Assembly: GCF_003668565.1 (NCBI RefSeq)
Contig: NZ_RCWJ01000002.1
Span: 372,001 to 436,000 of the forward strand
DNA length: 64,000 bases
Direction: 5' to 3'
Source of the DNA: Mycetocola zhadangensis
GTDB taxonomy: Bacteria > Actinomycetota > Actinomycetes > Actinomycetales > Microbacteriaceae
The translations under genes were made by a program, and so were the position numbers. Shown in pieces: positions 1-64,000 of this stretch (position 1 is its first letter; each line of letters starts with the position of its first letter). The notes beneath the pieces are model-generated. The model worked only from the letters and a program-made list of their open reading frames with translations, ran no database searches and was not told the DNA's origin.

Positions 1-301
1 GCTTCACCGCTGCAGAGCTTTGACGTCGGGGAACACCTGTGCGTTCTCACGGCTCAGCCAAGGCCCGCTCGAGGAGATACGCCCAGGGCCGGTAGTCGAC
101 AGACAAACGGCTGGATCGCGCTGGACTCGAACGAGATTTACTCTTGGTGGCGGCATAGCATGCCGCCCTGCCGCCGTGAGCGGCGATCCGACACCTCACC
201 TGCACTGGGGCTACGGGTCGGATGGTTGTGCCGATAGCGTGGGTGGGGGCGTCCGCGTCGGAGTGGACGGCCGCTTATCGAGATTGAGGAAATATCCTGC
301 A
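1..301. other. Upstream stretch without a supported gene
   Basis: No convincing coding region is seen here. A reading frame runs through from position 20 into the next gene, but its first 94 codons look like random high-GC translation and have no recognisable domain. The stretch contains a compact stem-loop at 149-167 (8-bp stem GGCGGCAT/ATGCCGCC, 3-nt loop). It could be a terminator for a gene lying before the window or part of the leader of the gene starting at 302. It has no T-tract. Confidence 0.4.
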
Positions 302-1906
302 ATGACTGTGGCCGCCGGCTGGTACGACAACCCTGACGATATGACTACAGTGCGATTCTGGGACGGCTCTACATGGACATCCCAGATTCAGGCCAAAGCA
401 CCGTCGGCGACCACAGTCCCGCCCGGCTGGTACCCAGACCCTGAGATAACAGGTTCTGAGCGGTGGTGGGACGGCAATAGCTGGACTGCACAGGCCCGAG
501 CTCTGGACACGGGCGGGCAGCCCGCGCCGACGACGAACAGCAGGCCTGCAGCCTCGAGCCTCCGGCAGAGCATCCGCCCCATCGATAAACTCGGGAAGGC
601 CGACGCCCGGGACCTCGCTCAACAACTAACCTCGGAGAATGTAGAACTTCGCGCCGTCATCGACAAGCACGGTTCACGAGCGTTCGCCGACATCGACACA
701 TATCGAGCTGACGCCGAAGCCGCTGTGACTGCGACCCGTGACAGCGCGCATGCCGAGATCGCCGCTCAACGTGCAGCGGCCGACGCGGCCATCGCTTCCG
801 CCAACGGGCACCTCAATGAACTCCACAAACAAGTCGGCGAAGCGCAAGCCGCGCTCCAAAGCCTCCGTCAGCGCCACATCGACATCACCGACAGCATCAC
901 CTTGCAAGACGTCGGCCTGTTCGACTACGACCACCCCGCTCAGTCGTCAGCGAGCCTCGCGACCGAACTCGAAAGTGTCCGGTCCTGGATCAAGGGGATG
1001 ATCCGAGACAAACGCGCCGTCACGTTCGCCACCGGCTTCACCTTCAACGGCTCCACCGCTCAAGGAAAAAAGTTCATCAACGACATGTCCAAAGTCCTCC
1101 TTCGCGCATACAACGCAGAAGCAGAGAACGCAGTCAAGACGACGAAGGCCGGGAATCTCCAAGTAGCTCAGGCGCGCCTTAGCAAAGCCGCGGAACAGAT
1201 TGCCAACAGCGGCAAAATGATTAGCCTCCGGATTACCGACGACTACCACCGCCTCCGTCTCAAGGAGCTCGAACTCGCCAACACGCATCTGCTGGCTGTC
1301 CAGCGTGAACGCGAACTCGAACGCGAACGCAGAGCGGAACTTCGCGAACAGCAGAAAGCGGAAGCAGAACTTCGCCGGGAAAAGGAACGCCTGGAGAAGG
1401 AACGTTCCCACTACCTCTCCACTCTCGCCGCCCTAGAGGCTAACGGCGACGTCGAAGGAGCCGAACGAATTCGCGCACAACTCACCGACGTCGACCGGGC
1501 GATCAACGACGTTGACTACCGGGCCGCGAACATCCGCGCGGGTCATGTGTACGTTATCTCGAACATCGGCGCTTTCGGTGAGAACATGGTCAAGATTGGA
1601 ATGACCCGACGCTTGGAACCGATGGATCGGGTCACCGAACTCGGAGATGCCTCTGTGCCCTTCCGGTTTGATGTCCACGCCCTTTTCTTTGCGACAGACG
1701 CTGTCGGAATCGAAGCGTTCCTCCACCGGCGCTTCAGTGAACACCGCGTCAACAAGGTCAACCTGCGTCGGGAATTCTTCCGGGTCACACCCGCCGAGGT
1801 GCTCGAAGCGCTTAAGGAAGAATCCGTCGAGATTGTTGAGTTCACCACCGAGCCGGACGCGCCGGAGTACCGGGCGAGCTTCAATGACCCGATCGCTGTC
1901 GGTTAG
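302..1906 (+). CDS. DUF2510 x2 / coiled-coil DUF4041-like / T5orf172 (GIY-YIG-like) protein
   Basis: The start is taken at ATG 302, where a GAGGAAA-like ribosome site precedes MTVAAGWYDNP; this gives 534 residues. Residues about 5-26 and 39-62 are two copies of the short DUF2510 motif (GWYxxP...R(F/W)WDGxxWT), usual in actinobacterial membrane-associated proteins. Residues about 100-410 are charged and helical; a very Glu/Arg-rich coiled coil lies near 340-390, in a DUF4041-like arrangement. Residues about 416-500 (VYVISN...MVKIGMTRR...HRRFSEHRV...REFFRV) match the T5orf172/Mug113 branch of the GIY-YIG fold, found in phage and accessory proteins. No biochemical role is established for this architecture. 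It stands alone, with no clear operon partner. The domain calls are firm; a nuclease activity is inference. Confidence 0.85.
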   Translation: MTVAAGWYDNPDDMTTVRFWDGSTWTSQIQAKAPSATTVPPGWYPDPEITGSERWWDGNSWTAQARALDTGGQPAPTTNSRPAASSLRQSIRPIDKLGKADARDLAQQLTSENVELRAVIDKHGSRAFADIDTYRADAEAAVTATRDSAHAEIAAQRAAADAAIASANGHLNELHKQVGEAQAALQSLRQRHIDITDSITLQDVGLFDYDHPAQSSASLATELESVRSWIKGMIRDKRAVTFATGFTFNGSTAQGKKFINDMSKVLLRAYNAEAENAVKTTKAGNLQVAQARLSKAAEQIANSGKMISLRITDDYHRLRLKELELANTHLLAVQRERELERERRAELREQQKAEAELRREKERLEKERSHYLSTLAALEANGDVEGAERIRAQLTDVDRAINDVDYRAANIRAGHVYVISNIGAFGENMVKIGMTRRLEPMDRVTELGDASVPFRFDVHALFFATDAVGIEAFLHRRFSEHRVNKVNLRREFFRVTPAEVLEALKEESVEIVEFTTEPDAPEYRASFNDPIAVG

Positions 1907-2088
1907 GTACCACCCTCAAGAACAAAGGATCGTGTCGTGTCGGGGGTTCCGGTGACCTGTGGCGTTGCCTCCAGCGCCAGTTCTTCGAGAACAATCCGGT
2001 TTGCGGCAAAGCTCGACCTCGAGGTGCGCGCTCGCCTCCTCGTGGTCAGTAATGGCGCTGGCTCTGAGCACTAGCGAGCTCCGCTTCC

Positions 2089-2472
2089 ATGGTGGGTGCT
2101 GCCCCGCACTGGGGCGAGCCGAAAGTAACTCTCATCTCCTTTGTGATCTTGCACGCGGTGATTCGCTCCGCCGTCTCGCAGGGCCTGCAACGGCACGCTC
2201 TTTGGCATGAGGGCCGAGCAGTGCAGACGGCCGCTGCTGAGTCGCTCGAAAGCAGCGTTGAGCCGAGCAGCGAAGGCAACGACTGGACGCTCGATATTCG
2301 CGGAACCTCATACACGGTCCGCCCGCAGAGCATGGACTTATGGTCCGTCATGCTCGAGGGTCAACCCACTCACACCGTCCGGAGAGACGCTCGAGGATTC
2401 TTTGCAGACGGATCGTCCCGTCGTTTTGGCACGCTTGAGGAGGTCATTCGAGATGCTCGACGTGTCCGTTAG
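2089..2472 (+). CDS. Small hypothetical protein
   Basis: I do not recognise this 127-residue frame. The C-terminal half (about residues 65-127, from WTLDIRGTSYTVRP onward) looks genuinely protein-like: alternating beta-type residues and then an amphipathic end, ...FGTLEEVIRDARRVR. The first 44 residues are less convincing. A GTG at 2221 would give a shorter 83-residue protein starting just before the well-behaved part. There is no strong ribosome site at either start. The gene sits between two DUF2510-containing genes on the same strand, which is the only contextual hint. Confidence 0.45.
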   Translation: MVGAAPHWGEPKVTLISFVILHAVIRSAVSQGLQRHALWHEGRAVQTAAAESLESSVEPSSEGNDWTLDIRGTSYTVRPQSMDLWSVMLEGQPTHTVRRDARGFFADGSSRRFGTLEEVIRDARRVR

Positions 2473-2609
2473 ATGAACGTGGCGTCGACACGCGGGAGCG
2501 GTCTCATGTGCAGACTCTGGCTCTGCTCGTTCGCTGGAATAGCTTGATTCCCCACACTGGGGACGTTGGCTCTGCTGTCACTGGGTCTTGCGGGCCATAC
2601 GGTTTGTAT

Positions 2610-3011
2610 ATGAGTGATATTCGACCGCAGGCCGCGCCAGGCTGGCATTACGACTCCGCCGGTCTGCTTCGTTGGTGGGACGGGACACAGTGGGGGCCGT
2701 ACGCACCTCCGACGGGCACCACGCCGGCCGTAGCTACTGCGCCCGAGGCTCAAGGGCCGAAAGAACTCGCCGTCGCGTATCTCATGCTCATTTTTCTTGG
2801 CAGTTTCGGGGCTCACCAGTTCTATCTGAACCAACCGCTCAATGGCGCAATGGTGATTGTGCTCTGGTGGGGCGGCTGGGCCACGGCGTTTGTTGGCGTT
2901 GGAGTTCTCTTGATTATCGGTGTGCTGATTTGGTTCGTCGTGGACCTCTGCTTATTGCCCAGCTATGTTCGCGCGGCGAATGCTCGCGCGCTCGCCGTCA
3001 ATGCTGCGTGA
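2610..3011 (+). CDS. DUF2510 and TM2 domain membrane protein
   Basis: Start ATG 2610 (MSDIRPQ) is chosen because the upstream part of the frame has no protein character; this gives 133 residues. Residues about 10-30 are a DUF2510 motif (GWHYDSAGLLRWWDGTQW). From about residue 50 comes a TM2 domain: KELAVAYLMLIFLGSFGAHQFYLN, the GxHxFYL turn that defines the family, followed by a second hydrophobic segment around residues 90-118. TM2 proteins are small two-helix membrane proteins of mostly unknown function; the cytoplasmic DUF2510 extension is common in Actinobacteria. The open frame upstream to 2508 is probably untranslated. Confidence 0.85.
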   Translation: MSDIRPQAAPGWHYDSAGLLRWWDGTQWGPYAPPTGTTPAVATAPEAQGPKELAVAYLMLIFLGSFGAHQFYLNQPLNGAMVIVLWWGGWATAFVGVGVLLIIGVLIWFVVDLCLLPSYVRAANARALAVNAA

Positions 3012-3110
3012 GGTAGTTGTCCTCAACTCGGAAGCCAACCATGTGGCATCCGCTTCACTGCCTCTTGACACGTGGCGCGGCGCAGCCCAGGTTCCCGGCA
3101 GAATTGACCC

Positions 3111-4040
3111 ATGACCATTCCTCTCTCCGGGACCCAGTTCGAGCTCACCAGCGGCCCATACACCGCGACCATCGCCAGTGTCGGTGCCTCACTGCGCTCG
3201 CTGAAGCACAACGGCCGCGACCTCGTCGTGCCGTTCGACGCCGATGAGGTGCGCCCGGCGTTCCGCGGAGCAACCCTCGCGCCGTGGCCGAACCGCGTGG
3301 TCGACGGACTCTACAGCTTCGAGGGCACCGACTACGAGCTCTCACTCACCGAGCCGAAGCGGCACCACGCCCTGCACGGACTCGTCGCCTGGCACGACTT
3401 CATCGCCCTCGACGAGGCCGCCGACCGCGTCATGCTGGCCACCACGATCGAGGCGGAGACCGGCTACCCCTTCCGCATCCAAGTGCGCGTCGAGTTCGTC
3501 CTGAACGAAGACGGCCTCCACACCACCGTCGCCGCACGCAACACCGGCAACGCGCCCGCCCCGTTCGGCACCGGCCCGCACCCGTACCTCGTCGCCGGCG
3601 AGGGCACCGTCGACGACTGGACCCTCCTCCTCCCCGCCGAGCAGGTCCTCACGGTCACCGAGGACCGCCTGATCCCGATTAAGAAAGCGGATGTCGCCAC
3701 CGAGTCAGACGGAACCTTCGACTTCCGCAGTCCCCGCGTTCTCGGCGACACCTTCATCGACCACGCCTTCACCGGCCTCATTCGGGACGCGAACCGCACT
3801 GCCGAGGTGCAGGTCACCGCGCCGTCCGGCACTGGGGTGCGCATGCGCTGGGACTCCTCCTGCAAGTGGGTGCAGGTGCACACGGCCGACCAGAAGCCGG
3901 ACGCGCCGCTGCCCAGCCGCATCGGCCTCGCGGTCGAACCGATGACCTGCCCGCCCGATGCGTTCAACTCGGGCGAGGACCTGCTCGTGCTTCAGCCCGG
4001 CGGCGTCACCTTCGCGTCGTGGAGTATCGCCGCAATCTAG
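3111..4040 (+). CDS. Aldose 1-epimerase family protein (GalM-like mutarotase)
   Basis: The 309-residue length and layout fit the cytosolic galactose-mutarotase superfamily, which interconverts alpha and beta anomers of aldoses. Visible motifs are the early RxATLAPWPNRV segment, the catalytic-histidine region KRHHALHGLVAWHDF near residue 83, a second histidine in FGTGPHPYLVAG near residue 150, and the C-terminal glutamate motif AVEPMTCPPDAFNSG near residue 282. The start ATG is just after CAGAATTGACCC; the ribosome site is weak. The following permease is on the same strand, so sugar or amine import and processing could be linked, but nothing proves it. Substrate is unknown. Confidence 0.9.
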   Translation: MTIPLSGTQFELTSGPYTATIASVGASLRSLKHNGRDLVVPFDADEVRPAFRGATLAPWPNRVVDGLYSFEGTDYELSLTEPKRHHALHGLVAWHDFIALDEAADRVMLATTIEAETGYPFRIQVRVEFVLNEDGLHTTVAARNTGNAPAPFGTGPHPYLVAGEGTVDDWTLLLPAEQVLTVTEDRLIPIKKADVATESDGTFDFRSPRVLGDTFIDHAFTGLIRDANRTAEVQVTAPSGTGVRMRWDSSCKWVQVHTADQKPDAPLPSRIGLAVEPMTCPPDAFNSGEDLLVLQPGGVTFASWSIAAI

Positions 4041-4065
4041 CTTGCGGTGTGCGGGTGCCGGCCAC

Positions 4066-5526
4066 GTGGCATCCGCTCGTCTTATTGCGTCGTGGATTCG
4101 ATACGTAAGGAACTCTCTTGGAACCGCCCTGACCCGCAGACTTGGCGTGCCCGGCATCGTCTTCATGGTGATCGCGGCGGCCGCGCCGATCACCGTGGTG
4201 GCCGCGAACTTCCCGCTGATTCTCAGTGTGTCCGGATCGATCGGTGCGCCGCTGATGGTGCTCGTCGCTACCGTCGTGCTGCTGCTCTTCTCGGTCGGGT
4301 ATGCGTGGATGACGCCGCGGGTGCCTGACGCTGGGGCGTTCTACTCCTATGTGCATCGCGGGCTTGGGCGGCGTGCGGGGCTCGGAACCGCGGCGATCGC
4401 CCTGCTTTGCTACGTGCTGCTCACGGTGTCGATGATTTGTTACCTCGGGGTGCAGGCCGGAAACCTGATCGAACTGTGGACCGGGCTGCAGTTGCCGTGG
4501 TGGCTGATCTCCGCTGTAATGCTCGTGATCGTTGGGCTGCTCGGCTACCGCAGCATCGACCTGTCGGCGAAGGTGCTCGGCGTTGTGCTCGTGCTCGAGG
4601 TGATCGCGGTTATCGCGATCGACCTCGGGGTGGTGTTCTCCGGGCGGGAGTTGACGGCGGTGCCGTTCAGCCCGGTTGAGGCGCTCTCGGGTGCACCCGG
4701 CCTTGGGCTGCTGTTCGTTTTTCTCGGGTTCTTCGGGTTTGAGGCGACGGCGGTGTTCCGTAATGAGGCGCGTGATCCGGAGAAGACGGTGCCGCGCGCG
4801 ACCTATATCGCGGTCGTCTCGGTGGGCGTGCTGTACTTCGTTTCCTCGTGGTTGGTGATTTCGGGGCTCGGTGGGGGAGATGCGGTTGCCGCCGCGTCGG
4901 CGAACCCGGATAGCGTGGTTCGCGGTTTGGCTGGCGAGGTGATCGCTCCGATCGCCGCTGACATCGTGCAGGTGCTCGTCGTGACGAGCATGTTTGCGTG
5001 TGTGCTGGCGTTCCACAACATCGTCACCCGCTACCTCTTTACTCTCGGACAGCGCGGGGTATTGCCGCAGAAGCTCGCAGAGGTGCACTCGAAGCACCGC
5101 GCACCCTCACGTGCGTCGCTCTGGGTCAGCGCGATCACCTCGGTCGTCGTGGTGGTGTCGGCTCTTGCCCAGCTCGACCCGGTGGTTCAGATCTACACCT
5201 GGTACTCGGGCGCCGGCGCGGTTGGCGTTCTCTGGATGATGGCACTGACCAGCCTCGCGGTGCTCGCCTTTGGGTTGAAGCACCGCGGGGTGGCCGGTGA
5301 GGCGCCGTCGCGCTGGGTCACCGTGGCTTCGATTCTTGGCGGGCTCGGACTTCTTGGAGCGCTTGCGCTCGCCATATGGAACTTCCCGTTCCTGGTTGGC
5401 GGCCCGGTCGCGGCTGTCGTGTGGGGAGTGATTCTCGTCGGAGTGTTCGTCGGGGGTCTATTCCTGCCGACACGGAACGTCACTCCTTCAGAGGCGTCGC
5501 CAGTTCACGAAGAAGTTGCGAGTTGA
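4066..5526 (+). CDS. APC family amino-acid/polyamine permease
   Basis: This is an integral membrane transporter with about twelve hydrophobic segments. The N-terminal signature RRLGVPGIVFMVIAAAAP is typical of the APC superfamily (amino acid-polyamine-organocation), and FGFEATAVFRNEARDPEKTVPRA is the conserved stretch after TM6. Length from the chosen start is about 486 residues. The start is uncertain. GTG 4066 keeps the whole first helix; CTG 4129 or GTG 4148 are alternatives. An AAGGA near 4107 is too far from any in-frame codon to decide. The frame also opens inside the preceding epimerase, but that part is not protein-like. Substrate cannot be assigned. Confidence 0.85.
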   Translation: MASARLIASWIRYVRNSLGTALTRRLGVPGIVFMVIAAAAPITVVAANFPLILSVSGSIGAPLMVLVATVVLLLFSVGYAWMTPRVPDAGAFYSYVHRGLGRRAGLGTAAIALLCYVLLTVSMICYLGVQAGNLIELWTGLQLPWWLISAVMLVIVGLLGYRSIDLSAKVLGVVLVLEVIAVIAIDLGVVFSGRELTAVPFSPVEALSGAPGLGLLFVFLGFFGFEATAVFRNEARDPEKTVPRATYIAVVSVGVLYFVSSWLVISGLGGGDAVAAASANPDSVVRGLAGEVIAPIAADIVQVLVVTSMFACVLAFHNIVTRYLFTLGQRGVLPQKLAEVHSKHRAPSRASLWVSAITSVVVVVSALAQLDPVVQIYTWYSGAGAVGVLWMMALTSLAVLAFGLKHRGVAGEAPSRWVTVASILGGLGLLGALALAIWNFPFLVGGPVAAVVWGVILVGVFVGGLFLPTRNVTPSEASPVHEEVAS

Positions 5527-5711
5527 CGACGGCCAACGCCCGCTCTTTTCTTGCCGGAGTCGTCTCCCGATGGGGACTAATCGTGAGTCTGAGGGACTGG
5601 CGATGCCGACTCCGCGAATGCTGACAGTTGTAGGAATTATGCCCCTATGGGGGTGCGGGCTGCTCAAAACAGCGCGGGCAGAGTAGCGCGGAATCTCGAC
5701 AATAGCGACCA

Positions 5712-5897
5712 TTGAAACGGGAATTGAACGAACTGCTTGTCTTTGCGAAATTAAATAGGGCGCGGACAGCTTTTGATAACTTTCAATCTGTCTTTGTCAT
5801 TGTCTCAACTGAATACAGGGATTCTGAGGCCATTATGCAAATGCGGGTCTATCGACAATTAAATGTCAACACGGATCAAATCACTACCGTGCGGTAA
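5712..5897 (+). CDS. Possible small AT-rich hypothetical gene or gene remnant
   Basis: A 61-residue frame begins with MKRELNELLVFAKLNRA and contains FDNFQSVFVIVSTEYRDSEA. The amino-acid make-up (Asn, Phe, Lys, Ile, Gln) is unlike the surrounding high-GC proteins, and the DNA is about 40% G+C. The translation has plausible helical character, but no ribosome site is obvious. It may be the front of a broken gene whose tail is the fragment at 5923-6114 in another frame. I do not recognise a family. Confidence 0.3.
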   Translation: MKRELNELLVFAKLNRARTAFDNFQSVFVIVSTEYRDSEAIMQMRVYRQLNVNTDQITTVR

Positions 5898-5922
5898 ATC
5901 CCACCGCAGTTGTCGGGTCTGA

Positions 5923-6114
5923 CCGGCAGGGTATTACGACAATCTAGAGGCGGCGGATTCGCTATCGAACGACGGAATGGTCGCCTGCTGCAGGTACGTG
6001 CTCTCGGGGCTGAACACAGACCTCAAAAAGCTGGGGCGCCTGACCAACAGAGAGTTTGTAGCGGACCAGTTGCTTATCCTCCAGCAGCTCGGAGTGTGGC
6101 TACGGCTCACCTGA
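5923..6114 (+). pseudogene. Probable C-terminal gene fragment
   Basis: After an in-frame stop at 5920, this frame reads ...GYYDNLEAADSLSNDG, MVACCRYVLSGLNTDLKKLG, then RLTNREFVADQLLILQQLGV before a stop at 6112-6114. It looks like the well-ordered helical end of a real protein. A free-standing reading would start at ATG 5977 and give only 45 residues, with no clear ribosome site. The most economical explanation is the tail of a decayed or frameshifted gene, possibly the one beginning at 5712. The family is not recognised. Confidence 0.35.
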
Positions 6115-6224
6115 CTCCCAAGGTCGAGGCATAGTCCTCAAGTCGGTGTGCCCGGTGGCCCCCAGTCCGGGCTGTCATCAGCGCCGGTCCGCGAGGTTCG
6201 GCCCGCCGTCGATACGATGGCCGA

Positions 6225-7406
6225 ATGCGCCTGATTCGAGCCGGTCTGCCCGCCGCCGTTGCCGCACTCCTCTGGCTCGTGAGCGGAGGCCTTGAGCTTC
6301 TCGGTCGGCAGACGCTCTCCGGTCCGAAGGGACACGTGCTCTCGCTGGTTGCGCCGGAGACGATCCCCGTGCAGGAACTCACGGCACCCGCGCCGTGGAG
6401 TTTCCTCCTGATCGTGCTGTCGATGCTCGCGATCTTCGCGGCATACGCGGGTCTCGCGGCAATCGTGCGTCGGGAGCCCCTCGATAACGCTGCCGGGGTG
6501 GTCGCCCCGTACTCAGGTTCGGTTGCGGGCCCTTCCCAGCAGCGATTAGGTAACACTGCAACTGCGTTTGCCGCCTACTGGCTGTGCGCCGTGGCATCCG
6601 GATTTCTGGTTCCTGCGATTCCGGTCGTGATTGAACTGCTTAACGCGGTCGTCGAGCAGCAGACCCCGATCGGCCTGGTCGCCGAGAGAGTCGCCGGGGC
6701 CGCGCAGTGGGGTCTGCTTTACGGCTGGATTCCGGCCGCGGTCGCCGTGGCGATCGAAACGATGGGCAACTCGGATCACCGAGTTTTCGCGCGCCGGATG
6801 ATCGCGATTCCGGCCGCTGCGCTGTTCCTCATCGCCGCGATCGGATTGACTCTCGCGGCCCCGCAGGCGCACGCGGCAGTGCAGGCGCAGATTCCGACCG
6901 GGCCGGCACCTGAGCCGATTCCGACCGGAACGCCCGTGCCGGGTGTTGCGCCGGGAGAGTGGCAGGCCGATCCGCTGTGGTGCACGGCCGGTCAGCTGGA
7001 AATGACAGCGGGCACTCCTGACGCGGCAACGGGGCACCGCGCGCTCGTGATGCGCGCGACCAACGTCAGTGATGCGGCGTGCATCCTGGAGGGCTATCCG
7101 GATGTCGCGTTCGCCGACGTCTACAGCAACGCCCTCGATGTGAGTGTCGACCACGGAGGTACGATGCTCGGCAGCGATCCGGGTGTTACTCGTATCGAGG
7201 TTGAGCCCGGCGCGGCCGTCGTGTCGACCCTGGGCTGGAGCGCAATGCCCACCGCGGGGCTGGAAACCGCTGGCTGGCTTCACCTTGCGGCGTATGCCGG
7301 AGCGCAGCGGCAAATGGTCACCGTCGAGACCGACATCACCGGGGGCAGCGTGTCGGTAACGGCGTGGGCGACGCCGCCGACTGAGACAGGCGAAGTCTCA
7401 GACTGA
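6225..7406 (+). CDS. DUF4232 domain protein with membrane-spanning N-terminal half
   Basis: The protein has 393 residues. Hydrophobic segments near residues 8-25, 58-80, 110-140, 155-180 and 195-215 make the first half an integral membrane region. A Pro/Thr-rich linker ([16 protein letters not shown]) leads to an extracytoplasmic DUF4232 domain from about residue 245, with [12 protein letters not shown]...[22 protein letters not shown]. Two cysteines, in WCTAGQ and AACILEGYP, could form the family's disulfide. DUF4232 is common in secreted or surface actinobacterial proteins and has no known reaction. A TACGAT hexamer lies exactly 6 nt before the ATG, so the mRNA may be leaderless. Confidence 0.85.
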
Positions 7407-7500
7407 GGCGCGTCAAGGGGCCGGGCGCAAGTTCGAGCGCGTTGTAGCCTTAAGCCTTCGCGGCGTAGTTGCTGCCGCGCACCCACACTTGGAGGTCCTT

Positions 7501-8547
7501 ATGCCCACCACCGTGCCCGCACTCGTCGCCGCATCCGCCGGAGCAGCATTCGAGCGCTCCACCATCGAACGCCGTGACGTCGGCCCGAACGACGTGCAGA
7601 TCGACATCGCATACGCCGGCATCTGCCACTCCGACATTCACCAGGCCCGCGAGGAGTGGGGTGCAGGCATCTTCCCGATGGTGCCAGGACACGAGATCGC
7701 CGGCATCGTTTCTGCCGTCGGTGACGACGTCACCAAGCACAAGGTCGGCGACCGCGTCGGCATCGGCTGCTTCGTCGACTCCTGCCGCGAGTGTGAGAAC
7801 TGCCTCGCCGGTGAAGAGCAGTTCTGCCTCAAGGGAAACGTCGCCACCTACAACGGTCGGCAGTACTCAGGCGAGGAGACCTACGGCGGGTACAGCACGC
7901 AGATCGTCGCCGATGAGAACTACGTGTTGCGCATCCCCGAGGGCATCGACCTCGACGTTGCCGCTCCGCTGCTCTGCGCCGGGATCACCACCTACTCGCC
8001 GCTCAAGCACTGGGGTGCCGGTCCGGGCAAGAAGGTCGCGATCGTCGGCATGGGCGGACTCGGCCACATGGGCGTCAAGATCGCTGCGGCGCTCGGCGCC
8101 GAGGTGACCGTGCTCAGCCAGACCCTGTCCAAGAAGGAAGATGGCCTGCGTCTCGGTGCGAACGACTACTTCGCCACTTCGGACCCCGAAACCTTCAAGC
8201 AGAACAGCAAGCGCTTCGATCTGATCATCAACACGGTCTCCGCTGACCTGCCGATCGACAAGTACCTGTCGATGCTGACCCTGAATGGATCGATGGTCTT
8301 CGTCGGACTGCCCGAGAAGCCGCAAGAGTTCCGGGTCTTCTCGCTCACGGGTGGACGTCGCAGCCTCGCTGGTTCCAACATCGGCGGCATTCGCGAGACC
8401 CAGGAAATGCTCGACTTCTGCGCCGAGCACGGTCTCGGTTCCGAGATCGAGGTCATCGGCGCTGACCAGGTCGACGAGGCGTACGAGCGTGTTGTGAAGA
8501 GCGACGTGCGCTACCGCTTCGTGATCGACACCGCGACCATCGCGTAG
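7501..8547 (+). CDS. Zinc-dependent NAD(P) alcohol dehydrogenase
   Basis: Medium-chain dehydrogenase of 348 residues, closest in layout to the YahK/AdhA/cinnamyl-type aldehyde reductases, which interconvert aldehydes and primary alcohols. The catalytic zinc ligands are visible in GICHSDIH (Cys about 41) and GHEIAG. The structural zinc site has four cysteines in [17 protein letters not shown] (about residues 92-108). The nucleotide-binding Rossmann loop is [11 protein letters not shown] near residue 183. Start ATG 7501 is preceded by a strong GGAGGT 6 nt upstream, which excludes the in-frame ATG at 7489. The gene is single and ends in a good terminator. Cofactor choice and substrate are not determined. 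Confidence 0.93.
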
Positions 8548-8569
8548 GCGCGAGCCCGCGGGATTCACT

Positions 8570-8602
8570 AAAGGCGCTGCCCTGAGGGGCAGCGCCTTTT
8601 TG
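8570..8602 (+). terminator. Rho-independent terminator after the alcohol dehydrogenase
   Basis: A GC-rich inverted repeat, AAAGGCGCTGCCC - TGA - GGGGCAGCGCCTTTTT, lies 23 bp after the dehydrogenase stop codon and ends in a T-run. This is the cleanest intrinsic terminator in this part of the window. Confidence 0.9.
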
Positions 8603-8673
8603 CGCGTTGGCAGGGGTCTTCAGAGCGTCGGCGGACCTCGCTGTTCGGTGCAGGCGATTTCTGCAACAACTTG

Positions 8674-8733
8674 GACATTTTTCAAACCGAATTATGTCGG
8701 ACTGTTGACGGAATAAATAGACCTCCCTAGGGT
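8674..8733 (+). promoter_or_regulatory. Promoter and possible operator of the sulfatase-locus ROK regulator
   Basis: A sigma-A-like promoter is visible: TTGACG at 8705-8710, a 17-bp spacer, then TAGGGT at 8728-8733. The GTG start lies exactly 6 nt after the -10, so the transcript is probably leaderless. Just upstream is an imperfect dyad with GACAT (8674-8678) and ATGTC (8694-8698) around an AT-rich centre, the kind of site a ROK protein could bind to control its own operon. The promoter is read directly from sequence; the operator role is inference. Confidence 0.6.
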
Positions 8734-8739
8734 TGCGGT

Positions 8740-9981
8740 GTGTTCAAGCCCGCTGGAGTGCATACACTCATTCGCCAAACCCACGAAGACCGCGTTCTGC
8801 GCGTGCTTCGTGAGCACGGCGCCCTGACACGGGGCGAAATCGCGGACCGAGTCGGCCTCTCGAGAACAACCCTCTCTGAGATCACAAACGTGCTGCTCGA
8901 GCGCGGGGCGATCACCGTCGCCAACGCGACCGGTGGCATCCGTGCTGGACGCGGTCGCCCTGCCGAACGACTGGTCCTCGATCCGGGTGCTGGCCAGTTC
9001 ATGGGCGTCGACTTCGGCCACCGCAGGGTGCGTATCGCCGTCTCGGACGCCGCACACGACATCATCGCGTCTGGGGCCGAGTTCTATGCAGCCGACTCGG
9101 CCTGGCCGGAACGCATCGACAGCTGCTTCCGATTGATCGAGCGTGTCGGCGAGGAATCCGGAATTCACTATGGCGCTCTGCAGGGAATTGGCATCGGATT
9201 TCCCGGCCCGTTCTCTCCGCGGATGCCGAAACCCGCACCCGTTGCTGATGGCTCCTCGGCGGTACCCGCTGGTGAACTTGTCTTTTCCTCGTTCGTGGAG
9301 CGGTTCGACGCGTCGGTGATCATCGACAACAACACACGCTTTGCTGGCCTCGCCGAAGCGATTTGGGGGAGCGCCGCCGGGACGCAAGACCTTCTTTACG
9401 TGCGGCTCTCCGACGGAATCGGTGGCGGGCTCGTCGTTGGTGGCCAGCTCGTCACCGGTGCGTCAGGCTTCGCCGGCGAGCTCGGTCACGTCTCGGTGAG
9501 CCCGAGTGGCGTCCAGTGCCGATGCGGCAAGCGCGGCTGTCTTGAAACCATCGCTTCGGTTCCCGCGATCTTCGCGGGCTGCACAGCCAAAGGGGTTCCG
9601 ATTCATTCACTCGATGACCTTCGTGCCGCCGTCGCGAAGGGCGACCCGATCGTCGCGAGTGTTTTGCGCGATGCAGGGGATGCTCTGGGTCGCGTACTCG
9701 GATCGGTCGCGGTAGCGCTCAATCCCCGCGAGATCGTGATCGCGGGTGAAGTCGCGCAGATCGCCGACGTCATCTTCGAGCAGGCCGTCGCAACGATCAC
9801 CTATGAGCTGCTCCCAGTACCTGAAGCTGCGCCGCACGTCCGACTGGCGAAACTCGGTGACGATGACGGCGCGCTCGGTGCCATCGCTGCGCTCTTCCAC
9901 CGGTCGCCTCTTCTCGCCAGTTATCCCGAAACCCATCAACCCGACCACCAGCGGGGCTCTACGCAAAGGAACATTTCATGA
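8740..9981 (+). CDS. ROK family transcriptional regulator
   Basis: 413 residues. An N-terminal winged helix-turn-helix (about residues 20-75, EHGALTRGEIADRVGLSRTT) precedes a sugar-kinase-like ROK domain. The zinc-binding signature is canonical: GELGHVSV, then CRCGKRGCLE (about residues 260-269). The start is the GTG at 8740, placed 6 nt after a -10 box. ROK repressors normally sense sugars or sugar phosphates. Here the gene heads an operon for sulfate-ester import and hydrolysis, so the inducer may be a sulfated sugar or its desulfated product (inference). Its stop overlaps a tiny reading frame that leads into the permease gene. Confidence 0.92.
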   Translation: MFKPAGVHTLIRQTHEDRVLRVLREHGALTRGEIADRVGLSRTTLSEITNVLLERGAITVANATGGIRAGRGRPAERLVLDPGAGQFMGVDFGHRRVRIAVSDAAHDIIASGAEFYAADSAWPERIDSCFRLIERVGEESGIHYGALQGIGIGFPGPFSPRMPKPAPVADGSSAVPAGELVFSSFVERFDASVIIDNNTRFAGLAEAIWGSAAGTQDLLYVRLSDGIGGGLVVGGQLVTGASGFAGELGHVSVSPSGVQCRCGKRGCLETIASVPAIFAGCTAKGVPIHSLDDLRAAVAKGDPIVASVLRDAGDALGRVLGSVAVALNPREIVIAGEVAQIADVIFEQAVATITYELLPVPEAAPHVRLAKLGDDDGALGAIAALFHRSPLLASYPETHQPDHQRGSTQRNIS

Positions 9982-10028
9982 CCATCCGCGCCCACGGGCA
10001 TCCGCTGCGTAAGGAGCAACACGCATGA
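9978..10028 (+). CDS. 16-residue coupling minicistron between regulator and permease
   Basis: ATG 9978 overlaps the regulator's stop as ATGA and has an AAAGGA ribosome site about 7 nt upstream. The frame reads [16 protein letters not shown] and stops at 10026-10028, overlapping the permease ATG at 10025, again as ATGA. The double overlap would hand ribosomes from the regulator to the transporter without a gap. The peptide itself is unlikely to have a function, and an AAGGAG within it could also serve the permease directly. Whether it is translated is inference. Confidence 0.4.
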
Positions 10029-10846
10029 CAGACACCGCAACGCGGGCGATGGCCGCCCAGTCGACTACGCCCGCCAGGAAAGCGCCAAAGGTACGCGCGA
10101 AGAACCACACACTGATGCTCGTGCTCAACGTCGCGAGCGTCATTGCCGGAATCCTGATCTGGTGGGGATTCTCGCTCGCTGGTTTCCGGATTCCCGCCCC
10201 GGTCGAGGTCGCTGAGCGGGCTGTCACCGTCATCGGCGACGGAACTCTCGCTACCGACCTCGCGGCAAGCCTCACCCGCGTGCTGATTGGGTTCGCGCTT
10301 GGAACGCTCGTGGCCATCCCCGTCGGTTTTCTCATGGGTTGGTACCCCGTCGCCCGAGCGCTCATTGAGCCGTGGGTGCAGTTCTTTCGGACCATCCCGC
10401 CGCTTGCCATCATTCCGCTGGTCATTGTGCTCCTCGGCATCGGCGAGGAACCGAAGATCTTCGTGATTTTCCTCGCCGCGTTCTTCGCGTGCGTGATCTC
10501 CACCTTCCAGGGCGTCATCAGTGTTGACCGCACGCTCATCAACGCGGCTCGTGTGCTCGGCAGCAAGGACGGCGGCATCTTCATCCGCGTCGTCGTCCCA
10601 GCGTCGACGCCGTTCATCCTCGTCGGCATGCGCGTCGGTCTGGGCGCGTCGTGGGCGACCGTCGTTGCCGCGGAACTCATTGCCGCGCAGAACGGGCTCG
10701 GTGCCCGGATGCAGCAGGCCCAGATCTTCTACGACCTGCCGACGATTTTCGTGAACCTCATTGCGATCGGCATCCTCGGTTTGTTGATGGACCGCATTCT
10801 TCTCTTCACCGAAAACAAACTGACCGGATGGCAGGAACGCCGATGA
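10025..10846 (+). CDS. ABC transporter permease (SsuC/TauC type)
   Basis: The 273-residue inner-membrane permease belongs to the nitrate/sulfonate/taurine importer class. After a 29-residue polar N-terminus come six or so helices. The conserved loop that contacts the ATPase appears as [26 protein letters not shown] (EAA-like, about residues 175-200). [17 protein letters not shown] near residue 115 is characteristic of SsuC/TauC/NrtB. An AAGGAG lies about 9 nt before the ATG, inside the preceding minicistron. Overlap of 4 bp with the ATPase gene shows co-translation. Together with sulfatases downstream, the likely cargo is a sulfate ester or sulfonate. Confidence 0.92.
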
Positions 10847-11682
10847 TCACCACCTACCCCGCCTCCACAGAGGCCGCCGACGCCGCTCGCATTTCGGTGC
10901 AGGGTGTCACGAAGACCTACAACCTCGCCGGCAAGGAGTTCTTCGCCCTCGACAACGTGTCGCTCGATGTCGCCGACAATGAATTCATCACCGTGGTCGG
11001 ACCATCGGGCTGCGGCAAAAGCACCCTCATGAACGTGCTCGCCGGCCTCGACAAGCCGACGAGCGGCCAGGCCGTCGTCGACGGAAAGGTCGTCTCCGGG
11101 CCAGGCCCCGAACGCGGCGTGATCTTCCAGCAGTACGCACTCTTCCCTTGGCTGACCGTGCGCAAGAACGTCGAGTTCGGACTCAAAACGGCGGGGCTTG
11201 GCGCGAAGGAGCGCCGGGAAAAGGCCGAACACTTCATCGAAATGGTGGGACTCAGCCAGTTCGCCGATGCCCTGCCAAAGATGTTGTCAGGCGGCATGAA
11301 GCAACGCTGCGCCATCGCCCGTGCTTACGCCGTCGACCCCACAATCCTGCTCATGGACGAACCATTTGGCGCACTGGACGCTCTCACTCGAGTGAAGCTA
11401 CAGGAGCAGCTTCTCGACACCTGGAGCCAGGAGAAGCGCACGGTTGTTTTCATCACCCACGATGTCGACGAAGCCGTGTATCTCGCCAACCGCGTGGTCG
11501 TGATGGCCGCTCGCCCCGGGCGCATCTTCGACATCATCGACGTCGATCTTCCATACCCTCGCACCGAGGAAATGCGACTGAGCCCCGAGTTCACCGCGCT
11601 CCGCAATCGGGTATGGCACGCGGTTTACCACCAAACCACCGGCGCAGCAGCCGGTTCGATGCCGTCAACCCTGACGGCCTGA
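10843..11682 (+). CDS. ABC transporter ATP-binding protein (SsuB/TauB type)
   Basis: 279 residues from ATG 10843, which overlaps the permease stop by 4 bp; the longer frame upstream is not used. Walker [10 protein letters not shown] is near residue 56, the Q-loop is in [13 protein letters not shown], the signature is [14 protein letters not shown], Walker B is [12 protein letters not shown] and the switch histidine is in FITHDVDEA. All catalytic elements are intact. It energises the importer made with the neighbouring permease and lipoprotein. The order permease-ATPase-binding protein and the shared operon with sulfatases support sulfate-ester or sulfonate uptake. Confidence 0.93.
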
Positions 11683-11696
11683 ACACCAAGGAAATC

Positions 11697-12716
11697 ATGA
11701 CAAACGCATTCGCCAAACGGGGCATCCTCGCCGCCGTCGCAGTTGTCGCGCTCGCACTCACGGGGTGCGCAGCTGACTCCGCAGGAGGCAAGGGCAGCGA
11801 CGCCGCTGCCCCCGAAGAGCTCACACCGGTCAACTTCGGATACATTGCCGACTTCAACGGCGCCAGCCTCCTGGCCGTCGCGGACGATCAGGGCATCTGG
11901 GAGAAGCACGGGATCGAAATCACTCCGAGCGTCTTCACGAACGGACCACTGCAGATCCAGGCGCTCGGCACCGGCGACCTCGATTTCGGATACATCGGCC
12001 CTGGCGCCATGTGGCTCCCGGCGTCCGGCCAGGCGAAGATCGTCTCCATCAATACCCTGGGCAGTGCTGACCGAGTGATCGCACAGGCCGGCATCGATTC
12101 GCTGGAAGACCTCAAAGGTAAGAAGGTCGCCGTTCCCGAGGGGACCTCTGGCGACATGATCCTCAACCTCGCCCTCGAGTCCGTCGGAATGTCGATCGAC
12201 GACGTCGAGAAGGTGGCCATGGACCCGTCGACCGTCGTCGCTGCCTTCGCCTCCAAGCAGGTGGACGCGGCCGGGATCTGGTACCCGCTGATCGACACCA
12301 TCGAACAACAGGTGCCCGACCTCAACATCCTCGCCGAGAACGACGACTTCGCAGAGACAGTGTCTTTCCCGACTGCGTTCGTGTCAGCGCCCAAGTTCGT
12401 TGAGGAGAACGAGGAGACCGTGACGAAGGTCATCGCCGCTCTTCGGGAGGCCAACGACTTCCGCGCCGAAAACATGGACGAAACCGTCGCACTGACGGCC
12501 GCCATGCTGAAGCTTGAAGAGGCGAGCGTCGAAGCGGACTCCAAGAACGTGAAGATCATGACTTCGGCAGAACTCGACGAACTCACCGAGGACGGGTCGG
12601 TCACCGGATGGCTTGAGGGAATGAACGCCTACTTCGTCGGAGCGGGCAAGCTGCCCGAACCGGTCGACCCGGCAACCTACTACACCAGCGACCTCTATGT
12701 CGGAGCAGGCAAGTAG
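11697..12716 (+). CDS. ABC transporter substrate-binding lipoprotein (SsuA/NMT1-like)
   Basis: 339 residues from ATG 11697. The N-terminus is a lipoprotein signal: a basic start, a hydrophobic core (ILAAVAVVALAL) and lipobox LTGC with the lipidated cysteine near residue 24. The mature protein has the periplasmic-binding-type-II layout of aliphatic-sulfonate and nitrate binding proteins (VNFGYIADFNGASLLAVADDQGIWEKHGIE; later DLKGKKVAVPEGTSGD). An AAGGA lies just before the start. The stop codon abuts the GTG of the first sulfatase, so the two are translationally linked. Ligand is inferred from context only: an organic sulfate or sulfonate. Confidence 0.92.
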   Translation: MTNAFAKRGILAAVAVVALALTGCAADSAGGKGSDAAAPEELTPVNFGYIADFNGASLLAVADDQGIWEKHGIEITPSVFTNGPLQIQALGTGDLDFGYIGPGAMWLPASGQAKIVSINTLGSADRVIAQAGIDSLEDLKGKKVAVPEGTSGDMILNLALESVGMSIDDVEKVAMDPSTVVAAFASKQVDAAGIWYPLIDTIEQQVPDLNILAENDDFAETVSFPTAFVSAPKFVEENEETVTKVIAALREANDFRAENMDETVALTAAMLKLEEASVEADSKNVKIMTSAELDELTEDGSVTGWLEGMNAYFVGAGKLPEPVDPATYYTSDLYVGAGK

Positions 12717-14213
12717 GTGACGAAGGCCAGCAACATCCTCTTCCTGATGACCGATCAGCACCGGGTGGACACTCTTGGTGCATACGGAAACGCGCTGGCG
12801 GAAACACCCGTGCTCGACGAGCTGGCTCGCACAGGAACGCGCTTTGACCGGTGGTACACACCCACCGCGATCTGCACGCCCGCCCGTGCGAGCCTGCTCA
12901 CGGGGCAGGCCCCGTTCCGCCACAAGCTGCTCGCCAATCACGAGCGCAACGTTGGTTATCTGGAGGATCTCCCCGATGGTCAGTTCACCTTTCCGGAAGC
13001 GCTCCGCGAACACGGATACAACACCGGGCTGATCGGCAAATGGCACGCGGGCAACGAGAAGAACGCCGCGTACTACGGCTTCGACGGGCCCGACCTGCCC
13101 GGCTGGCACAACCCTGTGGAGAACGAGGATTACCTGGCCTACCTGACGGAGCACGGCCTGCCGCCGTACAAAATCAGTGACCAAATCCGTGGAACGCTGC
13201 CGAACGGCGGGCCGGGCAACCTGCTCGCCGCTCGGCTGCACCAGCCGGTCGAGGCGACATTCGAGTACTACCTGGCCACCCGCGCCATCGAGATGCTCGA
13301 ACGCTACACCCGCGACCGGGAGAGCGACGGAAAGCCGTTCTTCCTCGCACTGCATTTCTTCGGCCCGCACCTCCCGTACGTTGTGCCGAACGAGTACTTC
13401 GACAGATTCGACCCGGCCGACATCGAGTTGCCGAAGTCGATGTCAGAGACCTTCGTGGGCAAACCGCCTGTGCAGCAGAACTACAGCGACCACTGGGCGT
13501 TCGACAGCATGCCGATCGAGACGAGCCGCAAACTCATCGCCATCTATTGGGGCTACGTAACGCTCATTGACGAGCAGATCGGCCGGGTGATGGAGGCGAT
13601 GGACCGACTCGGGCTCACCGACGACACTGCGGTGTTCTTCAGTTGCGACCACGGCGAATTCACCGGCTCCCACCGGATGCACGATAAGGGTCCGGCGATG
13701 TACGAAGACATTTACCGGACTCCGGGCATCGTCCGGATTCCTGGAGCACCCGCCGGGCAGGTGCGCGACGAGTTCGTCAGCCTGCTCGACTGCACGGCGA
13801 CGTTCCTCGAGCTCGCAGGACTCGATACCGCACCGGCCGTCGACTCACGCAGCCTCGTTCCGCTTGTGTCGGGCGAACAGCCGGAGTGGTCAGAGGACAT
13901 CGTCTGCGAATACCACGGGCACCATTTTCCGATCGCCCAGCGGATGCTCCGCAACGACCGGTACAAGCTGGTCGTCAACCCGGAGTCGGTCAACGAGCTT
14001 TACGACCTCGAGCGCGACCCCGACGAGCTCAACAACGTCTACACGCTCCCAGACATGGCAGGCGTGCGCGAGTCCATGATGCAGCGGTTGTACGACGTGC
14101 TCCGCGGCCGCGGTGACAAGTTCTACCACTGGATGACCGCCATGTATGACGTTGGAGGGGTGGGCTACGACCCGTCCCTCAGCGGATTCGACGACGCGAC
14201 CTACCAGAAGTAA
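12717..14213 (+). CDS. Type I (formylglycine) sulfatase
   Basis: 498 residues, with GTG start immediately after the upstream stop. The alkaline-phosphatase-fold sulfatase begins SNILFLMTDQHRVDTLGAYGN, where the DQ residues help bind calcium. The active-site signature CTPARASLLTG starts at Cys about 53; that cysteine is converted to formylglycine by an FGE. GKWHAG, and later FFSCDHGEFTGSH with metal-binding Asp/His, are also conserved. Length fits the family. No signal peptide is seen, so it probably acts in the cytoplasm on imported sulfate esters. Substrate is not determined. It forms an operon with a second sulfatase and the maturase. Confidence 0.95.
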   Translation: MTKASNILFLMTDQHRVDTLGAYGNALAETPVLDELARTGTRFDRWYTPTAICTPARASLLTGQAPFRHKLLANHERNVGYLEDLPDGQFTFPEALREHGYNTGLIGKWHAGNEKNAAYYGFDGPDLPGWHNPVENEDYLAYLTEHGLPPYKISDQIRGTLPNGGPGNLLAARLHQPVEATFEYYLATRAIEMLERYTRDRESDGKPFFLALHFFGPHLPYVVPNEYFDRFDPADIELPKSMSETFVGKPPVQQNYSDHWAFDSMPIETSRKLIAIYWGYVTLIDEQIGRVMEAMDRLGLTDDTAVFFSCDHGEFTGSHRMHDKGPAMYEDIYRTPGIVRIPGAPAGQVRDEFVSLLDCTATFLELAGLDTAPAVDSRSLVPLVSGEQPEWSEDIVCEYHGHHFPIAQRMLRNDRYKLVVNPESVNELYDLERDPDELNNVYTLPDMAGVRESMMQRLYDVLRGRGDKFYHWMTAMYDVGGVGYDPSLSGFDDATYQK

Positions 14214-14261
14214 TCCCGGCTGCCACGTGGCATCCGTTGGAAAAATCACGAAGCGAGAACC

Positions 14262-15701
14262 ATGACGACCCCGAACAAACGACCGAACATCGTGCTGATC
14301 CTCACGGATGACCACGCGTCTCATGCGATCAGCGCGTACGGCTCGGTGGTGAACACCACCCCACGCATCGACGAGATCGCCGACGCCGGAGTGCGCGTCG
14401 ACAATTGCTTCTGCACCAACGCGCTCTGCACGCCGAGCCGGGCATCGATCCTCACCGGCACGCACAGCCACATCAACGAGGTCACGACGCTCGACACCCC
14501 GATCGACGCGAGCCAGCCGACCTTCGTGTCGCAGCTCAAAGCGGCGGGATACCGCACGGGCATCGTCGGCAAGTGGCACATGGGTGAGGGTGAGGGGCAC
14601 GACCCGCAGAGCTTCGACTACTGGGCGGTGCTGCGCGGACAGGGCGAGTACTTCGACCCGCAGATCCTCACCGACGACGGCGTACACATCCAGCCCGGTT
14701 ACGTGACAGACATCATCACCGACCTCTCGATCAACTGGGTCGAGTCGCTCGACGGTGACGAGCCCTGGTGCCTTCTCATTCACCACAAGGCGCCGCACCG
14801 CGCGTGGGAACCCGACGAGAAACACCAGGGCATGTACGCCAACGAGAAGATCCCGGTTCCAAGCACCTTCGACGACGACTACGCCACACGGTCGATGGCC
14901 GCTCGCCACGCCACTATGCGCGTCGCCGACTACCTCGACCTCAACGACCTCAAGGTCGCACCGCCGGAGGGCCTCACCCCAGACGAGCTCGCGCTGTGGA
15001 AGTACCAGCGCTATATGGAGGACTACCTCGCCTGCGTTGCATCCGTCGACGACAACGTCGGCCGGGTGATCGACTGGCTGCGTGAGCGCGGCGACTTCGA
15101 CGACACCCTCGTGATGTACACCTCCGACCAGGGCTTCTTCCTGGGCGATCACGGCTGGTTCGACAAACGATTCATGTACGAAGAATCGATACGGATGCCA
15201 TTGGTCATCAGCTACCCCAACGCGATCTCGCCCGCGAAACCGGTCGAGCAGCTCGTGACCAACGTCGATTTTGCGCAGACGATCCTCGACGCTGTCGGAA
15301 TCGATCCCCACGAACGGATGCAGGGGGTCAGCTTCTGGCCGCAGCTCACCGGATCTCTCGAACCGACCCAGGACGCGATCTACTACAGGTACTACGAGAA
15401 CGACGACCAGCACCACCACGCGCTCGCCCACTACGGCATACGGACCGACCGCTACAAGCTGATCTACTTCTACAACGACGGCATGGGCCTGCCCGGGTCC
15501 TCCGACCACATCTACCCGCCCGAGTGGGAGATGTACGACCTGGCGGAAGACCCGGAGGAGCTCAACAACGTCTACCACGCCGCTGCCTACGCCGAAATCC
15601 GCGACGAACTCAAGGTGCGGTTGTGGCAACTTCAGGCGGAGCTCGGCGATGCGCCGCACCCCTCGCAGCCAGCGCCCGTTGGTGCTTTGTCGGCTCAGTA
15701 G
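14262..15701 (+). CDS. Second type I (formylglycine) sulfatase
   Basis: 479 residues. It opens with RPNIVLILTDDHASHAISAYG, carries the modifiable cysteine in CTPSRASILTG (Cys about 56), then GKWHMGEGEGHDPQSFDYW, and a late metal motif TSDQGFFLGDHGWFDKRFMY. The overall sequence is clearly different from the first sulfatase, so the pair is not a recent duplication and may cleave different esters. The KRF/FMYEESIRMPL pattern is typical of sulfatases acting on carbohydrate or choline-like esters, but I cannot choose. No signal peptide is visible. It is followed after 11 bp by the maturase gene. Confidence 0.95.
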   Translation: MTTPNKRPNIVLILTDDHASHAISAYGSVVNTTPRIDEIADAGVRVDNCFCTNALCTPSRASILTGTHSHINEVTTLDTPIDASQPTFVSQLKAAGYRTGIVGKWHMGEGEGHDPQSFDYWAVLRGQGEYFDPQILTDDGVHIQPGYVTDIITDLSINWVESLDGDEPWCLLIHHKAPHRAWEPDEKHQGMYANEKIPVPSTFDDDYATRSMAARHATMRVADYLDLNDLKVAPPEGLTPDELALWKYQRYMEDYLACVASVDDNVGRVIDWLRERGDFDDTLVMYTSDQGFFLGDHGWFDKRFMYEESIRMPLVISYPNAISPAKPVEQLVTNVDFAQTILDAVGIDPHERMQGVSFWPQLTGSLEPTQDAIYYRYYENDDQHHHALAHYGIRTDRYKLIYFYNDGMGLPGSSDHIYPPEWEMYDLAEDPEELNNVYHAAAYAEIRDELKVRLWQLQAELGDAPHPSQPAPVGALSAQ

Positions 15702-15712
15702 AAGGCGCAACC

Positions 15713-16696
15713 GTGACCGTCACGACCGAGGTTGAAATGATCCGCATTCCGGGCGGGCCGTTTCTCATGGGATCCGAGTCGTATTACCCCGAGGAAGCGC
15801 CGGTGTTTCGCGCGACTGTGGCAGCGTTCGAGCTCGACAAACATCCGGTCACGAATCGCCAGTTCTCCGAATTTACGGATGCCACGGGGTACGTCACCGT
15901 TGCCGAACGTCCTCTCGATGCTGCCGAGTTTCCGCAACTGAGCGTGGCGGAGCGTGCGGCGGGCAGCCTCGCGTTTCACCCAACCGATGGGCCTGTCGAC
16001 CTGCGCAACTGGCGGGCGTGGTGGGCCTGGCAGCCGGGCGCGAACTGGAGACACCCGTTCGGACCCGATTCGGATATCTCTGACCGCGGGAAGCACCCGG
16101 TGGTGCAGGTGTGTTTTGCCGACGCGGCTGCATACGCCCGGTGGGCAGGCAAACGGCTCCCGACCGAAGTCGAGTGGGAACGGGCGGCTCGCGGAGGGGT
16201 CGACGGCCGCGACTTCGCGTGGGGCGACGAGCTCTCGCCAAACGGTCAACTGCTCGCCAACACCTGGCAGGGCTCGTTTCCGTATCGGAACACCGGCGCG
16301 AGCGGATGGGTGGGGACCTCGCCGGTCGGGTCCTTCCCGGCCAACGAGTTTGGCCTGGTCGACATGATCGGCAACGTGTGGGAGTGGACGTCGACCGCAT
16401 TCACGACCGATCACCAGGCCCAACGGGCCGCGACAGCGAATTTGCTCGGGGCGTCGACGCAGCCGAGTGCCGGTGCAGGATGCGGCGACGGGTGCATGTG
16501 CGGACCGTCGGACTCAGGAAAGAGTGGGCTGTCGTTGGGCTCTGCCCCGAATCCGGCGGTCAGTCGCGTCACCAAGGGTGGCTCGCACCTGTGTGCTCCG
16601 GAATACTGCCAGCGCTACCGCCCGGCGGCGCGCTCGCCGCAGACCGAAGACTCGGCAACAACACACCTCGGCTTCCGCTGCGCGCGCGACGCCTGA
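15713..16696 (+). CDS. Formylglycine-generating enzyme (SUMF1/FGE family)
   Basis: 327 residues from GTG 15713; the ATG at 15737 is an alternative. FGE oxidises the CxPxR cysteine of type I sulfatases to formylglycine in a copper- and oxygen-dependent reaction. Family hallmarks are EMIRIPGGPFLMGS, DKHPVTNRQFSEF, LPTEVEWERAARGG, NVWEWT and the active-site pair in GGSHLCAPEYCQRYRPAARS (cysteines about 292 and 297). Both catalytic cysteines are present. Its position directly behind two sulfatases makes the maturation role very likely. An additional cysteine cluster, CGDGCMCG, lies in a loop near residue 260 and is also seen in some family members. Confidence 0.95.
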   Translation: MTVTTEVEMIRIPGGPFLMGSESYYPEEAPVFRATVAAFELDKHPVTNRQFSEFTDATGYVTVAERPLDAAEFPQLSVAERAAGSLAFHPTDGPVDLRNWRAWWAWQPGANWRHPFGPDSDISDRGKHPVVQVCFADAAAYARWAGKRLPTEVEWERAARGGVDGRDFAWGDELSPNGQLLANTWQGSFPYRNTGASGWVGTSPVGSFPANEFGLVDMIGNVWEWTSTAFTTDHQAQRAATANLLGASTQPSAGAGCGDGCMCGPSDSGKSGLSLGSAPNPAVSRVTKGGSHLCAPEYCQRYRPAARSPQTEDSATTHLGFRCARDA

Positions 16697-16710
16697 CGCA
16701 GCCGGGGTTG

Positions 16711-16925
16711 TTGCTCGGTCGCAACCGGCTGTTCAGCCCTTGCTCGGTCGCAACGGGCTGCTCATTTCGGAAATGAGCGACCGTTCTCGACCGAGCAAGC
16801 CTTCGCCCGCGAGCCAGCGACCGTTTGCGACCGAGCAAGCCTCGGCCCGCGAGCCAGCAACCGTTTGCGACCGAGCAAGCCTTCGCGCGCGAGCCAGCGA
16901 CCGTTTGCGACCGAGCAGGGGTGGG
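16711..16925. repeat. Head-to-head intergenic repeat array (29-bp and 40-bp units)
   Basis: This lies between convergent genes. Two 29-bp units start at 16711 and 16740 with TTGCTCGGTCGCAAC followed by (C/G)GGCTG. After a short centre near 16769-16776 the orientation flips: units containing GACCGAGCAAGCC repeat with a 40-bp period (GAGCCAGC at 16811, 16851 and 16891). The two halves are partly complementary and could fold into a large hairpin. The same core recurs at 40567-40838. There are no unique spacers, so it is not CRISPR. It may help terminate both flanking genes. Confidence 0.8.
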
Positions 16926-16936
16926 CGGCACACGTT

Positions 16937-18112
16937 TCAGCTCAGGAAGGCCTCAACGGCATCCGCCGCCTTTCCCACACCTCCGTTCGCGCGGACCTCG
17001 GCACTGATCTCGGTGAGCCGGGCGGCGACATCCGGTGAACTCGCCACTCTGTTGACGGACTCGCGAAGTGTCGCCGCGCTCACCTCGTCGGCGGGCAGAT
17101 GCGTGCCGACACCGAGTGACTCGAGCATCGCTGCGTTGCCGAACTGGTCAACCGCCTGCGGGATCGCCACGGTCGGAACCCCAAACCAGAGCGCCTCGGT
17201 GCAACCGCCCATTCCGGCGTGGGTGATGAACGCGCTCGCGTGAGCAAGCACGGCGAGCTGCGGCACCGTTTTATGCACCTCGACATTGTCGGGCAGGTCA
17301 CCGAGTTCGGCCGGATCGACGTGCTGCCCGATGGCCATCACCACATGCCATCCCGAATCTCCGAACGCCTCGATGCACGCACGGTACACGGGAGCCTGGT
17401 CGTTGAACGCGGTGCCGAACGAGACGAGCAGCACCTTCGCCCCGCTCGCCGGCGGCTGCCAACTCGTGTCTGCCAGTCGCTCCGGATCCAGGCAGGGACC
17501 AACGAATTGAATGTTATCGGCGACCTTCTCGGCGTTCGGCTGCATGGCCCGCGGAATCAGCACCAACCCGTGCGCTGGTCGAGTTTGCCACACCGTGGCA
17601 TCCGTTTGAATATTGTTCTTCCGCAGCCAAGCGTTATACGTCTCGTAATACGCGATTCCCGAAGCGGATGCCTGCAGCGCGTTGATGAAATCGGCAAAGT
17701 CGGTTTCGTACCCGTCCCAGGCGACATAGGTAGGCGACAGCTGCACGGCGGGAACGCTGTACCGGGCGGCGAGAAGGGGTGCCGGGAGACCGCCGATGTC
17801 GTAGAGGACGACGTCGGGCGGGTCGGTGTCGTATCGCTCGGTGAGGATCGGCATCACCGCGATGCCCTCATCGAGGAAGACGCGCATGGCTCCGCCCGGG
17901 TCGTCGGGCCACTCGGTGTCGTCGAGCGGCAGGATCGACGGGTGGGCGATGACCTCGGCTCCGGTCGGGGTGACGAGGTCGACAAGTTGTTCGCCGACCG
18001 TGTAGGTGACGCGGTGGCCGCGGTTCACGAGTTCGCGGATGAGGGCGAGCGATGGGTAAATGTGGCTGGGCGCTGTCGTGCCGACCATGGAGATGTGGTG
18101 TGGGGTGCGCAT
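16937..18112 (-). CDS. Macrolide-family glycosyltransferase (GT1, MGT type)
   Basis: 391 residues from the ATG at 18112, chosen because AAAGGAT sits 7 nt upstream and MRTPHHISMVG starts the fold; an upstream ATG at 18163 has no such site. GT-B fold protein related to OleD/OleI-type transferases, which add a nucleotide sugar to macrolides or other small acceptors. The C-terminal donor-binding motif is clear: ITHAGMGGCTEALWFGVP, then AIPQAVDQFGNA. The N-terminal GTTAPSHIYPSLALIREL is the usual acceptor-side start. It is monocistronic, preceded by a promoter with MerR-like spacing. A detoxification role is plausible but unproven. Confidence 0.92.
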   Translation of the reverse strand: MRTPHHISMVGTTAPSHIYPSLALIRELVNRGHRVTYTVGEQLVDLVTPTGAEVIAHPSILPLDDTEWPDDPGGAMRVFLDEGIAVMPILTERYDTDPPDVVLYDIGGLPAPLLAARYSVPAVQLSPTYVAWDGYETDFADFINALQASASGIAYYETYNAWLRKNNIQTDATVWQTRPAHGLVLIPRAMQPNAEKVADNIQFVGPCLDPERLADTSWQPPASGAKVLLVSFGTAFNDQAPVYRACIEAFGDSGWHVVMAIGQHVDPAELGDLPDNVEVHKTVPQLAVLAHASAFITHAGMGGCTEALWFGVPTVAIPQAVDQFGNAAMLESLGVGTHLPADEVSAATLRESVNRVASSPDVAARLTEISAEVRANGGVGKAADAVEAFLS

Positions 18113-18265
18113 GGCGAAATCCTTTGTGTGAGCGCGGGCATTGCGCGACGCACGGGAGTTCACTCACGGGGGAGTGTTCGCTCGGTGGGGCCGCGCTATC
18201 GGAAGCCGGCCCTGCAGTGCGTCGCGTCAGGAATTGCGAATGCGCATGAAAATCCACATGGGGAA

Positions 18266-18297
18266 CACCTTAGGCCGGAGGTGGCGGGCGCTGTCAA
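18266..18297 (-). promoter_or_regulatory. MerR-type promoter candidate for the glycosyltransferase
   Basis: On the minus strand TTGACA (18297-18292) and TAAGGT (18272-18267) are separated by 19 bp, the over-long spacing typical of MerR-activated promoters. The -10 and the spacer carry a dyad, CACCT at 18266-18270 and AGGTG at 18279-18283. The predicted mRNA would have a leader of about 150 nt before the gene start. No merR gene is present in the window, so the regulator would act from elsewhere. Confidence 0.5.
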
Positions 18298-18333
18298 GGG
18301 TGCAAGCGTGGGCCGATGAGTAACCGAAACCAC

Positions 18334-18381
18334 AAAAAGCGCTGCCCTTCCACTCGCGTTGAGTGGAAGGGCAGCGCTTTT
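18334..18381. terminator. Strong bidirectional terminator
   Basis: A 21-bp perfect stem begins AAAAGCGCTGCCCTTC on one side and ends GAAGGGCAGCGCTTTT on the other, with a 5-nt GCGTT loop. It lies 8 bp beyond the stop of the sugar-binding protein gene, so it ends the minus-strand alpha-galactoside operon. A-tracts and T-tracts on both sides mean it could work in both directions. Confidence 0.92.
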
Positions 18382-18389
18382 GGATCGCC

Positions 18390-19775
18390 CTACTCGTCGA
18401 GCAGCCCGGTAACCGTCTTGTTCACCTCGGTGAGCGACGACGGCTCGGTAGAGAACGACAGAACCTTGTCCATGGCGTTGGTCATGAGTGCGTTGATCTC
18501 GACGGCGTTCTCCGAAAGTGGGAAGAGAATCGTTGTGTCGTCATCCACGTGAGTGGTGAACGCTTCGATGTTGAACCCGGTCTCGGCGAAACGCTCGGAT
18601 GCCGTGTCACCCACCGCGGAAAGCGAGGGGAAGACGACGCCTGCGTCAGCGACGGTTGACTGGCACTCGGGAGAGGACAGGTACTTGACCCACTCCCATG
18701 CGGCTCCCTTGTTCTTCGACGACGCCGAGATCGAGTCAGCCAACGAGTTGAACGTGCTGGCGCGCTCGCCATCGACACCGATCGGAGTGGGAGCGGTGTT
18801 CAGCTTGACTCCCTGAAGCTTGGCGTACGTGTTGATGTTCCAGGCGCCATCCGTCACCATCGCGTACGACTCAGCCTGCATCTTCGACGACAGCGCTGTG
18901 CCGACGGTCTGCGACAGCGGCGGCATGTAACCCTTCTCGATCAGTCCACGCCACCACGCGATGGCGCTCTGAAAACGCTCATCGTCATAGTTGAACTCGC
19001 TGCCCCAGGTTGGCTCGTCCATGTAGGTCCAGCCGGTGGTTCCCGCGAGCATCGACCAGGTCACCTGACCGTAGCCTCCACCCGAGTCGTCCAGGCCGAG
19101 TCCGTAGGTCTCGACGCGCGTCTTGTCGAAGCCCTCTTCGTCGCCTCGCACACCGTTCTTGTCGACGGTCAGGTGAGCGATGACGTCTTCGTAGGTGCCA
19201 CCGTCTTCGGGGTTCCAGGTCATCGATCCGAGCTTCTCTGCTGAAATCCCGGCCTCAGACGCAAGCTCCTCGTTGTAGAAGATCGCGACCGTGTCCCAGT
19301 CCTTCGGCATGCCGTACTGGTGGCCGTCTGCGGCGCGCCACAGGTCGACGGTGCCGTTGACGTACTGGTCGAGATCGATGTTGTCCTTCTCAACGAGCTC
19401 GTCGAGGTTCTCAATCAGCCCTCGCGACGCGTAGTCACCGTACTTCGAGCTGTGGTCGACGAACACATCCGGGGCCGAATCAGCCACGAACGACGTCATC
19501 AGCTTGTTCCAGTAATCGTCGTAGCCGAACTGCTCGATAGTGATGCTGATGTCGGGGTTCTTCTTCTCGAACGCCGTCGCGCAGGCCTGGTAGGCCGGCA
19601 CCTGGTTCGAGTCCCACATCCAGTAGGTCAGATCTCCGGTTTCGCCCCAGGCGCCTTCCGACATTGCGCCCTGCGTGCAGCCCGCGAGACCAGTGGCGGT
19701 GAGAATTGCGAGAGCGGATGTCACGACCCGGCGAGAGAGGCGACGTCGCTTCGTGCGTGGTGATGTGAGTGTCAT
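18390..19775 (-). CDS. Sugar ABC transporter substrate-binding lipoprotein
   Basis: 461 residues. A basic signal (TKRRRLSRRVV) and hydrophobic core end in lipobox LAGC, cysteine near residue 33. The mature part is a family-1 extracellular solute-binding protein (GDLTYWMWDSNQVPAYQACATAFEKKNPDISI; PKDWDTVAIFYNEEL), the class used for oligosaccharides. It is the last gene of the operon GH36 - permease - permease - binding protein and overlaps the preceding permease by 4 bp. The neighbouring alpha-galactosidase suggests binding of raffinose, melibiose or similar alpha-galactosides. That specificity is inference. Confidence 0.92.
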   Translation of the reverse strand: MTLTSPRTKRRRLSRRVVTSALAILTATGLAGCTQGAMSEGAWGETGDLTYWMWDSNQVPAYQACATAFEKKNPDISITIEQFGYDDYWNKLMTSFVADSAPDVFVDHSSKYGDYASRGLIENLDELVEKDNIDLDQYVNGTVDLWRAADGHQYGMPKDWDTVAIFYNEELASEAGISAEKLGSMTWNPEDGGTYEDVIAHLTVDKNGVRGDEEGFDKTRVETYGLGLDDSGGGYGQVTWSMLAGTTGWTYMDEPTWGSEFNYDDERFQSAIAWWRGLIEKGYMPPLSQTVGTALSSKMQAESYAMVTDGAWNINTYAKLQGVKLNTAPTPIGVDGERASTFNSLADSISASSKNKGAAWEWVKYLSSPECQSTVADAGVVFPSLSAVGDTASERFAETGFNIEAFTTHVDDDTTILFPLSENAVEINALMTNAMDKVLSFSTEPSSLTEVNKTVTGLLDE

Positions 19776-20698
19776 TTGATGCCCGAGAATCCGATTGAGT
19801 TGACGATCTTACGGCTGAAGATCACGAAGAGGATGAGGATCGGCAGCGCCGCCAGCAGTGCGGCGGCCATGAGCCCCGCCCAGTCAGGTGCGCCCTGCGG
19901 TGTCTGCGACCGGAACACACCGAGTGCCACCGTGAGCACTCGAACGCTGTTGTCGCTACCGACAAGCAGGGGCCAGAAGTACTCGTTCCAGGCCTGGATG
20001 TACTGCAGGATCGCCAGCGTAGCGAGTGGCCCCGTGCTCATCGGCAGGATGATCCGGAAGAAGATGCGCAGGTTGCTCGCTCCGTCCAGCCGTGCTGCCT
20101 CTTCGATCTCGCTGCTGATACCGAGGAAGAACTGCCGCAGGAAGAAGATCGCGAACGGCGTCATGAAGAAGAACGGCAGGATGATTCCGGCGTAGGTGTT
20201 CACCAGTCCGAGGTCGCGCATGAGCAGGAAGTTCGGCAGCTGGGTGAAGATCGGCGGAACCATCAGCGCGAGCAGGAACAGGAAAAACACCCCGTTGCGG
20301 CCGGGCCACTGCAGCCGGGCGAACGCGTATGCCGCAAGCGCTCCGAAGAAAACCTGGCCGAGCGTGATGCTGGTGGCGACGATCACCGAGTTGAGCAGGT
20401 ATCCCCAGAAGTCGAGGCTCGCTCCTGATCCACCTTCCGCCTGCGCCTCACCGGTTGTGGCGATGCCGAGCACACGCTCGAACGCACCCCAGGTGAAGTC
20501 GACGGGAGCCAGGGAACCCGGGTCTGTCGCCAGCGCCGCTCCGTTCGAGAGAGCGGTGCGAAGCATCCAGTAGAACGGAAAGAGGGTGACGAGAACGAAG
20601 CCGATGAGTGCCGTCCAGGCGAGGACCTTACCCAGTGACGGCCGTGCGCGCCGTGCCGATGGGCGAGTTCGCCGCGGCGTTTCAAGTTGAGTTGTCAT
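19772..20698 (-). CDS. Carbohydrate ABC transporter permease (MalG type)
   Basis: 308 residues. A 25-residue basic N-terminus is followed by about six transmembrane segments. LFPFYWMLRTALS near residue 40 and the cytoplasmic EAA loop EIEEAARLDGASNLRIFFRIILP (about residues 205-227) identify the CUT1 MalG class. The C-terminus INSIGFSGIK-like ending (KIVNSIGFSGIK) is typical. It pairs with the MalF-type permease 9 bp upstream and overlaps the binding-protein gene by 4 bp. No ATPase gene is in the cluster, so it probably uses a shared MsiK/UgpC-like ATPase encoded elsewhere, as is common in Actinobacteria. Confidence 0.93.
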   Translation of the reverse strand: MTTQLETPRRTRPSARRARPSLGKVLAWTALIGFVLVTLFPFYWMLRTALSNGAALATDPGSLAPVDFTWGAFERVLGIATTGEAQAEGGSGASLDFWGYLLNSVIVATSITLGQVFFGALAAYAFARLQWPGRNGVFFLFLLALMVPPIFTQLPNFLLMRDLGLVNTYAGIILPFFFMTPFAIFFLRQFFLGISSEIEEAARLDGASNLRIFFRIILPMSTGPLATLAILQYIQAWNEYFWPLLVGSDNSVRVLTVALGVFRSQTPQGAPDWAGLMAAALLAALPILILFVIFSRKIVNSIGFSGIK

Positions 20699-20707
20699 GG
20701 CGGGCTC

Positions 20708-21658
20708 CTAGTTGAGATCCGACTCATTGGCCCGAGTGAGGCGCAATTGGATGAATGCGATGACGGCGAGCACGAGCAGCAGCATCACTGACACCGCGGA
20801 TGCGTAACCGAAGTCGAGCCGCTGGAAGGCGAGGTCGAAGATGTAGTACTGCACAACGCGGGTGGCGTCTGCCGGCCCACCGCTGGTCGTGACGGCCACC
20901 GTGTCGAACACCTGGAACGATCCGATCATGGTGATGACGAGCACGAGCGCTAGCACCGGGCGCAGCAGGGGAACAGTGATCTTCCAGAACATTTTCCACT
21001 CGTTCGCACCTTCGGTGCGGGCCGCCTCGTACACCTCCTTCGGAATCATCTGCAGCCCGGCAAAGATCAGCAAAGCTGTGTAGCCCACGTGACGCCAGGT
21101 GTTGACGAGCGCGATCGTCGGAATCGCCCAGCTCTCGTCACCGAAGAAGGCGATGGCGTTTCCGCCGAGCCACTCAATTCCCTGGTTCACGATGCCGATC
21201 TGGTAATCGAGCATCCAGAACCAGACCAGAGCGACAACCACGTTGGCCACGAGGTACGGCGCGACAACAACACTGCGGAGGAACGTCGACTGCGTGACCC
21301 GGTGAATGAGCACGGCAAGCGCCAGCGCCAGGATCGTCTGCAGCGTGATGTTGATCAGCACGTACTGCACGGTGACCCGCGCCGAGTTCCAGAACGTCTC
21401 GTCGCCAAACAGACGGGTGTAGTTGTCGAGACCCACCCAGACCGGATCGGTGAACACGTCGAAGTCCGTGAAGCTCAGGTAGATCCCTCGCAGCGTCGGC
21501 CAGAAATAGAACACGACGAAACCGAGAAGCGACGGTGCAATGAACGCGAGAGCTGTCCAGGTCTGGCGACGTGTGGCGCGACGCCGATTCGAGCGAGCGG
21601 ATGCCGTGGGCTGGGCTGGTGTGGACGGCGTCGCCTCGGGCAGAAGCACTGTTGCCAT
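20708..21658 (-). CDS. Carbohydrate ABC transporter permease (MalF type)
   Basis: 316 residues from ATG at 21658, which begins 2 bp past the upstream stop; a longer frame reaching back into the hydrolase gene is not protein-like. The N-terminal 35 residues are polar and basic. Hydrophobic segments follow, starting with ALAFIAPSLLGFVVFYFWPT. The EAA loop is VYEAARTEGANEWKMFWKITVPLLRP (about residues 217-242), as in CUT1 importers. NYTRLFGDETFWNSARVTVQY is the typical MalF/UgpA segment. It forms the heteromeric channel with the following permease. Confidence 0.93.
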   Translation of the reverse strand: MATVLLPEATPSTPAQPTASARSNRRRATRRQTWTALAFIAPSLLGFVVFYFWPTLRGIYLSFTDFDVFTDPVWVGLDNYTRLFGDETFWNSARVTVQYVLINITLQTILALALAVLIHRVTQSTFLRSVVVAPYLVANVVVALVWFWMLDYQIGIVNQGIEWLGGNAIAFFGDESWAIPTIALVNTWRHVGYTALLIFAGLQMIPKEVYEAARTEGANEWKMFWKITVPLLRPVLALVLVITMIGSFQVFDTVAVTTSGGPADATRVVQYYIFDLAFQRLDFGYASAVSVMLLLVLAVIAFIQLRLTRANESDLN

Positions 21659-21660
21659 GA

Positions 21661-23844
21661 TCAGGCGACCTTTCGAACGCGAAGCAGCAGGAGCTGCTCG
21701 GGGTGAAGCGCTGGCACCTGCACACCGATCGTGCGAAGGGTCCGACCGGTCAGCCGGAGAGATCCTTCTGCCGTCCACGGTGCCGCGGTGTGTGAGCGGC
21801 GACGCGCGTTGTCGCCCGGGCTCTGCACGGTGACGTCATACACGGCGTCGTCGTCGAGACCTGGGAGCGGAATGGTGCCCGGGATCGCGGTCAGCGGTGT
21901 TGCGAGCTGAACGTAGGCGAAGAGAGCCTCGTCCTGCTCGGGTGAAACCACGCCGTGAAGGAGCGCCGACTCATCAAGTCCGTCTGCCCGAACGACACGG
22001 CCCGTGTGCACGAGCGAACGTACCTCTTTATAGAGGGCCACCCACTCAGCAAGTTCGGCGCGGTCCTCCGCTGACGCCTTGGTGATGTCCCACTCAATAC
22101 CGAAGTGCCCGAACAGGGCGGTTCCCGCTCTAAACGACAGGCTCTGGGTGCGGCTCGTAGTGTGAGCCTTCGGTGAGCCAACGTGCGAGCCGACGAGCTC
22201 AGGCGGAATGAGCTGGCTTGTCCAGCGCTGGATTGTCTGCCGCTCAAGCGGGTCGATGACATCGCTGCCCCAGACCCGGTCGGTGCGCTCAAGGATTCCG
22301 AGGTCGACACGGCCTCCGCCGGAGGAGCACGACTCGATTTCCACACCCGGGTGACGGTCGCGCAGCTCATCGAGCAAGCGGTACAGCGCGAGGGTGTGTT
22401 CGTGCACCCCTGCTGCCCCGGTGGTGGAGTGTGCGGCTTCGAGCAGGTCACGGTTGTGGTCCCACTTGAGGTAGCCGATGTCGTAGGCGTTCAGCAGGTC
22501 GCTCAGCCGGTCGAGGATGTAGGTGTACGCACCGGGGTGAGCCAGGTCGAGCACCTGCTGGTTGCGCGATGGCACCGGCAGCCGGCTGGCTGGGGACAGG
22601 ATCCACTCGGGGTGCGCGCGGGCAAGGTCGGAGTCCGGGTTGATCATCTCGGGTTCGACCCACAGTCCGAACTCGAGCCCCAGCTCGGTCACGGCGCTGA
22701 TCAGCGGATCGAGTCCGCCCGGCCAGACATCCTCGTCCACGTACCAGTCGCCGAGACCCGCGCTGTCGTCCCGTCGGTGCAGGAACCAGCCGTCATCGAG
22801 AACAAAGCGCTCGGCGCCGACCTCGGCCGCGGATGCCGCCAGTTCGGTCAGGCGTTCCAGGTTGTGGTCGAAGTACACCGCTTCCCAGGTGTTGAGAACG
22901 ACCTTGCGCGGCGAGGACGGGTGGGTCTGGCGTCCACGGAGGTAGCCGTGGAAGCGCGCGGCGGCGTCGTCGAGTCCGCGACCCCATGAGCCGTACACCC
23001 ATGGGCTTTCGTATCGGTCACCGGTCTGCAGGCGGACCTCTCCTGAGAGCAGGAGTTCGCCGCCACCGAGCAGGGATGTGCCGTTGGACAGGCGCTCGGC
23101 GTACTCGCGGTGGTTGCCGCTCCACGCGACGTGCATCGTCCATACCTCGCCAGTGCCAAACCCGAATCCGGGGGTACCCGCGGCGAGAATCGTTGAGGCG
23201 TCTGTGCTCGTTCGGCCGCGGCGGCTGTCGCGCTGGTGTGCGCCGACGGAGAACGGCATGCGCTGCGGTGAGCGCTCGCGACCCCAGCGGCCGGCCAGGT
23301 CAAGCAGCTCGCTCGCGCGGCGCGGCACCGGAAGGGTGAGCTGAAGCCCATCGAGGGTGAACTCACCAGAGCCGGTGCGTTCGACGGCGGCGCGCTGGCG
23401 GAGCAGGCCGGTGGAAAGCAACTCAACGTCGAGAACGATTGTGAGTCCCGCCTCGTCATCGGTGGCTCGCACCGTAAGAGTCGTGGCATCCGCTGCGATG
23501 GACGTGGCCGTGAAGAGGGGCGTCCAATCGGTGCCTGAGGTGCTGTGGCCCTCGAGGCCGGGAAGGCCCCGCCAGCCGCCAGACGCCAGAGGAAGGATCT
23601 CGACGAGTTCAGGAACATCGAGGTCGTTCGGAACGACGGAGGGGACCGAGACGAGAGCGATGTTCTTCAGCTCGGATTCACCGATCTCCCCGAGGTCTTC
23701 CCCCCAGTAGAGGATGACGGGAAGGCGTCCGGCGCTGAGGTCGATGACCAGGCTCACACCTCCGTTCCGCAGATGGACGATCGGCGAAAACGATCCGGTG
23801 TTGCCCGCCGATGTCTCGGCGATGGGCTCGGATAACTGCGTCAT
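21661..23844 (-). CDS. Alpha-galactosidase, glycoside hydrolase family 36
   Basis: 727 residues from ATG 23844, which has AGGAG 7 nt upstream; earlier in-frame starts lack one. GH36 releases terminal alpha-1,6-galactose from melibiose, raffinose and similar sugars. Family motifs are FVLDDGWF (about residue 345), WVEPEMINPDSDLARAHPEW, the nucleophile motif YLKWDHNRD (Asp about 460) and the acid/base segment SCSSGGGRVDLGILERTDRVWGSD. All key residues are present and the length fits the family. There is no signal peptide, so hydrolysis is cytoplasmic after uptake. It leads the operon and is divergent from a ROK repressor. Confidence 0.95.
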   Translation of the reverse strand: MTQLSEPIAETSAGNTGSFSPIVHLRNGGVSLVIDLSAGRLPVILYWGEDLGEIGESELKNIALVSVPSVVPNDLDVPELVEILPLASGGWRGLPGLEGHSTSGTDWTPLFTATSIAADATTLTVRATDDEAGLTIVLDVELLSTGLLRQRAAVERTGSGEFTLDGLQLTLPVPRRASELLDLAGRWGRERSPQRMPFSVGAHQRDSRRGRTSTDASTILAAGTPGFGFGTGEVWTMHVAWSGNHREYAERLSNGTSLLGGGELLLSGEVRLQTGDRYESPWVYGSWGRGLDDAAARFHGYLRGRQTHPSSPRKVVLNTWEAVYFDHNLERLTELAASAAEVGAERFVLDDGWFLHRRDDSAGLGDWYVDEDVWPGGLDPLISAVTELGLEFGLWVEPEMINPDSDLARAHPEWILSPASRLPVPSRNQQVLDLAHPGAYTYILDRLSDLLNAYDIGYLKWDHNRDLLEAAHSTTGAAGVHEHTLALYRLLDELRDRHPGVEIESCSSGGGRVDLGILERTDRVWGSDVIDPLERQTIQRWTSQLIPPELVGSHVGSPKAHTTSRTQSLSFRAGTALFGHFGIEWDITKASAEDRAELAEWVALYKEVRSLVHTGRVVRADGLDESALLHGVVSPEQDEALFAYVQLATPLTAIPGTIPLPGLDDDAVYDVTVQSPGDNARRRSHTAAPWTAEGSLRLTGRTLRTIGVQVPALHPEQLLLLRVRKVA

Positions 23845-23902
23845 TGCTACTCCTGGTGGCGGCCGCGTTGGCGCCGGTGTGAGTGGGTGGGATATCAGCA
23901 AG

Positions 23903-23923
23903 TTAGTTGCAATGCGAAACTAA
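23903..23923. promoter_or_regulatory. Operator candidate 1 for the alpha-galactoside ROK repressor
   Basis: A perfect-arm inverted repeat, TTAGTT - 9 bp - AACTAA, lies 59 bp upstream of the alpha-galactosidase start in the divergent promoter region. The spacing (21 bp overall) suits a dimeric or tetrameric winged-helix regulator such as the ROK protein encoded at 24062. Binding is inferred. Confidence 0.55.
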
Positions 23924-23984
23924 GTCAACTCAAATCGGGAAAAAGATGGCTCATCAGGAGCTGATTTCGCGGTAGCTCGTCAAA

Positions 23985-24006
23985 TTAAGTTTGATTTGGC
24001 AACTAA
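23985..24006. promoter_or_regulatory. Operator candidate 2 in the divergent region
   Basis: A second, imperfect copy of the same element, TTAAGTT ... CAACTAA over 22 bp, lies closer to the ROK gene (56 bp before its ATG). Two related sites flanking both promoters would allow joint repression and autoregulation. The match to site 1 is in the outer TTA/TAA and GTT/AAC steps, with one extra base in the left arm. Confidence 0.4.
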
Positions 24007-24061
24007 GGCAGGCGGTTCCGGCGATATTGTGGTTCCAGCGATTCGGCTTTGAGAGGGAAAC

Positions 24062-25210
24062 ATGCAACAGGACGTGCGGCTTCCGCTTGAGGGCTTGCAG
24101 CACGCTGTTGCGATTGATGTGCTGTTGCACGGCCCGCTCAGCCGAAAGCAGCTCGCGGCCCGACTGGGCGTTTCGCCTGGCACACTGACCCGGGTTGCCG
24201 GCCCGCTGCTCGAAGCCGGTCTGCTGGTGGAGCGAGCGCTCGTGCAGCGTTCGAGTTCTGGTCGACCGGGAATCGGTCGTCCGGAAGAACCCCTGGACCT
24301 CGAGCTCGGTCGCGATTTCTACGTCGGCGTCAAGATCACCGAGAACACACTGCACTGTGTCGTGACAACGTTGCGTGCTCAGCTCGTTACCGAGATCTCA
24401 CGTTCGCTTGCAAGTCTTGAGCCGAGCGCGGTGGCGGACCAGATTACGGATGTTGTCGGTGAACTGAGCGAGGAAGGGCGCAATATCCGTGCTCTCGGGG
24501 TGAGCTTGGGCGGCCAGGTGTCGCGGAACAGCCTTGTCCTCGAAGCGCCACTGCTCGGCTGGAGTGACGTGGACCTCGGCGCACTACTCAAGGATCGAAT
24601 GGATCTGCCCGTCGTGGTCGACAACGATGTGTTGTCGCTTGTGCGCGCTGAGCGGTGGTTTGGTGCGGCGAAAGACAGCGACCACTTTGCGCTGATCACG
24701 ATCGGCGCCGGTATCGGCTACGGTCTCGTGGCCGGTTCAGGCATCCTCGAGGGACCCGACCCTGGACTCAGCACCATTACCCACTTTCCACTGGGCATCG
24801 GCGGGGGAGTGTGTTCGCAGGGGCACACGGGTTGCGCCGAGAGCCTGCTCACGACGAAGGCTCTCCTCTCCCGTGCTCGGCTTGCGCTCGACGAGAACGT
24901 CACCCACGACGAGCTGCTGGCGCTCGCCGACACGAACCCGGCGGCCGCATCCATCGTCGAGACCGCGGCATACGGGCTCGGAAAGCTCATCGCGTCCGTC
25001 GCGAACCTAGCATTGCCGGAGAAGATCATCCTGACCGGTGATGGCGTCGACCTTGCTCTGGCCAACCGTGAGGCGCTCGACCGCGGGATCAGCGATCACC
25101 GCAACCGTCGTGCGACACCGATTGACCTCGAAATCCAGACGGTGAGTTTCGCCGAGTGGGCGCGAGGCGCCGCGGCGACAGCGATCGAGACGTTCGTCGT
25201 CGGCCGCTGA
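24062..25210 (+). CDS. ROK family transcriptional regulator of the alpha-galactoside operon
   Basis: 382 residues. The N-terminal helix-turn-helix (about residues 20-60, GPLSRKQLAARLGVSPGTLT) is followed by the ROK kinase-like domain with LGVSLGGQV and DNDVLSLVRAE. Start ATG 24062 follows GAGAGGGAAAC. The zinc loop is degenerate: CSQGHTGCAE replaces CxCGxxGCxE, so the second cysteine is a glutamine, and the usual ExGH is THFP. Metal binding may be altered. It is divergent from the GH36/ABC operon, which it probably represses; an alpha-galactoside or derived sugar is the likely inducer (inference). Confidence 0.92.
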   Translation: MQQDVRLPLEGLQHAVAIDVLLHGPLSRKQLAARLGVSPGTLTRVAGPLLEAGLLVERALVQRSSSGRPGIGRPEEPLDLELGRDFYVGVKITENTLHCVVTTLRAQLVTEISRSLASLEPSAVADQITDVVGELSEEGRNIRALGVSLGGQVSRNSLVLEAPLLGWSDVDLGALLKDRMDLPVVVDNDVLSLVRAERWFGAAKDSDHFALITIGAGIGYGLVAGSGILEGPDPGLSTITHFPLGIGGGVCSQGHTGCAESLLTTKALLSRARLALDENVTHDELLALADTNPAAASIVETAAYGLGKLIASVANLALPEKIILTGDGVDLALANREALDRGISDHRNRRATPIDLEIQTVSFAEWARGAAATAIETFVVGR

Positions 25211-25263
25211 TTCGGGATCACTGGCCTGACCGGCTGCCGAGCTGATCGATCTTCTCGAATGCA

Positions 25264-25413
25264 GTGGCGCTTCCGGGTGAGGTCGAGACGCTGTGGGATG
25301 CAATTCGACCGCACCTGGCCGACTTCCCGAGGCACACGCTCGAATGGCTGATGCGTGGGGTTCGGCTAAGGCCGGTTGCGCCGCGCACCACGAAGGGAAA
25401 GCTCGGGCTATGA
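25264..25413 (+). pseudogene. Possible small gene or gene remnant
   Basis: From GTG 25264 the frame reads VALPGEVETLWDAIRPHLAD, then FPRHTLEWLMRGVRLRPVAP and a short basic tail before TGA at 25411 (49 residues). The pattern looks like the end of a real helical protein rather than noise, and the frame stays open to a stop near 25240. No ribosome site is evident. It may be the tail of a lost gene behind the ROK regulator. It overlaps the end of the minus-strand membrane protein by 6 bp. The family is not recognised. Confidence 0.25.
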
Positions 25414-25725
25414 GTCCTCGTCGAATCGTTGACGGGCGATCCAAAAGCAGAAAGCAACACCGAAGATTTGCGTCGCGGCGAGCGGGAAGAAGCCCCATCC
25501 GAACGTATAACCGACCTGAATAAATGCGACGCCAAGGACTAGCAGTCCCAATGCAATCAGGAGATGCACGCATCCAAAAACGAAGTTCAGACGGGGCTGG
25601 GCGTTGAGTTGGAGCCAGGAGTCGCGCATTCGGTCCGCGTTCCTTGAGCGGAACAGAAGCATGAAGACGGTCAACAGGAAGATGGCGACGCAGACCCACG
25701 GGAGGACCACCGCCAACGTTTCCAT
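25408..25725 (-). CDS. Small hypothetical membrane protein
   Basis: 105 residues with three hydrophobic segments: LAVVLPWVCVAIFLLTVFMLLF (about residues 4-25), FVFGCVHLLIALGLLVLGVAF (48-68) and WGFFPLAATQIFGVAFCFW (76-95). The loop between the first two is polar (RSRNADRMRDSWLQLNAQPR). The C-terminus is acidic (RQRFDEDS). Start ATG is at 25725; no strong ribosome site is seen. I do not recognise a family. The gene is isolated, with a VOC gene upstream on the same strand. Confidence 0.6.
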   Translation of the reverse strand: METLAVVLPWVCVAIFLLTVFMLLFRSRNADRMRDSWLQLNAQPRLNFVFGCVHLLIALGLLVLGVAFIQVGYTFGWGFFPLAATQIFGVAFCFWIARQRFDEDS

Positions 25726-25844
25726 GTGTCAAACAATACGAGTACGTCGCCCAAGCGGTGACGGGCTTTTGTTTCGAGGCCTGTGAGTCACCAAGTAGTC
25801 GGGTGTTACGGCCTCGCTTTCGAGCGGGGTCTGGTTCGTCCTGG

Positions 25845-26231
25845 CTAGCCCGACCGCTCAGCCTCACTGCGAAGTATGCAGAACTCGTTGCCCTCGGGAT
25901 CGGCCAGTACCACCCAACCTGTTCCATCCGGCATTCGTCGGTCGTCAATCGCTCGGGCGCCCAGCTCCAACAGACGCGCTAACTCCTGGTCGCGCGTCCC
26001 ATCGGCGGGCACAAGGTCAAGGTGCAATCGGTTCTTGACTTGTTTCGCGTCGGGGACTTCGATGAACAGCAACCTCTGGGTGCGGTCAGCTGAGAAGATC
26101 ATGCATTCCTCATCTCCAGGGCCGTCGGGACTGTCGGCGTCCGGCGCGAATCCGAGAACTTTGCTCCAGAACACCGAAAGCGCGTAGGCGTTGAGGCAGT
26201 CGAAAGTGGTGTGCGAGATGAGAGCGGTCAC
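25845..26231 (-). CDS. VOC family (glyoxalase/bleomycin-resistance fold) protein
   Basis: 128 residues from GTG 26231. VTALISHTTFDCLNAYALSVFWSKVLGF is the usual first beta-alpha unit of a vicinal-oxygen-chelate protein. MIFSADRTQRLLFIEVP and NRLHLDLVPADGTRDQELARLLELGA form the middle, and VVLADPEGNEFCILRSE is the conserved last beta hairpin with its metal-ligand glutamate. Such proteins often bind a divalent metal and act on small electrophiles or drugs, but many of this 'CppA-like' sort have no known substrate. The upstream part of the frame to 26267 is probably not translated. The next 289 bp hold no supported gene. Confidence 0.85.
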   Translation of the reverse strand: MTALISHTTFDCLNAYALSVFWSKVLGFAPDADSPDGPGDEECMIFSADRTQRLLFIEVPDAKQVKNRLHLDLVPADGTRDQELARLLELGARAIDDRRMPDGTGWVVLADPEGNEFCILRSEAERSG

Positions 26232-26520
26232 GATGGCAATGCTGGCAGTATCTGTGCTGACGAGCAATGGGGACGTGCTGCTGGAGCCGTTCGCAGGCTA
26301 ACCGCCTGATCCTTCATGAGTTCATGCTTAATTACAAAGTGGTGCGCTGCGAGCGCCAGCGCCTCCGCCGGAGGATCGCCGGTCGGCTCTGAGGCAGCCG
26401 CCCCGCGGTGCAGGCGACGACCGCGACGAAGGCACCAGCAAGCTCGTGTTTCCCTCGCCACTGAGTGACCAAAGAACACCCGCCGGGCACCTGTCGCGTG
26501 GTCCCGCTCGCATGGGGTGG

Positions 26521-27387
26521 TCATCCGTTCTGCCAATGCGATGGCATTTCCAGAAACGCGGGCAGAGACGTTGCGTGGTTGCCCTTGGCGGCGTTGAGCT
26601 GCGGCTGAGTCAGGTACAGGGCCTTCGAGAGGTCAGCTTCGTCGAGTCGGGCGTCTCTGAAGTCTGCGCCGAGCAGATCCACACCCGACAGGTCGCTTGA
26701 CCGCAGGTCCGTGGCGATGAGATAGGCCCCGCGAAGGTTTGCCCCGCACAATCGGCGGGACCGGAAATTCTGACCCATCAGGTCCGCGCCCGGTTCCAGT
26801 GCGGCATCGAGGTGGTCATCACCAACGGCGAGGTACGACGCCCGCACTTCTTCGCTGACCTCGATCAGCAGCGATCTCACTTGGGAGTGAAGATCCTGTA
26901 AACCGAGCGCAAGCAAGTCCGACAACTCGCCCCCGACGGCCTGCTCGATAGTGTTCCTAAGCTTTGCCCCACGACGTGAGGCGTCGGGATCGAAGGTTCG
27001 CGTCTGCGCCTCAACCAGATACCAGAGCATCTCGTGGAGTTGCCGGGCCGCAGCGAATGCGGCAAACATGTCGCTTCTGGAGTCGGGGTCCTCGATCCAA
27101 CTCTTCCCGGCGAAAAGGCCCTGCGATACGTTCTGGCCTGCTCCAAAGCAGTCGAAGACTGTGCACCCACGGAAGCCCCTCGGGCGCAGGCTGTCGTGGA
27201 TTGTGCAGGAGAAGTCGGATGCCAGATTGTGGCACGGGGAGCCTGCGGGTTTGTCGACAGAGAAGTCTGCTGAGCGGGTGAATCCGAAGGCCGTGCAGCA
27301 GAGAGCGAAGCAATTGCCGCAGTCAGGGCGCAGGGCTGACCGGTCGAGGGTCGGCGAAAAAGGCTCGAGAGAGTTCGGTGATGTCAT
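26521..27387 (-). CDS. Pentapeptide-repeat protein with cysteine-rich N-terminal domain
   Basis: 288 residues. The first 85 residues carry a dense cysteine pattern: CGNCFALCC, then GSPCHNL, FSCTIHDSL and FRGCTVFDCFGAGQ. It resembles the YkgJ-type metal-chelating clusters and is known in actinobacterial proteins of this build. A helical middle (about 95-185) leads to pentapeptide repeats (about residues 195-255: RRLCGANLRGAYLIATDLRS and onward), which form a right-handed quadrilateral beta-helix. The combination suggests a metal- or cluster-bearing scaffold; no activity is known. It is a single gene facing a palindromic element just upstream. Confidence 0.85.
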   Translation of the reverse strand: MTSPNSLEPFSPTLDRSALRPDCGNCFALCCTAFGFTRSADFSVDKPAGSPCHNLASDFSCTIHDSLRPRGFRGCTVFDCFGAGQNVSQGLFAGKSWIEDPDSRSDMFAAFAAARQLHEMLWYLVEAQTRTFDPDASRRGAKLRNTIEQAVGGELSDLLALGLQDLHSQVRSLLIEVSEEVRASYLAVGDDHLDAALEPGADLMGQNFRSRRLCGANLRGAYLIATDLRSSDLSGVDLLGADFRDARLDEADLSKALYLTQPQLNAAKGNHATSLPAFLEMPSHWQNG

Positions 27388-27434
27388 GTGAGAGTGATCT
27401 TCCAGTAATGAGTTCAGTTGGCGGCCGGTATGCG

Positions 27435-27458
27435 GGGGAACTCCACGTGGAGCTCCCC
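27435..27458. promoter_or_regulatory. 24-bp palindrome upstream of the pentapeptide-repeat gene
   Basis: GGGGA-A-CTCCACGTGGAG-C-TCCCC is a nearly perfect palindrome (one mismatched pair) lying 48-71 bp before the pentapeptide gene start. The position fits an operator; the self-complementarity could also make a hairpin in the divergent transcript. No matching regulator is nearby. Confidence 0.4.
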
Positions 27459-27646
27459 TTTCGGGCGCACGGAATCATCGCTCCTGCATCGGGGAGCGTG
27501 CTGGTATCGCTACAAGGACACTGGGTCACAGAGAAAAATGAAATATCACTGGCATCAGAATAACTGACCTGCGACATTCGGTGCCTGCAACTTTCGTCAT
27601 TGCAAACAAGTGATGCCGTCGAAGCTCGATCTGAGAAGATCGAGCA

Positions 27647-28213
27647 ATGCAGATCCCCGAGCAGCGGCCGCCGTTGACCGATGCGCTTACCGGCGTCGAG
27701 TTTGAGCGGTGGTACTGGTTGAAGGACGAACTGCTCACGTTCGCTCGCTCGCGCGGCATTCGCACATCTGGTGGGAAAGACGAACTGGCCGCCCGCATCC
27801 GCGCCTCGCTCGATGGAGTCGCATCGCCCGCATCGCCCGCGTCGACGCGCCCCGCCCGGGCGGCCCGACAGCTCGCGGAACCCCTCACCCCGCACACCGT
27901 GATTCCGGCTGGGCAACGCTGCAGCCAGGTGTTGCGGGCGTGGTTCGAGACCGAGATCGGGCCCTCGTTCACCTTCGATGCGCCGATGCGTGATTTCGTC
28001 GCGACCTCACATGGCACGGCCACTCTGGCCGACGCGGTCGCCCACTGGCATGCCACCCGGAACGCCGAACCAACCGAGATCGGCAGCCAGTTCGAGTTCA
28101 ACCGGTTCACCCGGCGGTGGCACGAGAGCCACCCTGGCGGCGCGCGAGCCGAGCTGCTCGATGCCTGGCGTGCGTACCGAGCGCTACCGGCCGACCAGCG
28201 AGAACGAGCGTAG
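27647..28213 (+). CDS. SAP domain / DUF6434 protein
   Basis: 188 residues. An N-terminal SAP-like helix-extended loop-helix (about residues 12-55, WLKDELLTFARSRGIRTSGGKDELAARI) is a putative nucleic-acid-binding motif. A low-complexity Ala/Pro/Ser linker follows. The C-terminal DUF6434 (about residues 90-180) contains SFTFDAPMRDFVATSHGTATLADAVAHWHATR and FEFNRFTRRWHESHPG. The start lies 6 nt after a GAAGAT hexamer and next to a hairpin (CTCGATCT/AGATCGAG), so translation may be leaderless. It converges on the response regulator with a 6-bp gap. Function unknown; DNA binding is inference. Confidence 0.85.
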   Translation: MQIPEQRPPLTDALTGVEFERWYWLKDELLTFARSRGIRTSGGKDELAARIRASLDGVASPASPASTRPARAARQLAEPLTPHTVIPAGQRCSQVLRAWFETEIGPSFTFDAPMRDFVATSHGTATLADAVAHWHATRNAEPTEIGSQFEFNRFTRRWHESHPGGARAELLDAWRAYRALPADQRERA

Positions 28214-28219
28214 CCCCCG

Positions 28220-28843
28220 CTAGATCCACCCCTGCTGCCACGCGATCTCCGCCGCCTCGTGCCGCGACCTCGCATCGAGCTTGGTCATCGCCGACGACAG
28301 GTAGTTGCGTACGGTCCCCGGGGCCAGGTGCAGCCGATCGGCGATCTCCTGCACGCTCATGGTCGACCGGCTGAACCGCAGCGCATCCAGCTCACGGTCG
28401 GTGAGCGGGCAGCGTTCAGCCGTGAGCGCGGTCGCCGCGATTTCCGGGTCGATATAGCGTTTGCCCGCAGCCACATCGCGAATCACATCGGCCAGTTCCT
28501 CGGCGGGGGTCGACTTCGGCACAAACCCAGACACCCGAGCGGCGAGCGCACGTCGCAGCACACCCGGGCGGGCGTGCCGCGTCACGATGACAACCTTTGT
28601 GGCCACCGTCGACAGAATCCGCGCGGCCGCCTCGAGCCCATCGGCCTGCGGCATTTCGAGGTCAAGCAGGCAGACATCGGGCTTCGTCTGCAGCGCCATT
28701 TCGGCGGCAGCAACACCGTTGTCGACACTCGCAACAACCTCGATATCCGGCTCCAGGTTGAGCAGCGCACTCAGCGCCCCACGAATCAGGTGTTCATCGT
28801 CAGCAATTAACAAACGGATGCCACGTGGCACGGATTCGCTCAC
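28220..28843 (-). CDS. NarL/FixJ (DesR-like) response regulator
   Basis: 207 residues. The receiver domain is RLLIADDEHLIRGALSALL with acidic pocket DD near residues 15-16, phospho-acceptor Asp about 61 in VCLLDLEMP, the switch Thr in IVTRHA and Lys in FVPKST. The output is a LuxR-type helix-turn-helix (about 145-200: LTDRELDALRFSRSTMSVQEIADRLHLAPGTVRNYLSSAMTKL). It overlaps the kinase gene by 4 bp, so the pair is co-translated. DesK/DesR systems sense membrane fluidity, but many actinobacterial pairs of this kind sense cell-envelope stress; no target operon is adjacent here. Confidence 0.93.
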   Translation of the reverse strand: MSESVPRGIRLLIADDEHLIRGALSALLNLEPDIEVVASVDNGVAAAEMALQTKPDVCLLDLEMPQADGLEAAARILSTVATKVVIVTRHARPGVLRRALAARVSGFVPKSTPAEELADVIRDVAAGKRYIDPEIAATALTAERCPLTDRELDALRFSRSTMSVQEIADRLHLAPGTVRNYLSSAMTKLDARSRHEAAEIAWQQGWI

Positions 28844-30132
28844 GCTTCAGCCCTCACCTTCGCCGGAACAGACACCCGCAACGCGAAACGGTCATCCGAA
28901 ACCTCGGTCACCAACTGCCCGTTCAGTGCTGACACCCGGTTCCGGAGCCCGGCGAGACCGCTGCTGTCGACTTGCCCCGTGGCATCCGTCGCCGAATTCA
29001 GGGCGTTGTTGTCGATCTCAAGGGTGCTCCCGTCGGCGGTGGTTTCGAGGCGAATCGAGGCACGGGTTGCTGAACTGTGCCTGAGGATGTTCGTGGTCGC
29101 CTCACGAACGACGAGCGCGAGCACGCGCCGCACGTCGGCACCGGTCGGCAGGGCACCGAGCTGCAACTCGCAGTCGGCGCCGGCGGCGGTGAGCACCTCG
29201 CGAGCGTTCTCGAGCTCGGAAGCCAGGTCGACGTCGCGCAGCCCGGCGACGAGCGCGCGGGTCTCCTCGAGTGCCTGTTTCGCGATGAGCCGGGTCTCGT
29301 GCACGTGCTCGCGCGCGGCGTCAGGGTCGATGGCGAGCATCCGCTCGGCCAGTTCGCTCTTGAGCGCGATGACCTGCAGGTGGTGGCCCTGAATATCGTG
29401 CAGGTCGGAGGCGAACCGCAGCCGCTCCTGTGCAACGGCGAGATCGGCCGCGACAGACCGGTGGCGGTCGAGCGTCACGACGATTTCCCACCACCAGAGG
29501 CTCGACAGGATCATGGCAGGCAGGAGCGCGCCGTAGCTGAGCAGCAGCCAGGCCCGCCCAGCGCTGTCTAGGTCGAACGGGTTATTGAGAAGTCCAGCCG
29601 CAAGCAGCGGGTGCGCGATCGTGACGATCGCCGCGAGCAGAATCAGCGTCCAGCGCTGCCGCTTCGGCAGCAGTGGCGCAACGACGTTCGCGGCCAGCCA
29701 CAGAGGGAGCGCGGCGAACAGGCCAGCACCCTCGGCAAACAGTCCGAGCACCCAGGCCACCAGTGCCGGAGCCGCAAGCGTCACCGTCCAGGCGAGGCGT
29801 GGCATCCCGCCCCCACGGCCAACGCGGAGGAACCAGCAGTACCTCACCTGCACGACCGACGAGAGCAGCACGAGGGCAACAAGCATTCCGTCGAGAAGTG
29901 ACCGCGACGCCGAAAAGTTCGCCAACGCTGTCAGCAGCAGTATCGCGTCGAGCACCACGAAAAAGAACACGATTGCACCCAGGGTGTACATCCAGGTGGT
30001 CTGCACGCTGCGTGCTTGTCCGGCTGGTTGTGATTCGTCGAGCGAGTCGATCGGAGCGGAGTACCGGCTCACGACGAACGCCGTTCGGTCAGTGCTGAGG
30101 GGAACATGTCCCCAAGCGTAGAGCAGTGACAT
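28840..30132 (-). CDS. Sensor histidine kinase, DesK/HisKA_3 type
   Basis: 430 residues. The N-terminal half has about five or six transmembrane segments (from about residue 48 to 225) with little extracellular sequence, so an intramembrane signal is likely. The dimerisation/phospho-acceptor motif is RFASDLHDIQGHHLQVI, with phospho-His near residue 243. The ATP-binding end includes the N-box region VVREATTNILRHSSAT and a GLAGLRNRVSALNGQL glycine box. Start ATG 30132 is chosen as the first in frame; later starts are possible because the first 45 residues are polar and poorly conserved. Partner is the response regulator downstream. Confidence 0.92.
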   Translation of the reverse strand: MSLLYAWGHVPLSTDRTAFVVSRYSAPIDSLDESQPAGQARSVQTTWMYTLGAIVFFFVVLDAILLLTALANFSASRSLLDGMLVALVLLSSVVQVRYCWFLRVGRGGGMPRLAWTVTLAAPALVAWVLGLFAEGAGLFAALPLWLAANVVAPLLPKRQRWTLILLAAIVTIAHPLLAAGLLNNPFDLDSAGRAWLLLSYGALLPAMILSSLWWWEIVVTLDRHRSVAADLAVAQERLRFASDLHDIQGHHLQVIALKSELAERMLAIDPDAAREHVHETRLIAKQALEETRALVAGLRDVDLASELENAREVLTAAGADCELQLGALPTGADVRRVLALVVREATTNILRHSSATRASIRLETTADGSTLEIDNNALNSATDATGQVDSSGLAGLRNRVSALNGQLVTEVSDDRFALRVSVPAKVRAEA

Positions 30133-30306
30133 TTGTCACTATTCGCGGTGCGAAACCGCTCCGGATGCCATGACGCGGCGACACTACGCACGCTCGAGCA
30201 TCACAGGAACTATGGAGTTATCGCCGCCGCAGGTAACCGGAAACTTCCGACCGCGAGGCGGCATCCCCGAACCACAGCTTCACAGCTCCAAACGAAAGGC
30301 ACTCCC

Positions 30307-30780
30307 ATGATCGAATCGCTCCAGACCTTCACCGCTGGCCTCCCCGAGCTTTTGCAGTGGGTGGGCGTCATCCTCGCCGCAGCGATTCCGTTCATCGAGT
30401 CGCACTTCGGTGCCGCACTCGGAGTGCTCACCGGAATCAACCCGGTTGTCGCGATCGTCGCCGCCATCGTCGGCAACATCCTGTCGATGCTCATCTTTGT
30501 TCTCACCGCGCACGGACTGCGCTCCAAGGTCACCGGCCGCCGCGAGCCAAAGGTCGAGACGGCTCGCCGGCAGCGCGTGCGCCAGGCCTTCGACAAGTAC
30601 GGCGTCGCCGGTGTCAGCATGCTTGGTTGGCTGATCCTGCCTAACCAGTTCACCTCGGCCGCCATGGTGTCGTTCGGTGCCTCACGCAACGCCGTGATCC
30701 TCTGGATGGTCATCTCCATCACCGCGTGGGGCACGATCTTCGGAGTGCTCGCCTCGCTCGGGTTCTCCTACATCGGCTGA
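30307..30780 (+). CDS. Putative small multidrug exporter family membrane protein
   Basis: 157 residues from ATG 30307, preceded by AAAGG at a good distance; the longer frame from 30133 is not protein-like. Hydrophobic segments alternate with short loops. WVGVILAAAIPFIESHFGAALGVLTGINP near residue 15 matches the start of the Sm_multidrug_ex (COG2426) family, and WLILPNQFTSAAMVSFGASRNAVILWMVIS is the conserved second half. The family name is only a prediction; transport has rarely been shown. It is divergent from the histidine kinase gene, with a 170-bp gap between starts, which suggests but does not prove shared control. Confidence 0.82.
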   Translation: MIESLQTFTAGLPELLQWVGVILAAAIPFIESHFGAALGVLTGINPVVAIVAAIVGNILSMLIFVLTAHGLRSKVTGRREPKVETARRQRVRQAFDKYGVAGVSMLGWLILPNQFTSAAMVSFGASRNAVILWMVISITAWGTIFGVLASLGFSYIG

Positions 30781-30931
30781 CGCACGCCGCACCACCCGTC
30801 GGGGTCAGCCGGTCTCTGTGATGAACTCTTTCCATACCTTCGCGGCGCGATGGTGATCCGGTAGCCAGCACGTCTCACACCGTGAGCGCTACCACGGCTT
30901 ATTCGCGGCGCGCATATAAGCATGCCCCTCA

Positions 30932-30960
30932 TTGTGGGGACACCAGCTCCGACCTAGGCT
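30932..30960 (+). promoter_or_regulatory. Leaderless promoter of the BCCT transporter
   Basis: TTGTGG (30932-30937), a 17-bp spacer and TAGGCT (30955-30960) are followed by exactly 6 nt and the ATG at 30967. There is no ribosome site in front of the start, so the transcript probably begins at or next to the start codon. Confidence 0.55.
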
Positions 30961-30966
30961 GACCGC

Positions 30967-32655
30967 ATGCCCTCCCCTAGTAGTACGAGTAGCAAGCTGC
31001 CCGAGGTCGCACGCTGGGTGTTCTGGCCCGCCGCGATTGTCATCCTCGTCTTCGTGGCATTCGCCATTTTCTTCCCGGATGCTGCTGAGTCGCTTTTCGC
31101 AGGAATCCAGGCCGGCATCGTCAGCAACTTCAACTGGTACTACGTGTTGATCGCCGCATTCTTCGTGGTCTTCAGCCTGTGGGTCGGCTTCAGTCGGTAC
31201 GGCGACATCAAGCTCGGTAAGGACGACGACGAGCCCGAGTTCTCGCTCGGTTCCTGGTTCTCCCTCCTGTTTGCCGCGGGTATGGGCATCGGTTTGGTTT
31301 TTTACGGGGTGGGTGAACCGCTCAGCCACTTCGCCAACCCGCGTCCGGGTGTCGAAGGAACCCCGAGTCAGCTCGCTCAGCAGGCGCTGTCGCAGACGTA
31401 CCTGCACTGGGGTGTTCACGCCTGGGCGATCTACGTTGTTGTGGGCCTCGCCCTGGCCTACGCCATCCACCGCCGGGGTCGACCGGTGTCGATTCGCTGG
31501 GCTTTGGAACCGCTCCTCGGTGACCGCGTTCGCGGCGGCTGGGGCAACCTCATCGACGTCGTCGCCCTCGTCGGCACACTCTTCGGGGTCGCGACCTCGC
31601 TCGGTCTCGGAGTTGTACAGATCAGCGCCGGGCTGGAAAGCGCCGGAATCATCGCGGCATCCGATTTCGTCAACATCATCCTGATCCTCGTGATCACGGG
31701 CGCGGTCCTGTTCTCCGTGCTCTCCGGTGTCGCGAAGGGCATGAAGTGGCTGTCGAACATCAACCTCGTCCTCGCGGGCATGATCGTTCTTTTCATCCTG
31801 ATCGTCGGCCCAACACAATTCCTGCTGCGCGACTTCGTTCAGTCGATCGGTGCGTACCTGCAGGGCTTCGTCGGCCTCTCCTTCAACGCCGCTGCCTTCA
31901 GCGGTGAAGCGGGCGAGGCGTGGCAGGCCACATGGACCACGTTCTACTGGGGCTGGTGGATTTCGTGGGCGCCTTTCGTCGGCATCTTCATCGCCCGCAT
32001 CTCCCGTGGTCGCACCGTTCGCCAGTTCGTCACTGGGGTACTGCTCGTCCCGACGTTGATCACCTTCCTCTGGTTCAGTGTTCTCGGCGGAACCGCCCTC
32101 TACTCCGAACTCAACGGCCCAGGTGGGCTGGTTGGCCGAGACGGGTCTGTGAACGTTGAGGGTGCGCTGTTCGCCATGCTCAACCAGTTGCCAGCAGGCT
32201 CGATCCTCACTATCGGCGCGATTATCCTCATCGCCGTCTTCTTCGTCACCTCTGCGGATTCCGGGGCGCTCGTGATGAGCATGATCGCGAGCGGAGGCCA
32301 GGTCGAACCGAAGCGGTGGATTCGGGCGTTCTTCGCCTGCGTCACCTCGGCGCTCGCCATCGCGCTCCTGCTCGCAGGCGGACTTCAGGCACTGCAGACG
32401 GCGGCGATCATCATCGCGTTGCCATTCAGCGTCGTCATGCTGCTGATGTGTTGGGCTGTGGCGATCGCGTTCGGTAACGAACACCGGGCGTTCGAGAAGG
32501 CTCGTCGGGCCGCGTTCCTCGCCTCGATCGGCTCACACTACGGGCTCGACCCCGATCAATCGGACGACGCCACCGTTCCAGCAGGCCGCCGGGCGATCTT
32601 CCGGCGCCGCAAGCGAAACTCGACGTCGGACGAACCGCCTACTGAGGTGTTCTAA
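30967..32655 (+). CDS. BCCT family (betaine/carnitine/choline) transporter
   Basis: 562 residues, about twelve transmembrane helices and a charged C-terminal tail (about residues 510-562) of the type that senses osmotic stress in BetP-like carriers. Signature elements are FAAGMGIGLVFYGVGEPLSHF near residue 105 (the glycine-rich helix that coordinates substrate and sodium), LHWGVHAWAIYVVVGLALAY near 150, and WTTFYWGWWISWAPFVGIF near 320 with the substrate-box tryptophans. It most likely imports glycine betaine or a related compatible solute using sodium. It is a single gene, driven by a leaderless promoter. Confidence 0.95.
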   Translation: MPSPSSTSSKLPEVARWVFWPAAIVILVFVAFAIFFPDAAESLFAGIQAGIVSNFNWYYVLIAAFFVVFSLWVGFSRYGDIKLGKDDDEPEFSLGSWFSLLFAAGMGIGLVFYGVGEPLSHFANPRPGVEGTPSQLAQQALSQTYLHWGVHAWAIYVVVGLALAYAIHRRGRPVSIRWALEPLLGDRVRGGWGNLIDVVALVGTLFGVATSLGLGVVQISAGLESAGIIAASDFVNIILILVITGAVLFSVLSGVAKGMKWLSNINLVLAGMIVLFILIVGPTQFLLRDFVQSIGAYLQGFVGLSFNAAAFSGEAGEAWQATWTTFYWGWWISWAPFVGIFIARISRGRTVRQFVTGVLLVPTLITFLWFSVLGGTALYSELNGPGGLVGRDGSVNVEGALFAMLNQLPAGSILTIGAIILIAVFFVTSADSGALVMSMIASGGQVEPKRWIRAFFACVTSALAIALLLAGGLQALQTAAIIIALPFSVVMLLMCWAVAIAFGNEHRAFEKARRAAFLASIGSHYGLDPDQSDDATVPAGRRAIFRRRKRNSTSDEPPTEVF

Positions 32656-32663
32656 CCTAGGGG

Positions 32664-33878
32664 CTAGGACCGTCCGGTCGAGGGTGTGAATTCCGATCGA
32701 GACGACTCTCGCGCCGCCAGTCGTCCGACGAGGTTGCCGAGCGTGGCAGCGGGATCGCTCGCCTGCCCGACGAATCGTCCGGCGATCAGGTCGTGCCCCT
32801 CCTGGTCAGGGTGCAGGTTGTCGGTGAGGCGCGGCGCGTCGTCGAGGGTGAAGAGTGACAAGCCGTTGACGACGTCGAGCATGTCATCGTTTCGGGCCGC
32901 GGCAACCTCGGCAACCAGGTCGCGCGTGCCGCTCAGCGTGAGCGACCCGTCTCCCTCGAGCACCTCGCGCGGATGCGCTTCCCAGTGCCCGGGTGACACG
33001 TCACGCATCGGTCCGGTGGCGTGCTCGAGAATCGGGCACGCCAGTGCGGTGATCAGCGCGATCGGGGTATCCAATTGTCCCTCCCGAATCAGGTCGAGGA
33101 AGTTGTGCAGCGCCGGGATGAACGTCCGCCTCCGCATCACATCGTCGATGACCAGGTCGAGCCCCACCTTGAGCGTGATGAGGTCGGACGGCTGCCCGGC
33201 GATCACGCGCGCGACAAACGGGTCGAGCATGGCGTTGCCCGCGAAGGACAGGTTGGTCAAATCCCAACCGAGCCTGCGTGACGCCTCGATGGGCCACGGG
33301 CCGCGAGCGTTCGCGGCCACCCAACCGTGACTGATCGCACTGCCGTAGTGAGTCCAGCGCAACGCGTCGGTCGGCTTAGCGGCCCGAACCGGCGCATCCG
33401 CCGCTCCGCCGTGAATCGTGACCGACGCCGCCTGAGGCAACCACACGATGACCTCGCGTTCCCGAGTGCCATCACCGCCAAGTTCGAGGAGGACAAGTGA
33501 CGGATGCCCCGGCAGCGTTGTCGAGGTCTTGTCGCGTGTGGTGACGATCACTGTGCCCTCGTCGGCCTCGAGGTGCCCGACGAGCCTGCCGTCCACCTCG
33601 CACATCACCGATGCGGCCTGAGCCGGTCGCTGCCCACGAATCGCTGTGCGGGAGAAGGTGATGTCGAGCCCGAGCGCCGTCGCTGCTGTCACCAGGCGAA
33701 GCGAGACTCCGGAGGTGTGGCTCGCCATCCGCTCGATGTCAGAATCGGCCTGCTGCGCCCGCGTCCACGACGGCAGTCGCCTCGGGCTGAAACCGCCGAC
33801 GACGGGTTCAATCTCGAGTGCGCCTCGAACCGAGTTCGCGAGCACATCAAGACTGATGTGCAGGGTTTCGGACGGCAT
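32664..33878 (-). CDS. SGNH/GDSL-type hydrolase with N-terminal beta domain
   Basis: 404 residues. The N-terminal half (about 1-175) is beta-rich with little recognisable motif, as in the SGNH-hydrolase N-terminal domain proteins. The catalytic half has the block-I serine in HYGSAISHG (about residue 180), the Asn block LSFAGNAMLDPFVA, a LKVGLDLVIDD stretch where NxN would lie, and the terminal Asp-x-x-His in DNLHPDQEGHDLI (about residue 365). Serine, Asp and His are present. Such enzymes de-esterify sugars or lipids; the target is unknown. No signal peptide is seen. It converges with the BCCT gene, 8 bp apart. Confidence 0.82.
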   Translation of the reverse strand: MPSETLHISLDVLANSVRGALEIEPVVGGFSPRRLPSWTRAQQADSDIERMASHTSGVSLRLVTAATALGLDITFSRTAIRGQRPAQAASVMCEVDGRLVGHLEADEGTVIVTTRDKTSTTLPGHPSLVLLELGGDGTREREVIVWLPQAASVTIHGGAADAPVRAAKPTDALRWTHYGSAISHGWVAANARGPWPIEASRRLGWDLTNLSFAGNAMLDPFVARVIAGQPSDLITLKVGLDLVIDDVMRRRTFIPALHNFLDLIREGQLDTPIALITALACPILEHATGPMRDVSPGHWEAHPREVLEGDGSLTLSGTRDLVAEVAAARNDDMLDVVNGLSLFTLDDAPRLTDNLHPDQEGHDLIAGRFVGQASDPAATLGNLVGRLAARESSRSEFTPSTGRS

Positions 33879-34034
33879 CCGATCCTCCGAAAGTGTTTGT
33901 GGGGTAGAAAGTGGGGGTTGTCGAATGCACAGAGTCGCATATCGTGCGCCCGACAGGCAAGAATACCCGCAAAATTTCCCTGATTAGTCCCAAAAAGCGG
34001 ATGCTGCCCCCTCCATTCGGGGGACACTCGCGTG

Positions 34035-34892
34035 CTACGCCTCCCGCCGCACCCCGCGGCTCATGATCGCCGACATCAACGCCTGCACCGGTTCCTTCGC
34101 CGCCGTCGGATTCGCCATCAGCACATAGTCGACGTCGACGAGTTCTGGCAGGCTGAACCGGTTGCTCACCTTCACCAGGTCTGACGGAATGAGCGAGTGC
34201 GGAAACGGCGCAACACCGATGCCCGCACGCACCGCGGCGAGCATCCCGTTGACGTCGCGGGTGTTGCAGGTGATTCGCCAGGTACGTCCGGCCGCCTCGA
34301 GCGCGTCGATCGCGATCTTTCTGCTCAGGCTCGGCGCCTGGTACGCGATGAGCGGCACCGGGTTGCCCGCGGCCAGTGTCAGGGTGTCCTGCGCCATCCA
34401 GACCAGCGTGTCCTTGGCCACCCGGGTACTCGCCGTTGCCTCGCCAGCGCTCTGCTTTACGAAGATCAGGTCGAGGTGTCCCTGCTCAAGGCGGCGCCGA
34501 AGTGGTGCGCTCTGGTTCACGGTGAGCTCGAGGTTGATCTCTGGGTACAGCTGCCGGAAGTGCCTCAGCATCTGCGGCAGCTGCGTGATGGCGAGGTCGT
34601 CAGCCGCGCCGAAGCGCAACCGACCCTTCATGGCCGACCCGTTGAAGTAACTCTCCGCCGCTGCGTGCGCGGCCAGGATGGTGCGAGCGAACCCCGCCAT
34701 GGCGTCGCCATTGTCGGTCAATCGCACCTCACGGGTGTCGCGTGCGAGCAGCATTCGACCGGCCGCCCGCTCGAGTTTGCTCATCTGCTGGCTCACCGTC
34801 GGCTGGCTGATGCCCAGCCTCAGCGCCGCGTTCGTGAAGCTGTGTGTCTCGGCGACGACCAGAAACGTCCTGAGCAGAATGGGGTCGTACAT
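34035..34892 (-). CDS. LysR family transcriptional regulator
   Basis: 285 residues from ATG 34892, which has GAGAGGA upstream; the ATG at 34928 is less likely. The N-terminal helix-turn-helix (about 2-60: MYDPILLRTFLVVAETHSFTNAALRLGISQPTVSQQMSKLE) is typical. The effector domain (about 90-285) begins GRLRFGAADDLAI. It is divergent from an MFS transporter with 133 bp between starts, the standard LysR arrangement, so it probably controls that efflux gene in response to an unknown ligand. All parts look intact. Confidence 0.93.
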   Translation of the reverse strand: MYDPILLRTFLVVAETHSFTNAALRLGISQPTVSQQMSKLERAAGRMLLARDTREVRLTDNGDAMAGFARTILAAHAAAESYFNGSAMKGRLRFGAADDLAITQLPQMLRHFRQLYPEINLELTVNQSAPLRRRLEQGHLDLIFVKQSAGEATASTRVAKDTLVWMAQDTLTLAAGNPVPLIAYQAPSLSRKIAIDALEAAGRTWRITCNTRDVNGMLAAVRAGIGVAPFPHSLIPSDLVKVSNRFSLPELVDVDYVLMANPTAAKEPVQALMSAIMSRGVRREA

Positions 34893-35025
34893 CCGTGTCC
34901 TCTCTGACAGCGGTATTGAAAAGACCAATGGCAGTAATTCTATGCATTGAGGGACCGAATACGGATGCTGTCTCTAGCGTTAAGCGTGGCATCCGCTTTC
35001 CATAAAGAATTTCAGGAGAACATCA

Positions 35026-36345
35026 GTGGCTTCGGCGCACTCAACCGCATTCCCTCCCACTGAACCCCTCTCCCTCCAGACCGGACGCCTGCCATGGCGC
35101 AAAACCTTCATCGCGCTGAGCGTGCCAAACTTCCGCTTGTGGACGATCGGCAACCTGCTCGCCATGACCGCCGGCTGGACCCAGCGCATCGCCCAGGACT
35201 GGCTCGTCCTCGAGTTGACCGGCAGCGCGACAGCCGTCGGCATCACGGTCGCCATGCAGTTCGCACCGATGCTGTTCTTTGGACTGTTCGGCGGCGTGAT
35301 CGCCGATCGATACAGCAAACGAATGCTCATGGTCATCACCCAATCGCTGTTCGCTGTGTTGAGCCTCGGGCTTGCCGCTCTCGCGCTGCTCGGAATTGTT
35401 GAGGCCTGGCACGTCTTCGCTATCGCGTTCGCCACCGGCCTCGTCACCGTGGTGGACAACCCGGCGCGCCAGGTCATCGTGACCGAGCTGGTCGGACAAC
35501 GCAACCTGCGCAACGCCATCAGCATCAACTCGTCGGTGTTCCAGCTGGCCGGGATGATCGGACCAGCGATCGCCGGCGTGTTGCTGCTGACCGTCGGAGC
35601 CGGGCCAGCGTTCGCCATCAACGGTCTTGCCTGCCTCATCGTCATTGTCATGCTCGGCATGCTGCGCACCGACCGGATGTCACGGGTCGCCCCGTCGCCT
35701 CGGGCCAGAGGTCAGCTTCGTGAGGGTCTGCGTTACGCGGTCGCGAAGCCGACCATCATCTTCCCGGTGATCCTCATCGCCGTGTTTGCGGTGTTCGGGT
35801 TGACCATGCCCGTGATCCTCGCGTCGTACGCCGACGACGTGTTTCAAGTCGGGCCTGGCGGCTACGGCCTGTTCAACTCGATGGTCGCAGCAGGCGCCCT
35901 GACCGGTGCGCTCTTGTCGACCCGCCGCGCATCGATTCGGCTGCGCACCATCGTGATCGGTGTCGGGGTCACCGGCCTGCTGCAGGTGGTTGCCGGGCTG
36001 ATGCCGTCGATCACGCTGTTCTCGGCCTGCCTCGTGACGGTCGGCCTTGCGTCCCTCCTCTTCCTCACCGCGTCGAACACCCTCGTGCAGATGTCGAGCA
36101 ACATCAGCATCCGCGGGCGGGTGATGTCGCTGTACGTCCTCGTGCTGCTCGGTGGCCAGGCCATCGGCGGGCCGCTCATGGGTGTCGTCATCGAGAAGTT
36201 CGGCGCGCACGCCGGCATGGTGGTCTCTGGCGGAGTGCCCGCGCTCGCCGCCGGCGTCGTCGCCATCGTCCTGGCCCGGCGCGGCCAGCTGCGGCTGCGG
36301 GTACAGAGCGGTCGCCCCTTCGTCAGCATCGCGCCGCGCAACTGA
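35026..36345 (+). CDS. MFS transporter (DHA3/EntS-like)
   Basis: 439 residues with twelve predicted membrane segments. FRLWTIGNLLAMTAGWTQRIAQDWLVLELTG and GGVIADRYSKRMLMVITQS (the conserved motif A loop between helices 2 and 3) place it in the MFS_3 group with enterobactin- and macrolide-type exporters. Start GTG 35026 follows AGGAGAACATCA. Motif VVDNPARQVIVTELVG near residue 145 is another family mark. It is probably drug/proton antiport; substrate unknown. Its stop is 1 bp from the end of the convergent amidotransferase gene. Confidence 0.9.
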   Translation: MASAHSTAFPPTEPLSLQTGRLPWRKTFIALSVPNFRLWTIGNLLAMTAGWTQRIAQDWLVLELTGSATAVGITVAMQFAPMLFFGLFGGVIADRYSKRMLMVITQSLFAVLSLGLAALALLGIVEAWHVFAIAFATGLVTVVDNPARQVIVTELVGQRNLRNAISINSSVFQLAGMIGPAIAGVLLLTVGAGPAFAINGLACLIVIVMLGMLRTDRMSRVAPSPRARGQLREGLRYAVAKPTIIFPVILIAVFAVFGLTMPVILASYADDVFQVGPGGYGLFNSMVAAGALTGALLSTRRASIRLRTIVIGVGVTGLLQVVAGLMPSITLFSACLVTVGLASLLFLTASNTLVQMSSNISIRGRVMSLYVLVLLGGQAIGGPLMGVVIEKFGAHAGMVVSGGVPALAAGVVAIVLARRGQLRLRVQSGRPFVSIAPRN

Positions 36346-36346
36346 T

Positions 36347-37162
36347 TCAGCCTCGATCTGTCCGATCAACCGGAAGCAGGTCGAGCCCCGTGATCTGCCG
36401 GGTTTCGAGGTCGACCATCGCGGCAGCATCCGCCGGAACGCGCAACCAGCCCGGCTCGTCCAGCCCGCTCGAAATCACGTGCACCGCCTCGGGCGTGACG
36501 CGGTAGTCCATCGCGTAGTACTCGGTCGCGTGCCGGTGCGGCATGTCCGCGTCGGTCTCGTACAACGCGCTGAGCGCCTTCGGTGGTGACGCCGCCCTGC
36601 TGTTGATGTGGATAGCGAACAGCGTCGTCGGCGTGAGCAGGATGGCGTTCAAACTCGCGTGCGGAAACTCGTCCATCATGGTGTGCAGCGCCCGGGTCAC
36701 TCCGGCCCGCTCCGACGCGTCCTCGCGAATGCACTGCATCACGAAACGGAAGTACCGTTCGGTGTCCGTCGCACCTTTGAGCTTGGCCTTCGACTCGGTG
36801 GTGAGCATCTCTTCGATCCGTGAGATCGGTGAGACGTGGCCGTTGTGCGCGAACGCGTACTGATCATCGGTGAACGGATGCGTGTTCTCCTGCACCACAG
36901 GAAGTCCTCCTGTCGCCCAACGCAAGTGCACAAGCCCAGCAGCACCGAGCGGTTGCCGAGTGAGCTCCGCGTAGTGCGGGTCACGAGCCGCCGAGTCCGG
37001 GCTGGACACAGCGTGAGTGTGCTCGTCAGCACCTCTCCACGCGAGCCCCCAGCCGTCTCCGTGCAGGGCGGCGAGGGAGGTGAATGTGTCGAACGCTGGC
37101 TCGCCGAGCACATCGACAGGCGCGAGAGGACGGGAGGCAACATATCCCAACAACCGGCACAC
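36347..37162 (-). CDS. Class II glutamine amidotransferase (YafJ/EgtC-like)
   Basis: 271 residues. The Ntn-type hydrolase begins MCRLLGYVASRPL, so Cys2 becomes the catalytic N-terminal nucleophile after Met removal. Other active-site segments are HGDGWGLAWRG, HLRWATGGLPVVQENTHPF and FAHNGHVSPI, all typical. EgtC in ergothioneine synthesis and the general YafJ proteins share this fold and cleave gamma-glutamyl amides. It is divergently paired with a glutamate-cysteine ligase-type gene, 80 bp apart, suggesting gamma-glutamyl chemistry. No egtB or egtD is in the window, so the ergothioneine assignment is not supported beyond similarity. Confidence 0.88.
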   Translation of the reverse strand: MCRLLGYVASRPLAPVDVLGEPAFDTFTSLAALHGDGWGLAWRGADEHTHAVSSPDSAARDPHYAELTRQPLGAAGLVHLRWATGGLPVVQENTHPFTDDQYAFAHNGHVSPISRIEEMLTTESKAKLKGATDTERYFRFVMQCIREDASERAGVTRALHTMMDEFPHASLNAILLTPTTLFAIHINSRAASPPKALSALYETDADMPHRHATEYYAMDYRVTPEAVHVISSGLDEPGWLRVPADAAAMVDLETRQITGLDLLPVDRTDRG

Positions 37163-37242
37163 GACGGTGCCCCTTTCTCTCGGCTCCAGCTTTCACCTCT
37201 CTGGCGCTGGTGAGAAAGGGGCTTGACTGCGACACTGTAGCC

Positions 37243-38361
37243 ATGCGCACGGTTGGCGTCGAAGAAGAGCTGCTGCTGGTGGACCCGGCGACCGGGCGCG
37301 CCCGGTCGGCCGCTCCCCGGATCCTCAAGATGGCCGGCGGCGTTGCGGTCAAACCGCCACCAGGTCACCTCGGCGGGTCGATCGAGCACGAGGTGCAGCA
37401 GCAGATGCTCGAGACCAACACGGCACCGCATGCCGACCTCAATGACCTGGCCGATGACATCCGCCAGTGTAGAAATCGCGCCAATATCGCGGCGCACGGT
37501 GTTGGTGCACGCGTCATCGCGTCTGGGTCATCGCCCATTCGGGTGGAGCCGCGCCTGTTCCGTGACCCCCGCTATGAACGACTTGCTGAGGTGTACGGCA
37601 TCACGGCGAGCGAACAGCTCACCTGTGCCTGCCACGTGCATGTGGAAGTGGAATCGGCCGAGGAGGGTGTCGCCGTCCTCGACCGCATCCGATGCTGGCT
37701 GCCTGTGCTCATCGCGCTGAGTGCGAATTCGCCGTTCTGGCACGGCCGGGACAGCCGCTACGCCAGCTACCGGTCTCAGGCGATGCTGCGTTGGCCGACG
37801 GCCGGACCAACCGAGGTGTTCGGTTCTGTCGACCGGTATCGGGCCACCCTGGCGGCCATGCTCGACTCGGGTGTCATGCTCGATGAGGGCATGGTGTATT
37901 TCGATGCGCGGTTGTCGCACCATCTTCCGACCGTCGAGATTCGGGTGTCGGACGTGTGCGCGGATGTCACGGATGCTGTGCTGATCGCATCGCTGGTTCG
38001 CGGGCTGGTTGAGACCGCGGCGCGCTCGTGGTCGATGGGTGACACAGCGCCGTCTGCGCCAGCGTCGATGTTGAGGCTGGCGAGCTGGCAAGCCGGTCGT
38101 TACGGGTTGTCGGGCGACCTGCTCGATCCGCTGACGCTCCGCCCGCGCCCGGCAAGGGAGGTTGTCGCCGACCTGCTCAGGCACGTGAGCCCTGTGCTTG
38201 CCGGAACTGACGATGAAGAGCGGGTTCAGTGTGGGATCGCCGCCGTGCTGCGGCGGGGGAACGGCGCGATCCGGCAGCGGGCGGTCCTCGCGCGGACGGG
38301 CTCCCTCACCGACGTGGTGGGCGACCTGGTGAGGGTCACCTCCGGTCAGGACACCCTGTAA
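37243..38361 (+). CDS. Carboxylate-amine ligase, glutamate-cysteine ligase type 2 family (YbdK-like)
   Basis: 372 residues from ATG 37243; the frame upstream lies antisense to the neighbouring gene and is not used. [20 protein letters not shown] is the diagnostic GCS2 start, where the Glu residues bind ATP-magnesium. Later [30 protein letters not shown] and [20 protein letters not shown] are equally conserved. The family joins glutamate to cysteine or to other amines with ATP. In Actinobacteria it includes EgtA. The divergent amidotransferase and the catalase downstream suggest a thiol or oxidative-stress role (inference). Confidence 0.92.
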
Positions 38362-38440
38362 AACCTGGGTGTGGTGCAAGCGCTCAGCTCGAGGGGCTTG
38401 GTCCCGGTATCAGAGTCTGCGCCGTAACGCCACGGGTGTT

Positions 38441-38453
38441 TTGAATTATTCAA
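38441..38453 (+). promoter_or_regulatory. Palindromic operator candidate upstream of catalase
   Basis: TTGAAT-T-ATTCAA is a perfect 13-bp palindrome 72 bp before the catalase start. AT-rich palindromes of this kind are bound by Fur-family peroxide sensors (FurA, CatR, PerR). The sequence just after it, GATACCT near 38454, could be a -10 element, in which case the palindrome would cover the -35. No fur-family gene is adjacent, so a trans-acting sensor must be assumed. Confidence 0.5.
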
Positions 38454-38524
38454 GATACCTAGGCTGGAAGCGCCTCCCTCGTGGAACGTCCACCTGCGGG
38501 AGGAAATTTGTGAAGGAGAACCAG

Positions 38525-40183
38525 ATGACTGATGTCGCCAGCCAGAAACCAGCCGAGGACGATAACCGCGAGGTCCTGACCAACCGACAGGGTCACCCGG
38601 TGTACGACAACCAGAATCAGCGAACCGTCGGCGCACGCGGTCCGGCGACGCTGGAGAACTACCAGTTCCTCGAGAAGATCAGCCACTTCGACCGAGAGCG
38701 CATTCCCGAGCGGGTCGTGCACGCGCGCGGTGCCGTCGGGTTCGGTTACTTCGAAGCGACGGGCATGTGGGGCGACGAACCCATTTCCAAGTACACCCGC
38801 GCGAAACTCTTCCAGGAGCCGGGCAAGCGCACCGACCTCGTCGTACGGTTCTCGTCCGTCATCGGCGGCCGCGACTCCTCTGAGGCTGCGCGAGACCCCC
38901 GCGGGTTCGCTGTGAAGTTCTACACCGAAGACGGCAACTGGGACCTCGTCGGCAACAACCTCGGCGTGTTCTTCATCCGTGACGCGATCAAGTTCCCCGA
39001 CGTGATCCACTCCCTGAAGCCCGACCCGGTGACGTTCCGCCAGGAACCCGCTCGCATCTTCGACTTCATGTCGCAGACCCCCGAGTCGATGCACATGCTG
39101 GTCAACCTCTTCAGCCCCCGAGGAATCCCGGCGAACTACCGCACGATGCAGGGCTTCGGCGTCAACACCTACAAGTGGGTGAACGCGGATGGCCTGACCC
39201 ACCTGGTCAAGTACCACTGGATCCCGAGCGTCGGCGTCAAGAGCCTCACCGAGAAGGACGCAGCAGCAGTCCAGGCCGGCGACCTCGGCCACGCGACGAA
39301 GGATCTCTACGAGTCGATCGAGAACGGCGACTACCCCGAGTGGGAGTTGCGGGTTCAGCTCATGTCCGACGACGCCCACGACGAGCTGGACTTTGACCCG
39401 CTCGACGACACGAAGCTGTGGCCGGAGAACGACTTCCCGCCGAAGACCGTCGGCAAGATGGTGCTCAACCGCAACCAGTCGAACTTCTTCGCCGAGAACG
39501 AGCAGCTCTCGTTCGGCACCGGTGTCCTCGTTGACGGGCTCGACTTCTCCGACGACAAGATGCTCGTCGGGCGTACGTTCTCGTACAGTGACACGCAGCG
39601 ATACCGGGTCGGCCCGAACTACCTTCAGCTCCCGGTCAACCAGGCCAAGAACGCCAAGGTTCACACCAACCAGCGCGACGGTCAGATGACCTACCACGTC
39701 GACGGCGGAGAGAACCCGCACATCAACTACGAGCCGTCCATCACTGACGGTTCGCTGCGGGAGGCTGCGTACCCGACGCACGACGAGCAGGGTCCCGAGA
39801 TCGTCGGGCGCCTGACGCGCAAGCGGATTCCCCGCACCGACGACTACACGCAGGCCGGTCAGCGCTTCCTGCTGATGGAGCCGTGGGAGCAGGACGACCT
39901 CGTCGCCAACTTCGTCGAGCTCATCGGGCAGGCGAGCCGCGAGGTGCAGGAGCGTATGGTCTGGCACTTCTTCCTGGTCGAGGACGAGCTCGGTGCACGG
40001 GTCGGTGCCGGCCTCGGCATCAGCGCCGACGATGTTCGCCACCTGCCGCCGCTGCAGAGCCAGACACTCAATGAGGCCGAGCTTGCGCGACTGGCCAACC
40101 TGGGTAACAACGGCCCGCGGGACGTCGCCGGACTCGTGATGACCCACTGCGTGCCCAACGAGCACGTCGTCGTCACTCTGTAG
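38525..40183 (+). CDS. Monofunctional heme catalase
   Basis: 552 residues from ATG 38525, preceded by GAAGGAGAACCAG. Breaks down hydrogen peroxide in the cytoplasm. The catalytic histidine is in [18 protein letters not shown] (about residue 67), and the distal Asn lies in [15 protein letters not shown] (about 150). The proximal heme ligand tyrosine is in [15 protein letters not shown] (about 355). Length is slightly above the small-subunit class (about 480-500) because of a C-terminal extension of roughly 60 residues, without the flavodoxin-like domain of the large class. The upstream palindrome suggests peroxide-responsive control. Confidence 0.95.
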
Positions 40184-40210
40184 TCGAGCCGCGCAACGGA
40201 AGCACTACGA

Positions 40211-40247
40211 ACGACAGGCCCTCGGAAAACCTCCGGGGGTCCGTCGT
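40211..40247 (+). terminator. Hairpin after catalase, probable terminator
   Basis: An imperfect GC-rich stem starts ACGACAGGCCCTCGG and ends CCGGGGGTCCGTCGT, 27 bp past the catalase stop. There is no T-run, as is usual for actinobacterial hairpin terminators. Confidence 0.5.
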
Positions 40248-40310
40248 CGTTGGGTCGATCCCTTTCCCGTGTTTTAGGCCGCGCCGCGCGTTGGCCCGTG
40301 CGTCGCATTG

Positions 40311-40460
40311 CCGTGCGCCGCGCTGCCGTGCGCCGCGCTGCCGTGCGCCGCGCTGCCGTGCGCCGCGCTGCCGTGCGCCGCGCTGCCGTGCGCCGCGCTG
40401 CCGTGCGCCGCGCTGCCGTGCGCCGCGCTGCCGCGCTGCCGCGCTGCCGCGCTGCCGCGA
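40311..40460. repeat. Tandem satellite: 15-bp unit x8, then 8-bp unit x about 3.7
   Basis: CCGTGCGCCGCGCTG repeats eight times without change from 40311 to 40430. It then collapses to an 8-bp CCGCGCTG unit, repeated to 40460. The perfect identity suggests recent slippage expansion, so length probably varies between strains. Frames across it are open on both strands (AVRRA- or ARQRG-type repeats) but have no start signal or domain, so I do not call a protein. Confidence 0.9.
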
Positions 40461-40566
40461 GCGTGCTCGAAGCATCGCCCGGCAGGCGCTCGGTCACAAA
40501 GGGTTGGTCGTTGTCTCAGCGGGCTCTAGCGTCGTCACGAAGGGTCGCTGCGATGGCCGTACCGCG

Positions 40567-40838
40567 CTTGCTCGGTCATCAACGGCTGGACTTATTGAAA
40601 AAACCCAGCCATCTGCGACCAAGCAGCGCCCCACCAGCCCTTTGCGACCAAGCGACGCCGCACCAGCCCTTTGCGGCCGAGCAACGCCGCACCAGTCCTT
40701 TGCGGCCGAGCAACGCCGCACCAGCCCTTTGCGGCCGAGCAACGCCGCACCAGCCCTTTGCGGCCGAGCAACGCCGCACCAGCCCTTTGCGGCCGAGCAA
40801 CGCCGCACCAGCCATCTGTGACCGAGCAGCGCCGCACC
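40567..40838. repeat. 29-bp tandem array related to the 16.7-kb array
   Basis: One copy of TTGCTCGGTCATCAACGGCTG (near 40567) is followed, in opposite orientation, by about eight direct 29-bp units from 40606 to 40838 with core TTTGCGGCCGAGCAACGC. Reversed, the core reads TTGCTCGGCCGCAAAGGGCTG, the same word as in the array at 16711. The layout, one orientation then the other around a short A-rich centre, is shared too. No spacers separate units. The following 230 bp to the ABC-F gene show nothing I can name. Confidence 0.85.
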
Positions 40839-41067
40839 CACCCTTCGTGGCGAAGCTAGGCGGGCAAGCGTGACCGACCGACGCGTCGCATCCGCACTCT
40901 TGCCAAATTCGATAGTCCCGTGGAACACTGAGGCGTTCTTGTTTCCCAGTGTGAGGTTTCCTCCGGTGAAGATTTCGACGGTTTCGCGCCACTAACGCGC
41001 TGACATCCGTTCATCCGCCGTTTCTCGGCCCCGGTGTCAGTGCATCCACTGAAACCTCGGGAGACGC

Positions 41068-42666
41068 ATGTCTACGCTCAAGAACTCATCGATCACGCTG
41101 ACCGACGTCGGCCTCACCTGGCCAGACGGGTCCGAAGCACTCACCGGCATCACCGGAACCTTCGGCTCGGGCCGCACCGGACTCGTCGGCACCAACGGCT
41201 CGGGTAAGTCCACGCTGCTGCGCCTTATCGCCGGTCAGATGAGGCCGACCACCGGCCGCATCAGCACAGCAGGCGACGTTGACTACCTGCCGCAAACGCT
41301 CACCCTCGACGTCGATGCGTCGGTCGCCGATCTGCTCGGCATCACGCCGAAGCTCGAGGCGCTTCACGCCATCGAAGCCGGTGACGTGTCGGAGGAACGA
41401 TTCGATGCGCTCGCCGACGACTGGGATCTTGAAACCGACGCCGCGGAAGCACTGCGCTCGATCGGCCTCGGCGATACCGCATTCGACCGCCGCGTTGCCG
41501 CGCTCTCCGGAGGAGAGGCGATGCTCGTCGCCATTGCGGGCCTGAGGTTGCGCCGTTCGCCGATCACACTCCTCGACGAACCGACGAATAACCTCGATCG
41601 CGACGCACGCGCACGGCTCGCAGGTCTCATCCGCACCTGGCCGGGCACACTGGTCGTGGTCAGCCACGACATCGCGCTGCTCGAACTCATGGATGACACC
41701 GCCGAGCTGCACGCCGGCCGCCTGAGCCTGTTCGGAGGGCCGTACTCCGAGTGGAAAGCAGCCCTCGATTTGGAACAGGATGCCGCGGTGCAGGCCGCCC
41801 GCTCGGCAGCGCAGGCGGTGAGAATCGAGAAGCGTCAGCGCATCGAAGCGGAACTGAAATTGGCCACCCGAGCCCGGACCGCGAGAAAGAGTCGTGAGGA
41901 CAAACGTGCGGCGCCCATCGTTATGAACGCCTGGGCGTCCAGCGCCCAGGTCGCCGCAGGAAAGCTCCGCGCCGAAGCGACGTCCAAGGTGCAATCCGCC
42001 CAAGCGGTACTCGACAGCGCCGACGCACGGGTGAGGAACGACGCCCACATCGTTGTCGACCTTCCCGACCCCGATGTGTCGAGCGGGCGGCGCATCGCCG
42101 AACTCATCGGAACCAACCGTTCGTTCGTGGTGCAGGGACCCGAACGGGTCGCCATCGTCGGGCCGAACGGTGTCGGCAAGACGACACTGCTCGAGAACCT
42201 GCTGGGCGGCACAGCCGCAGAGCCGGGTCGCGCTCGCGGCGTTTTACTCACCGACCGGGTCGGCTACCTCCCTCAACGCCTCGACGGGCTCGACGATCAC
42301 GCCTCGGTGCTCCAGAATGTGAGCGCCGTTGCACCGACCGTGCCGGTTGGAACCATCCGCAACCGGCTCGCCCGCTTCCTCCTGCGCGGCGCAACGGTCG
42401 AGCGCCCGGTGCGCACACTGTCCGGCGGCGAGCGCTTCCGGGTCGCCCTGGCGCGCCTGCTCCTGGCTGATCCGCCGCCGCAACTGCTTGTGCTCGATGA
42501 GCCGACCAACAACCTCGACCTGGCCAGCGTCGAGCAGCTGGTCGACGCGCTGCGTGCCTACCGCGGTGCGCTCCTACTCGTCAGCCATGACGACGCGTTC
42601 CTCGAGCGGCTCGACCTGACCTCAACCCTCGAACTCGACGTGGGAGGCGGCCTCACCGAGCAATAA
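41068..42666 (+). CDS. ABC-F family ATPase
   Basis: 532 residues, two fused nucleotide-binding domains and no membrane segment. Walker A motifs are GTNGSGKST (about residue 45) and GPNGVGKTT (about residue 372). Signatures are LSGGEAML and LSGGERFRVALARLLL, and both Walker B regions end LLDEPTNNLD or LVLDEPTNNLD. Between the domains is the charged linker (about 250-310, ARSAAQAVRIEKRQRIEAEL) of ABC-F proteins, which act on the ribosome in translation or antibiotic protection. It could be a housekeeping factor or a resistance factor; the sequence alone does not decide. A long repeat-rich gap precedes it. Confidence 0.92.
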   Translation: MSTLKNSSITLTDVGLTWPDGSEALTGITGTFGSGRTGLVGTNGSGKSTLLRLIAGQMRPTTGRISTAGDVDYLPQTLTLDVDASVADLLGITPKLEALHAIEAGDVSEERFDALADDWDLETDAAEALRSIGLGDTAFDRRVAALSGGEAMLVAIAGLRLRRSPITLLDEPTNNLDRDARARLAGLIRTWPGTLVVVSHDIALLELMDDTAELHAGRLSLFGGPYSEWKAALDLEQDAAVQAARSAAQAVRIEKRQRIEAELKLATRARTARKSREDKRAAPIVMNAWASSAQVAAGKLRAEATSKVQSAQAVLDSADARVRNDAHIVVDLPDPDVSSGRRIAELIGTNRSFVVQGPERVAIVGPNGVGKTTLLENLLGGTAAEPGRARGVLLTDRVGYLPQRLDGLDDHASVLQNVSAVAPTVPVGTIRNRLARFLLRGATVERPVRTLSGGERFRVALARLLLADPPPQLLVLDEPTNNLDLASVEQLVDALRAYRGALLLVSHDDAFLERLDLTSTLELDVGGGLTEQ

Positions 42667-42749
42667 ACGGGGGCGTTGTGCCGATGTCGGAGGGTCGATC
42701 TATACCTGAACTGTGCCGGATGAACCTATCCAACCCAATGGAGGACATC

Positions 42750-43127
42750 ATGAAGGTACTCGTGGCACCACCCGTCGTCGAGAACGCCGACGGCAGCATC
42801 AACTCACTGGCGGTCGAGGGCGAACTCGTGCTCGATCCGGGCCCATGCTCGTGTGAGGTGCCCGACTGTGTTGGCGGCTTTTCGTTCATCGGCGCTGCGT
42901 CCGGCCGGTTGACGTGTCAGGCGGTGGTCGCTGACCTCCCGTATCTCGACATCCGCGAGTTCCGCGAGATTGTGGTGAGCGGATGCTGTCGCGAATGCGC
43001 TCGCGACGGTTACGCCGATCAGTTGGTGCGGGATTCCCGCTTCACGGCCAATCGCTGGCCGGTTGGGTCCGTCGTGGGCCGGTGTGACGGGTACGCCGTT
43101 CTTCTCGAACTCGGGACCGGATACTGA
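42750..43127 (+). CDS. Cysteine-rich small hypothetical protein
   Basis: 125 residues from ATG 42750, with GGAGG 5 nt upstream; the longer frame from 42678 is not preferred. Cysteines are arranged as CSCEVPDCVGGFSF (about residues 33-46) and CCRECARDG (about 87-95), with one more in RLTCQAVV. The spacing suggests a zinc- or iron-binding fold with beta strands between. I do not recognise a named family with certainty. The downstream gene is convergent. No operon partner is apparent. Confidence 0.75.
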   Translation: MKVLVAPPVVENADGSINSLAVEGELVLDPGPCSCEVPDCVGGFSFIGAASGRLTCQAVVADLPYLDIREFREIVVSGCCRECARDGYADQLVRDSRFTANRWPVGSVVGRCDGYAVLLELGTGY

Positions 43128-43149
43128 CGGCGACGATCGTTGAACGCGC

Positions 43150-43509
43150 CTACTCCGACGATGGTGCTCGCTCGCGGGCGATCGCCGCCGCCACCCGTTC
43201 TATGAGGTCGATGGGAACGGGATCAGTCCAGGGGAACGTCACCGAGTCCTTCTCGCTGCGATGAAGCGCGACCTCGGACTCAAGGGCGTCGTCGAAACGG
43301 GGCACCGGATACAGCCCGATGTGCTTCTTCCAGCCGGCGAAATGGATCGCGTACCGACCGCCGAGCATAACGGCCGGCATACCGTACCGAATCTTTTCCT
43401 CTCCACCGGGAACTCCCCGGCGGATCGCCTCACGGATGTCCTGCAGCACGGCCTGCTGCTCCGGCGGGAAGCCGGCAATGTACTCATTCACGCTGCTCGG
43501 TGTGACCAT
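43150..43509 (-). CDS. DUF1801 (YdhG-like) domain protein
   Basis: 119 residues. SSVNEYIAGFPPEQQAVLQDIREAIRRGVPGGEEKIRYGMPAV is the family's opening; GGRYAIHFAGWKKHIGLYPVP and KDSVTFPWTDPVPIDLIERV follow. The fold is small alpha/beta and has sometimes been called an iron chaperone-like (frataxin-like) domain; no function is proven here. The start is supported by AAAGGA upstream. A short coding remnant ends 21 bp before its start on the same strand. Confidence 0.88.
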   Translation of the reverse strand: MVTPSSVNEYIAGFPPEQQAVLQDIREAIRRGVPGGEEKIRYGMPAVMLGGRYAIHFAGWKKHIGLYPVPRFDDALESEVALHRSEKDSVTFPWTDPVPIDLIERVAAAIARERAPSSE

Positions 43510-43530
43510 GGCGTGTCCTTTCGGTGTGAG

Positions 43531-43623
43531 TCAGGCAGCCTCATGACGAAGATACGCCTCGACGCGGTCGAGCGCGCTGTTCCACGCCTCGCGGAAACGG
43601 TTGATTATGCACACCCCCGGCAT
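43531..43623 (-). pseudogene. Possible C-terminal remnant of a small gene
   Basis: The minus strand can encode MPGVCIINRFREAWNSALDR followed by VEAYLRHEAA and a stop. The W..ALDR.EAYL pattern is like the last helix of START/SRPBCC or DUF1801-type proteins. Only about 30 residues are left and no fuller frame extends upstream, so this looks like a stump left by deletion. It sits directly in front of the DUF1801 gene. Confidence 0.25.
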
Positions 43624-43710
43624 TCGAGGCAGAGGGTTGACGCTCAGGTCTCCACCACGGTTCCCTAAAGAAGGAGTCGAACGCCGGCCGCCGCGCAAAG
43701 GAGAACTCAC

Positions 43711-44244
43711 ATGACAGCGACCTATGAACTCCATCGCGGGTTCACTCTGCTTCGAACCCTGCGGGCTGCCCCGGCTGAGGTGTTTCGCAAATGGACCGAG
43801 CCCGATCAGTTGGGCTGGTTTTTCAATCCGTCGGCTCCGACGCCGTCAGAGCCGGTCGACGTTGACCTCCGGGTAGGCGGGGCCTGGCGGCAACAGATGA
43901 TCATTGATGAGTCGGTGAGCTACATCACCGGCGGCATCTACCGCGAGATCTCGCCGGGAGAGAAGCTCGTTTTCTCCTGGGGCGCCGAGGGAGGGTGGCC
44001 CGAAATCGAGCTGCCATCTCTCGACGATGTGCCGCTCATCACTGTCATCCTCGACGCGACCCCGTCGGCCGAAGCGGAGGGCGACTCCCGGCCGGCCACA
44101 GACCTGATCTTCGCGGTCGCGCTTCCTGACCATCTCACCGAGCAGCAGGTGCTCGCGTGGAACGAAGCAGGGATCGACGAGAACTGGGGAACAACACTTG
44201 ATCGGCTTGTTGCCGCTGTTGATCGAGATACCGGTCGAGCGTGA
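43711..44244 (+). CDS. SRPBCC (AHSA1-like) domain protein
   Basis: 177 residues from an ATG with AAAGGAG upstream. The START-like fold is indicated by LRTLRAAPAEVFRKWTEPDQLGWFFNPS at the front, DLRVGGAWRQQMIID in the middle, GGIYREISPGEKLVFSWG next, and a long C-terminal helix (NWGTTLDRLVAAVD). Such proteins bind hydrophobic ligands or act as Hsp90 activator-like modules; none of this can be specified here. It is slightly longer than the usual 140-160 because of a loop near residues 105-135. Confidence 0.87.
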   Translation: MTATYELHRGFTLLRTLRAAPAEVFRKWTEPDQLGWFFNPSAPTPSEPVDVDLRVGGAWRQQMIIDESVSYITGGIYREISPGEKLVFSWGAEGGWPEIELPSLDDVPLITVILDATPSAEAEGDSRPATDLIFAVALPDHLTEQQVLAWNEAGIDENWGTTLDRLVAAVDRDTGRA

Positions 44245-44360
44245 CGCAACCCGCACTATAACTGGACCGGCGGCATCCGTCGAGCCTCTCGTCACACTAA
44301 CGGCCGTCAGTCACCCTTGAATACGGCCAAGAAACAATACCGTCGTAAAGGGGTAGACGA

Positions 44361-45479
44361 TTGACTACGGAACAACAGTCGAGCAAAGGGCGCGAAGACA
44401 GCGTCGCGAAGGACCGTCACGCTCCTGACCCGAATGACTCGCGCAAGCCAGACGACCCGACCGATGTGAAGAAGCCGTCGTGGGGGTACGTCCTCAAGCG
44501 CACGCTGCGGGAGTTCGGGCGCGACAAGTGCACCACCCTCGCGGCTGCGCTGACCTACTACACAGTGCTGGCGATCTTCCCGGCGCTGCTGGCTCTGCTC
44601 TCGCTCATCGGCCTGTTCGGTGAGGCCGAAGAGACCACCCAAATGATCATGCAGCTCATCGAGAGCGCCGGATCCGCTTCGGCAGCCGAGACTCTGCGTG
44701 AGCCGATCGAACAGTTGGCCAGTGCACCTGGCGCGGGGCTCGCACTCGCGATCGGTCTTCTCGGCGCCATCTGGTCGGCATCCGGCTACGTGAACGCGTT
44801 CAGCCAGGCCATGAACCAGATCTACGAGGTGGACGAGGGGCGCCCCTTCTACAAGCTGCGTCCTGTGGTGCTGCTCATCACGGTGATCCTGCTCGTGATC
44901 GCGGTGCTGATCATCCTGCTGCTCATCGTCTCCGGACCGATTGCCGAAGCCATCGGCGGAGCGATCGGGCTGGGCGACGCCGCACTGACCGTGTGGAACA
45001 TCGCCAAGTGGCCGGTGATTGCGCTTCTCGCGATCCTCATGGTCGCCGTTCTCTACTACGGCACACCCAACGTGAAGCAGCCGAAGTTCAAGTGGATGAC
45101 GCTCGGTGCGCTCATCGCGCTGCTGGTGATGGGCATCGCAACCGTGGCGTTCTTCTTCTACGTGTCGAACTTCTCGAACTACCAGAAGACCTACGGGAGC
45201 ATCGCCGGAGTGATCATCATGCTCCTCTGGTTCTGGTTGATGAACCTGTCGCTGCTGTTCGGCGCTGAGTTCGACGCCGAGATGGAGCGTGGCCGTCAGC
45301 TGCAGGGCGGAATCGAAGCAGAAGATTCTCTCCAGCTTCCGCCGCGCGACACCAAGGCCAGCGAAAAGAAGCTGAAGAAGGAGCAGGACGATATCGAGAC
45401 CGGGCGCAAACTGCGCGAGACGCAGGGGGAGTCACAGGACACCTCCGAGTCCGGATCGCAGACTGACCGCCGCTCCTAG
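44361..45479 (+). CDS. YihY/virulence factor BrkB family membrane protein
   Basis: 372 residues with TTG start, AAAGGGG 9 nt upstream. A polar N-terminus of about 45 residues precedes the conserved core: FGRDKCTTLAAALTYYTVLAIFPALLALLSLIGLF, then IWSASGYVNAFSQAMNQIYEVDEGRPFYKLRPV. Six hydrophobic segments follow in total. The cytoplasmic tail (about 315-372) is highly charged. The family was once mis-named RNase BN; its role is unclear, perhaps transport. It is followed by a good terminator hairpin and stands as a single gene. Confidence 0.92.
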   Translation: MTTEQQSSKGREDSVAKDRHAPDPNDSRKPDDPTDVKKPSWGYVLKRTLREFGRDKCTTLAAALTYYTVLAIFPALLALLSLIGLFGEAEETTQMIMQLIESAGSASAAETLREPIEQLASAPGAGLALAIGLLGAIWSASGYVNAFSQAMNQIYEVDEGRPFYKLRPVVLLITVILLVIAVLIILLLIVSGPIAEAIGGAIGLGDAALTVWNIAKWPVIALLAILMVAVLYYGTPNVKQPKFKWMTLGALIALLVMGIATVAFFFYVSNFSNYQKTYGSIAGVIIMLLWFWLMNLSLLFGAEFDAEMERGRQLQGGIEAEDSLQLPPRDTKASEKKLKKEQDDIETGRKLRETQGESQDTSESGSQTDRRS

Positions 45480-45488
45480 TTGAACCGC

Positions 45489-45526
45489 ACACGTGACCCC
45501 GTCCTTCCCTGGGCGGGGTCACGTGT
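45489..45526 (+). terminator. Hairpin terminator after the YihY gene
   Basis: A perfect 13-bp stem, ACACGTGACCCCG / CGGGGTCACGTGT, with a 12-nt loop begins 10 bp after the stop codon. No T-run follows. It also lies just before the hydrolase promoter. Confidence 0.75.
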
Positions 45527-45555
45527 TGTCTGCGCGACGGGCAGATAATGGGAGC

Positions 45556-46332
45556 ATGCCCCTGCTGCCCGAATCGCCAGACCCTCGTTTCGTTCTCGCG
45601 CGGGACAACATTCGCATCGCGACATACGAATTCGGTGACCCCGGTGGCCCTCCCGTCGTGATGGTGCACGGTTTTGCATCGGGTGGCCTGCTCAACTGGC
45701 ACCACTCAGGATGGACCCGCGTGCTCGGTCGCGCCGGGTTCCGGGTGATCGCGATCGACCAGCGCGGGCACGGTGCGAGTAGCAAACCGCACTCACCGGA
45801 CGCATACACAATGCCGCTGCTTGTGGACGATCTGCTCGACGTGCTCGACACCTTCCTGCTCGATGAGGCCCTCTTCATCGGCTACTCGCTCGGCGCACGT
45901 GTCGGCTGGCAAGCGTGCCTCGACCTTCCCGACCGGATCACCCGCGCCGTCCTCGGCGGCATCCCGGACGGGGACCCCCTCACACGGTTCCGCGTCGACG
46001 AAGCACGGGAATGCCTCGAGACGGGGACAGCACCCACGGACAAGCTGACCGCTGCATACGTGAAGATGGCCAGTGGCATCCGTGGCAATGATCTTGAGGC
46101 CCTGATCTCGCTTGTCGAGGGGATGCGAGGTGGTGCGCAGCCCGACCAGGCGAACCCGCCGCAGCAGCCCGTGTTGTTTGCGACCGGGACCGAAGACGCG
46201 ATCCTCGAGAAGTCACGGACGCTCGCCACCGCGGCCCCGCGCAGTGAATTCTTCGAGATCCCGGGGCGTAACCACTTCAACGCGCCAACGTCGAAGGACT
46301 TCCGCGCCGCGGCACTGGCGTTCCTGAAGTAA
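45556..46332 (+). CDS. Alpha/beta hydrolase
   Basis: 258 residues from ATG 45556; GATAAT ends 6 nt before it, and GGGAG lies in the same place, so the start is either leaderless or has a short ribosome site. Canonical fold: VVMVHGFASGG (oxyanion HG), AIDQRGHGASSKP, nucleophile elbow FIGYSLGARVGW (Ser about 115), acid region FATGTEDAI and the histidine in IPGRNHFNAP (about residue 245). Catalytic Ser, Asp and His are present. Substrate cannot be predicted. No operon partner is obvious. Confidence 0.9.
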   Translation: MPLLPESPDPRFVLARDNIRIATYEFGDPGGPPVVMVHGFASGGLLNWHHSGWTRVLGRAGFRVIAIDQRGHGASSKPHSPDAYTMPLLVDDLLDVLDTFLLDEALFIGYSLGARVGWQACLDLPDRITRAVLGGIPDGDPLTRFRVDEARECLETGTAPTDKLTAAYVKMASGIRGNDLEALISLVEGMRGGAQPDQANPPQQPVLFATGTEDAILEKSRTLATAAPRSEFFEIPGRNHFNAPTSKDFRAAALAFLK

Positions 46333-46401
46333 CCGAGGGCTCGAGCGCAAGGGGAGAGGCGCTTCCGGCACCAAATTGGCTGCGCCCCTAGGGTAAAAGC
46401 C

Positions 46402-47217
46402 ATGTCTTCTCGCTCGATCTCCGCTTCACCCCGTTCGGCCGCATCTCGGGTGCAAAACAACCACGCCTTCCAGCTGATGGCACGCACCGGCTTCGCGGTC
46501 AATGGTCTCCTTCACCTTCTCATTGGAGGCATTGCCCTCAGCGTTGCGTTCGGTTCCGGCGGCGAAGCAGACCAGGGCGGAGCGCTCAGCGGACTCGCTG
46601 CCACCCCGGGCGGAACTTTCCTGCTCTGGGTTGTGAGTCTCGGTCTGTGGGCGCTCGGCCTCTTCCAGGTGCTCGAGGTTGTACTGATTCGCGGCACGGA
46701 TAAGGATGCGTGGGCGGACCGCGCGAAGGAAGGCGGCAAGGCGATCGCCTATCTGGCGATCGGTTTCTCGGCGTTCACCGTTGCGATGGGTGGCGGAAGC
46801 AGCAGCTCGGGACAAACCCAAAGCCTGACCGCGCAGTTGCTGGCCACGCCAGGCGGCGTTTTCCTTGTTGTGCTGCTCGGCCTCGGAGTGCTCGCCGTCG
46901 GCGTGTACTTCGTGATCAAGGGGGCGCGCAAGAAGTTCCTCGAAGACATCACCCTGCCGTCAGGCAAGGCGGGTCGAACGGTGACCGTGCTCGGCCAGGT
47001 CGGCTACATCGCGAAGGGCATCGCCATCGGCATTGTCGGCATTTTATTCTGCGTCGCCGCTGCCACGTCGGACCCAAGCGAGGCGACCGGGCTCGACGGC
47101 GCCCTGAAGTCGCTGACTGATCTGCCCTTTGGGGTTGTTCTGTTGGTCGTTGTTGCACTCGGCCTGATTGCCTACGGCGTGTATTGCTTCGCTCGGGCCC
47201 GGTTCGCGCGGCTCTAG
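46402..47217 (+). CDS. DUF1206 membrane protein
   Basis: 271 residues made of three repeats of a two-helix DUF1206 unit: MARTGFAVNGLLHLLIGGIA (about 26-45), GGKAIAYLAIGFSAFTVAMG (about 111-130) and LGQVGYIAKGIAIGIVGIL (about 196-214). Each unit has a G(Y/F) turn at the membrane edge. Six transmembrane segments in all. The family has no known activity. TAGGGT lies 7 nt before the ATG and no ribosome site is seen, so translation is probably leaderless. Confidence 0.9.
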   Translation: MSSRSISASPRSAASRVQNNHAFQLMARTGFAVNGLLHLLIGGIALSVAFGSGGEADQGGALSGLAATPGGTFLLWVVSLGLWALGLFQVLEVVLIRGTDKDAWADRAKEGGKAIAYLAIGFSAFTVAMGGGSSSSGQTQSLTAQLLATPGGVFLVVLLGLGVLAVGVYFVIKGARKKFLEDITLPSGKAGRTVTVLGQVGYIAKGIAIGIVGILFCVAAATSDPSEATGLDGALKSLTDLPFGVVLLVVVALGLIAYGVYCFARARFARL

Positions 47218-47291
47218 GCGGGATCGGGAACCGTACAGTTCCACCCGCCCACATCGCGGAGTAGGCTCCTCCTCATCGGGGAGGGGGCAAC

Positions 47292-47648
47292 ATGGCGGAC
47301 ATCGCGGGCATCGACCCGAGCGCTGCTCCTGTTGGGACGGTCTGCCTCGACTGCGAAGCCGTCGACGGCTGGTGGTTTCACCTTCGCCGCTGCGCCCAGT
47401 GCGCTCACATCGGCTGCTGTGACAATTCGCCGGCGGCGCACGCTCGAGCCCACTTTCTCGAGACCGGGCACCCGATCATGCAGAGTTTCGAGCCCGGAGA
47501 GAGCTGGTGCTGGAACTACGCATCCGAGCGGTACGTGCGCTGCCCGGCGCTCGCCGAACCGACCAGTCGCCCGATGGATCAGCCCGCGCCGGGTCCTGCC
47601 GCCCGGGTGCCAGCGAACTGGCGATCGTTGTTGAGGGTAACCCCGTGA
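47292..47648 (+). CDS. UBP-type zinc finger protein
   Basis: 118 residues. TVCLDCEAVDGWWFHLRRCAQCAHIGCCDNSPAAHARAHFLETGHP and CWNYASERYV reproduce the ZnF-UBP pattern, in which three zinc ions are held by Cys/His. In eukaryotes the domain binds the C-terminal glycine of free ubiquitin; in Actinobacteria it is common as a small stand-alone protein whose ligand is not known. The stop overlaps the next gene's GTG by 4 bp, so it is co-translated with the NAD(P)HX epimerase. Confidence 0.93.
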   Translation: MADIAGIDPSAAPVGTVCLDCEAVDGWWFHLRRCAQCAHIGCCDNSPAAHARAHFLETGHPIMQSFEPGESWCWNYASERYVRCPALAEPTSRPMDQPAPGPAARVPANWRSLLRVTP

Positions 47649-48331
47649 GCGCTCAGCCGGTCCGCACGTACACGGCCGCGCAGATCCGGGCCGCCGAGGC
47701 GCCCTTGCTTGCCGCCGGCGTTCCGCTGATGCAGCGCGCGGCGGCCGCGCTCGCCCGCGAACTCTGGCTTCTGCTGCCTCCCGACCGGCCTGGCTCGGTG
47801 CTTCTGCTTGTCGGCCCTGGCAACAACGGCGGCGACGCGCTCTTCGCCGGAGCCGAACTGGCCGCGGCTGGCGTCCACGTCACAGTGCTTCCCACCGCCG
47901 ACCGGATGCACGACGAAGGCCGCGTTGCGATTGAAAAATCAGGGGCACGGATGCTGTCAGCCGACACGCACACGGACGTTGCGGCATCCGTCGCTCACGA
48001 CTGCGACCTCGTCGTCGACGGCATTCTCGGAACCGGGACCAGTGCCAGCCCGGCGCTGCGCGGTCGCGCACGGGAGGTCGTCGCGTCGATTCTGCCCGTG
48101 CTCGGCAGGAAGAAACGGCCGAGGGTTGTGGCTGTCGACCTGCCGAGCGGCATTCACCCCGACGACGGTTCGGTGCCGGAGCCCACAGTGCTGCGCGCCG
48201 ATGTCACCGTGACGTTTGGCGCGTGCAAGACCGGGCTGCTGCTCCCGCCAGCCGCAGGCTATGTGGGCCGGCTGGTGATCGTCGACATCGGGTTGGGCCC
48301 CGAGCTCGAGCGCGTCACGTCTGGCGGTTGA
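47645..48331 (+). CDS. nnrE: NAD(P)H-hydrate epimerase, YjeF N-terminal family
   Basis: 228 residues from GTG 47645, overlapping the zinc-finger gene. NnrE inverts the R and S forms of hydrated NAD(P)H so that a dehydratase can repair them. Motifs: TAAQIRAAEAPLLAAGVPLMQRAAAALA at the start, VGPGNNGGDALFAGAELAAAG (nucleotide loop with catalytic Asp, about residue 60), DLVVDGILGTGTSASPALRG, and AVDLPSGIHPDDGSVP. Only the N-terminal epimerase domain is present; the NnrD dehydratase is not in the window, so it must be encoded elsewhere. Confidence 0.92.
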   Translation: MSAQPVRTYTAAQIRAAEAPLLAAGVPLMQRAAAALARELWLLLPPDRPGSVLLLVGPGNNGGDALFAGAELAAAGVHVTVLPTADRMHDEGRVAIEKSGARMLSADTHTDVAASVAHDCDLVVDGILGTGTSASPALRGRAREVVASILPVLGRKKRPRVVAVDLPSGIHPDDGSVPEPTVLRADVTVTFGACKTGLLLPPAAGYVGRLVIVDIGLGPELERVTSGG

Positions 48332-48473
48332 CCCGGTCGCTTCGGCTGTGCCCTCTGCCGGTCGAGCGCACCGGAAATCGACACTCGGGCCCTGCGGGAA
48401 TTTGCGCGGTGATAATGGAAGGTGCCCGTCCGCGCATTCGGTGCGGCGGAGCATCCGTTCGGAGTTGTCCCGT

Positions 48474-49241
48474 ATGACCGCACAGTTTTCCCGCTACGTC
48501 GCGCTCGGCGACAGTTTCACAGAGGGTGTCGGCGACGAACTCCCGGACGGGCGGGTGCGTGGCTGGGCTGACTTTGTTGCACTCGGCCTTCAGGCCGCGT
48601 CGAATGAACCGATCGGTTACGCGAACCTCGCGATCCGCGGCCGCAAGCTCGGCCCGATCATCAGCGAACAGCTTGAACCGGCGCTCGCACTGAGCCCCGA
48701 CCTGATGACGTTCAACGGCGGTGGCAACGACATCATGCGGCCCCGCGTCGCGATCTCCTGGGTGGTCGACGAGACACTCAAGCTCGTTCATCGTGCGCTC
48801 GAGCTGGACGGGCTCCACGTCGTCGTGCTGGCCGGCGCGAACCCGTCCCGGCACCTGCCGATGGGTGGACTCATGCAAAAACGCGGGGACCTGCTCGCTG
48901 ACGCCGTCCTCACCGCGCTCGGCTCAACCCCTGTCACCCTGGTGAACAACTGGGCCGACGAGACGCTCACCGACATCCGTTACTGGTCTCCCGACAAGCT
49001 GCACCTCAACGCGCTCGGCCATGCCCGCGTCGCCTCGAACGTGCTGACAGCGCTCGACATCGCCGTGCCAGAGGAATGGGGCGTCGAGAATGTCGCTGAG
49101 GCGAGCTCAGGCCAGCGCGCACGCAACACGGCCAGGTACTACCGCGAGCACGTGCTGCCGTGGATCGGACGCCGTGTCACCGGGCGGTCCTCCGGCGACG
49201 GGCGAGAGCCGAAACGCGCCACTCTCCTCCCGGTCGACTGA
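48474..49241 (+). CDS. SGNH/GDSL hydrolase
   Basis: 255 residues from ATG 48474. Block I is YVALGDSFTEGVGDE (Ser about 14), block II AIRGRKLGPII, block III FNGGGNDIMRP and block V DKLHLNALGHARVA with the catalytic Asp and His. All four SGNH residues are present. The C-terminal stretch (about 200-255) is basic. There is no signal peptide, so it is probably cytoplasmic; it may be an esterase or lysophospholipase-like enzyme. It is a single gene between nnrE and the AAA operon. Confidence 0.9.
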   Translation: MTAQFSRYVALGDSFTEGVGDELPDGRVRGWADFVALGLQAASNEPIGYANLAIRGRKLGPIISEQLEPALALSPDLMTFNGGGNDIMRPRVAISWVVDETLKLVHRALELDGLHVVVLAGANPSRHLPMGGLMQKRGDLLADAVLTALGSTPVTLVNNWADETLTDIRYWSPDKLHLNALGHARVASNVLTALDIAVPEEWGVENVAEASSGQRARNTARYYREHVLPWIGRRVTGRSSGDGREPKRATLLPVD

Positions 49242-49344
49242 GGTACCGCGATGGGCAGCGCTGCCCATCGCCGCTCCCGCGAAACCGTCTCGTTGCCCAG
49301 TAGTCTGGGGGCGTTATGCCGCACCGAGGGGGAGGAAACGGATC

Positions 49345-50229
49345 GTGAGTCTGAGCGACGTCACCGTGTCGAGCACCGCGCGCCGCAGCATCCGCTCGTT
49401 CTCCGTCTGGGTGTGGGTGCTCGGAACCATCGTGCTCTTCGTCAGCGCACTCAACACCTTCGATAACGTCGGTATCGGAGACGACGGGTTCGGCATCATC
49501 GGCGACAACGAGTACCCGTGGGAGATCGAGAACCCGCCGGTGTTCGAGGCGAACGGGAACACCTACTCCGGCACCGGCAGCGGCGTCATCCGCATTCCGC
49601 TTGAGGAACACCAACAGGAACCGTACGTGGCGCAACTGGTTGCAGGCGAGTACGTCGACCTGAGCATCACCCCTCCAGAGGAGCTCGCGCAGCCGGCGAA
49701 CGACCGGGCGTGGCCGGCCGACGTCGGAGACCTGTGGGACACCGAGGACCAGTTGCTCGTCCTCCCGCGCGACGGCGACCTCGAACTCTGGGTGCGAAAC
49801 GACGGCGATTGGGAGTTCACACTCACGAAAGCCGAGGTCGACGAAATCGACGACGGGTTTGCCAGCGGCACCTCCAACGCGCTGCTTGTCTACAAGGGCG
49901 ACGCCACAAGCGCCCGGTTTGTGCACAAGGGTGAAGGCATTTTCTTCGTGACCATCCAGACCCTCGACGGTGAGAGCGACCGCCCGATCATCGAGTCCGG
50001 CGAGGTCAACGAACGTTTGTCCTGGGACCCAACCGACGCCGTGTACATCACCATCGAGGCCGACGACGGCGAGGGTGCGTGGTCGATCGATATCGATGAA
50101 CTGGCGACGGATGCTCCGGCGGAGCCCGAACCGGACCCAGCGTCGACCGAACCCGCAGACCCAGCGGCGTTACCCGCAACTCCCGCATCGCGAACCGATG
50201 CTCCCGGCACCACGAAAGGAACGCCATGA
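49345..50229 (+). CDS. Membrane-anchored beta-rich protein leading the AAA/radical-SAM operon
   Basis: 294 residues from GTG 49345, which has GGGGGAGGAAACG in front; the earlier frame overlaps the preceding gene and is rejected. One transmembrane helix lies near residues 18-38 (FSVWVWVLGTIVLFVSALNTF). The remainder is an acidic, beta-type region (about 60-255) with repeated DG turns (LPRDGDLELWVRNDGDWEF), and ends in a Pro/Ala/Glu-rich low-complexity tail. The soluble part is probably outside. I do not recognise a family. Overlap of 4 bp with the AAA gene ties it to that system. Confidence 0.85.
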   Translation: MSLSDVTVSSTARRSIRSFSVWVWVLGTIVLFVSALNTFDNVGIGDDGFGIIGDNEYPWEIENPPVFEANGNTYSGTGSGVIRIPLEEHQQEPYVAQLVAGEYVDLSITPPEELAQPANDRAWPADVGDLWDTEDQLLVLPRDGDLELWVRNDGDWEFTLTKAEVDEIDDGFASGTSNALLVYKGDATSARFVHKGEGIFFVTIQTLDGESDRPIIESGEVNERLSWDPTDAVYITIEADDGEGAWSIDIDELATDAPAEPEPDPASTEPADPAALPATPASRTDAPGTTKGTP

Positions 50230-51869
50230 GTTTCACAGACACCCTCGACCAGGCATTCAAAGCACGGCTGCCGCTGCTCTACATCGAGACGAGCGAGGAG
50301 GTGCGCGCGCTCGAGCAAATCACCCAGGCAGCCCAGGGCCTTCGCCGCCCGCGCGGGGTCTGGACCTGGACAAGCGCCACAGGCCTGATCGGCCCAGACG
50401 GCAAGACGATCAGCAACACGAACACGCCGGTGCGCGCCCTCGACCACATCGTCACCATCCCCGAAAACGCCGTCTTCGTTTTCTGCGACCTGCACGCCTA
50501 CTTCGGTTCAGAGCAACGCCCAGGCGACCCGGTCATTATCCGCAAGGTTCGCGAGGCGGTGCTTGAACTTCGACACGCGGATGCCGCCCGTGCGCTGGTA
50601 GTGACGGCTCCGGTGCGATGCATTCCGCCTGAACTGGACAAACTGTCTCACCTGCTCGAGTTCCCTCTCCCGGACACCACCGAACTGCACGCCATGCTCG
50701 ACACCATGATCGAGAACAACACGTCAAACGGCGGACGGATCCGGGTGAACGCCGACGCCAAAACTCTCGAGAGCCTCGTTCAGGCGGCCCGCGGCCTCAC
50801 CATGAGCGAAGCGGAAAACGCGTTCGCCCGCGCCATGGTCAACGACGGCGAACTGACCGCAGACGACATCCCGGTCGTGCTCGACGAGAAACGCCAGATC
50901 GTCAGCAAGTCAGGCCTGCTCGACTTTGTCGTTGACACCCTCGACCTCGACAGTGTTGGCGGGCTCAACAACCTCAAACGCTGGTTGAGTCGCCGCGACG
51001 GGTCCTGGCTGGGCGAGGCTGAACAGTTCGGCCTGCCATCACCCAAGGGCGTGCTTATCACCGGTGTGCCCGGCTGTGGAAAGTCGCTCACCGCGAAGGC
51101 GATGGCCGCTTCATGGGGCCTGCCGCTGCTACGCCTCGACATCGGCCGGATCTTCTCCGGGCTCGTCGGTTCGTCCGAACAGAACCTCCGCACGGCGCTC
51201 GCCACCGCCGAGGCCGTTGCACCGTGCATCCTCTGGGTCGACGAGATCGAGAAGGGTTTCTCGAACACGACAGGCACAGGCGACTCCGGCACCACTGCTC
51301 GGGTCTTCGGCTACTTCCTCACCTGGATGCAGGAGAAGAAGCACCCGGTGTTCGTGGTCGCGACGGCCAACAACATCGACTCGCTTCCACCCGAGTTCAT
51401 GCGCAAGGGCCGCTTCGACGAGATCTTCTTCGTCGACCTGCCGACCGCCGTCGAACGCCGAGCGATCTGGAGCATCCAGCTGGCGTCGAACGCCACTGGG
51501 GGCAACGGCCTCGCCGGCATCGACGCCGCAGACATTGAAAAACTCGTCGCGGTCAGCGACAACTACTCGGGCGCCGAGATCGAGCAGGCCGTCATCGTTG
51601 CCCTGTACGAGGCCTTCGCCGAACGCCGACCGGCCACAGCGGCTGACCTCACCGAAGCGATCACCAACATGATTCCACTCGCCGTGACGCAGGCGGAGGA
51701 AGTGCAGGCCATTCGTGACTGGGCGGAGGTTCGCGCGGTCCGGGCAACCGGCAGCGAAGACATCGATCCGACCGAGGACGCCGCCGAACTCGCGGGCGTC
51801 GGCGCTCCGACCGACGCTGCCGGTGCCGGTCTCTCGTCTCGCCGCGGTGGACGCACCGTGGACTTCTAA
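50226..51869 (+). CDS. AAA+ ATPase, Ycf46-like
   Basis: 547 residues. The N-terminal domain (about 1-230) starts [26 protein letters not shown], as in Ycf46-type proteins. The C-terminal AAA module has Walker [13 protein letters not shown] (about residue 280), Walker [11 protein letters not shown] (about 335), sensor-1 VVATANNID and the arginine finger in MRKGRFDE. Ycf46 proteins occur in cyanobacteria and plastids near ycf35 and DUF2997 genes. The last residues are [11 protein letters not shown], nearly the same tail as in the helix-hairpin-helix protein four genes on. Intact catalytic residues imply an active motor. Confidence 0.93.
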
Positions 51870-51919
51870 ACCGGCCGACAGCATCCGCTTTCGAAAAAAT
51901 CAGCAACCGAGGATCACGC

Positions 51920-52132
51920 ATGACAGACAAGCAGCTCATAGTGCAGGTGCGGCCTGACGGCACTGTGCACGCCGAAACCATCGGGATGTACGGCGAGGAG
52001 TGCCTCGACTACATCGCCGTGCTCGAGAACCTGCTCGACGCCGAGGCCACCGAATCGTCGTTCACCGAGGCCTACGCGCAGGTCGCCGCCGAGCAGCACA
52101 CGACGACTTCCACCTGGGACGGCGTGCGATGA
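51920..52132 (+). CDS. DUF2997 domain protein
   Basis: 70 residues. LIVQVRPDGTVHAETIGMYG followed by EECLDYIAVLENLLDAEA matches the short DUF2997 pattern: a beta hairpin with xDGxV, a G-x-x-G-x-x-C turn and one helix. The conserved cysteine is Cys28. Ribosome site is the GAGGATCACGC stretch before ATG. It overlaps the radical-SAM gene by 4 bp (ATGA). In cyanobacterial genomes DUF2997 lies next to ycf35-type genes; the small size suggests a substrate or carrier peptide for the neighbouring enzymes (inference). Confidence 0.88.
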   Translation: MTDKQLIVQVRPDGTVHAETIGMYGEECLDYIAVLENLLDAEATESSFTEAYAQVAAEQHTTTSTWDGVR

Positions 52133-52884
52133 CACTGCTCGCGTCCCCGCGACTGCGCGGCGAGCACGGCACTTCTGAACTCGGCACGGTGGAACTCGGC
52201 ACGGTCGAACCGGTCGAGCGGCCGGGCGATACCCTCCGCTGGTCGCGGTTTCTGCCGTCGACGGCGGCCGAGGGTCCAGGGCTGCGCTCCGCACTGTGGG
52301 TGCAGGGCTGCAGCGTGCGCTGCCCCGGGTGTTTCAACCCGCACCTCTGGGCCGCGATCGGTGGAACCATCGATCGCACAGCCGATCTGGCCGACCGATT
52401 TGTGACGGATGCTGTCACAGCGGGCGTCGAGGGAATCACACTTCTCGGCGGCGAACCTTTCGACCAGGCAGCCGCGCTCGCGACGATCGCTGACGCATTC
52501 CGTGCGGCCGGGCTCACCGTGATGACCTTCACCGGCTATCGGCTCGAGCTTCTCACCGAGTGGGCGGCGACCCGGCCGGACATCGCCAGGCTGCTCGCGG
52601 CCACCGACCTGTTGATCGACGGGCCGTACCTGCGAGCGCAGCCCGACGCCGTTCGACCGTGGCTCGGCTCAACGAACCAGGGCATTCGCGCACTCACTCC
52701 GGCATACGCGGACGAGGTCGCACGGATCGAACGCGAGGGTGGGCTCGACCGGCTCGAGATTCGAATCCACCCCGACGGGCAGGTCGACGTAAATGGCTGG
52801 GCTGACGCCGCCGCCCTCGAAGAACTGCTGCACGACCTTGGCCCGCGCCAGGACCGCCCGACAACGAAAGCGAGACGCGCATGA
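52129..52884 (+). CDS. Radical SAM / 4Fe-4S activase-like protein
   Basis: 251 residues from ATG 52129. After about 35 polar residues comes LRWSRFLPSTAAEGPGLRSALWVQGCSVRCPGCFNPHLW: the CxxxCxxC motif (about residues 65-72) binds a 4Fe-4S cluster and SAM. LLGGEPFDQAAAL is the GGE motif, and TGYRLELL is typical of the PflA/NrdG activase-like class. LIDGPYL... and the loss of a full C-terminal half suggest a short activase-type enzyme. No ribonucleotide reductase or glycyl-radical gene is nearby, so its target is probably within the operon. It overlaps both neighbours by 4 bp. Confidence 0.9.
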   Translation: MTLLASPRLRGEHGTSELGTVELGTVEPVERPGDTLRWSRFLPSTAAEGPGLRSALWVQGCSVRCPGCFNPHLWAAIGGTIDRTADLADRFVTDAVTAGVEGITLLGGEPFDQAAALATIADAFRAAGLTVMTFTGYRLELLTEWAATRPDIARLLAATDLLIDGPYLRAQPDAVRPWLGSTNQGIRALTPAYADEVARIEREGGLDRLEIRIHPDGQVDVNGWADAAALEELLHDLGPRQDRPTTKARRA

Positions 52885-53381
52885 GCGTGACACTGGTTCT
52901 TCTTCCCATAGCCCTCGCTGCCGCAGCCGCTGCCGGAGGTGTCGGAGTGGCTGGCGCCGTACACGCCGCCAAAAACACCGATGACGTCGAGGCTGGGCCG
53001 ACACCGGCCGTTCGGGTGCGCACGCGCATGAAAGACAGCACGCTGCTGGCCGACGCGCTCAACAACCTCGGCGCCACAGCCGTCACGGTGACCCGGTCGA
53101 CGGTCTCAGCACAGGTCGACGATGTGCTGTTGACCATGACCCTCAGCGACGACGGCATCTGGGAAGCCCACATCGAGAGCCTCACCGGCCAGGTCGTCAC
53201 CGAAGCGACGGCTGCCGAGCTCATTGCACGGCTCGACGCCGAATACGCCGCCGGAGTGCAGCAGGCGGTCGCCGAGAAGATCCGACTGAGGGCCGCGGAC
53301 TCCGGCTTCGACCTGGTCTCAGAGACCCGCGACGTCGACGACACCGTCACCATGGTGCTCAACGTGCGCGCGGAGGCGTAG
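52881..53381 (+). CDS. Membrane-anchored Ycf35/DUF1257-like protein
   Basis: 166 residues. A hydrophobic N-terminal helix (about 3-28, TLVLLPIALAAAAAAGGVGVAG) anchors it, unlike the soluble cyanobacterial relatives. The rest follows the Ycf35 plan: VRTRMKDSTLLADALNNLGA, a short two-stranded middle (DVLLTMTLSDDGIWEAHIE), then a helix YAAGVQQAVAEKIRLRAADSGFD and a closing strand TVTMVLNVRA. I recognise the family by these parts rather than by strict motifs. It overlaps the radical-SAM gene and precedes the helix-hairpin-helix gene by 8 bp. Function is unknown. Confidence 0.78.
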   Translation: MSVTLVLLPIALAAAAAAGGVGVAGAVHAAKNTDDVEAGPTPAVRVRTRMKDSTLLADALNNLGATAVTVTRSTVSAQVDDVLLTMTLSDDGIWEAHIESLTGQVVTEATAAELIARLDAEYAAGVQQAVAEKIRLRAADSGFDLVSETRDVDDTVTMVLNVRAEA

Positions 53382-53389
53382 GCGTCACC

Positions 53390-54265
53390 ATGTCACAGTC
53401 CTCGTTCCAGCCCCGAGCGGTGCCGCCGCGGCCACCGCTCGTGTGGCTCCTCGGCGCGAGCTCCTGGCTCCTGCTCGTGCTCGTGCCGGCCGGTGCCCTG
53501 GCCTGGCTTGGCTTCGCGATTCTGGCGGCGATCGGCAGGCGACGCTCCTGGTGGATCGCCGCCATCGTGTACGGACTTGCCGCCATCGTCTTCGCGCAGC
53601 TCGACTATCCTCTCGGCGATATCTCGCAGGGAGTGCTGTTTCTGGTCTCGCTCGTGCACGCGATCGGCGCGAACCCGACCTGGCTGAACCTGCTTTGGGG
53701 TCGCAGGGAGAACGGTCAAAACCTGCTCGGCAACAGGACTCCCGTTCGGGCTGCTGCCGGCCCCAGGCAGCGGGCCGCAGCCCTCTCACCGGAGGAGGAT
53801 CGGCTGCTCGGCGGCCCGGGCATTGCGAGATCCGACTATCTCGCCGAGCCGGCGCAGGCGCCAACCGCTCGACGAAAACGGAAAACACGGGCTGAACGCC
53901 GCGCCGAGGAGGCCGCAGCGCGTTCCGAGTCCCGGGTGACGGCTCTTTCGGACGGCGCTTCCGCCCGTGGCACTGCCACGGCGGCGGCTCTCGCGCCGGA
54001 GCGGTCAGCGCAGGACTCGGACGTCGAGCTCATTGACGTGAACACGGCGAACCAGCGCGCGCTCGCGAAGCTTCCTGGCCTCGACCGCGGTACCGCCAAG
54101 GCCGCGGTCACCGAACGATCGAATCGCGGCGGGTTCGCCTCACTCGAGGACTTCGCCTCGACGGTTGGACTGCAGCCTCACGAGATCGTGCGGCTGCGCA
54201 ACGCGGCATTTTGTTCGCCCCGCCCGCGTGCGCAGCGCAGCTTCGGTCGCCGCGTTGACTTCTAA
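53390..54265 (+). CDS. Membrane protein with C-terminal ComEA-like helix-hairpin-helix
   Basis: 291 residues. Three hydrophobic segments fill about residues 18-100 (WLLGASSWLLLVLVPAGALAW; WIAAIVYGLAAIVFAQL; VLFLVSLVHAIG). A basic, Ala/Arg-rich disordered stretch follows (about 110-205). The end is a ComEA/HhH1 domain: IDVNTANQRALAKLPGLDRG, then TAKAAVTERSNRGGFASLED, which usually binds DNA or proteins. The last residues RSFGRRVDF repeat the tail of the operon's AAA ATPase (GGRTVDF). No competence genes are near. Start ATG 53390 overlaps nothing and has no strong ribosome site. Confidence 0.82.
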   Translation: MSQSSFQPRAVPPRPPLVWLLGASSWLLLVLVPAGALAWLGFAILAAIGRRRSWWIAAIVYGLAAIVFAQLDYPLGDISQGVLFLVSLVHAIGANPTWLNLLWGRRENGQNLLGNRTPVRAAAGPRQRAAALSPEEDRLLGGPGIARSDYLAEPAQAPTARRKRKTRAERRAEEAAARSESRVTALSDGASARGTATAAALAPERSAQDSDVELIDVNTANQRALAKLPGLDRGTAKAAVTERSNRGGFASLEDFASTVGLQPHEIVRLRNAAFCSPRPRAQRSFGRRVDF

Positions 54266-54328
54266 ACTTGAGCAGGGCCGACTCAGGTTTCTCCCAGCCC
54301 GGGAATAGAAGACTATCTCCAGCGTTTA

Positions 54329-54349
54329 GTTGAGTCGTAGGCACTCAAG
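54329..54349 (+). promoter_or_regulatory. HAIR element (HspR operator)
   Basis: GTTGAGT - 7 bp - ACTCAAG lies 16 bp before the Clp start. The HspR-associated inverted repeat consensus is CTTGAGT-N7-ACTCAAG, so only the first base differs. This places the Clp gene under HspR heat-shock control. Confidence 0.85.
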
Positions 54350-54364
54350 TACCTGGAGGTCCCA

Positions 54365-56917
54365 TTGCCAACATTTTTCGGCCCAGCCGGCTCCGGCAGC
54401 GAATCGTTCGACGAGTTCCTTGCCCGTTACCTGCAGGGACAGCGTTCCGCCCAGTCGGGACGCACCATCGACATGACCAAGCTGCTCAGCCGCCGCTCGC
54501 ACGCGGTGCTCGCTGACGCAGCCCGCTACGCCATCGAGCACGGCCACGCCGAGGTCGACGCGCTGCACATCCTGCACGTCCTGGTCGAAACCGAACCGAT
54601 TGCCCAGGCCATCCGCGCCGGCGACGGTGACTCCGCCCAGATCGCCGATGCCGCTGAGCAGCGACTCCCGGGTAAGACCGACGACGAGATGGTGGTCTCG
54701 CCCGCTCTCACCTCGGCTGCGCAACGCGCCCTGCTCGACGCACACCAGGTGGCGCGAGCATTCGGCTCGACCTATATCGACCCTGAGCACCTTTTCTTCG
54801 CCTTCGTGGTGAACCAGGAGGCTCCCGTCGGCCAGTTGCTCGCCGCGTTCGGTGTCACTCCGCAGTCCCTGCAGGCCGGTCATGAGGCGGCTCGCCAGGA
54901 ACAGGCATCCGCTGGTTCGAAGGCCTCAAGCGAGACCCCGATGCTCGACCAGTTCGGCACCGACCTGACCGAACGTGCCCGGGACGGAAAGCTCGACCCG
55001 GTGATCGGACGCGCGGACGAGATCGCTCAGACGCTCGAGATCCTTTCGCGCCGCACCAAAAACAACCCGGTGCTGATCGGTGAAGCCGGTGTTGGTAAGA
55101 CCGCTGTTGTTGAGGGCATCGCTCGAGCGATTGTCGAGGGCGATGTGCCCAGCCTGCTCGAGAACAAGCGGGTCATTTCGCTCGACCTCGCGTCGATGGT
55201 CGGCGGCACCCGCTATCGTGGCGACTTCGAGGAGCGACTCACCAAGCTGATGGGAGAGATCACCGCTCGCAAGGACGAGCTGCTGATCTTCATCGACGAG
55301 CTGCACACGGTTGTCGGTGCCGGAGGTGGCGGTGAGAGCGGCGGAATGGATGCCGGAAACATCCTCAAGCCCCGGCTCGCCCGCGGCGACCTCAACATCA
55401 TCGGCGCCACGACGCTCAAGGAGTATCGGCGCATCGAAAAGGACTCGGCGCTCGAGCGCCGGTTCCAGCCGGTGCAGGTGGACGAGCCGAGCGTTGACGA
55501 CGCCGAACTCATCCTGCAGGGACTGCGCGGCAGCTACGAGGAGTTTCACGGTGTGAGCTACACCGACGAGGCGATTCGCGCGGCTGTCGATCTGTCGGCC
55601 CGGTACGTCACCGACCGGTTCCTGCCGGACAAGGCGATCGACCTGATCGACCAGGCCGGTGCCCGCATGCGCCTGCACCGTGGTCCCATCGTCGATACCA
55701 GCGAGCTGCGCGCCGAACTCGCCACACTCGAAGCCGGGAAGAACACGGCGGTCGCCGCGGAGAAGTACGAGGACGCGTCGCGCATTCGGGACGAGATCGA
55801 GGCGTTGAACGCACAGATCGCATCCGCTGAGTCGCAAGGAACGGCATCCGCTGGAAAAAACGTGATCGGCGAGAGCCAGATCGCCGACATCATTTCGCGG
55901 GCGACCGGGATCCCGGCGAATCGCATCACTCAGAGCGACCGTCAGCGCCTCGGCTCCCTCGAAGCCGACCTGCACACCCGTGTGATCGGGCAGGACGACG
56001 CGGTCACGTCGATCGCGAAGGCCGTTCGACGCAACCGCACCGGCATGGGCGACCCGAGCCGACCGGTTGGGAGCTTTCTGTTCCTCGGGCCGACCGGTGT
56101 GGGCAAGACCGAGTTGGCCAAGGCGCTCGCGTTCTCGCTGTTCGGGAATGAGTCGGCCATGCTGCGCTTCGACATGAGCGAGTTCGGTGAGCGGCACACG
56201 GTGTCCCGACTCGTCGGTGCCCCTCCCGGATACGTCGGTTACGACGAGGCCGGGCAGCTCACCGAACGTGTGCGCCGTAACCCGTACTCGGTGATCCTGC
56301 TCGACGAGATCGAGAAGGCGCACCCCGACGTGTTCAACCTGCTGCTGCAGGTGCTCGACGACGGTCGCCTGACCGACGGGCAGGGTCGCACCGTTGACTT
56401 CCGCAACACAGTGATCATCATGACGTCGAACATCGGCTCGGAGTTCCTGGCCAGCCGAAGTGGAGCCCTCGGCTTCATCGCTGACGCCGCGAACGACAGC
56501 ACTGGCTTCGGTTCGGAGAAGGCGCTGCGCGACCGAGTGATGGGCAAACTGCGCGAGGCCATGCGCCCGGAGTTCCTCAACCGGATCGACGAGGTCGTGC
56601 TGTTCCGCAAGCTCGCTGCCGAGCAGCTGCACGAGATCGTGCGCCTGCTGCTCCGCCAGACCGCTGCGCGGCTCGACGCCCAGTTGATGTCGCTCAACGT
56701 CAGTGACGAGGCCATCGACTGGATCGCGACGCACGGGTACGAGCCCGAGTTCGGTGCTCGCCCGCTGCGCCGCCTGATTCAGCGTGAGGTCGACGACCGT
56801 ATCGCCGGCCTTATGGTTGAGAGCGAACTGGCCGCAGGGACCACGATCGAGGTCGGGCTAGTCGGCGGCGAACTGGTGGTTTCCTCGAACGCGGCGGAGC
56901 CACAGCTGGCTGCGTAA
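54365..56917 (+). CDS. Clp/Hsp100 AAA+ unfoldase (ClpC/ClpB-like)
   Basis: 850 residues with TTG start after GGAGGT. An atypical N-terminus ([26 protein letters not shown]) precedes the Clp N-domain (about 35-180). The first AAA has GEAGVGKT (about 235) and IFIDELHT. The middle is a short UVR-like coil (about 455-485, [21 protein letters not shown]), as in ClpC, not the long ClpB arm. The second AAA has GPTGVGKT (about 575), LLDEIEKAH and the usual GYVGYDEAG. Whether it docks ClpP is not clear. The HAIR site says HspR. It follows the AAA/radical-SAM operon directly. Confidence 0.93.
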
Positions 56918-56930
56918 TTCGTCCAACCCC

Positions 56931-56966
56931 GAAGGCCGTCACCGCTCACTTGCGGTGGCGGCCTTC
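56931..56966 (+). terminator. Hairpin terminator after the Clp gene
   Basis: A 15-bp stem GAAGGCCGTCACCGC / GCGGTGGCGGCCTTC with a 6-nt loop and one mismatch lies 14 bp past the Clp stop. It has no T-run beyond two bases. Confidence 0.8.
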
Positions 56967-57002
56967 TGCGTGTCCTGAGGGCGGTGGGCCAGGTGCTCTT
57001 GG

Positions 57003-57422
57003 TCAGGCGGTCTGCGCGCTCAACACTCCGAGGACAGCGAGTGCGTACGCGTCGGGCACCGACGGCGCATCGAAGCGCAACTTCTCGCCGCCGCGATCGA
57101 TCTCGACGACGTACATGTCGTCGACCCGCAAGAGAAAGCTGAACGTCGAACCGAGGAGCTCGCGCAGCTGGTCCTCGCGTGGCAGCCACAGCGTGTTCTC
57201 AAGGGCGACCGAGTCGAGCGCCCACTCGGTGGTGCCGTTGAAGCCGAGGATCGTGCCGGTGTCATAGTCGTGCGGCTCGATCGTCATGTCGCTCACCGTG
57301 AACACCTCGCCCTCGAACTCGGCGGCGTCGAGGCAGAACTGGTCACCCGATTCAGGGATCCAGCCGAGACCGGAGTTCCGAAGCTGAGAAGCCAGTGGGC
57401 GAGATGTCGTCGTGACGGTCAT
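57003..57422 (-). CDS. Small protein of the type annotated 'pilus assembly protein CpaE' in Actinobacteria
   Basis: 139 residues from ATG 57422. LASQLRNSGLGWIPESGDQF, FTVSDMTIEPHDYDTGTILGFNGTTEWALDSV and LWLPREDQLRELLGSTF follow the conserved plan of this small actinobacterial family. The family name CpaE in databases is, as far as I can tell, a carry-over; the protein is far shorter than real CpaE and lacks its ATPase motifs. The domain is alpha/beta with no catalytic residue that I can name. It is a single gene converging on the Clp gene. The next 289 bp (57423-57711) show nothing I can name. Confidence 0.78.
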   Translation of the reverse strand: MTVTTTSRPLASQLRNSGLGWIPESGDQFCLDAAEFEGEVFTVSDMTIEPHDYDTGTILGFNGTTEWALDSVALENTLWLPREDQLRELLGSTFSFLLRVDDMYVVEIDRGGEKLRFDAPSVPDAYALAVLGVLSAQTA

Positions 57423-57711
57423 AGTGCATCGTGTCACTCGTGGGTGGGTATTCGGTGAAAGTGTTTTGACACCCCGCAGCACCCCTCATGTGCCTTCCGG
57501 GAGCGCGGGAACGTCACAACCCCGCTCGGCTCCGTCGGCACGTGTGCATAATTCAGCCTCGGCGGTTCGCCGGATTCGGAGCTCGCTAACGTTCGCGCGG
57601 TTCTCCGCCAGCGCCTCTGACGATTTGGCGGCGTTATGCGCACCCGTGACAGACGCCCGCGGATTCAACACCCTGACCACGGTGGCGAGGAACGCTGGAA
57701 CGGCGGGTGGG

Positions 57712-59664
57712 TCACATCCGGAAGTCGTATGTCTGCGGCAGAGGCCCGGCCGAAGGCCCGGCGGCTGCTGCGTAGTCGTTCCACAGGTCGCCGAGCAGCG
57801 AATCGCCCTCGCGCAGGTCGACGAGGGTGAGGCCCGGGTCGAGGATGTTCCGGCAGCGGGCCACATCGCCGGTGGCCAGCGACGCACGCGCTTCGGCGAC
57901 GAGCACGCGTCCGTCCCGCCGTTCCTCGCCGTCGAGCCCGTCGATGAGTTTGAGCACCTCGCTGGCGAGCCCGGCGCGCGCCAGCACGGAGAGCAGCTCC
58001 CTGGTGAGAGGTAGCAGGTTCGGCGCGAGCTCGTGCGCGGCCCGATACAGCTCGACCGCCTCGGCTGAGTTGCCGTGGTCGTCGGCCAGGGCACCGAGGT
58101 TTCGAAGCGCCCACGCGTTTGGGGTGGAGTCGACGGATGCCCGCCACAGCCTGCCCGCTTCGGCATACGATCCCGCTGCGGCGGCGATCACCCCGAGGTG
58201 GAGCAGTGCGAGCCAGTCGGAGCGTTGCCGCAGCAGCGGAACCCAGCGCGGGTCGATCTGGTACGACCGCGGCGGTTCGACAGGGTCAAGCTCTTCGGGC
58301 GAGGCCGGCTCGCCACGCAGCAGACGCAACCAGAAGCGTTCGTCGTCACCGACAGCATCCGTCGGAAAAGGGGTGAACTCTGCGGGGAGGGGATCCTCAC
58401 CGGAGTGCGCGCGCAACTCATTCTCGAGTGCGCCCCACCCGCTGCCGGCCGGGATCAGCTCGACGATGAGCTCCTCGGACTGGTCGCGGGCGCCGAGCTC
58501 TGCGAGCCGGTGCTCGATGTTGCGGGAGGCCAGGTCGTCGGCGACTGCGCCCGTCGCCGTGGCCCAGTCGTCGGACTGCGCGGCCAACACGTCGAGCTGC
58601 AGCGCACCGTACGCCTCGACCCACGACCATTCGGTGTTCGCCGGCATCGTCAGGTACTCCAGCTGGGTGCGCGCGAGCCCGGCCTGGATTTCGCAGTACG
58701 AGTCGGCGCCCGACACCCACTCCTGCCAGTGCCTGCCGCCGGGGTCCTGACCCCAGACAAAGAGTTTGCGGCCCTTGAGTTTCGCGGTCGATGCCTGCAC
58801 CAGACCGAAACCGGTGCCGTCCACCGCGGTGACCCATGGCATCCGCTCGCCTGTTGTATCAAAGAAGTAGTCGACGGTCTGCTGCGTGCGCGCCGGCCAG
58901 GTGATGTCGACGCCGTCGACGTTCGGAACGGGCACCGTGCTCAGAACCCGCTCGTGGCCGTACCGCCAGGCCTCGCGAGCCGGAGCGAGCACCCGGGTCT
59001 CGGCGTGCTGACGGACCGCCATGTTCGACCACCAGTACATCGGGGTCGCCGTGGACCGCGGGTTGAGGATCGTGCCGCGGATGAACAGTTCGCGCGAGTC
59101 GTCTGGCAGCCAGGCGTCGACGCGGAAGGGAACGTTGCGGATGCGCTCGTACTCAAAGAAGCGCAGTCCGACCTCGCCGTTCGGGCCGCTGAGTGCCGCG
59201 GTGTGCACGGGCGAGCAGGTGAAGGGTGAGTGGCCGATCATGCCGATGTTCCACTCGACGCCGCCGGCGAACCAGGCGTTGCGGAGCGCGAGATTGCGGA
59301 AGCGGATGGCGTCGTTCTGGTGCAGCAGTTCGCGGCCCGAATCGCGGTCGACCAGCGACCACAACCGCCCACCGAACCCTGGCAGGAACGTCGCGGTGAG
59401 GTGCTCGTTCTCGAGCACGATGGTGGCGTGCTCCCGCGGCTCCTCGTGCGCCGAGTAATTGTCCTGGTCGAGGTATGGCGGCGCGGTCTGGCCGCGGCTG
59501 GCACGCGCGTCCTCGGCGATTTCGCCGGTCGGGCCCTCTGTGGCGGCATCCTCGAAGCCCGACGCTGCATGAATGTCGCCAGTGCCGAAGATGTTGGGCA
59601 GCGGGTTCGATGGCCCCCACACCGACGTCGGCAGGGTGAGTGTTCCTCGTCGCAGTGCGGTCAC
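57712..59664 (-). CDS. DUF5107 domain protein with C-terminal tetratricopeptide-like region
   Basis: 650 residues, GTG start with GGAAGGA upstream. The N-terminal DUF5107 (about 70-360) has LENEHLTATFLPGFGGRLWSLVDRDSGRELLHQND, a fold like the galactose-mutarotase superfamily, and FAGGVEWNIGMIGHSPFTCSPVH. Then helical repeats (about 470-640) resemble TPRs: AEAGRLWRASVDSTPNAWALRNLGALADDHGNSAEAVELY. DUF5107 proteins are thought to bind or process glycans. The Gfo/Idh gene ends 30 bp before it on the same strand, so the two form an operon, probably for sugar catabolism (inference). Confidence 0.88.
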   Translation of the reverse strand: MTALRRGTLTLPTSVWGPSNPLPNIFGTGDIHAASGFEDAATEGPTGEIAEDARASRGQTAPPYLDQDNYSAHEEPREHATIVLENEHLTATFLPGFGGRLWSLVDRDSGRELLHQNDAIRFRNLALRNAWFAGGVEWNIGMIGHSPFTCSPVHTAALSGPNGEVGLRFFEYERIRNVPFRVDAWLPDDSRELFIRGTILNPRSTATPMYWWSNMAVRQHAETRVLAPAREAWRYGHERVLSTVPVPNVDGVDITWPARTQQTVDYFFDTTGERMPWVTAVDGTGFGLVQASTAKLKGRKLFVWGQDPGGRHWQEWVSGADSYCEIQAGLARTQLEYLTMPANTEWSWVEAYGALQLDVLAAQSDDWATATGAVADDLASRNIEHRLAELGARDQSEELIVELIPAGSGWGALENELRAHSGEDPLPAEFTPFPTDAVGDDERFWLRLLRGEPASPEELDPVEPPRSYQIDPRWVPLLRQRSDWLALLHLGVIAAAAGSYAEAGRLWRASVDSTPNAWALRNLGALADDHGNSAEAVELYRAAHELAPNLLPLTRELLSVLARAGLASEVLKLIDGLDGEERRDGRVLVAEARASLATGDVARCRNILDPGLTLVDLREGDSLLGDLWNDYAAAAGPSAGPLPQTYDFRM

Positions 59665-59694
59665 TGGTGTCCTTCCGGGCGGTGGTGAATGTGT

Positions 59695-60681
59695 TCAGGC
59701 GCGTTCTTCGAGCAGCACGGTCTCGCCGGTGACGAGGGACTGACGTGCGGCAAGCGCCACTTCAAGCGCAAGAACAGCGGATGCCGTCGGGCAGTATGCG
59801 GGATCGGTTCCGTCCCGCACGCACTCCAGGAAGTACGCCGCCTGCCGGGTGTAGTGGTCGAGGGCCGAGAGCGTCTCGCTCCTGCTGCCGGTCGCCGTCG
59901 CCAGCCGATACGAGTTCACCCCCGAGTTCGTTTCGTTCGCTGTGGGAGCATCCGCCGAGAAGTCGTAGTCGAGCAGACCAGCGGTGCCGATCAGTTCGAG
60001 TGAGGTGGTGAATGGGGCGCCGACGGGCAGGTCGGCGAAGGTCAGCACCTGCCCGATCGCTCCGGAGGCATAGTCGACCGTGGTCTCGATCGGCCCGAGT
60101 TCGTCGTTTGAACGGCTCGTGACGGCGATTGGCGTTCCGAGGAACAGGTTGAGCTGGTCGAAGTCGTGAATGCCCACATCAACGGCGACGCCGCCCGATT
60201 GGGACTCGTCGTACCACCAGGCGGTGTCCGGCTTCGTGATCAGGCGGCGGGCGCGGGCCGACAGCACGGTGCCGAGTGCGCCGGCGTCGACGTCGTCGCG
60301 AGCGCGGCGGTAGCCCTCGAAGAACCGGACGACGTGGGCGACCATGAGCGTTCGCTCACTCGCAAGCGCCGCCGCGGAGATCGCGAGTGCGTCGCCGATC
60401 GACAACGCGATCGGTTTCTCCAGCAGCACGTGTTTGCCGGCCGCGAGTGCCCGAACGGCGAGATCGCGGTGGGTGGGTGTCGGTGTGCAGATCGAGACGA
60501 TGTCGACGGCCGGGTCGGCCAGCACGGTTGTGATGTCGGTCACCCCTTGTGCCCCGGGTGCCTCGGTGAGCGTGGCACCGGACGGGCTGCAGACGTAGAC
60601 GATCTCGCAGTCGAGCTCGGTCCACGCCGCTGCGTGGGTGCGCCCCATGTACCCGGCTCCGACAATCGCGATGCTCGTCAT
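59695..60681 (-). CDS. Gfo/Idh/MocA family oxidoreductase
   Basis: 328 residues. The N-terminal Rossmann domain begins SIAIVGAGYMGRTHAAAW (GxGxxG-type loop), followed by VSICTPTPTHRDLAVRALAAGKHVLLEKPIALS with the EKP motif near residue 94 whose lysine is catalytic. The C-terminal domain contains DVGIHDFDQLNLFLG. It oxidises or isomerises sugars or inositols with NAD(P). A GAGAGGA ribosome site lies upstream. It is the first gene of a two-gene unit with the DUF5107 protein. Substrate unknown. Confidence 0.93.
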   Translation of the reverse strand: MTSIAIVGAGYMGRTHAAAWTELDCEIVYVCSPSGATLTEAPGAQGVTDITTVLADPAVDIVSICTPTPTHRDLAVRALAAGKHVLLEKPIALSIGDALAISAAALASERTLMVAHVVRFFEGYRRARDDVDAGALGTVLSARARRLITKPDTAWWYDESQSGGVAVDVGIHDFDQLNLFLGTPIAVTSRSNDELGPIETTVDYASGAIGQVLTFADLPVGAPFTTSLELIGTAGLLDYDFSADAPTANETNSGVNSYRLATATGSRSETLSALDHYTRQAAYFLECVRDGTDPAYCPTASAVLALEVALAARQSLVTGETVLLEERA

Positions 60682-60752
60682 GGGGTCCTCTCGGGCGGGT
60701 TCGGTTCGCTCCCCATTGTGTCGGGGAACAACCCGGTCGCGGAAGAGGGACG

Positions 60753-61688
60753 TCAGCGTGCGTCGGGGTAAGTGTGCCGTGGTGGCTGTGGCTTCTGGAC
60801 GGCGAACTCGCCGCCGGCACGACCACCATAGGGCCGGCCGTGATCGGCGAATTCCTCACGGAAGAAGCCCATCCGCCATGGGCCGAGTTCGATCCGCGCC
60901 CCGGTCCGGAGAATCTGCCCGTCCGTTCGTCGTCCACTTGAGGTTGACGCGCCCGCCTCGACCGACGGGTAGAACACGTACTCGTCGTTCTTGTCGTGCA
61001 CGATCTCGGCGTGGTGATCGCGAAGCCCCGCCAGTTGAAGATCCGATGACACGCTCGAGCCGATGCGGGTTACCGTCGGCAGCAGGTCGAACTCGCGAGG
61101 GCGCTGACCGTTCCAGTTCTCCGAACCGACCACGAAGATCAGCCGCGGGCGGCCCGATCCGGGCGTGTAGTGCGTCGTGGTGACCCGGCGGCGCACTGTC
61201 CTGTCGAACGTCGGTGCGAGAGGGAAAAGGGTCGATGGCGGCAGTTCGAGGGCAGCCCCCGCTCGCGGCGCGCTCCGCCGGGGAATCAGGAGAGGTGCCA
61301 GTACCGCTGGCGCTCCAAGCTCGATGTGTGGCGACCGCGTCACCACCCGCTGCGCGACCGAACTCTTGATCGCGCCGATTCGCGCGATCAGCCCCGACGG
61401 ACCGCTGAGCGCGACCGTCAGTCCACGCCGGGCCAGCTCGTCGGCGATGAACCGCAGGTTCGACAGTTGGGGCCTGCGCCCCGCGAGCAAAAGCTCCGGG
61501 TTGCTGGTGTACACGTCAACGGTTGTGCCGTTCGCGGTCACTCGCCCGTGCATGCGCGGGCCTGTTTCGTTGGTGCGTCTGGCGGTGCGTCCGTCGGTGT
61601 CTGGATCAGCGCGGCTGTCGGCGTCGCCGATCTGGTCGGGCTCGTCGAGTGAGAAGTGAAGGTCAATATCAAGATGCGTGCCGGCCAC
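60753..61688 (-). CDS. FHA domain protein
   Basis: 311 residues if the GTG at 61688, directly after the upstream stop, is the start; GTG 61697 is an alternative overlapping it. The N-terminal region (about 1-65) is acidic and of low complexity, and TTVDVYTSNPELLLAGRRPQ leads an uncharacterised middle. The C-terminal FHA domain (about 195-290) has RIGSSVSSDLQLAGLRDHHAEIVHDKNDEYVFYP, with the phospho-Thr-binding Arg, Ser and His pattern (RIGSS, DHHAEI). FHA domains read Ser/Thr kinase marks; no kinase is nearby. It is translated together with a small upstream protein. Confidence 0.8.
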   Translation of the reverse strand: MAGTHLDIDLHFSLDEPDQIGDADSRADPDTDGRTARRTNETGPRMHGRVTANGTTVDVYTSNPELLLAGRRPQLSNLRFIADELARRGLTVALSGPSGLIARIGAIKSSVAQRVVTRSPHIELGAPAVLAPLLIPRRSAPRAGAALELPPSTLFPLAPTFDRTVRRRVTTTHYTPGSGRPRLIFVVGSENWNGQRPREFDLLPTVTRIGSSVSSDLQLAGLRDHHAEIVHDKNDEYVFYPSVEAGASTSSGRRTDGQILRTGARIELGPWRMGFFREEFADHGRPYGGRAGGEFAVQKPQPPRHTYPDAR

Positions 61689-61689
61689 G

Positions 61690-61941
61690 TCAGGCACCGG
61701 ATGTGGATCCGCTGGCCGAGTTGTCGCTGGTGGTGATCCGAACGGTCCCGTTGAACTTCCACGTCGCTCGCGGTGCATCGGGTCCGATATCGCGAGGAAC
61801 TTCAACGGTCATATCGATGAAGTTGTAGTCGATGACGGCGCTGCGGCCGGTCAGGTACGACCACATTTCCTGTCCAAGATCAGCCCAGTCGCGGATGCTT
61901 CGCTCGTTCGCCGCGCTCTCGGTGTCGATGTTGTCAGTCAT
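61690..61941 (-). CDS. Small hypothetical protein upstream of the FHA gene
   Basis: 83 residues from ATG 61941 with AGAAGGCGAG in front. The sequence is acidic, with one likely helix (ERSIRDWADLGQEMWSYLTG) and a beta segment (IDYNFIDMTVEVPRDIG, ATWKFNGTVRITTS). The end is Ser/Gly-rich. I do not recognise a family, but the fixed spacing with the FHA gene (2 bp to its GTG) suggests a joint role, for example as a partner or phosphorylated ligand for it. That is inference. Confidence 0.65.
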   Translation of the reverse strand: MTDNIDTESAANERSIRDWADLGQEMWSYLTGRSAVIDYNFIDMTVEVPRDIGPDAPRATWKFNGTVRITTSDNSASGSTSGA

Positions 61942-62143
61942 GAGAAACTCGCCTTCTGGCCGCTCCGTCGCGGCACGTGCCGTTCACCATAAGCCGGTGA
62001 TTCTGGCTCCGGGGCGATTCTCGAACAATGCTCAGGTAACCATCCGAGGTGTCCCAGTTACGGCATGTGACCGTGCTGCAGCAGTGGTGCTTGCGGGCGG
62101 CAGAGGGGTCACCCGGCGGCGAAAACCGCCCGCGCCCTGAGTC

Positions 62144-62198
62144 CGAGTGACACTTCGTGCGGGTGCGGCGGCAACCCACCCACAACAACTGTCACTCG
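62144..62198. promoter_or_regulatory. Long-range inverted repeat at the end of the siderophore operon
   Basis: CGAGTGACA (62144-62152) and TGTCACTCG (62190-62198) are perfect 9-bp arms separated by 37 bp. The spacer holds another short GGGT/ACCC pair. It lies 18 bp past the stop of the minus-strand ABC ATPase, so a terminator-like hairpin for that operon is plausible. The rest of the gap (61942-62215) is empty of genes. Confidence 0.4.
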
Positions 62199-62215
62199 AA
62201 GCCCGGCGATCCGAG

Positions 62216-62974
62216 CTACCGGTAGTAGTACCCGATCCGCTCGCCGTCCACCTCGCGCACGTCGATCGGCAGATCGTAGATCGAGCCGAGCACCTCCGAC
62301 TGCATCACCGCGTCGGACGGGCCGTGCAGCACAACCCTGCCGTCGCGCATAGCGACGATTTCGTCAGAGTACACCGACGCGAAGTTGATGTCGTGCATCA
62401 CGAGCACGATCCGCTTGCCGGTGTCGTCTGCCGCCGCGCGCAGCAGCTTCATGATCTCCACCGCATGGCGCAGGTCGAGGTTGTTGAGCGGCTCGTCGAG
62501 CAGGACGTAGTCGGTGTCCTGCGCGAGCACCATGGCAATGAAGGCGCGCTGCCGCTGCCCACCGGACAGCTCGTCCAGGAAGCGATCCGCGAACGGCTCC
62601 AGGTCGAGGTAACCGATGGCACGAGCTATCGCGTCGCGGTCAACCGTGGTCAGCCGGCCCTTCGAATACGGGTACCGCCCGAACGACACCAGGTCCTGCA
62701 CGGTGAGCCGCGCGGCCAGGTGATTGTCCTGACGAAGCACGGCCACCTTGGTGGCCAGCACCGAGCCCGGCGTCGACTTCACGTCGAGCCCGTCGATCGT
62801 GATGGTTCCGCCGTCGAGCGGCATCAGCCGCGCCACCATCGACAGCAGCGTCGACTTGCCCGCTCCGTTCGGGCCGATGATCGACGTCACTCCGCAGCCA
62901 CCAAGCTCGAGCGACACGTCGTCGACGACCGCCTGCCTGCCGTATCGTTTCGTCACTTGCGAGATCGAGATCAT
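62216..62974 (-). CDS. Ferric-siderophore ABC transporter ATP-binding protein
   Basis: 252 residues. Walker A GPNGAGKST (about 34), Q-loop VLRQDNHLAARLTVQDLV, signature LSGGQRQRAFIAMVLAQD, Walker B YVLLDEPLNNLD and the switch histidine in VLVMHDINFASVYSDEIVAMRDG. These agree with the FecE/FepC class and especially with CeuD/YclP-like ATPases (DGLDVKSTPGSVLATKVAVL). It overlaps the permease by 4 bp (ATGA). It energises uptake of an iron-chelate; the chelate is not determined. The permease is upstream on the minus strand. Confidence 0.93.
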   Translation of the reverse strand: MISISQVTKRYGRQAVVDDVSLELGGCGVTSIIGPNGAGKSTLLSMVARLMPLDGGTITIDGLDVKSTPGSVLATKVAVLRQDNHLAARLTVQDLVSFGRYPYSKGRLTTVDRDAIARAIGYLDLEPFADRFLDELSGGQRQRAFIAMVLAQDTDYVLLDEPLNNLDLRHAVEIMKLLRAAADDTGKRIVLVMHDINFASVYSDEIVAMRDGRVVLHGPSDAVMQSEVLGSIYDLPIDVREVDGERIGYYYR

Positions 62975-63972
62975 CGCGCCCCTCTTTTCAACAGCAGAAC
63001 AATGAACAGGATGCCGCCGGCAAACTCGATCACGACGCTCAACGCGGTATCCAACGCGAAGACGTGCTCAAGAATGAACTGCCCGCCGACGAGGCAAATC
63101 ACGCCAAGCAGCACCGTGGCAGGCAGCACAAGCAGGTGCCGCGACGAACCGAGCAGCGCATAGGCCAGGTTCGACACGATGAGTCCGAAGAACGTGATCG
63201 GGCCGACCAGCGCTGTCGACACCGACACGAGCACGGCGATGAGCACAAGCATGAGCGTCACGACACGTCGGTGGTTCACGCCAAGCCCGATCGCGTGGCT
63301 TTCGCCGAGCCCGATCACGTCGAACACCCGCAGCATCCGCATCCCGACGAGCGAGACGACGAGGATCGCGATCGCCGACAGCAGCATGAGCTCTTCGTCG
63401 ACGGCGTTGAAACTGGCGAAGGAAGCATCCGTGAGCACCGCGAATGACGCTGGGTCAAGCATCCGTTGCATCATTGATGACAGGCTGCGGAACAGTGTTC
63501 CGAACACGATGCCGACGAGGACGAGCAGGTAGATGCTGCGTTTGGCACCGGCGAAGATCCAGCGGAAGAGCAGCGTCGAGAACGCCACCATCACTGCCAC
63601 TTCGACCACCCATTTGACCTGTTCGTCTGCGGTGGCCAGCGCGCTGGCGCCGAACACGAAGACCACAAGGGTCTGGATCAGCAGGTAGAGCGAGTCGAAG
63701 CCCATGATCGACGGCGTGAGGATTCGGTTGTCTGTGATCGTTTGGAACAGCACGGTCGACACCCCGATCGCGAACGCGACGAGCACCATGGCGTAAACCT
63801 TGCGCGCACGGAACGGGACGGCGAAGTCCCAGCTGCCCACGATTCCGACGGTAAGGAAGACGAGAACGGATGCCACGGCCACGACAGCAAGGATCGCCAG
63901 TCGAACGCCGGGGCGACGGGTGTAGGCGAGGATCGAGTCCGGCCGGGTCAGGGTGAGGGTGTCAGTGGGCAC
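62971..63972 (-). CDS. Iron-siderophore ABC transporter permease (FecCD family)
   Basis: 333 residues with GTG start at 63972, overlapping the preceding permease's stop. About nine hydrophobic segments. FRARKVYAMVLVAFAIGVSTVLFQTITDNRILTPSIMGFDSLYLLIQT near residue 55 is the conserved stretch of the CeuC/YclO kind, and VGPITFFGLIVSNLAYALLGSSRH near residue 255 is the FecCD signature that contacts the ATPase. It forms the membrane channel with a second permease cut off at the window end. Confidence 0.93.
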   Translation of the reverse strand: MPTDTLTLTRPDSILAYTRRPGVRLAILAVVAVASVLVFLTVGIVGSWDFAVPFRARKVYAMVLVAFAIGVSTVLFQTITDNRILTPSIMGFDSLYLLIQTLVVFVFGASALATADEQVKWVVEVAVMVAFSTLLFRWIFAGAKRSIYLLVLVGIVFGTLFRSLSSMMQRMLDPASFAVLTDASFASFNAVDEELMLLSAIAILVVSLVGMRMLRVFDVIGLGESHAIGLGVNHRRVVTLMLVLIAVLVSVSTALVGPITFFGLIVSNLAYALLGSSRHLLVLPATVLLGVICLVGGQFILEHVFALDTALSVVIEFAGGILFIVLLLKRGAR

Positions 63973-64000
63973 GCGCAGGTCTCCTCAGCAACAGGTAGAG
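63962..64000 (-). CDS. Partial iron-siderophore permease (C-terminus only)
   Basis: The last 39 bp on the minus strand encode ...LYLLLRRPARAH and a stop at 63962-63964. It overlaps the start of the permease at 63972 by 11 bp. A short hydrophobic segment with basic end is how FecCD permeases finish, so this is the second permease of the same importer. Everything upstream is outside the window. Confidence 0.7.
   Translation of the reverse strand, partial: LYLLLRRPARAH

Follow-up and report, generated by a model that had tools for sequence, protein, structure and literature searches.

What can relatives of Ycf46, Ycf35 and DUF2997, old families "of unknown function" from cyanobacteria and plastids, be doing in one cassette outside photosynthesis, plasmids included? 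The question is raised by six open reading frames (ORFs) of the actinobacterium Mycetocola zhadangensis, at positions 49345-54265 of the 64,000-nucleotide stretch of DNA analysed here (the window; contig NZ_RCWJ01000002.1). The operon belongs to a little-studied five-gene set of many bacteria, and the cassette was described in no paper found by our literature search. New here are the addition of radical-SAM (rSAM) and helix-hairpin-helix (HHH) partners and a five-residue motif common to the motor and a partner, and the function of Ycf46 becomes a binding question that can be approached in non-photosynthetic hosts.

Organization and inheritance of the operon

The ORFs, their flanks and the codons of the shared C-terminal tail are as follows.

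48348..49241, + strand: P0008, GDSL-type lipase/acylhydrolase gene; left flank, outside the system
49345..50229, + strand: P0001, one hydrophobic segment (18-36), then a long hydrophilic part; membrane or exported; accessory
50226..51869, + strand: P0002, Ycf46-like AAA+ ATPase with the C-terminal tail GGRTVDF
51846..51869, + strand: P0002 tail codons, GGRTVDF plus stop codon (51867-51869)
51920..52132, + strand: P0003, DUF2997, 70 aa; invariant G14, G25 and C28
52129..52884, + strand: P0004, rSAM enzyme, Fer4_12; nearest to glycyl-radical-enzyme activases (NrdG, PFL-AE)
52881..53381, + strand: P0005, DUF1257/Ycf35-like protein; N-terminal hydrophobic segment, residues 5-23
53390..54265, + strand: P0006, membrane protein; C-terminal HHH_3 domain (213-270); tail FGRRVDF
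54242..54265, + strand: P0006 tail codons, FGRRVDF plus stop codon (54263-54265)
54365..56917, + strand: P0007, Clp-type AAA+ gene; right flank, outside the system

Neighboring ORFs of the operon overlap by 4 bp (50226-50229, 52129-52132 and 52881-52884) or are separated by 50 bp (51870-51919) and 8 bp (53382-53389). The initial annotation had taken the six ORFs as one unit, and this reading holds, both in the positions and in the congeners, which either carry the entire block or lack it. G000, G534 and G538 carry all of it; in G535, G536 and G537, P0008 and P0007 adjoin directly, 133-222 bp apart, and searches of these three genomes returned neither DUF2997 nor a full-length AAA match. Its absence from between one and the same pair of flanks in three of the six congeners implies that the entire block is gained or lost together. 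A search for an insertion scar at the empty site gave one short match only, in G536, which takes in the final 6 bases of the HHH gene and may be read as a weak hint of deletion. A promoter scan found 0 promoters, and the 5 terminator-like sites (mean 3.5, sd 1.9) were nothing clearly over chance.

The block is an inherited cassette whose five families are kept together across phyla. AAA, DUF2997, DUF1257-like, rSAM and HHH genes are all present at 51 of the 60 loci that are flanked by 4.5 kb or more on either side, a sample that favors near relatives, and in 70/94 when cut contigs are counted. The co-conservation proposed for these genes is thus borne out by the neighborhood survey, which excludes the contrary outcome. 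The sixth gene fared differently: within the set searched, tblastn (E <= 1e-3) found relatives of P0001 only in Microbacteriaceae and in one Arthrobacter locus, so that the proposed six-gene set stands for five genes, the gene at 49345 being a lineage-specific extra. Clustering of neighbors, with five loci left out, revealed no sixth universal partner. Pairwise distances of the five families correlate (rho 0.50-0.78) over the 21 loci common to all five alignments, taken from 28 hand-picked of 95, the maximum of 300 label permutations per pair being 0.39. Five-family loci occur in Actinomycetota, Bacillota, Melainabacteria and a betaproteobacterium. Nor is the combination peculiar to an actinobacterium, as had been supposed: in the genome scan, which listed at least 588 stretches and at least 564 relatives and retained the best 80, with a bias to near kin, the cassette is frequent in Melainabacteria/Gastranaerophilales and Bacillota records, and core parts are also found on predicted viral contigs and on plasmids of cyanobacteria. 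L022, which shares its genome with L008, was left out of the tail, co-occurrence, distance and tail-versus-partner counts.

Identity of the conserved proteins

Most of the names first given to these proteins stand. P0002 is a classical AAA protein (PF00004 at 3.6e-30) with Walker A (GVPGCGKS, residue 280) and Walker B (residue 335) motifs. It shows 44-89% identity over the best segment to the best 80 of at least 564 relatives, and 46-48% over about residues 5-510, essentially its full length, to loci L211-L227, presumed to be cyanobacterial Ycf46 loci, in keeping with the label of a Ycf46-like AAA+ ATPase. P0003 passes the Pfam cut-off for DUF2997 (PF11211; 5e-12, 45.9 versus 24.1 bits), and none of the 28 aligned members varies at G14, G25 or C28.

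The Ycf35/DUF1257 label of P0005 survives at a distance only. Directly, P0005 gave no match to DUF1257/Ycf35 (PF06868) up to E=1, and a single member of its family did so (1/24, E 0.0026). At the profile level, hhalign aligned the P0005 family with three DUF1257-type proteins, two of them PF06868 matches at E <= 0.01, with 92.6% probability (E 4.7e-07), pointing to a remote kinship. Our own DUF1257 profile was seeded with P0005, a protein from L007 and the DUF1257-type protein encoded at L010, so that its matches among DUF1257 genes cannot count as separate evidence.

Hydropathy agrees with the membrane partners proposed in the initial annotation. Hydrophobic segments occur in 34/35 HHH and 21/24 DUF1257-like proteins, which are probably membrane proteins, as against 2/28 rSAM, 0/31 AAA and 0/28 DUF2997 proteins. 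The HHH proteins, which occur in as many as seven copies and vary in their N-terminal parts, resemble ComEA-type HHH proteins in combining a hydrophobic N-terminal part with a C-terminal HHH_3 domain, found in 32 of 35; they differ in their C-terminal tail and their AAA and rSAM partners, and P0006 scores far below the cut-off of the comE model (28.1 versus 152.35 bits). The domain, this comE match below cut-off, the patchy presence of the cassette and the relatives on plasmids and phages would suit a membrane-tethered DNA-handling or defense system, whose HHH domain binds the DNA on which the motor acts. We consider this unlikely, given the housekeeping-like neighbors, such as ATP synthase subunits, that several Gastranaerophilales loci show by eye, and the weak T2SSK and PsbU matches among the HHH proteins; some proteins with HHH_3-like folds, moreover, are not known to bind DNA. 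A known defense system was dropped as a candidate, since PADLOC gave no specific match to the six proteins, only generic AAA matches (IetA, TRIP13, mads_8) and weak viperin matches.

The assignment of P0004 to the CxxxCxxC, activase-like rSAM enzymes is confirmed by its Fer4_12 match (2.5e-30), by the motif C61-x3-C65-x2-C68, invariant in 28 aligned relatives, and by matches to the NrdG and PFL-AE models in 28/28 aligned members. It thus shares domain class, by profile, and cysteine motif with these activases, from which it differs in that its score stays below the curated threshold of every NCBIfam model it matches (NrdG equivalog, 86.9 versus 126.1 bits). Furthermore, NrdD (PF13597) and Gly_radical (PF01228), the two glycyl-radical-enzyme families searched, had 0 matches in its own genome; a plain NrdG reading was therefore dropped, and a different substrate seems to be required.

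One candidate substrate is DUF2997, a 70-residue protein that would receive a radical or a cross-link, or act as radical carrier. The three invariant residues would fit such a role, and a DUF2997 match lies near the rSAM gene in 14/14 rSAM-positive viral loci, L133-L135 being near-duplicates. However, loci with no rSAM match (L010 and the cyanobacterial plasmids L228-L231) preserve these Gly and Cys residues as well; the conservation of the residues is therefore independent of rSAM, and we hold this role of DUF2997 to be quite improbable.

A C-terminal tail shared by motor and membrane partner

The AAA and HHH proteins share a motif at their very C-terminus, R-x-[VILM]-[DE]-hydrophobic-COOH, which in most cases has G or E in front of it. 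This motif ends 75/86 AAA (E<1e-200) and 93/94 HHH proteins, and 78/95 AAA proteins in a wider set (E<1e-100), versus 2/7079 of the remaining ORFs at least 60 codons long; tails with one or two extra residues (e.g., RALDLA, RIVDFDL) were scored as no match. Other cassette proteins are virtually devoid of it (rSAM 0/81, DUF1257-like 0/80, DUF2997 1/79). In the window, 2 of 609 ORFs carry the tail, namely P0002 and P0006, and searches of four genomes for in-frame ORFs of >=100 codons, with patterns that cover part of the possible codons, returned only cassette AAA and HHH genes and one further ORF of no assigned identity. In cyanobacterial relatives the terminus is QR[ML]EF, shorter by one residue and outside the motif as defined.

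That the tail merely forms a conserved structural terminus of the AAA protein, resembling the HHH end by coincidence, would agree with its presence on AAA proteins that have no HHH match nearby; its near-constancy on HHH proteins whose N-terminal parts differ, against so low a background, makes this explanation very improbable. The same tail on motor and membrane partner rather suggests that the two dock on each other or on a common site. The reduced loci L092 and L075, which keep AAA and HHH alone, point to a direct AAA-HHH link; their AAA tails lack the acid residue, which is compatible with more than one model.

Comparison of tail and partners bears on whether the rSAM enzyme recognizes and modifies the tails of the AAA and HHH proteins, in a manner resembling the recognition of an R-V-x-G-[YF] loop by glycyl-radical-enzyme activases. 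Among genome loci, the AAA tail is present in 67/74 with rSAM and HHH, which together with the activase matches and the want of a glycyl-radical partner speaks for such a modification; the smaller groups, in which near-duplicates were kept, show no trend (rSAM without HHH, 3/6; HHH without rSAM, 3/5; neither, 5/9). L118 (= L094 cassette), L121 (= L120 contig) and unclosed AAA ORFs were left out of these counts. Among the best 80 of 370 viral matches retained, near-duplicates such as L133-L135 and L194-L197 included, the tail is found in 1/14 AAA proteins with rSAM, none of them with HHH, and in 23/63 with neither an rSAM nor an HHH match nearby. These viral loci weaken the strict form, in which rSAM makes the tail, and the tail also occurs with no rSAM match in L110 and in L010, the latter on a contig of only 5.9 kb. 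Action of the rSAM enzyme on the tailed proteins, considered in the initial annotation, is thus possible but not favored, and we regard it as unlikely. Since many viral AAA proteins bear the tail without HHH, some role of the tail is independent of HHH.

Proposed mechanism

Tentatively, and at somewhat less than an even chance, we propose that the cassette is a membrane-associated AAA+ remodeling machine on which HHH adaptors or substrates dock via the tail. The tail would be a docking tag inside the system, and the HHH proteins would bring membrane or other cargo to the motor, which is presumably hexameric. The tail-binding site would most likely lie on the AAA protein itself, or else on the DUF1257 or DUF2997 partners. 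The DUF1257-like protein could anchor the complex at the membrane, and DUF2997 and rSAM, the latter replaced by a ferredoxin in cyanobacteria, may supply a redox or radical step.

A bolder version, which is conceivable though on the whole doubtful, is a self-contained tail code: the C-terminal peptide, essentially confined in the searched genomes to the AAA+ motor and membrane HHH partners, would send the partners to a common receptor, and the activase-class rSAM enzyme, working within this complex, would have the tail or DUF2997 as its target. If true, this would be a protein-remodeling machine under radical-chemistry control, with the cyanobacterial and plastid Ycf46/Ycf35 as ferredoxin-linked cousins.

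Relation to known systems

For the proposed docking machine, p97/Cdc48 offers a parallel, since cofactors bind its C-terminal tail. Both are AAA motors of one superfamily, with a short C-terminal peptide as docking site (in our case a proposal); the tail sequences differ, and here a second protein bears the same tail.

Among the closest arrangements is the cyanobacterial "cluster g," given as DUF2997 - ycf35 (DUF1257) - fed7 (PMC4284462). As outlined there, it likewise has adjoining DUF2997 and DUF1257 genes together with an iron-sulfur protein, which is a ferredoxin and here an rSAM enzyme. Compared with that outline, the DUF1257-like protein of our cassette has a hydrophobic N-terminus, and the tailed HHH membrane proteins are extra. 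In our own survey, a weak DUF1257-type match lies just downstream of the AAA relative in 14 of the 17 loci taken as cyanobacterial, and an AAA relative (E <= 1e-60) is present in 74 of the 117 genomes from the phylum to which G539 belongs.

Among the viral neighbors c3 and c5, c3 shows a DUF2997-like G..C motif, as judged by eye.

Conservation and inheritance of the cassette

The initial annotation placed six genes in one unit at 49345-54265, and the open reading frames (ORFs) of the window bear this out: neighboring genes overlap by 4 bp at three junctions and are separated by 50 and 8 bp at the other two. Pfam profiles confirmed the AAA (3.6e-30), DUF2997 (5e-12) and radical-SAM assignments, the activase-class radical-SAM enzyme (rSAM) matching Fer4_12 at 2.5e-30, with an additional radical-SAM match slightly under its cut-off. 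A predicted membrane protein, here called HHH for its C-terminal helix-hairpin-helix domain, matched HHH_3 at 2e-10. The Ycf35/DUF1257 label held only at the level of the family, which aligns with DUF1257-type proteins at a profile-profile probability of 92.6%, whereas the window protein itself fails the Pfam test. The first gene, at 49345, encodes an exported or membrane protein with relatives, among the loci searched, in Microbacteriaceae and one Arthrobacter locus only, and is best seen as extra to a conserved set of five.

We scanned one genome per species with an alignment of the Ycf46-like AAA protein, obtaining at least 588 stretches with at least 564 relatives; the best 80, together with 15 further loci, formed a set of 95. 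Profiles showed the five families to be neighbors, in varying gene order, in Actinomycetota, Bacillota, Melainabacteria/Gastranaerophilales and one betaproteobacterium, and two Paenarthrobacter plasmids and one Rhodococcus plasmid bear the same five. This neighborhood survey, which the initial annotation had proposed for Actinobacteria, found the gene set to be co-conserved: 51 of the 60 loci flanked by 4.5 kb or more on both sides hold all five families. The nine exceptions are three scan matches (L039, L089 and L092) and six loci from plasmids or phages, picked by us, two of which (L105 and L107) have no HHH and carry a gene annotated DUF1257 that our profile overlooked. Pairwise distances of the five families correlate, with rho of 0.50 to 0.78 versus a permutation maximum of 0.39.

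DUF2997 is scarce in the host's group. Counting the window genome each time, it was found in 3 of the 6 genomes searched in the genus, in 2 of 149 in the order and in 3 of 396 in the phylum, where two scored above the cut-off. Two congeners (G534 and G538) have all six genes between the same flanking genes as the window, a GDSL-type lipase gene and a Clp-type AAA+ gene. In three others (G535, G536 and G537), these flanks adjoin directly and searches of the genomes found neither DUF2997 nor a full-length AAA match; the block was therefore gained or lost whole, that is, inherited as a unit.

A C-terminal tail common to the AAA and HHH proteins

The AAA and HHH proteins of the window end in GGRTVDF and FGRRVDF, respectively. 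Scored as R-x-[VILM]-[DE]-[FYWLIVM]-end, this tail occurs in 75 of 86 AAA proteins, in all 75 of which G precedes R (acid D in 67 and E in 8; final residue mostly F), several of the 11 misses being near variants such as GGRIVDFDL. It is present in 93 of 94 HHH proteins, preceded by G (56), E (29) or another residue (8), with D as the acid in 92 and E in 1. By comparison, it terminates 1 of 79 DUF2997, 0 of 81 rSAM and 0 of 80 DUF1257-like ORFs. Of the 7079 ORFs that belong to none of the five families, it terminates 2, each of about 310 codons and near the cassette (L097 and L098). Among the 609 ORFs of the whole window, the AAA and HHH genes are the two with the tail. In the 3.32-Mb genome containing the window, the DNA pattern G-R-x-hydrophobic-[DE]-x-stop gave 7 matches versus 7 with a reversed control; two are the window AAA and HHH genes, three end TGG and two end E or N. 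In three other genomes, the in-frame ORFs that carry the tail and reach 100 codons were AAA or HHH genes of the cassette, plus one additional 205-codon frame (G545).

Hydrophobic segments are present in 34 of 35 HHH proteins and an HHH_3 domain in 32 of 35, with GYF_2 (2/35) or zinc-ribbon parts in a few cases. The most HHH-profile matches at any one locus is seven, at L091, where they are tandem ORFs (1296-6338), all tailed and one short, with rSAM and AAA downstream.

The initial annotation suggested a SAM-dependent modification or assembly system, perhaps acting on the DUF2997 peptide or on the tailed proteins. In the 95-locus set, the AAA tail does accompany rSAM plus HHH (67/74 loci), but it is also found with rSAM only (3/6), with HHH only (3/5) and with neither (5/9), and viral contigs have it in 1 of 14 cases with rSAM (HHH in 0/14) versus 23 of 63 with neither rSAM nor HHH. 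Relatives taken as cyanobacterial end in QR[ML]EF, which resembles the motif but is one residue shorter, in 12 of 17 loci; 14 of the 17 have a weak DUF1257-type match (E 1e-4 to 4e-3) downstream, and no rSAM match was found within the 4.5 kb examined. The tail is therefore not a mark of rSAM. AAA and HHH alone remain in two reduced loci, L092 of Sanguibacter hominis and L075 from a metagenome-assembled genome labeled Bordetella; in both, the HHH tail is intact and the AAA tail lacks its acid (GGRKVVF, GGRALTF). These two cases, one seen on a 12.5-kb stretch, favor a direct relation between the AAA and HHH proteins. Our working model is that the tail would be a docking tag, with HHH as a putative adaptor or substrate and AAA as a remodeling motor.

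Near its AAA-HHH pair, L075 encodes a second AAA protein with two AAA-profile matches (1320-3476, minus strand). A viral group with tailed AAA (L146, L163, L165 and L188) has two frequent neighbors, a protein of ~270 aa and one of ~110 aa with a DUF2997-like G..C motif, judged by eye. In predicted phages L128 and L184 (7000-11300), AAA without the tail, DUF2997 and rSAM cluster with a RecA-like ATPase and a DUF1257-like gene (the last two by eye), with no HHH match.

Partner proteins and relation to earlier work

All 28 aligned rSAM relatives matched the NrdG and PFL-AE models, the window protein scoring under the NrdG cut-off (86.9 vs 126.1). Since searches of its own genome gave no match to NrdD or the Gly_radical domain, this rSAM probably does not serve there as activase for a conventional enzyme. 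Two Gly and one Cys are conserved in DUF2997 whether or not an rSAM match is nearby.

The cassette is undescribed in the literature that we searched via DUF2997/DUF1257, ycf46/ycf35/slr0374 and domain names, which covered few subscription journals. The cyanobacterial DUF2997-ycf35-fed7 cluster is described as cluster g in PMC4284462, and losses of ycf35 and ycf46 are reported for plastids (PMC5940233). Ycf46 corresponds to slr0374, a member of a stress operon, and its inactivation lowered EcaB activity, a result that PMC7496141 attributes to Jiang et al. 2015. The SGI1 antitoxin ATPase belongs to the SpoVK/Ycf46/Vps4 group (PMC10954446).

L010, a 5.9-kb contig of genome G181, carries AAA, DUF1257-type and DUF2997 genes (1582-3541) with no rSAM or HHH match and, by eye, RadC-like and MazF-like ORFs alongside; the contig could represent either a mobile element or contamination. 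Our DUF1257 profile matched an annotated DUF1257 gene on a Pseudanabaena plasmid at 3e-10, which is weaker support for the label because the DUF1257-type L010 protein was among the profile seeds. On the Pseudanabaena galeata plasmid L228 (1583-7527), GrpE and Hsp70 genes immediately precede DUF1257, followed by two other genes and then DUF2997 and AAA, an arrangement that hints at a link of this triad to chaperones. On Treponema succinifaciens plasmid pTRESU01 (L104, 6348-8503), rSAM and Ycf46-like AAA genes, the latter ending in RKLEM, lie within a contractile-injection-type cluster with a VgrG/Pvc8 family protein and baseplate protein V.
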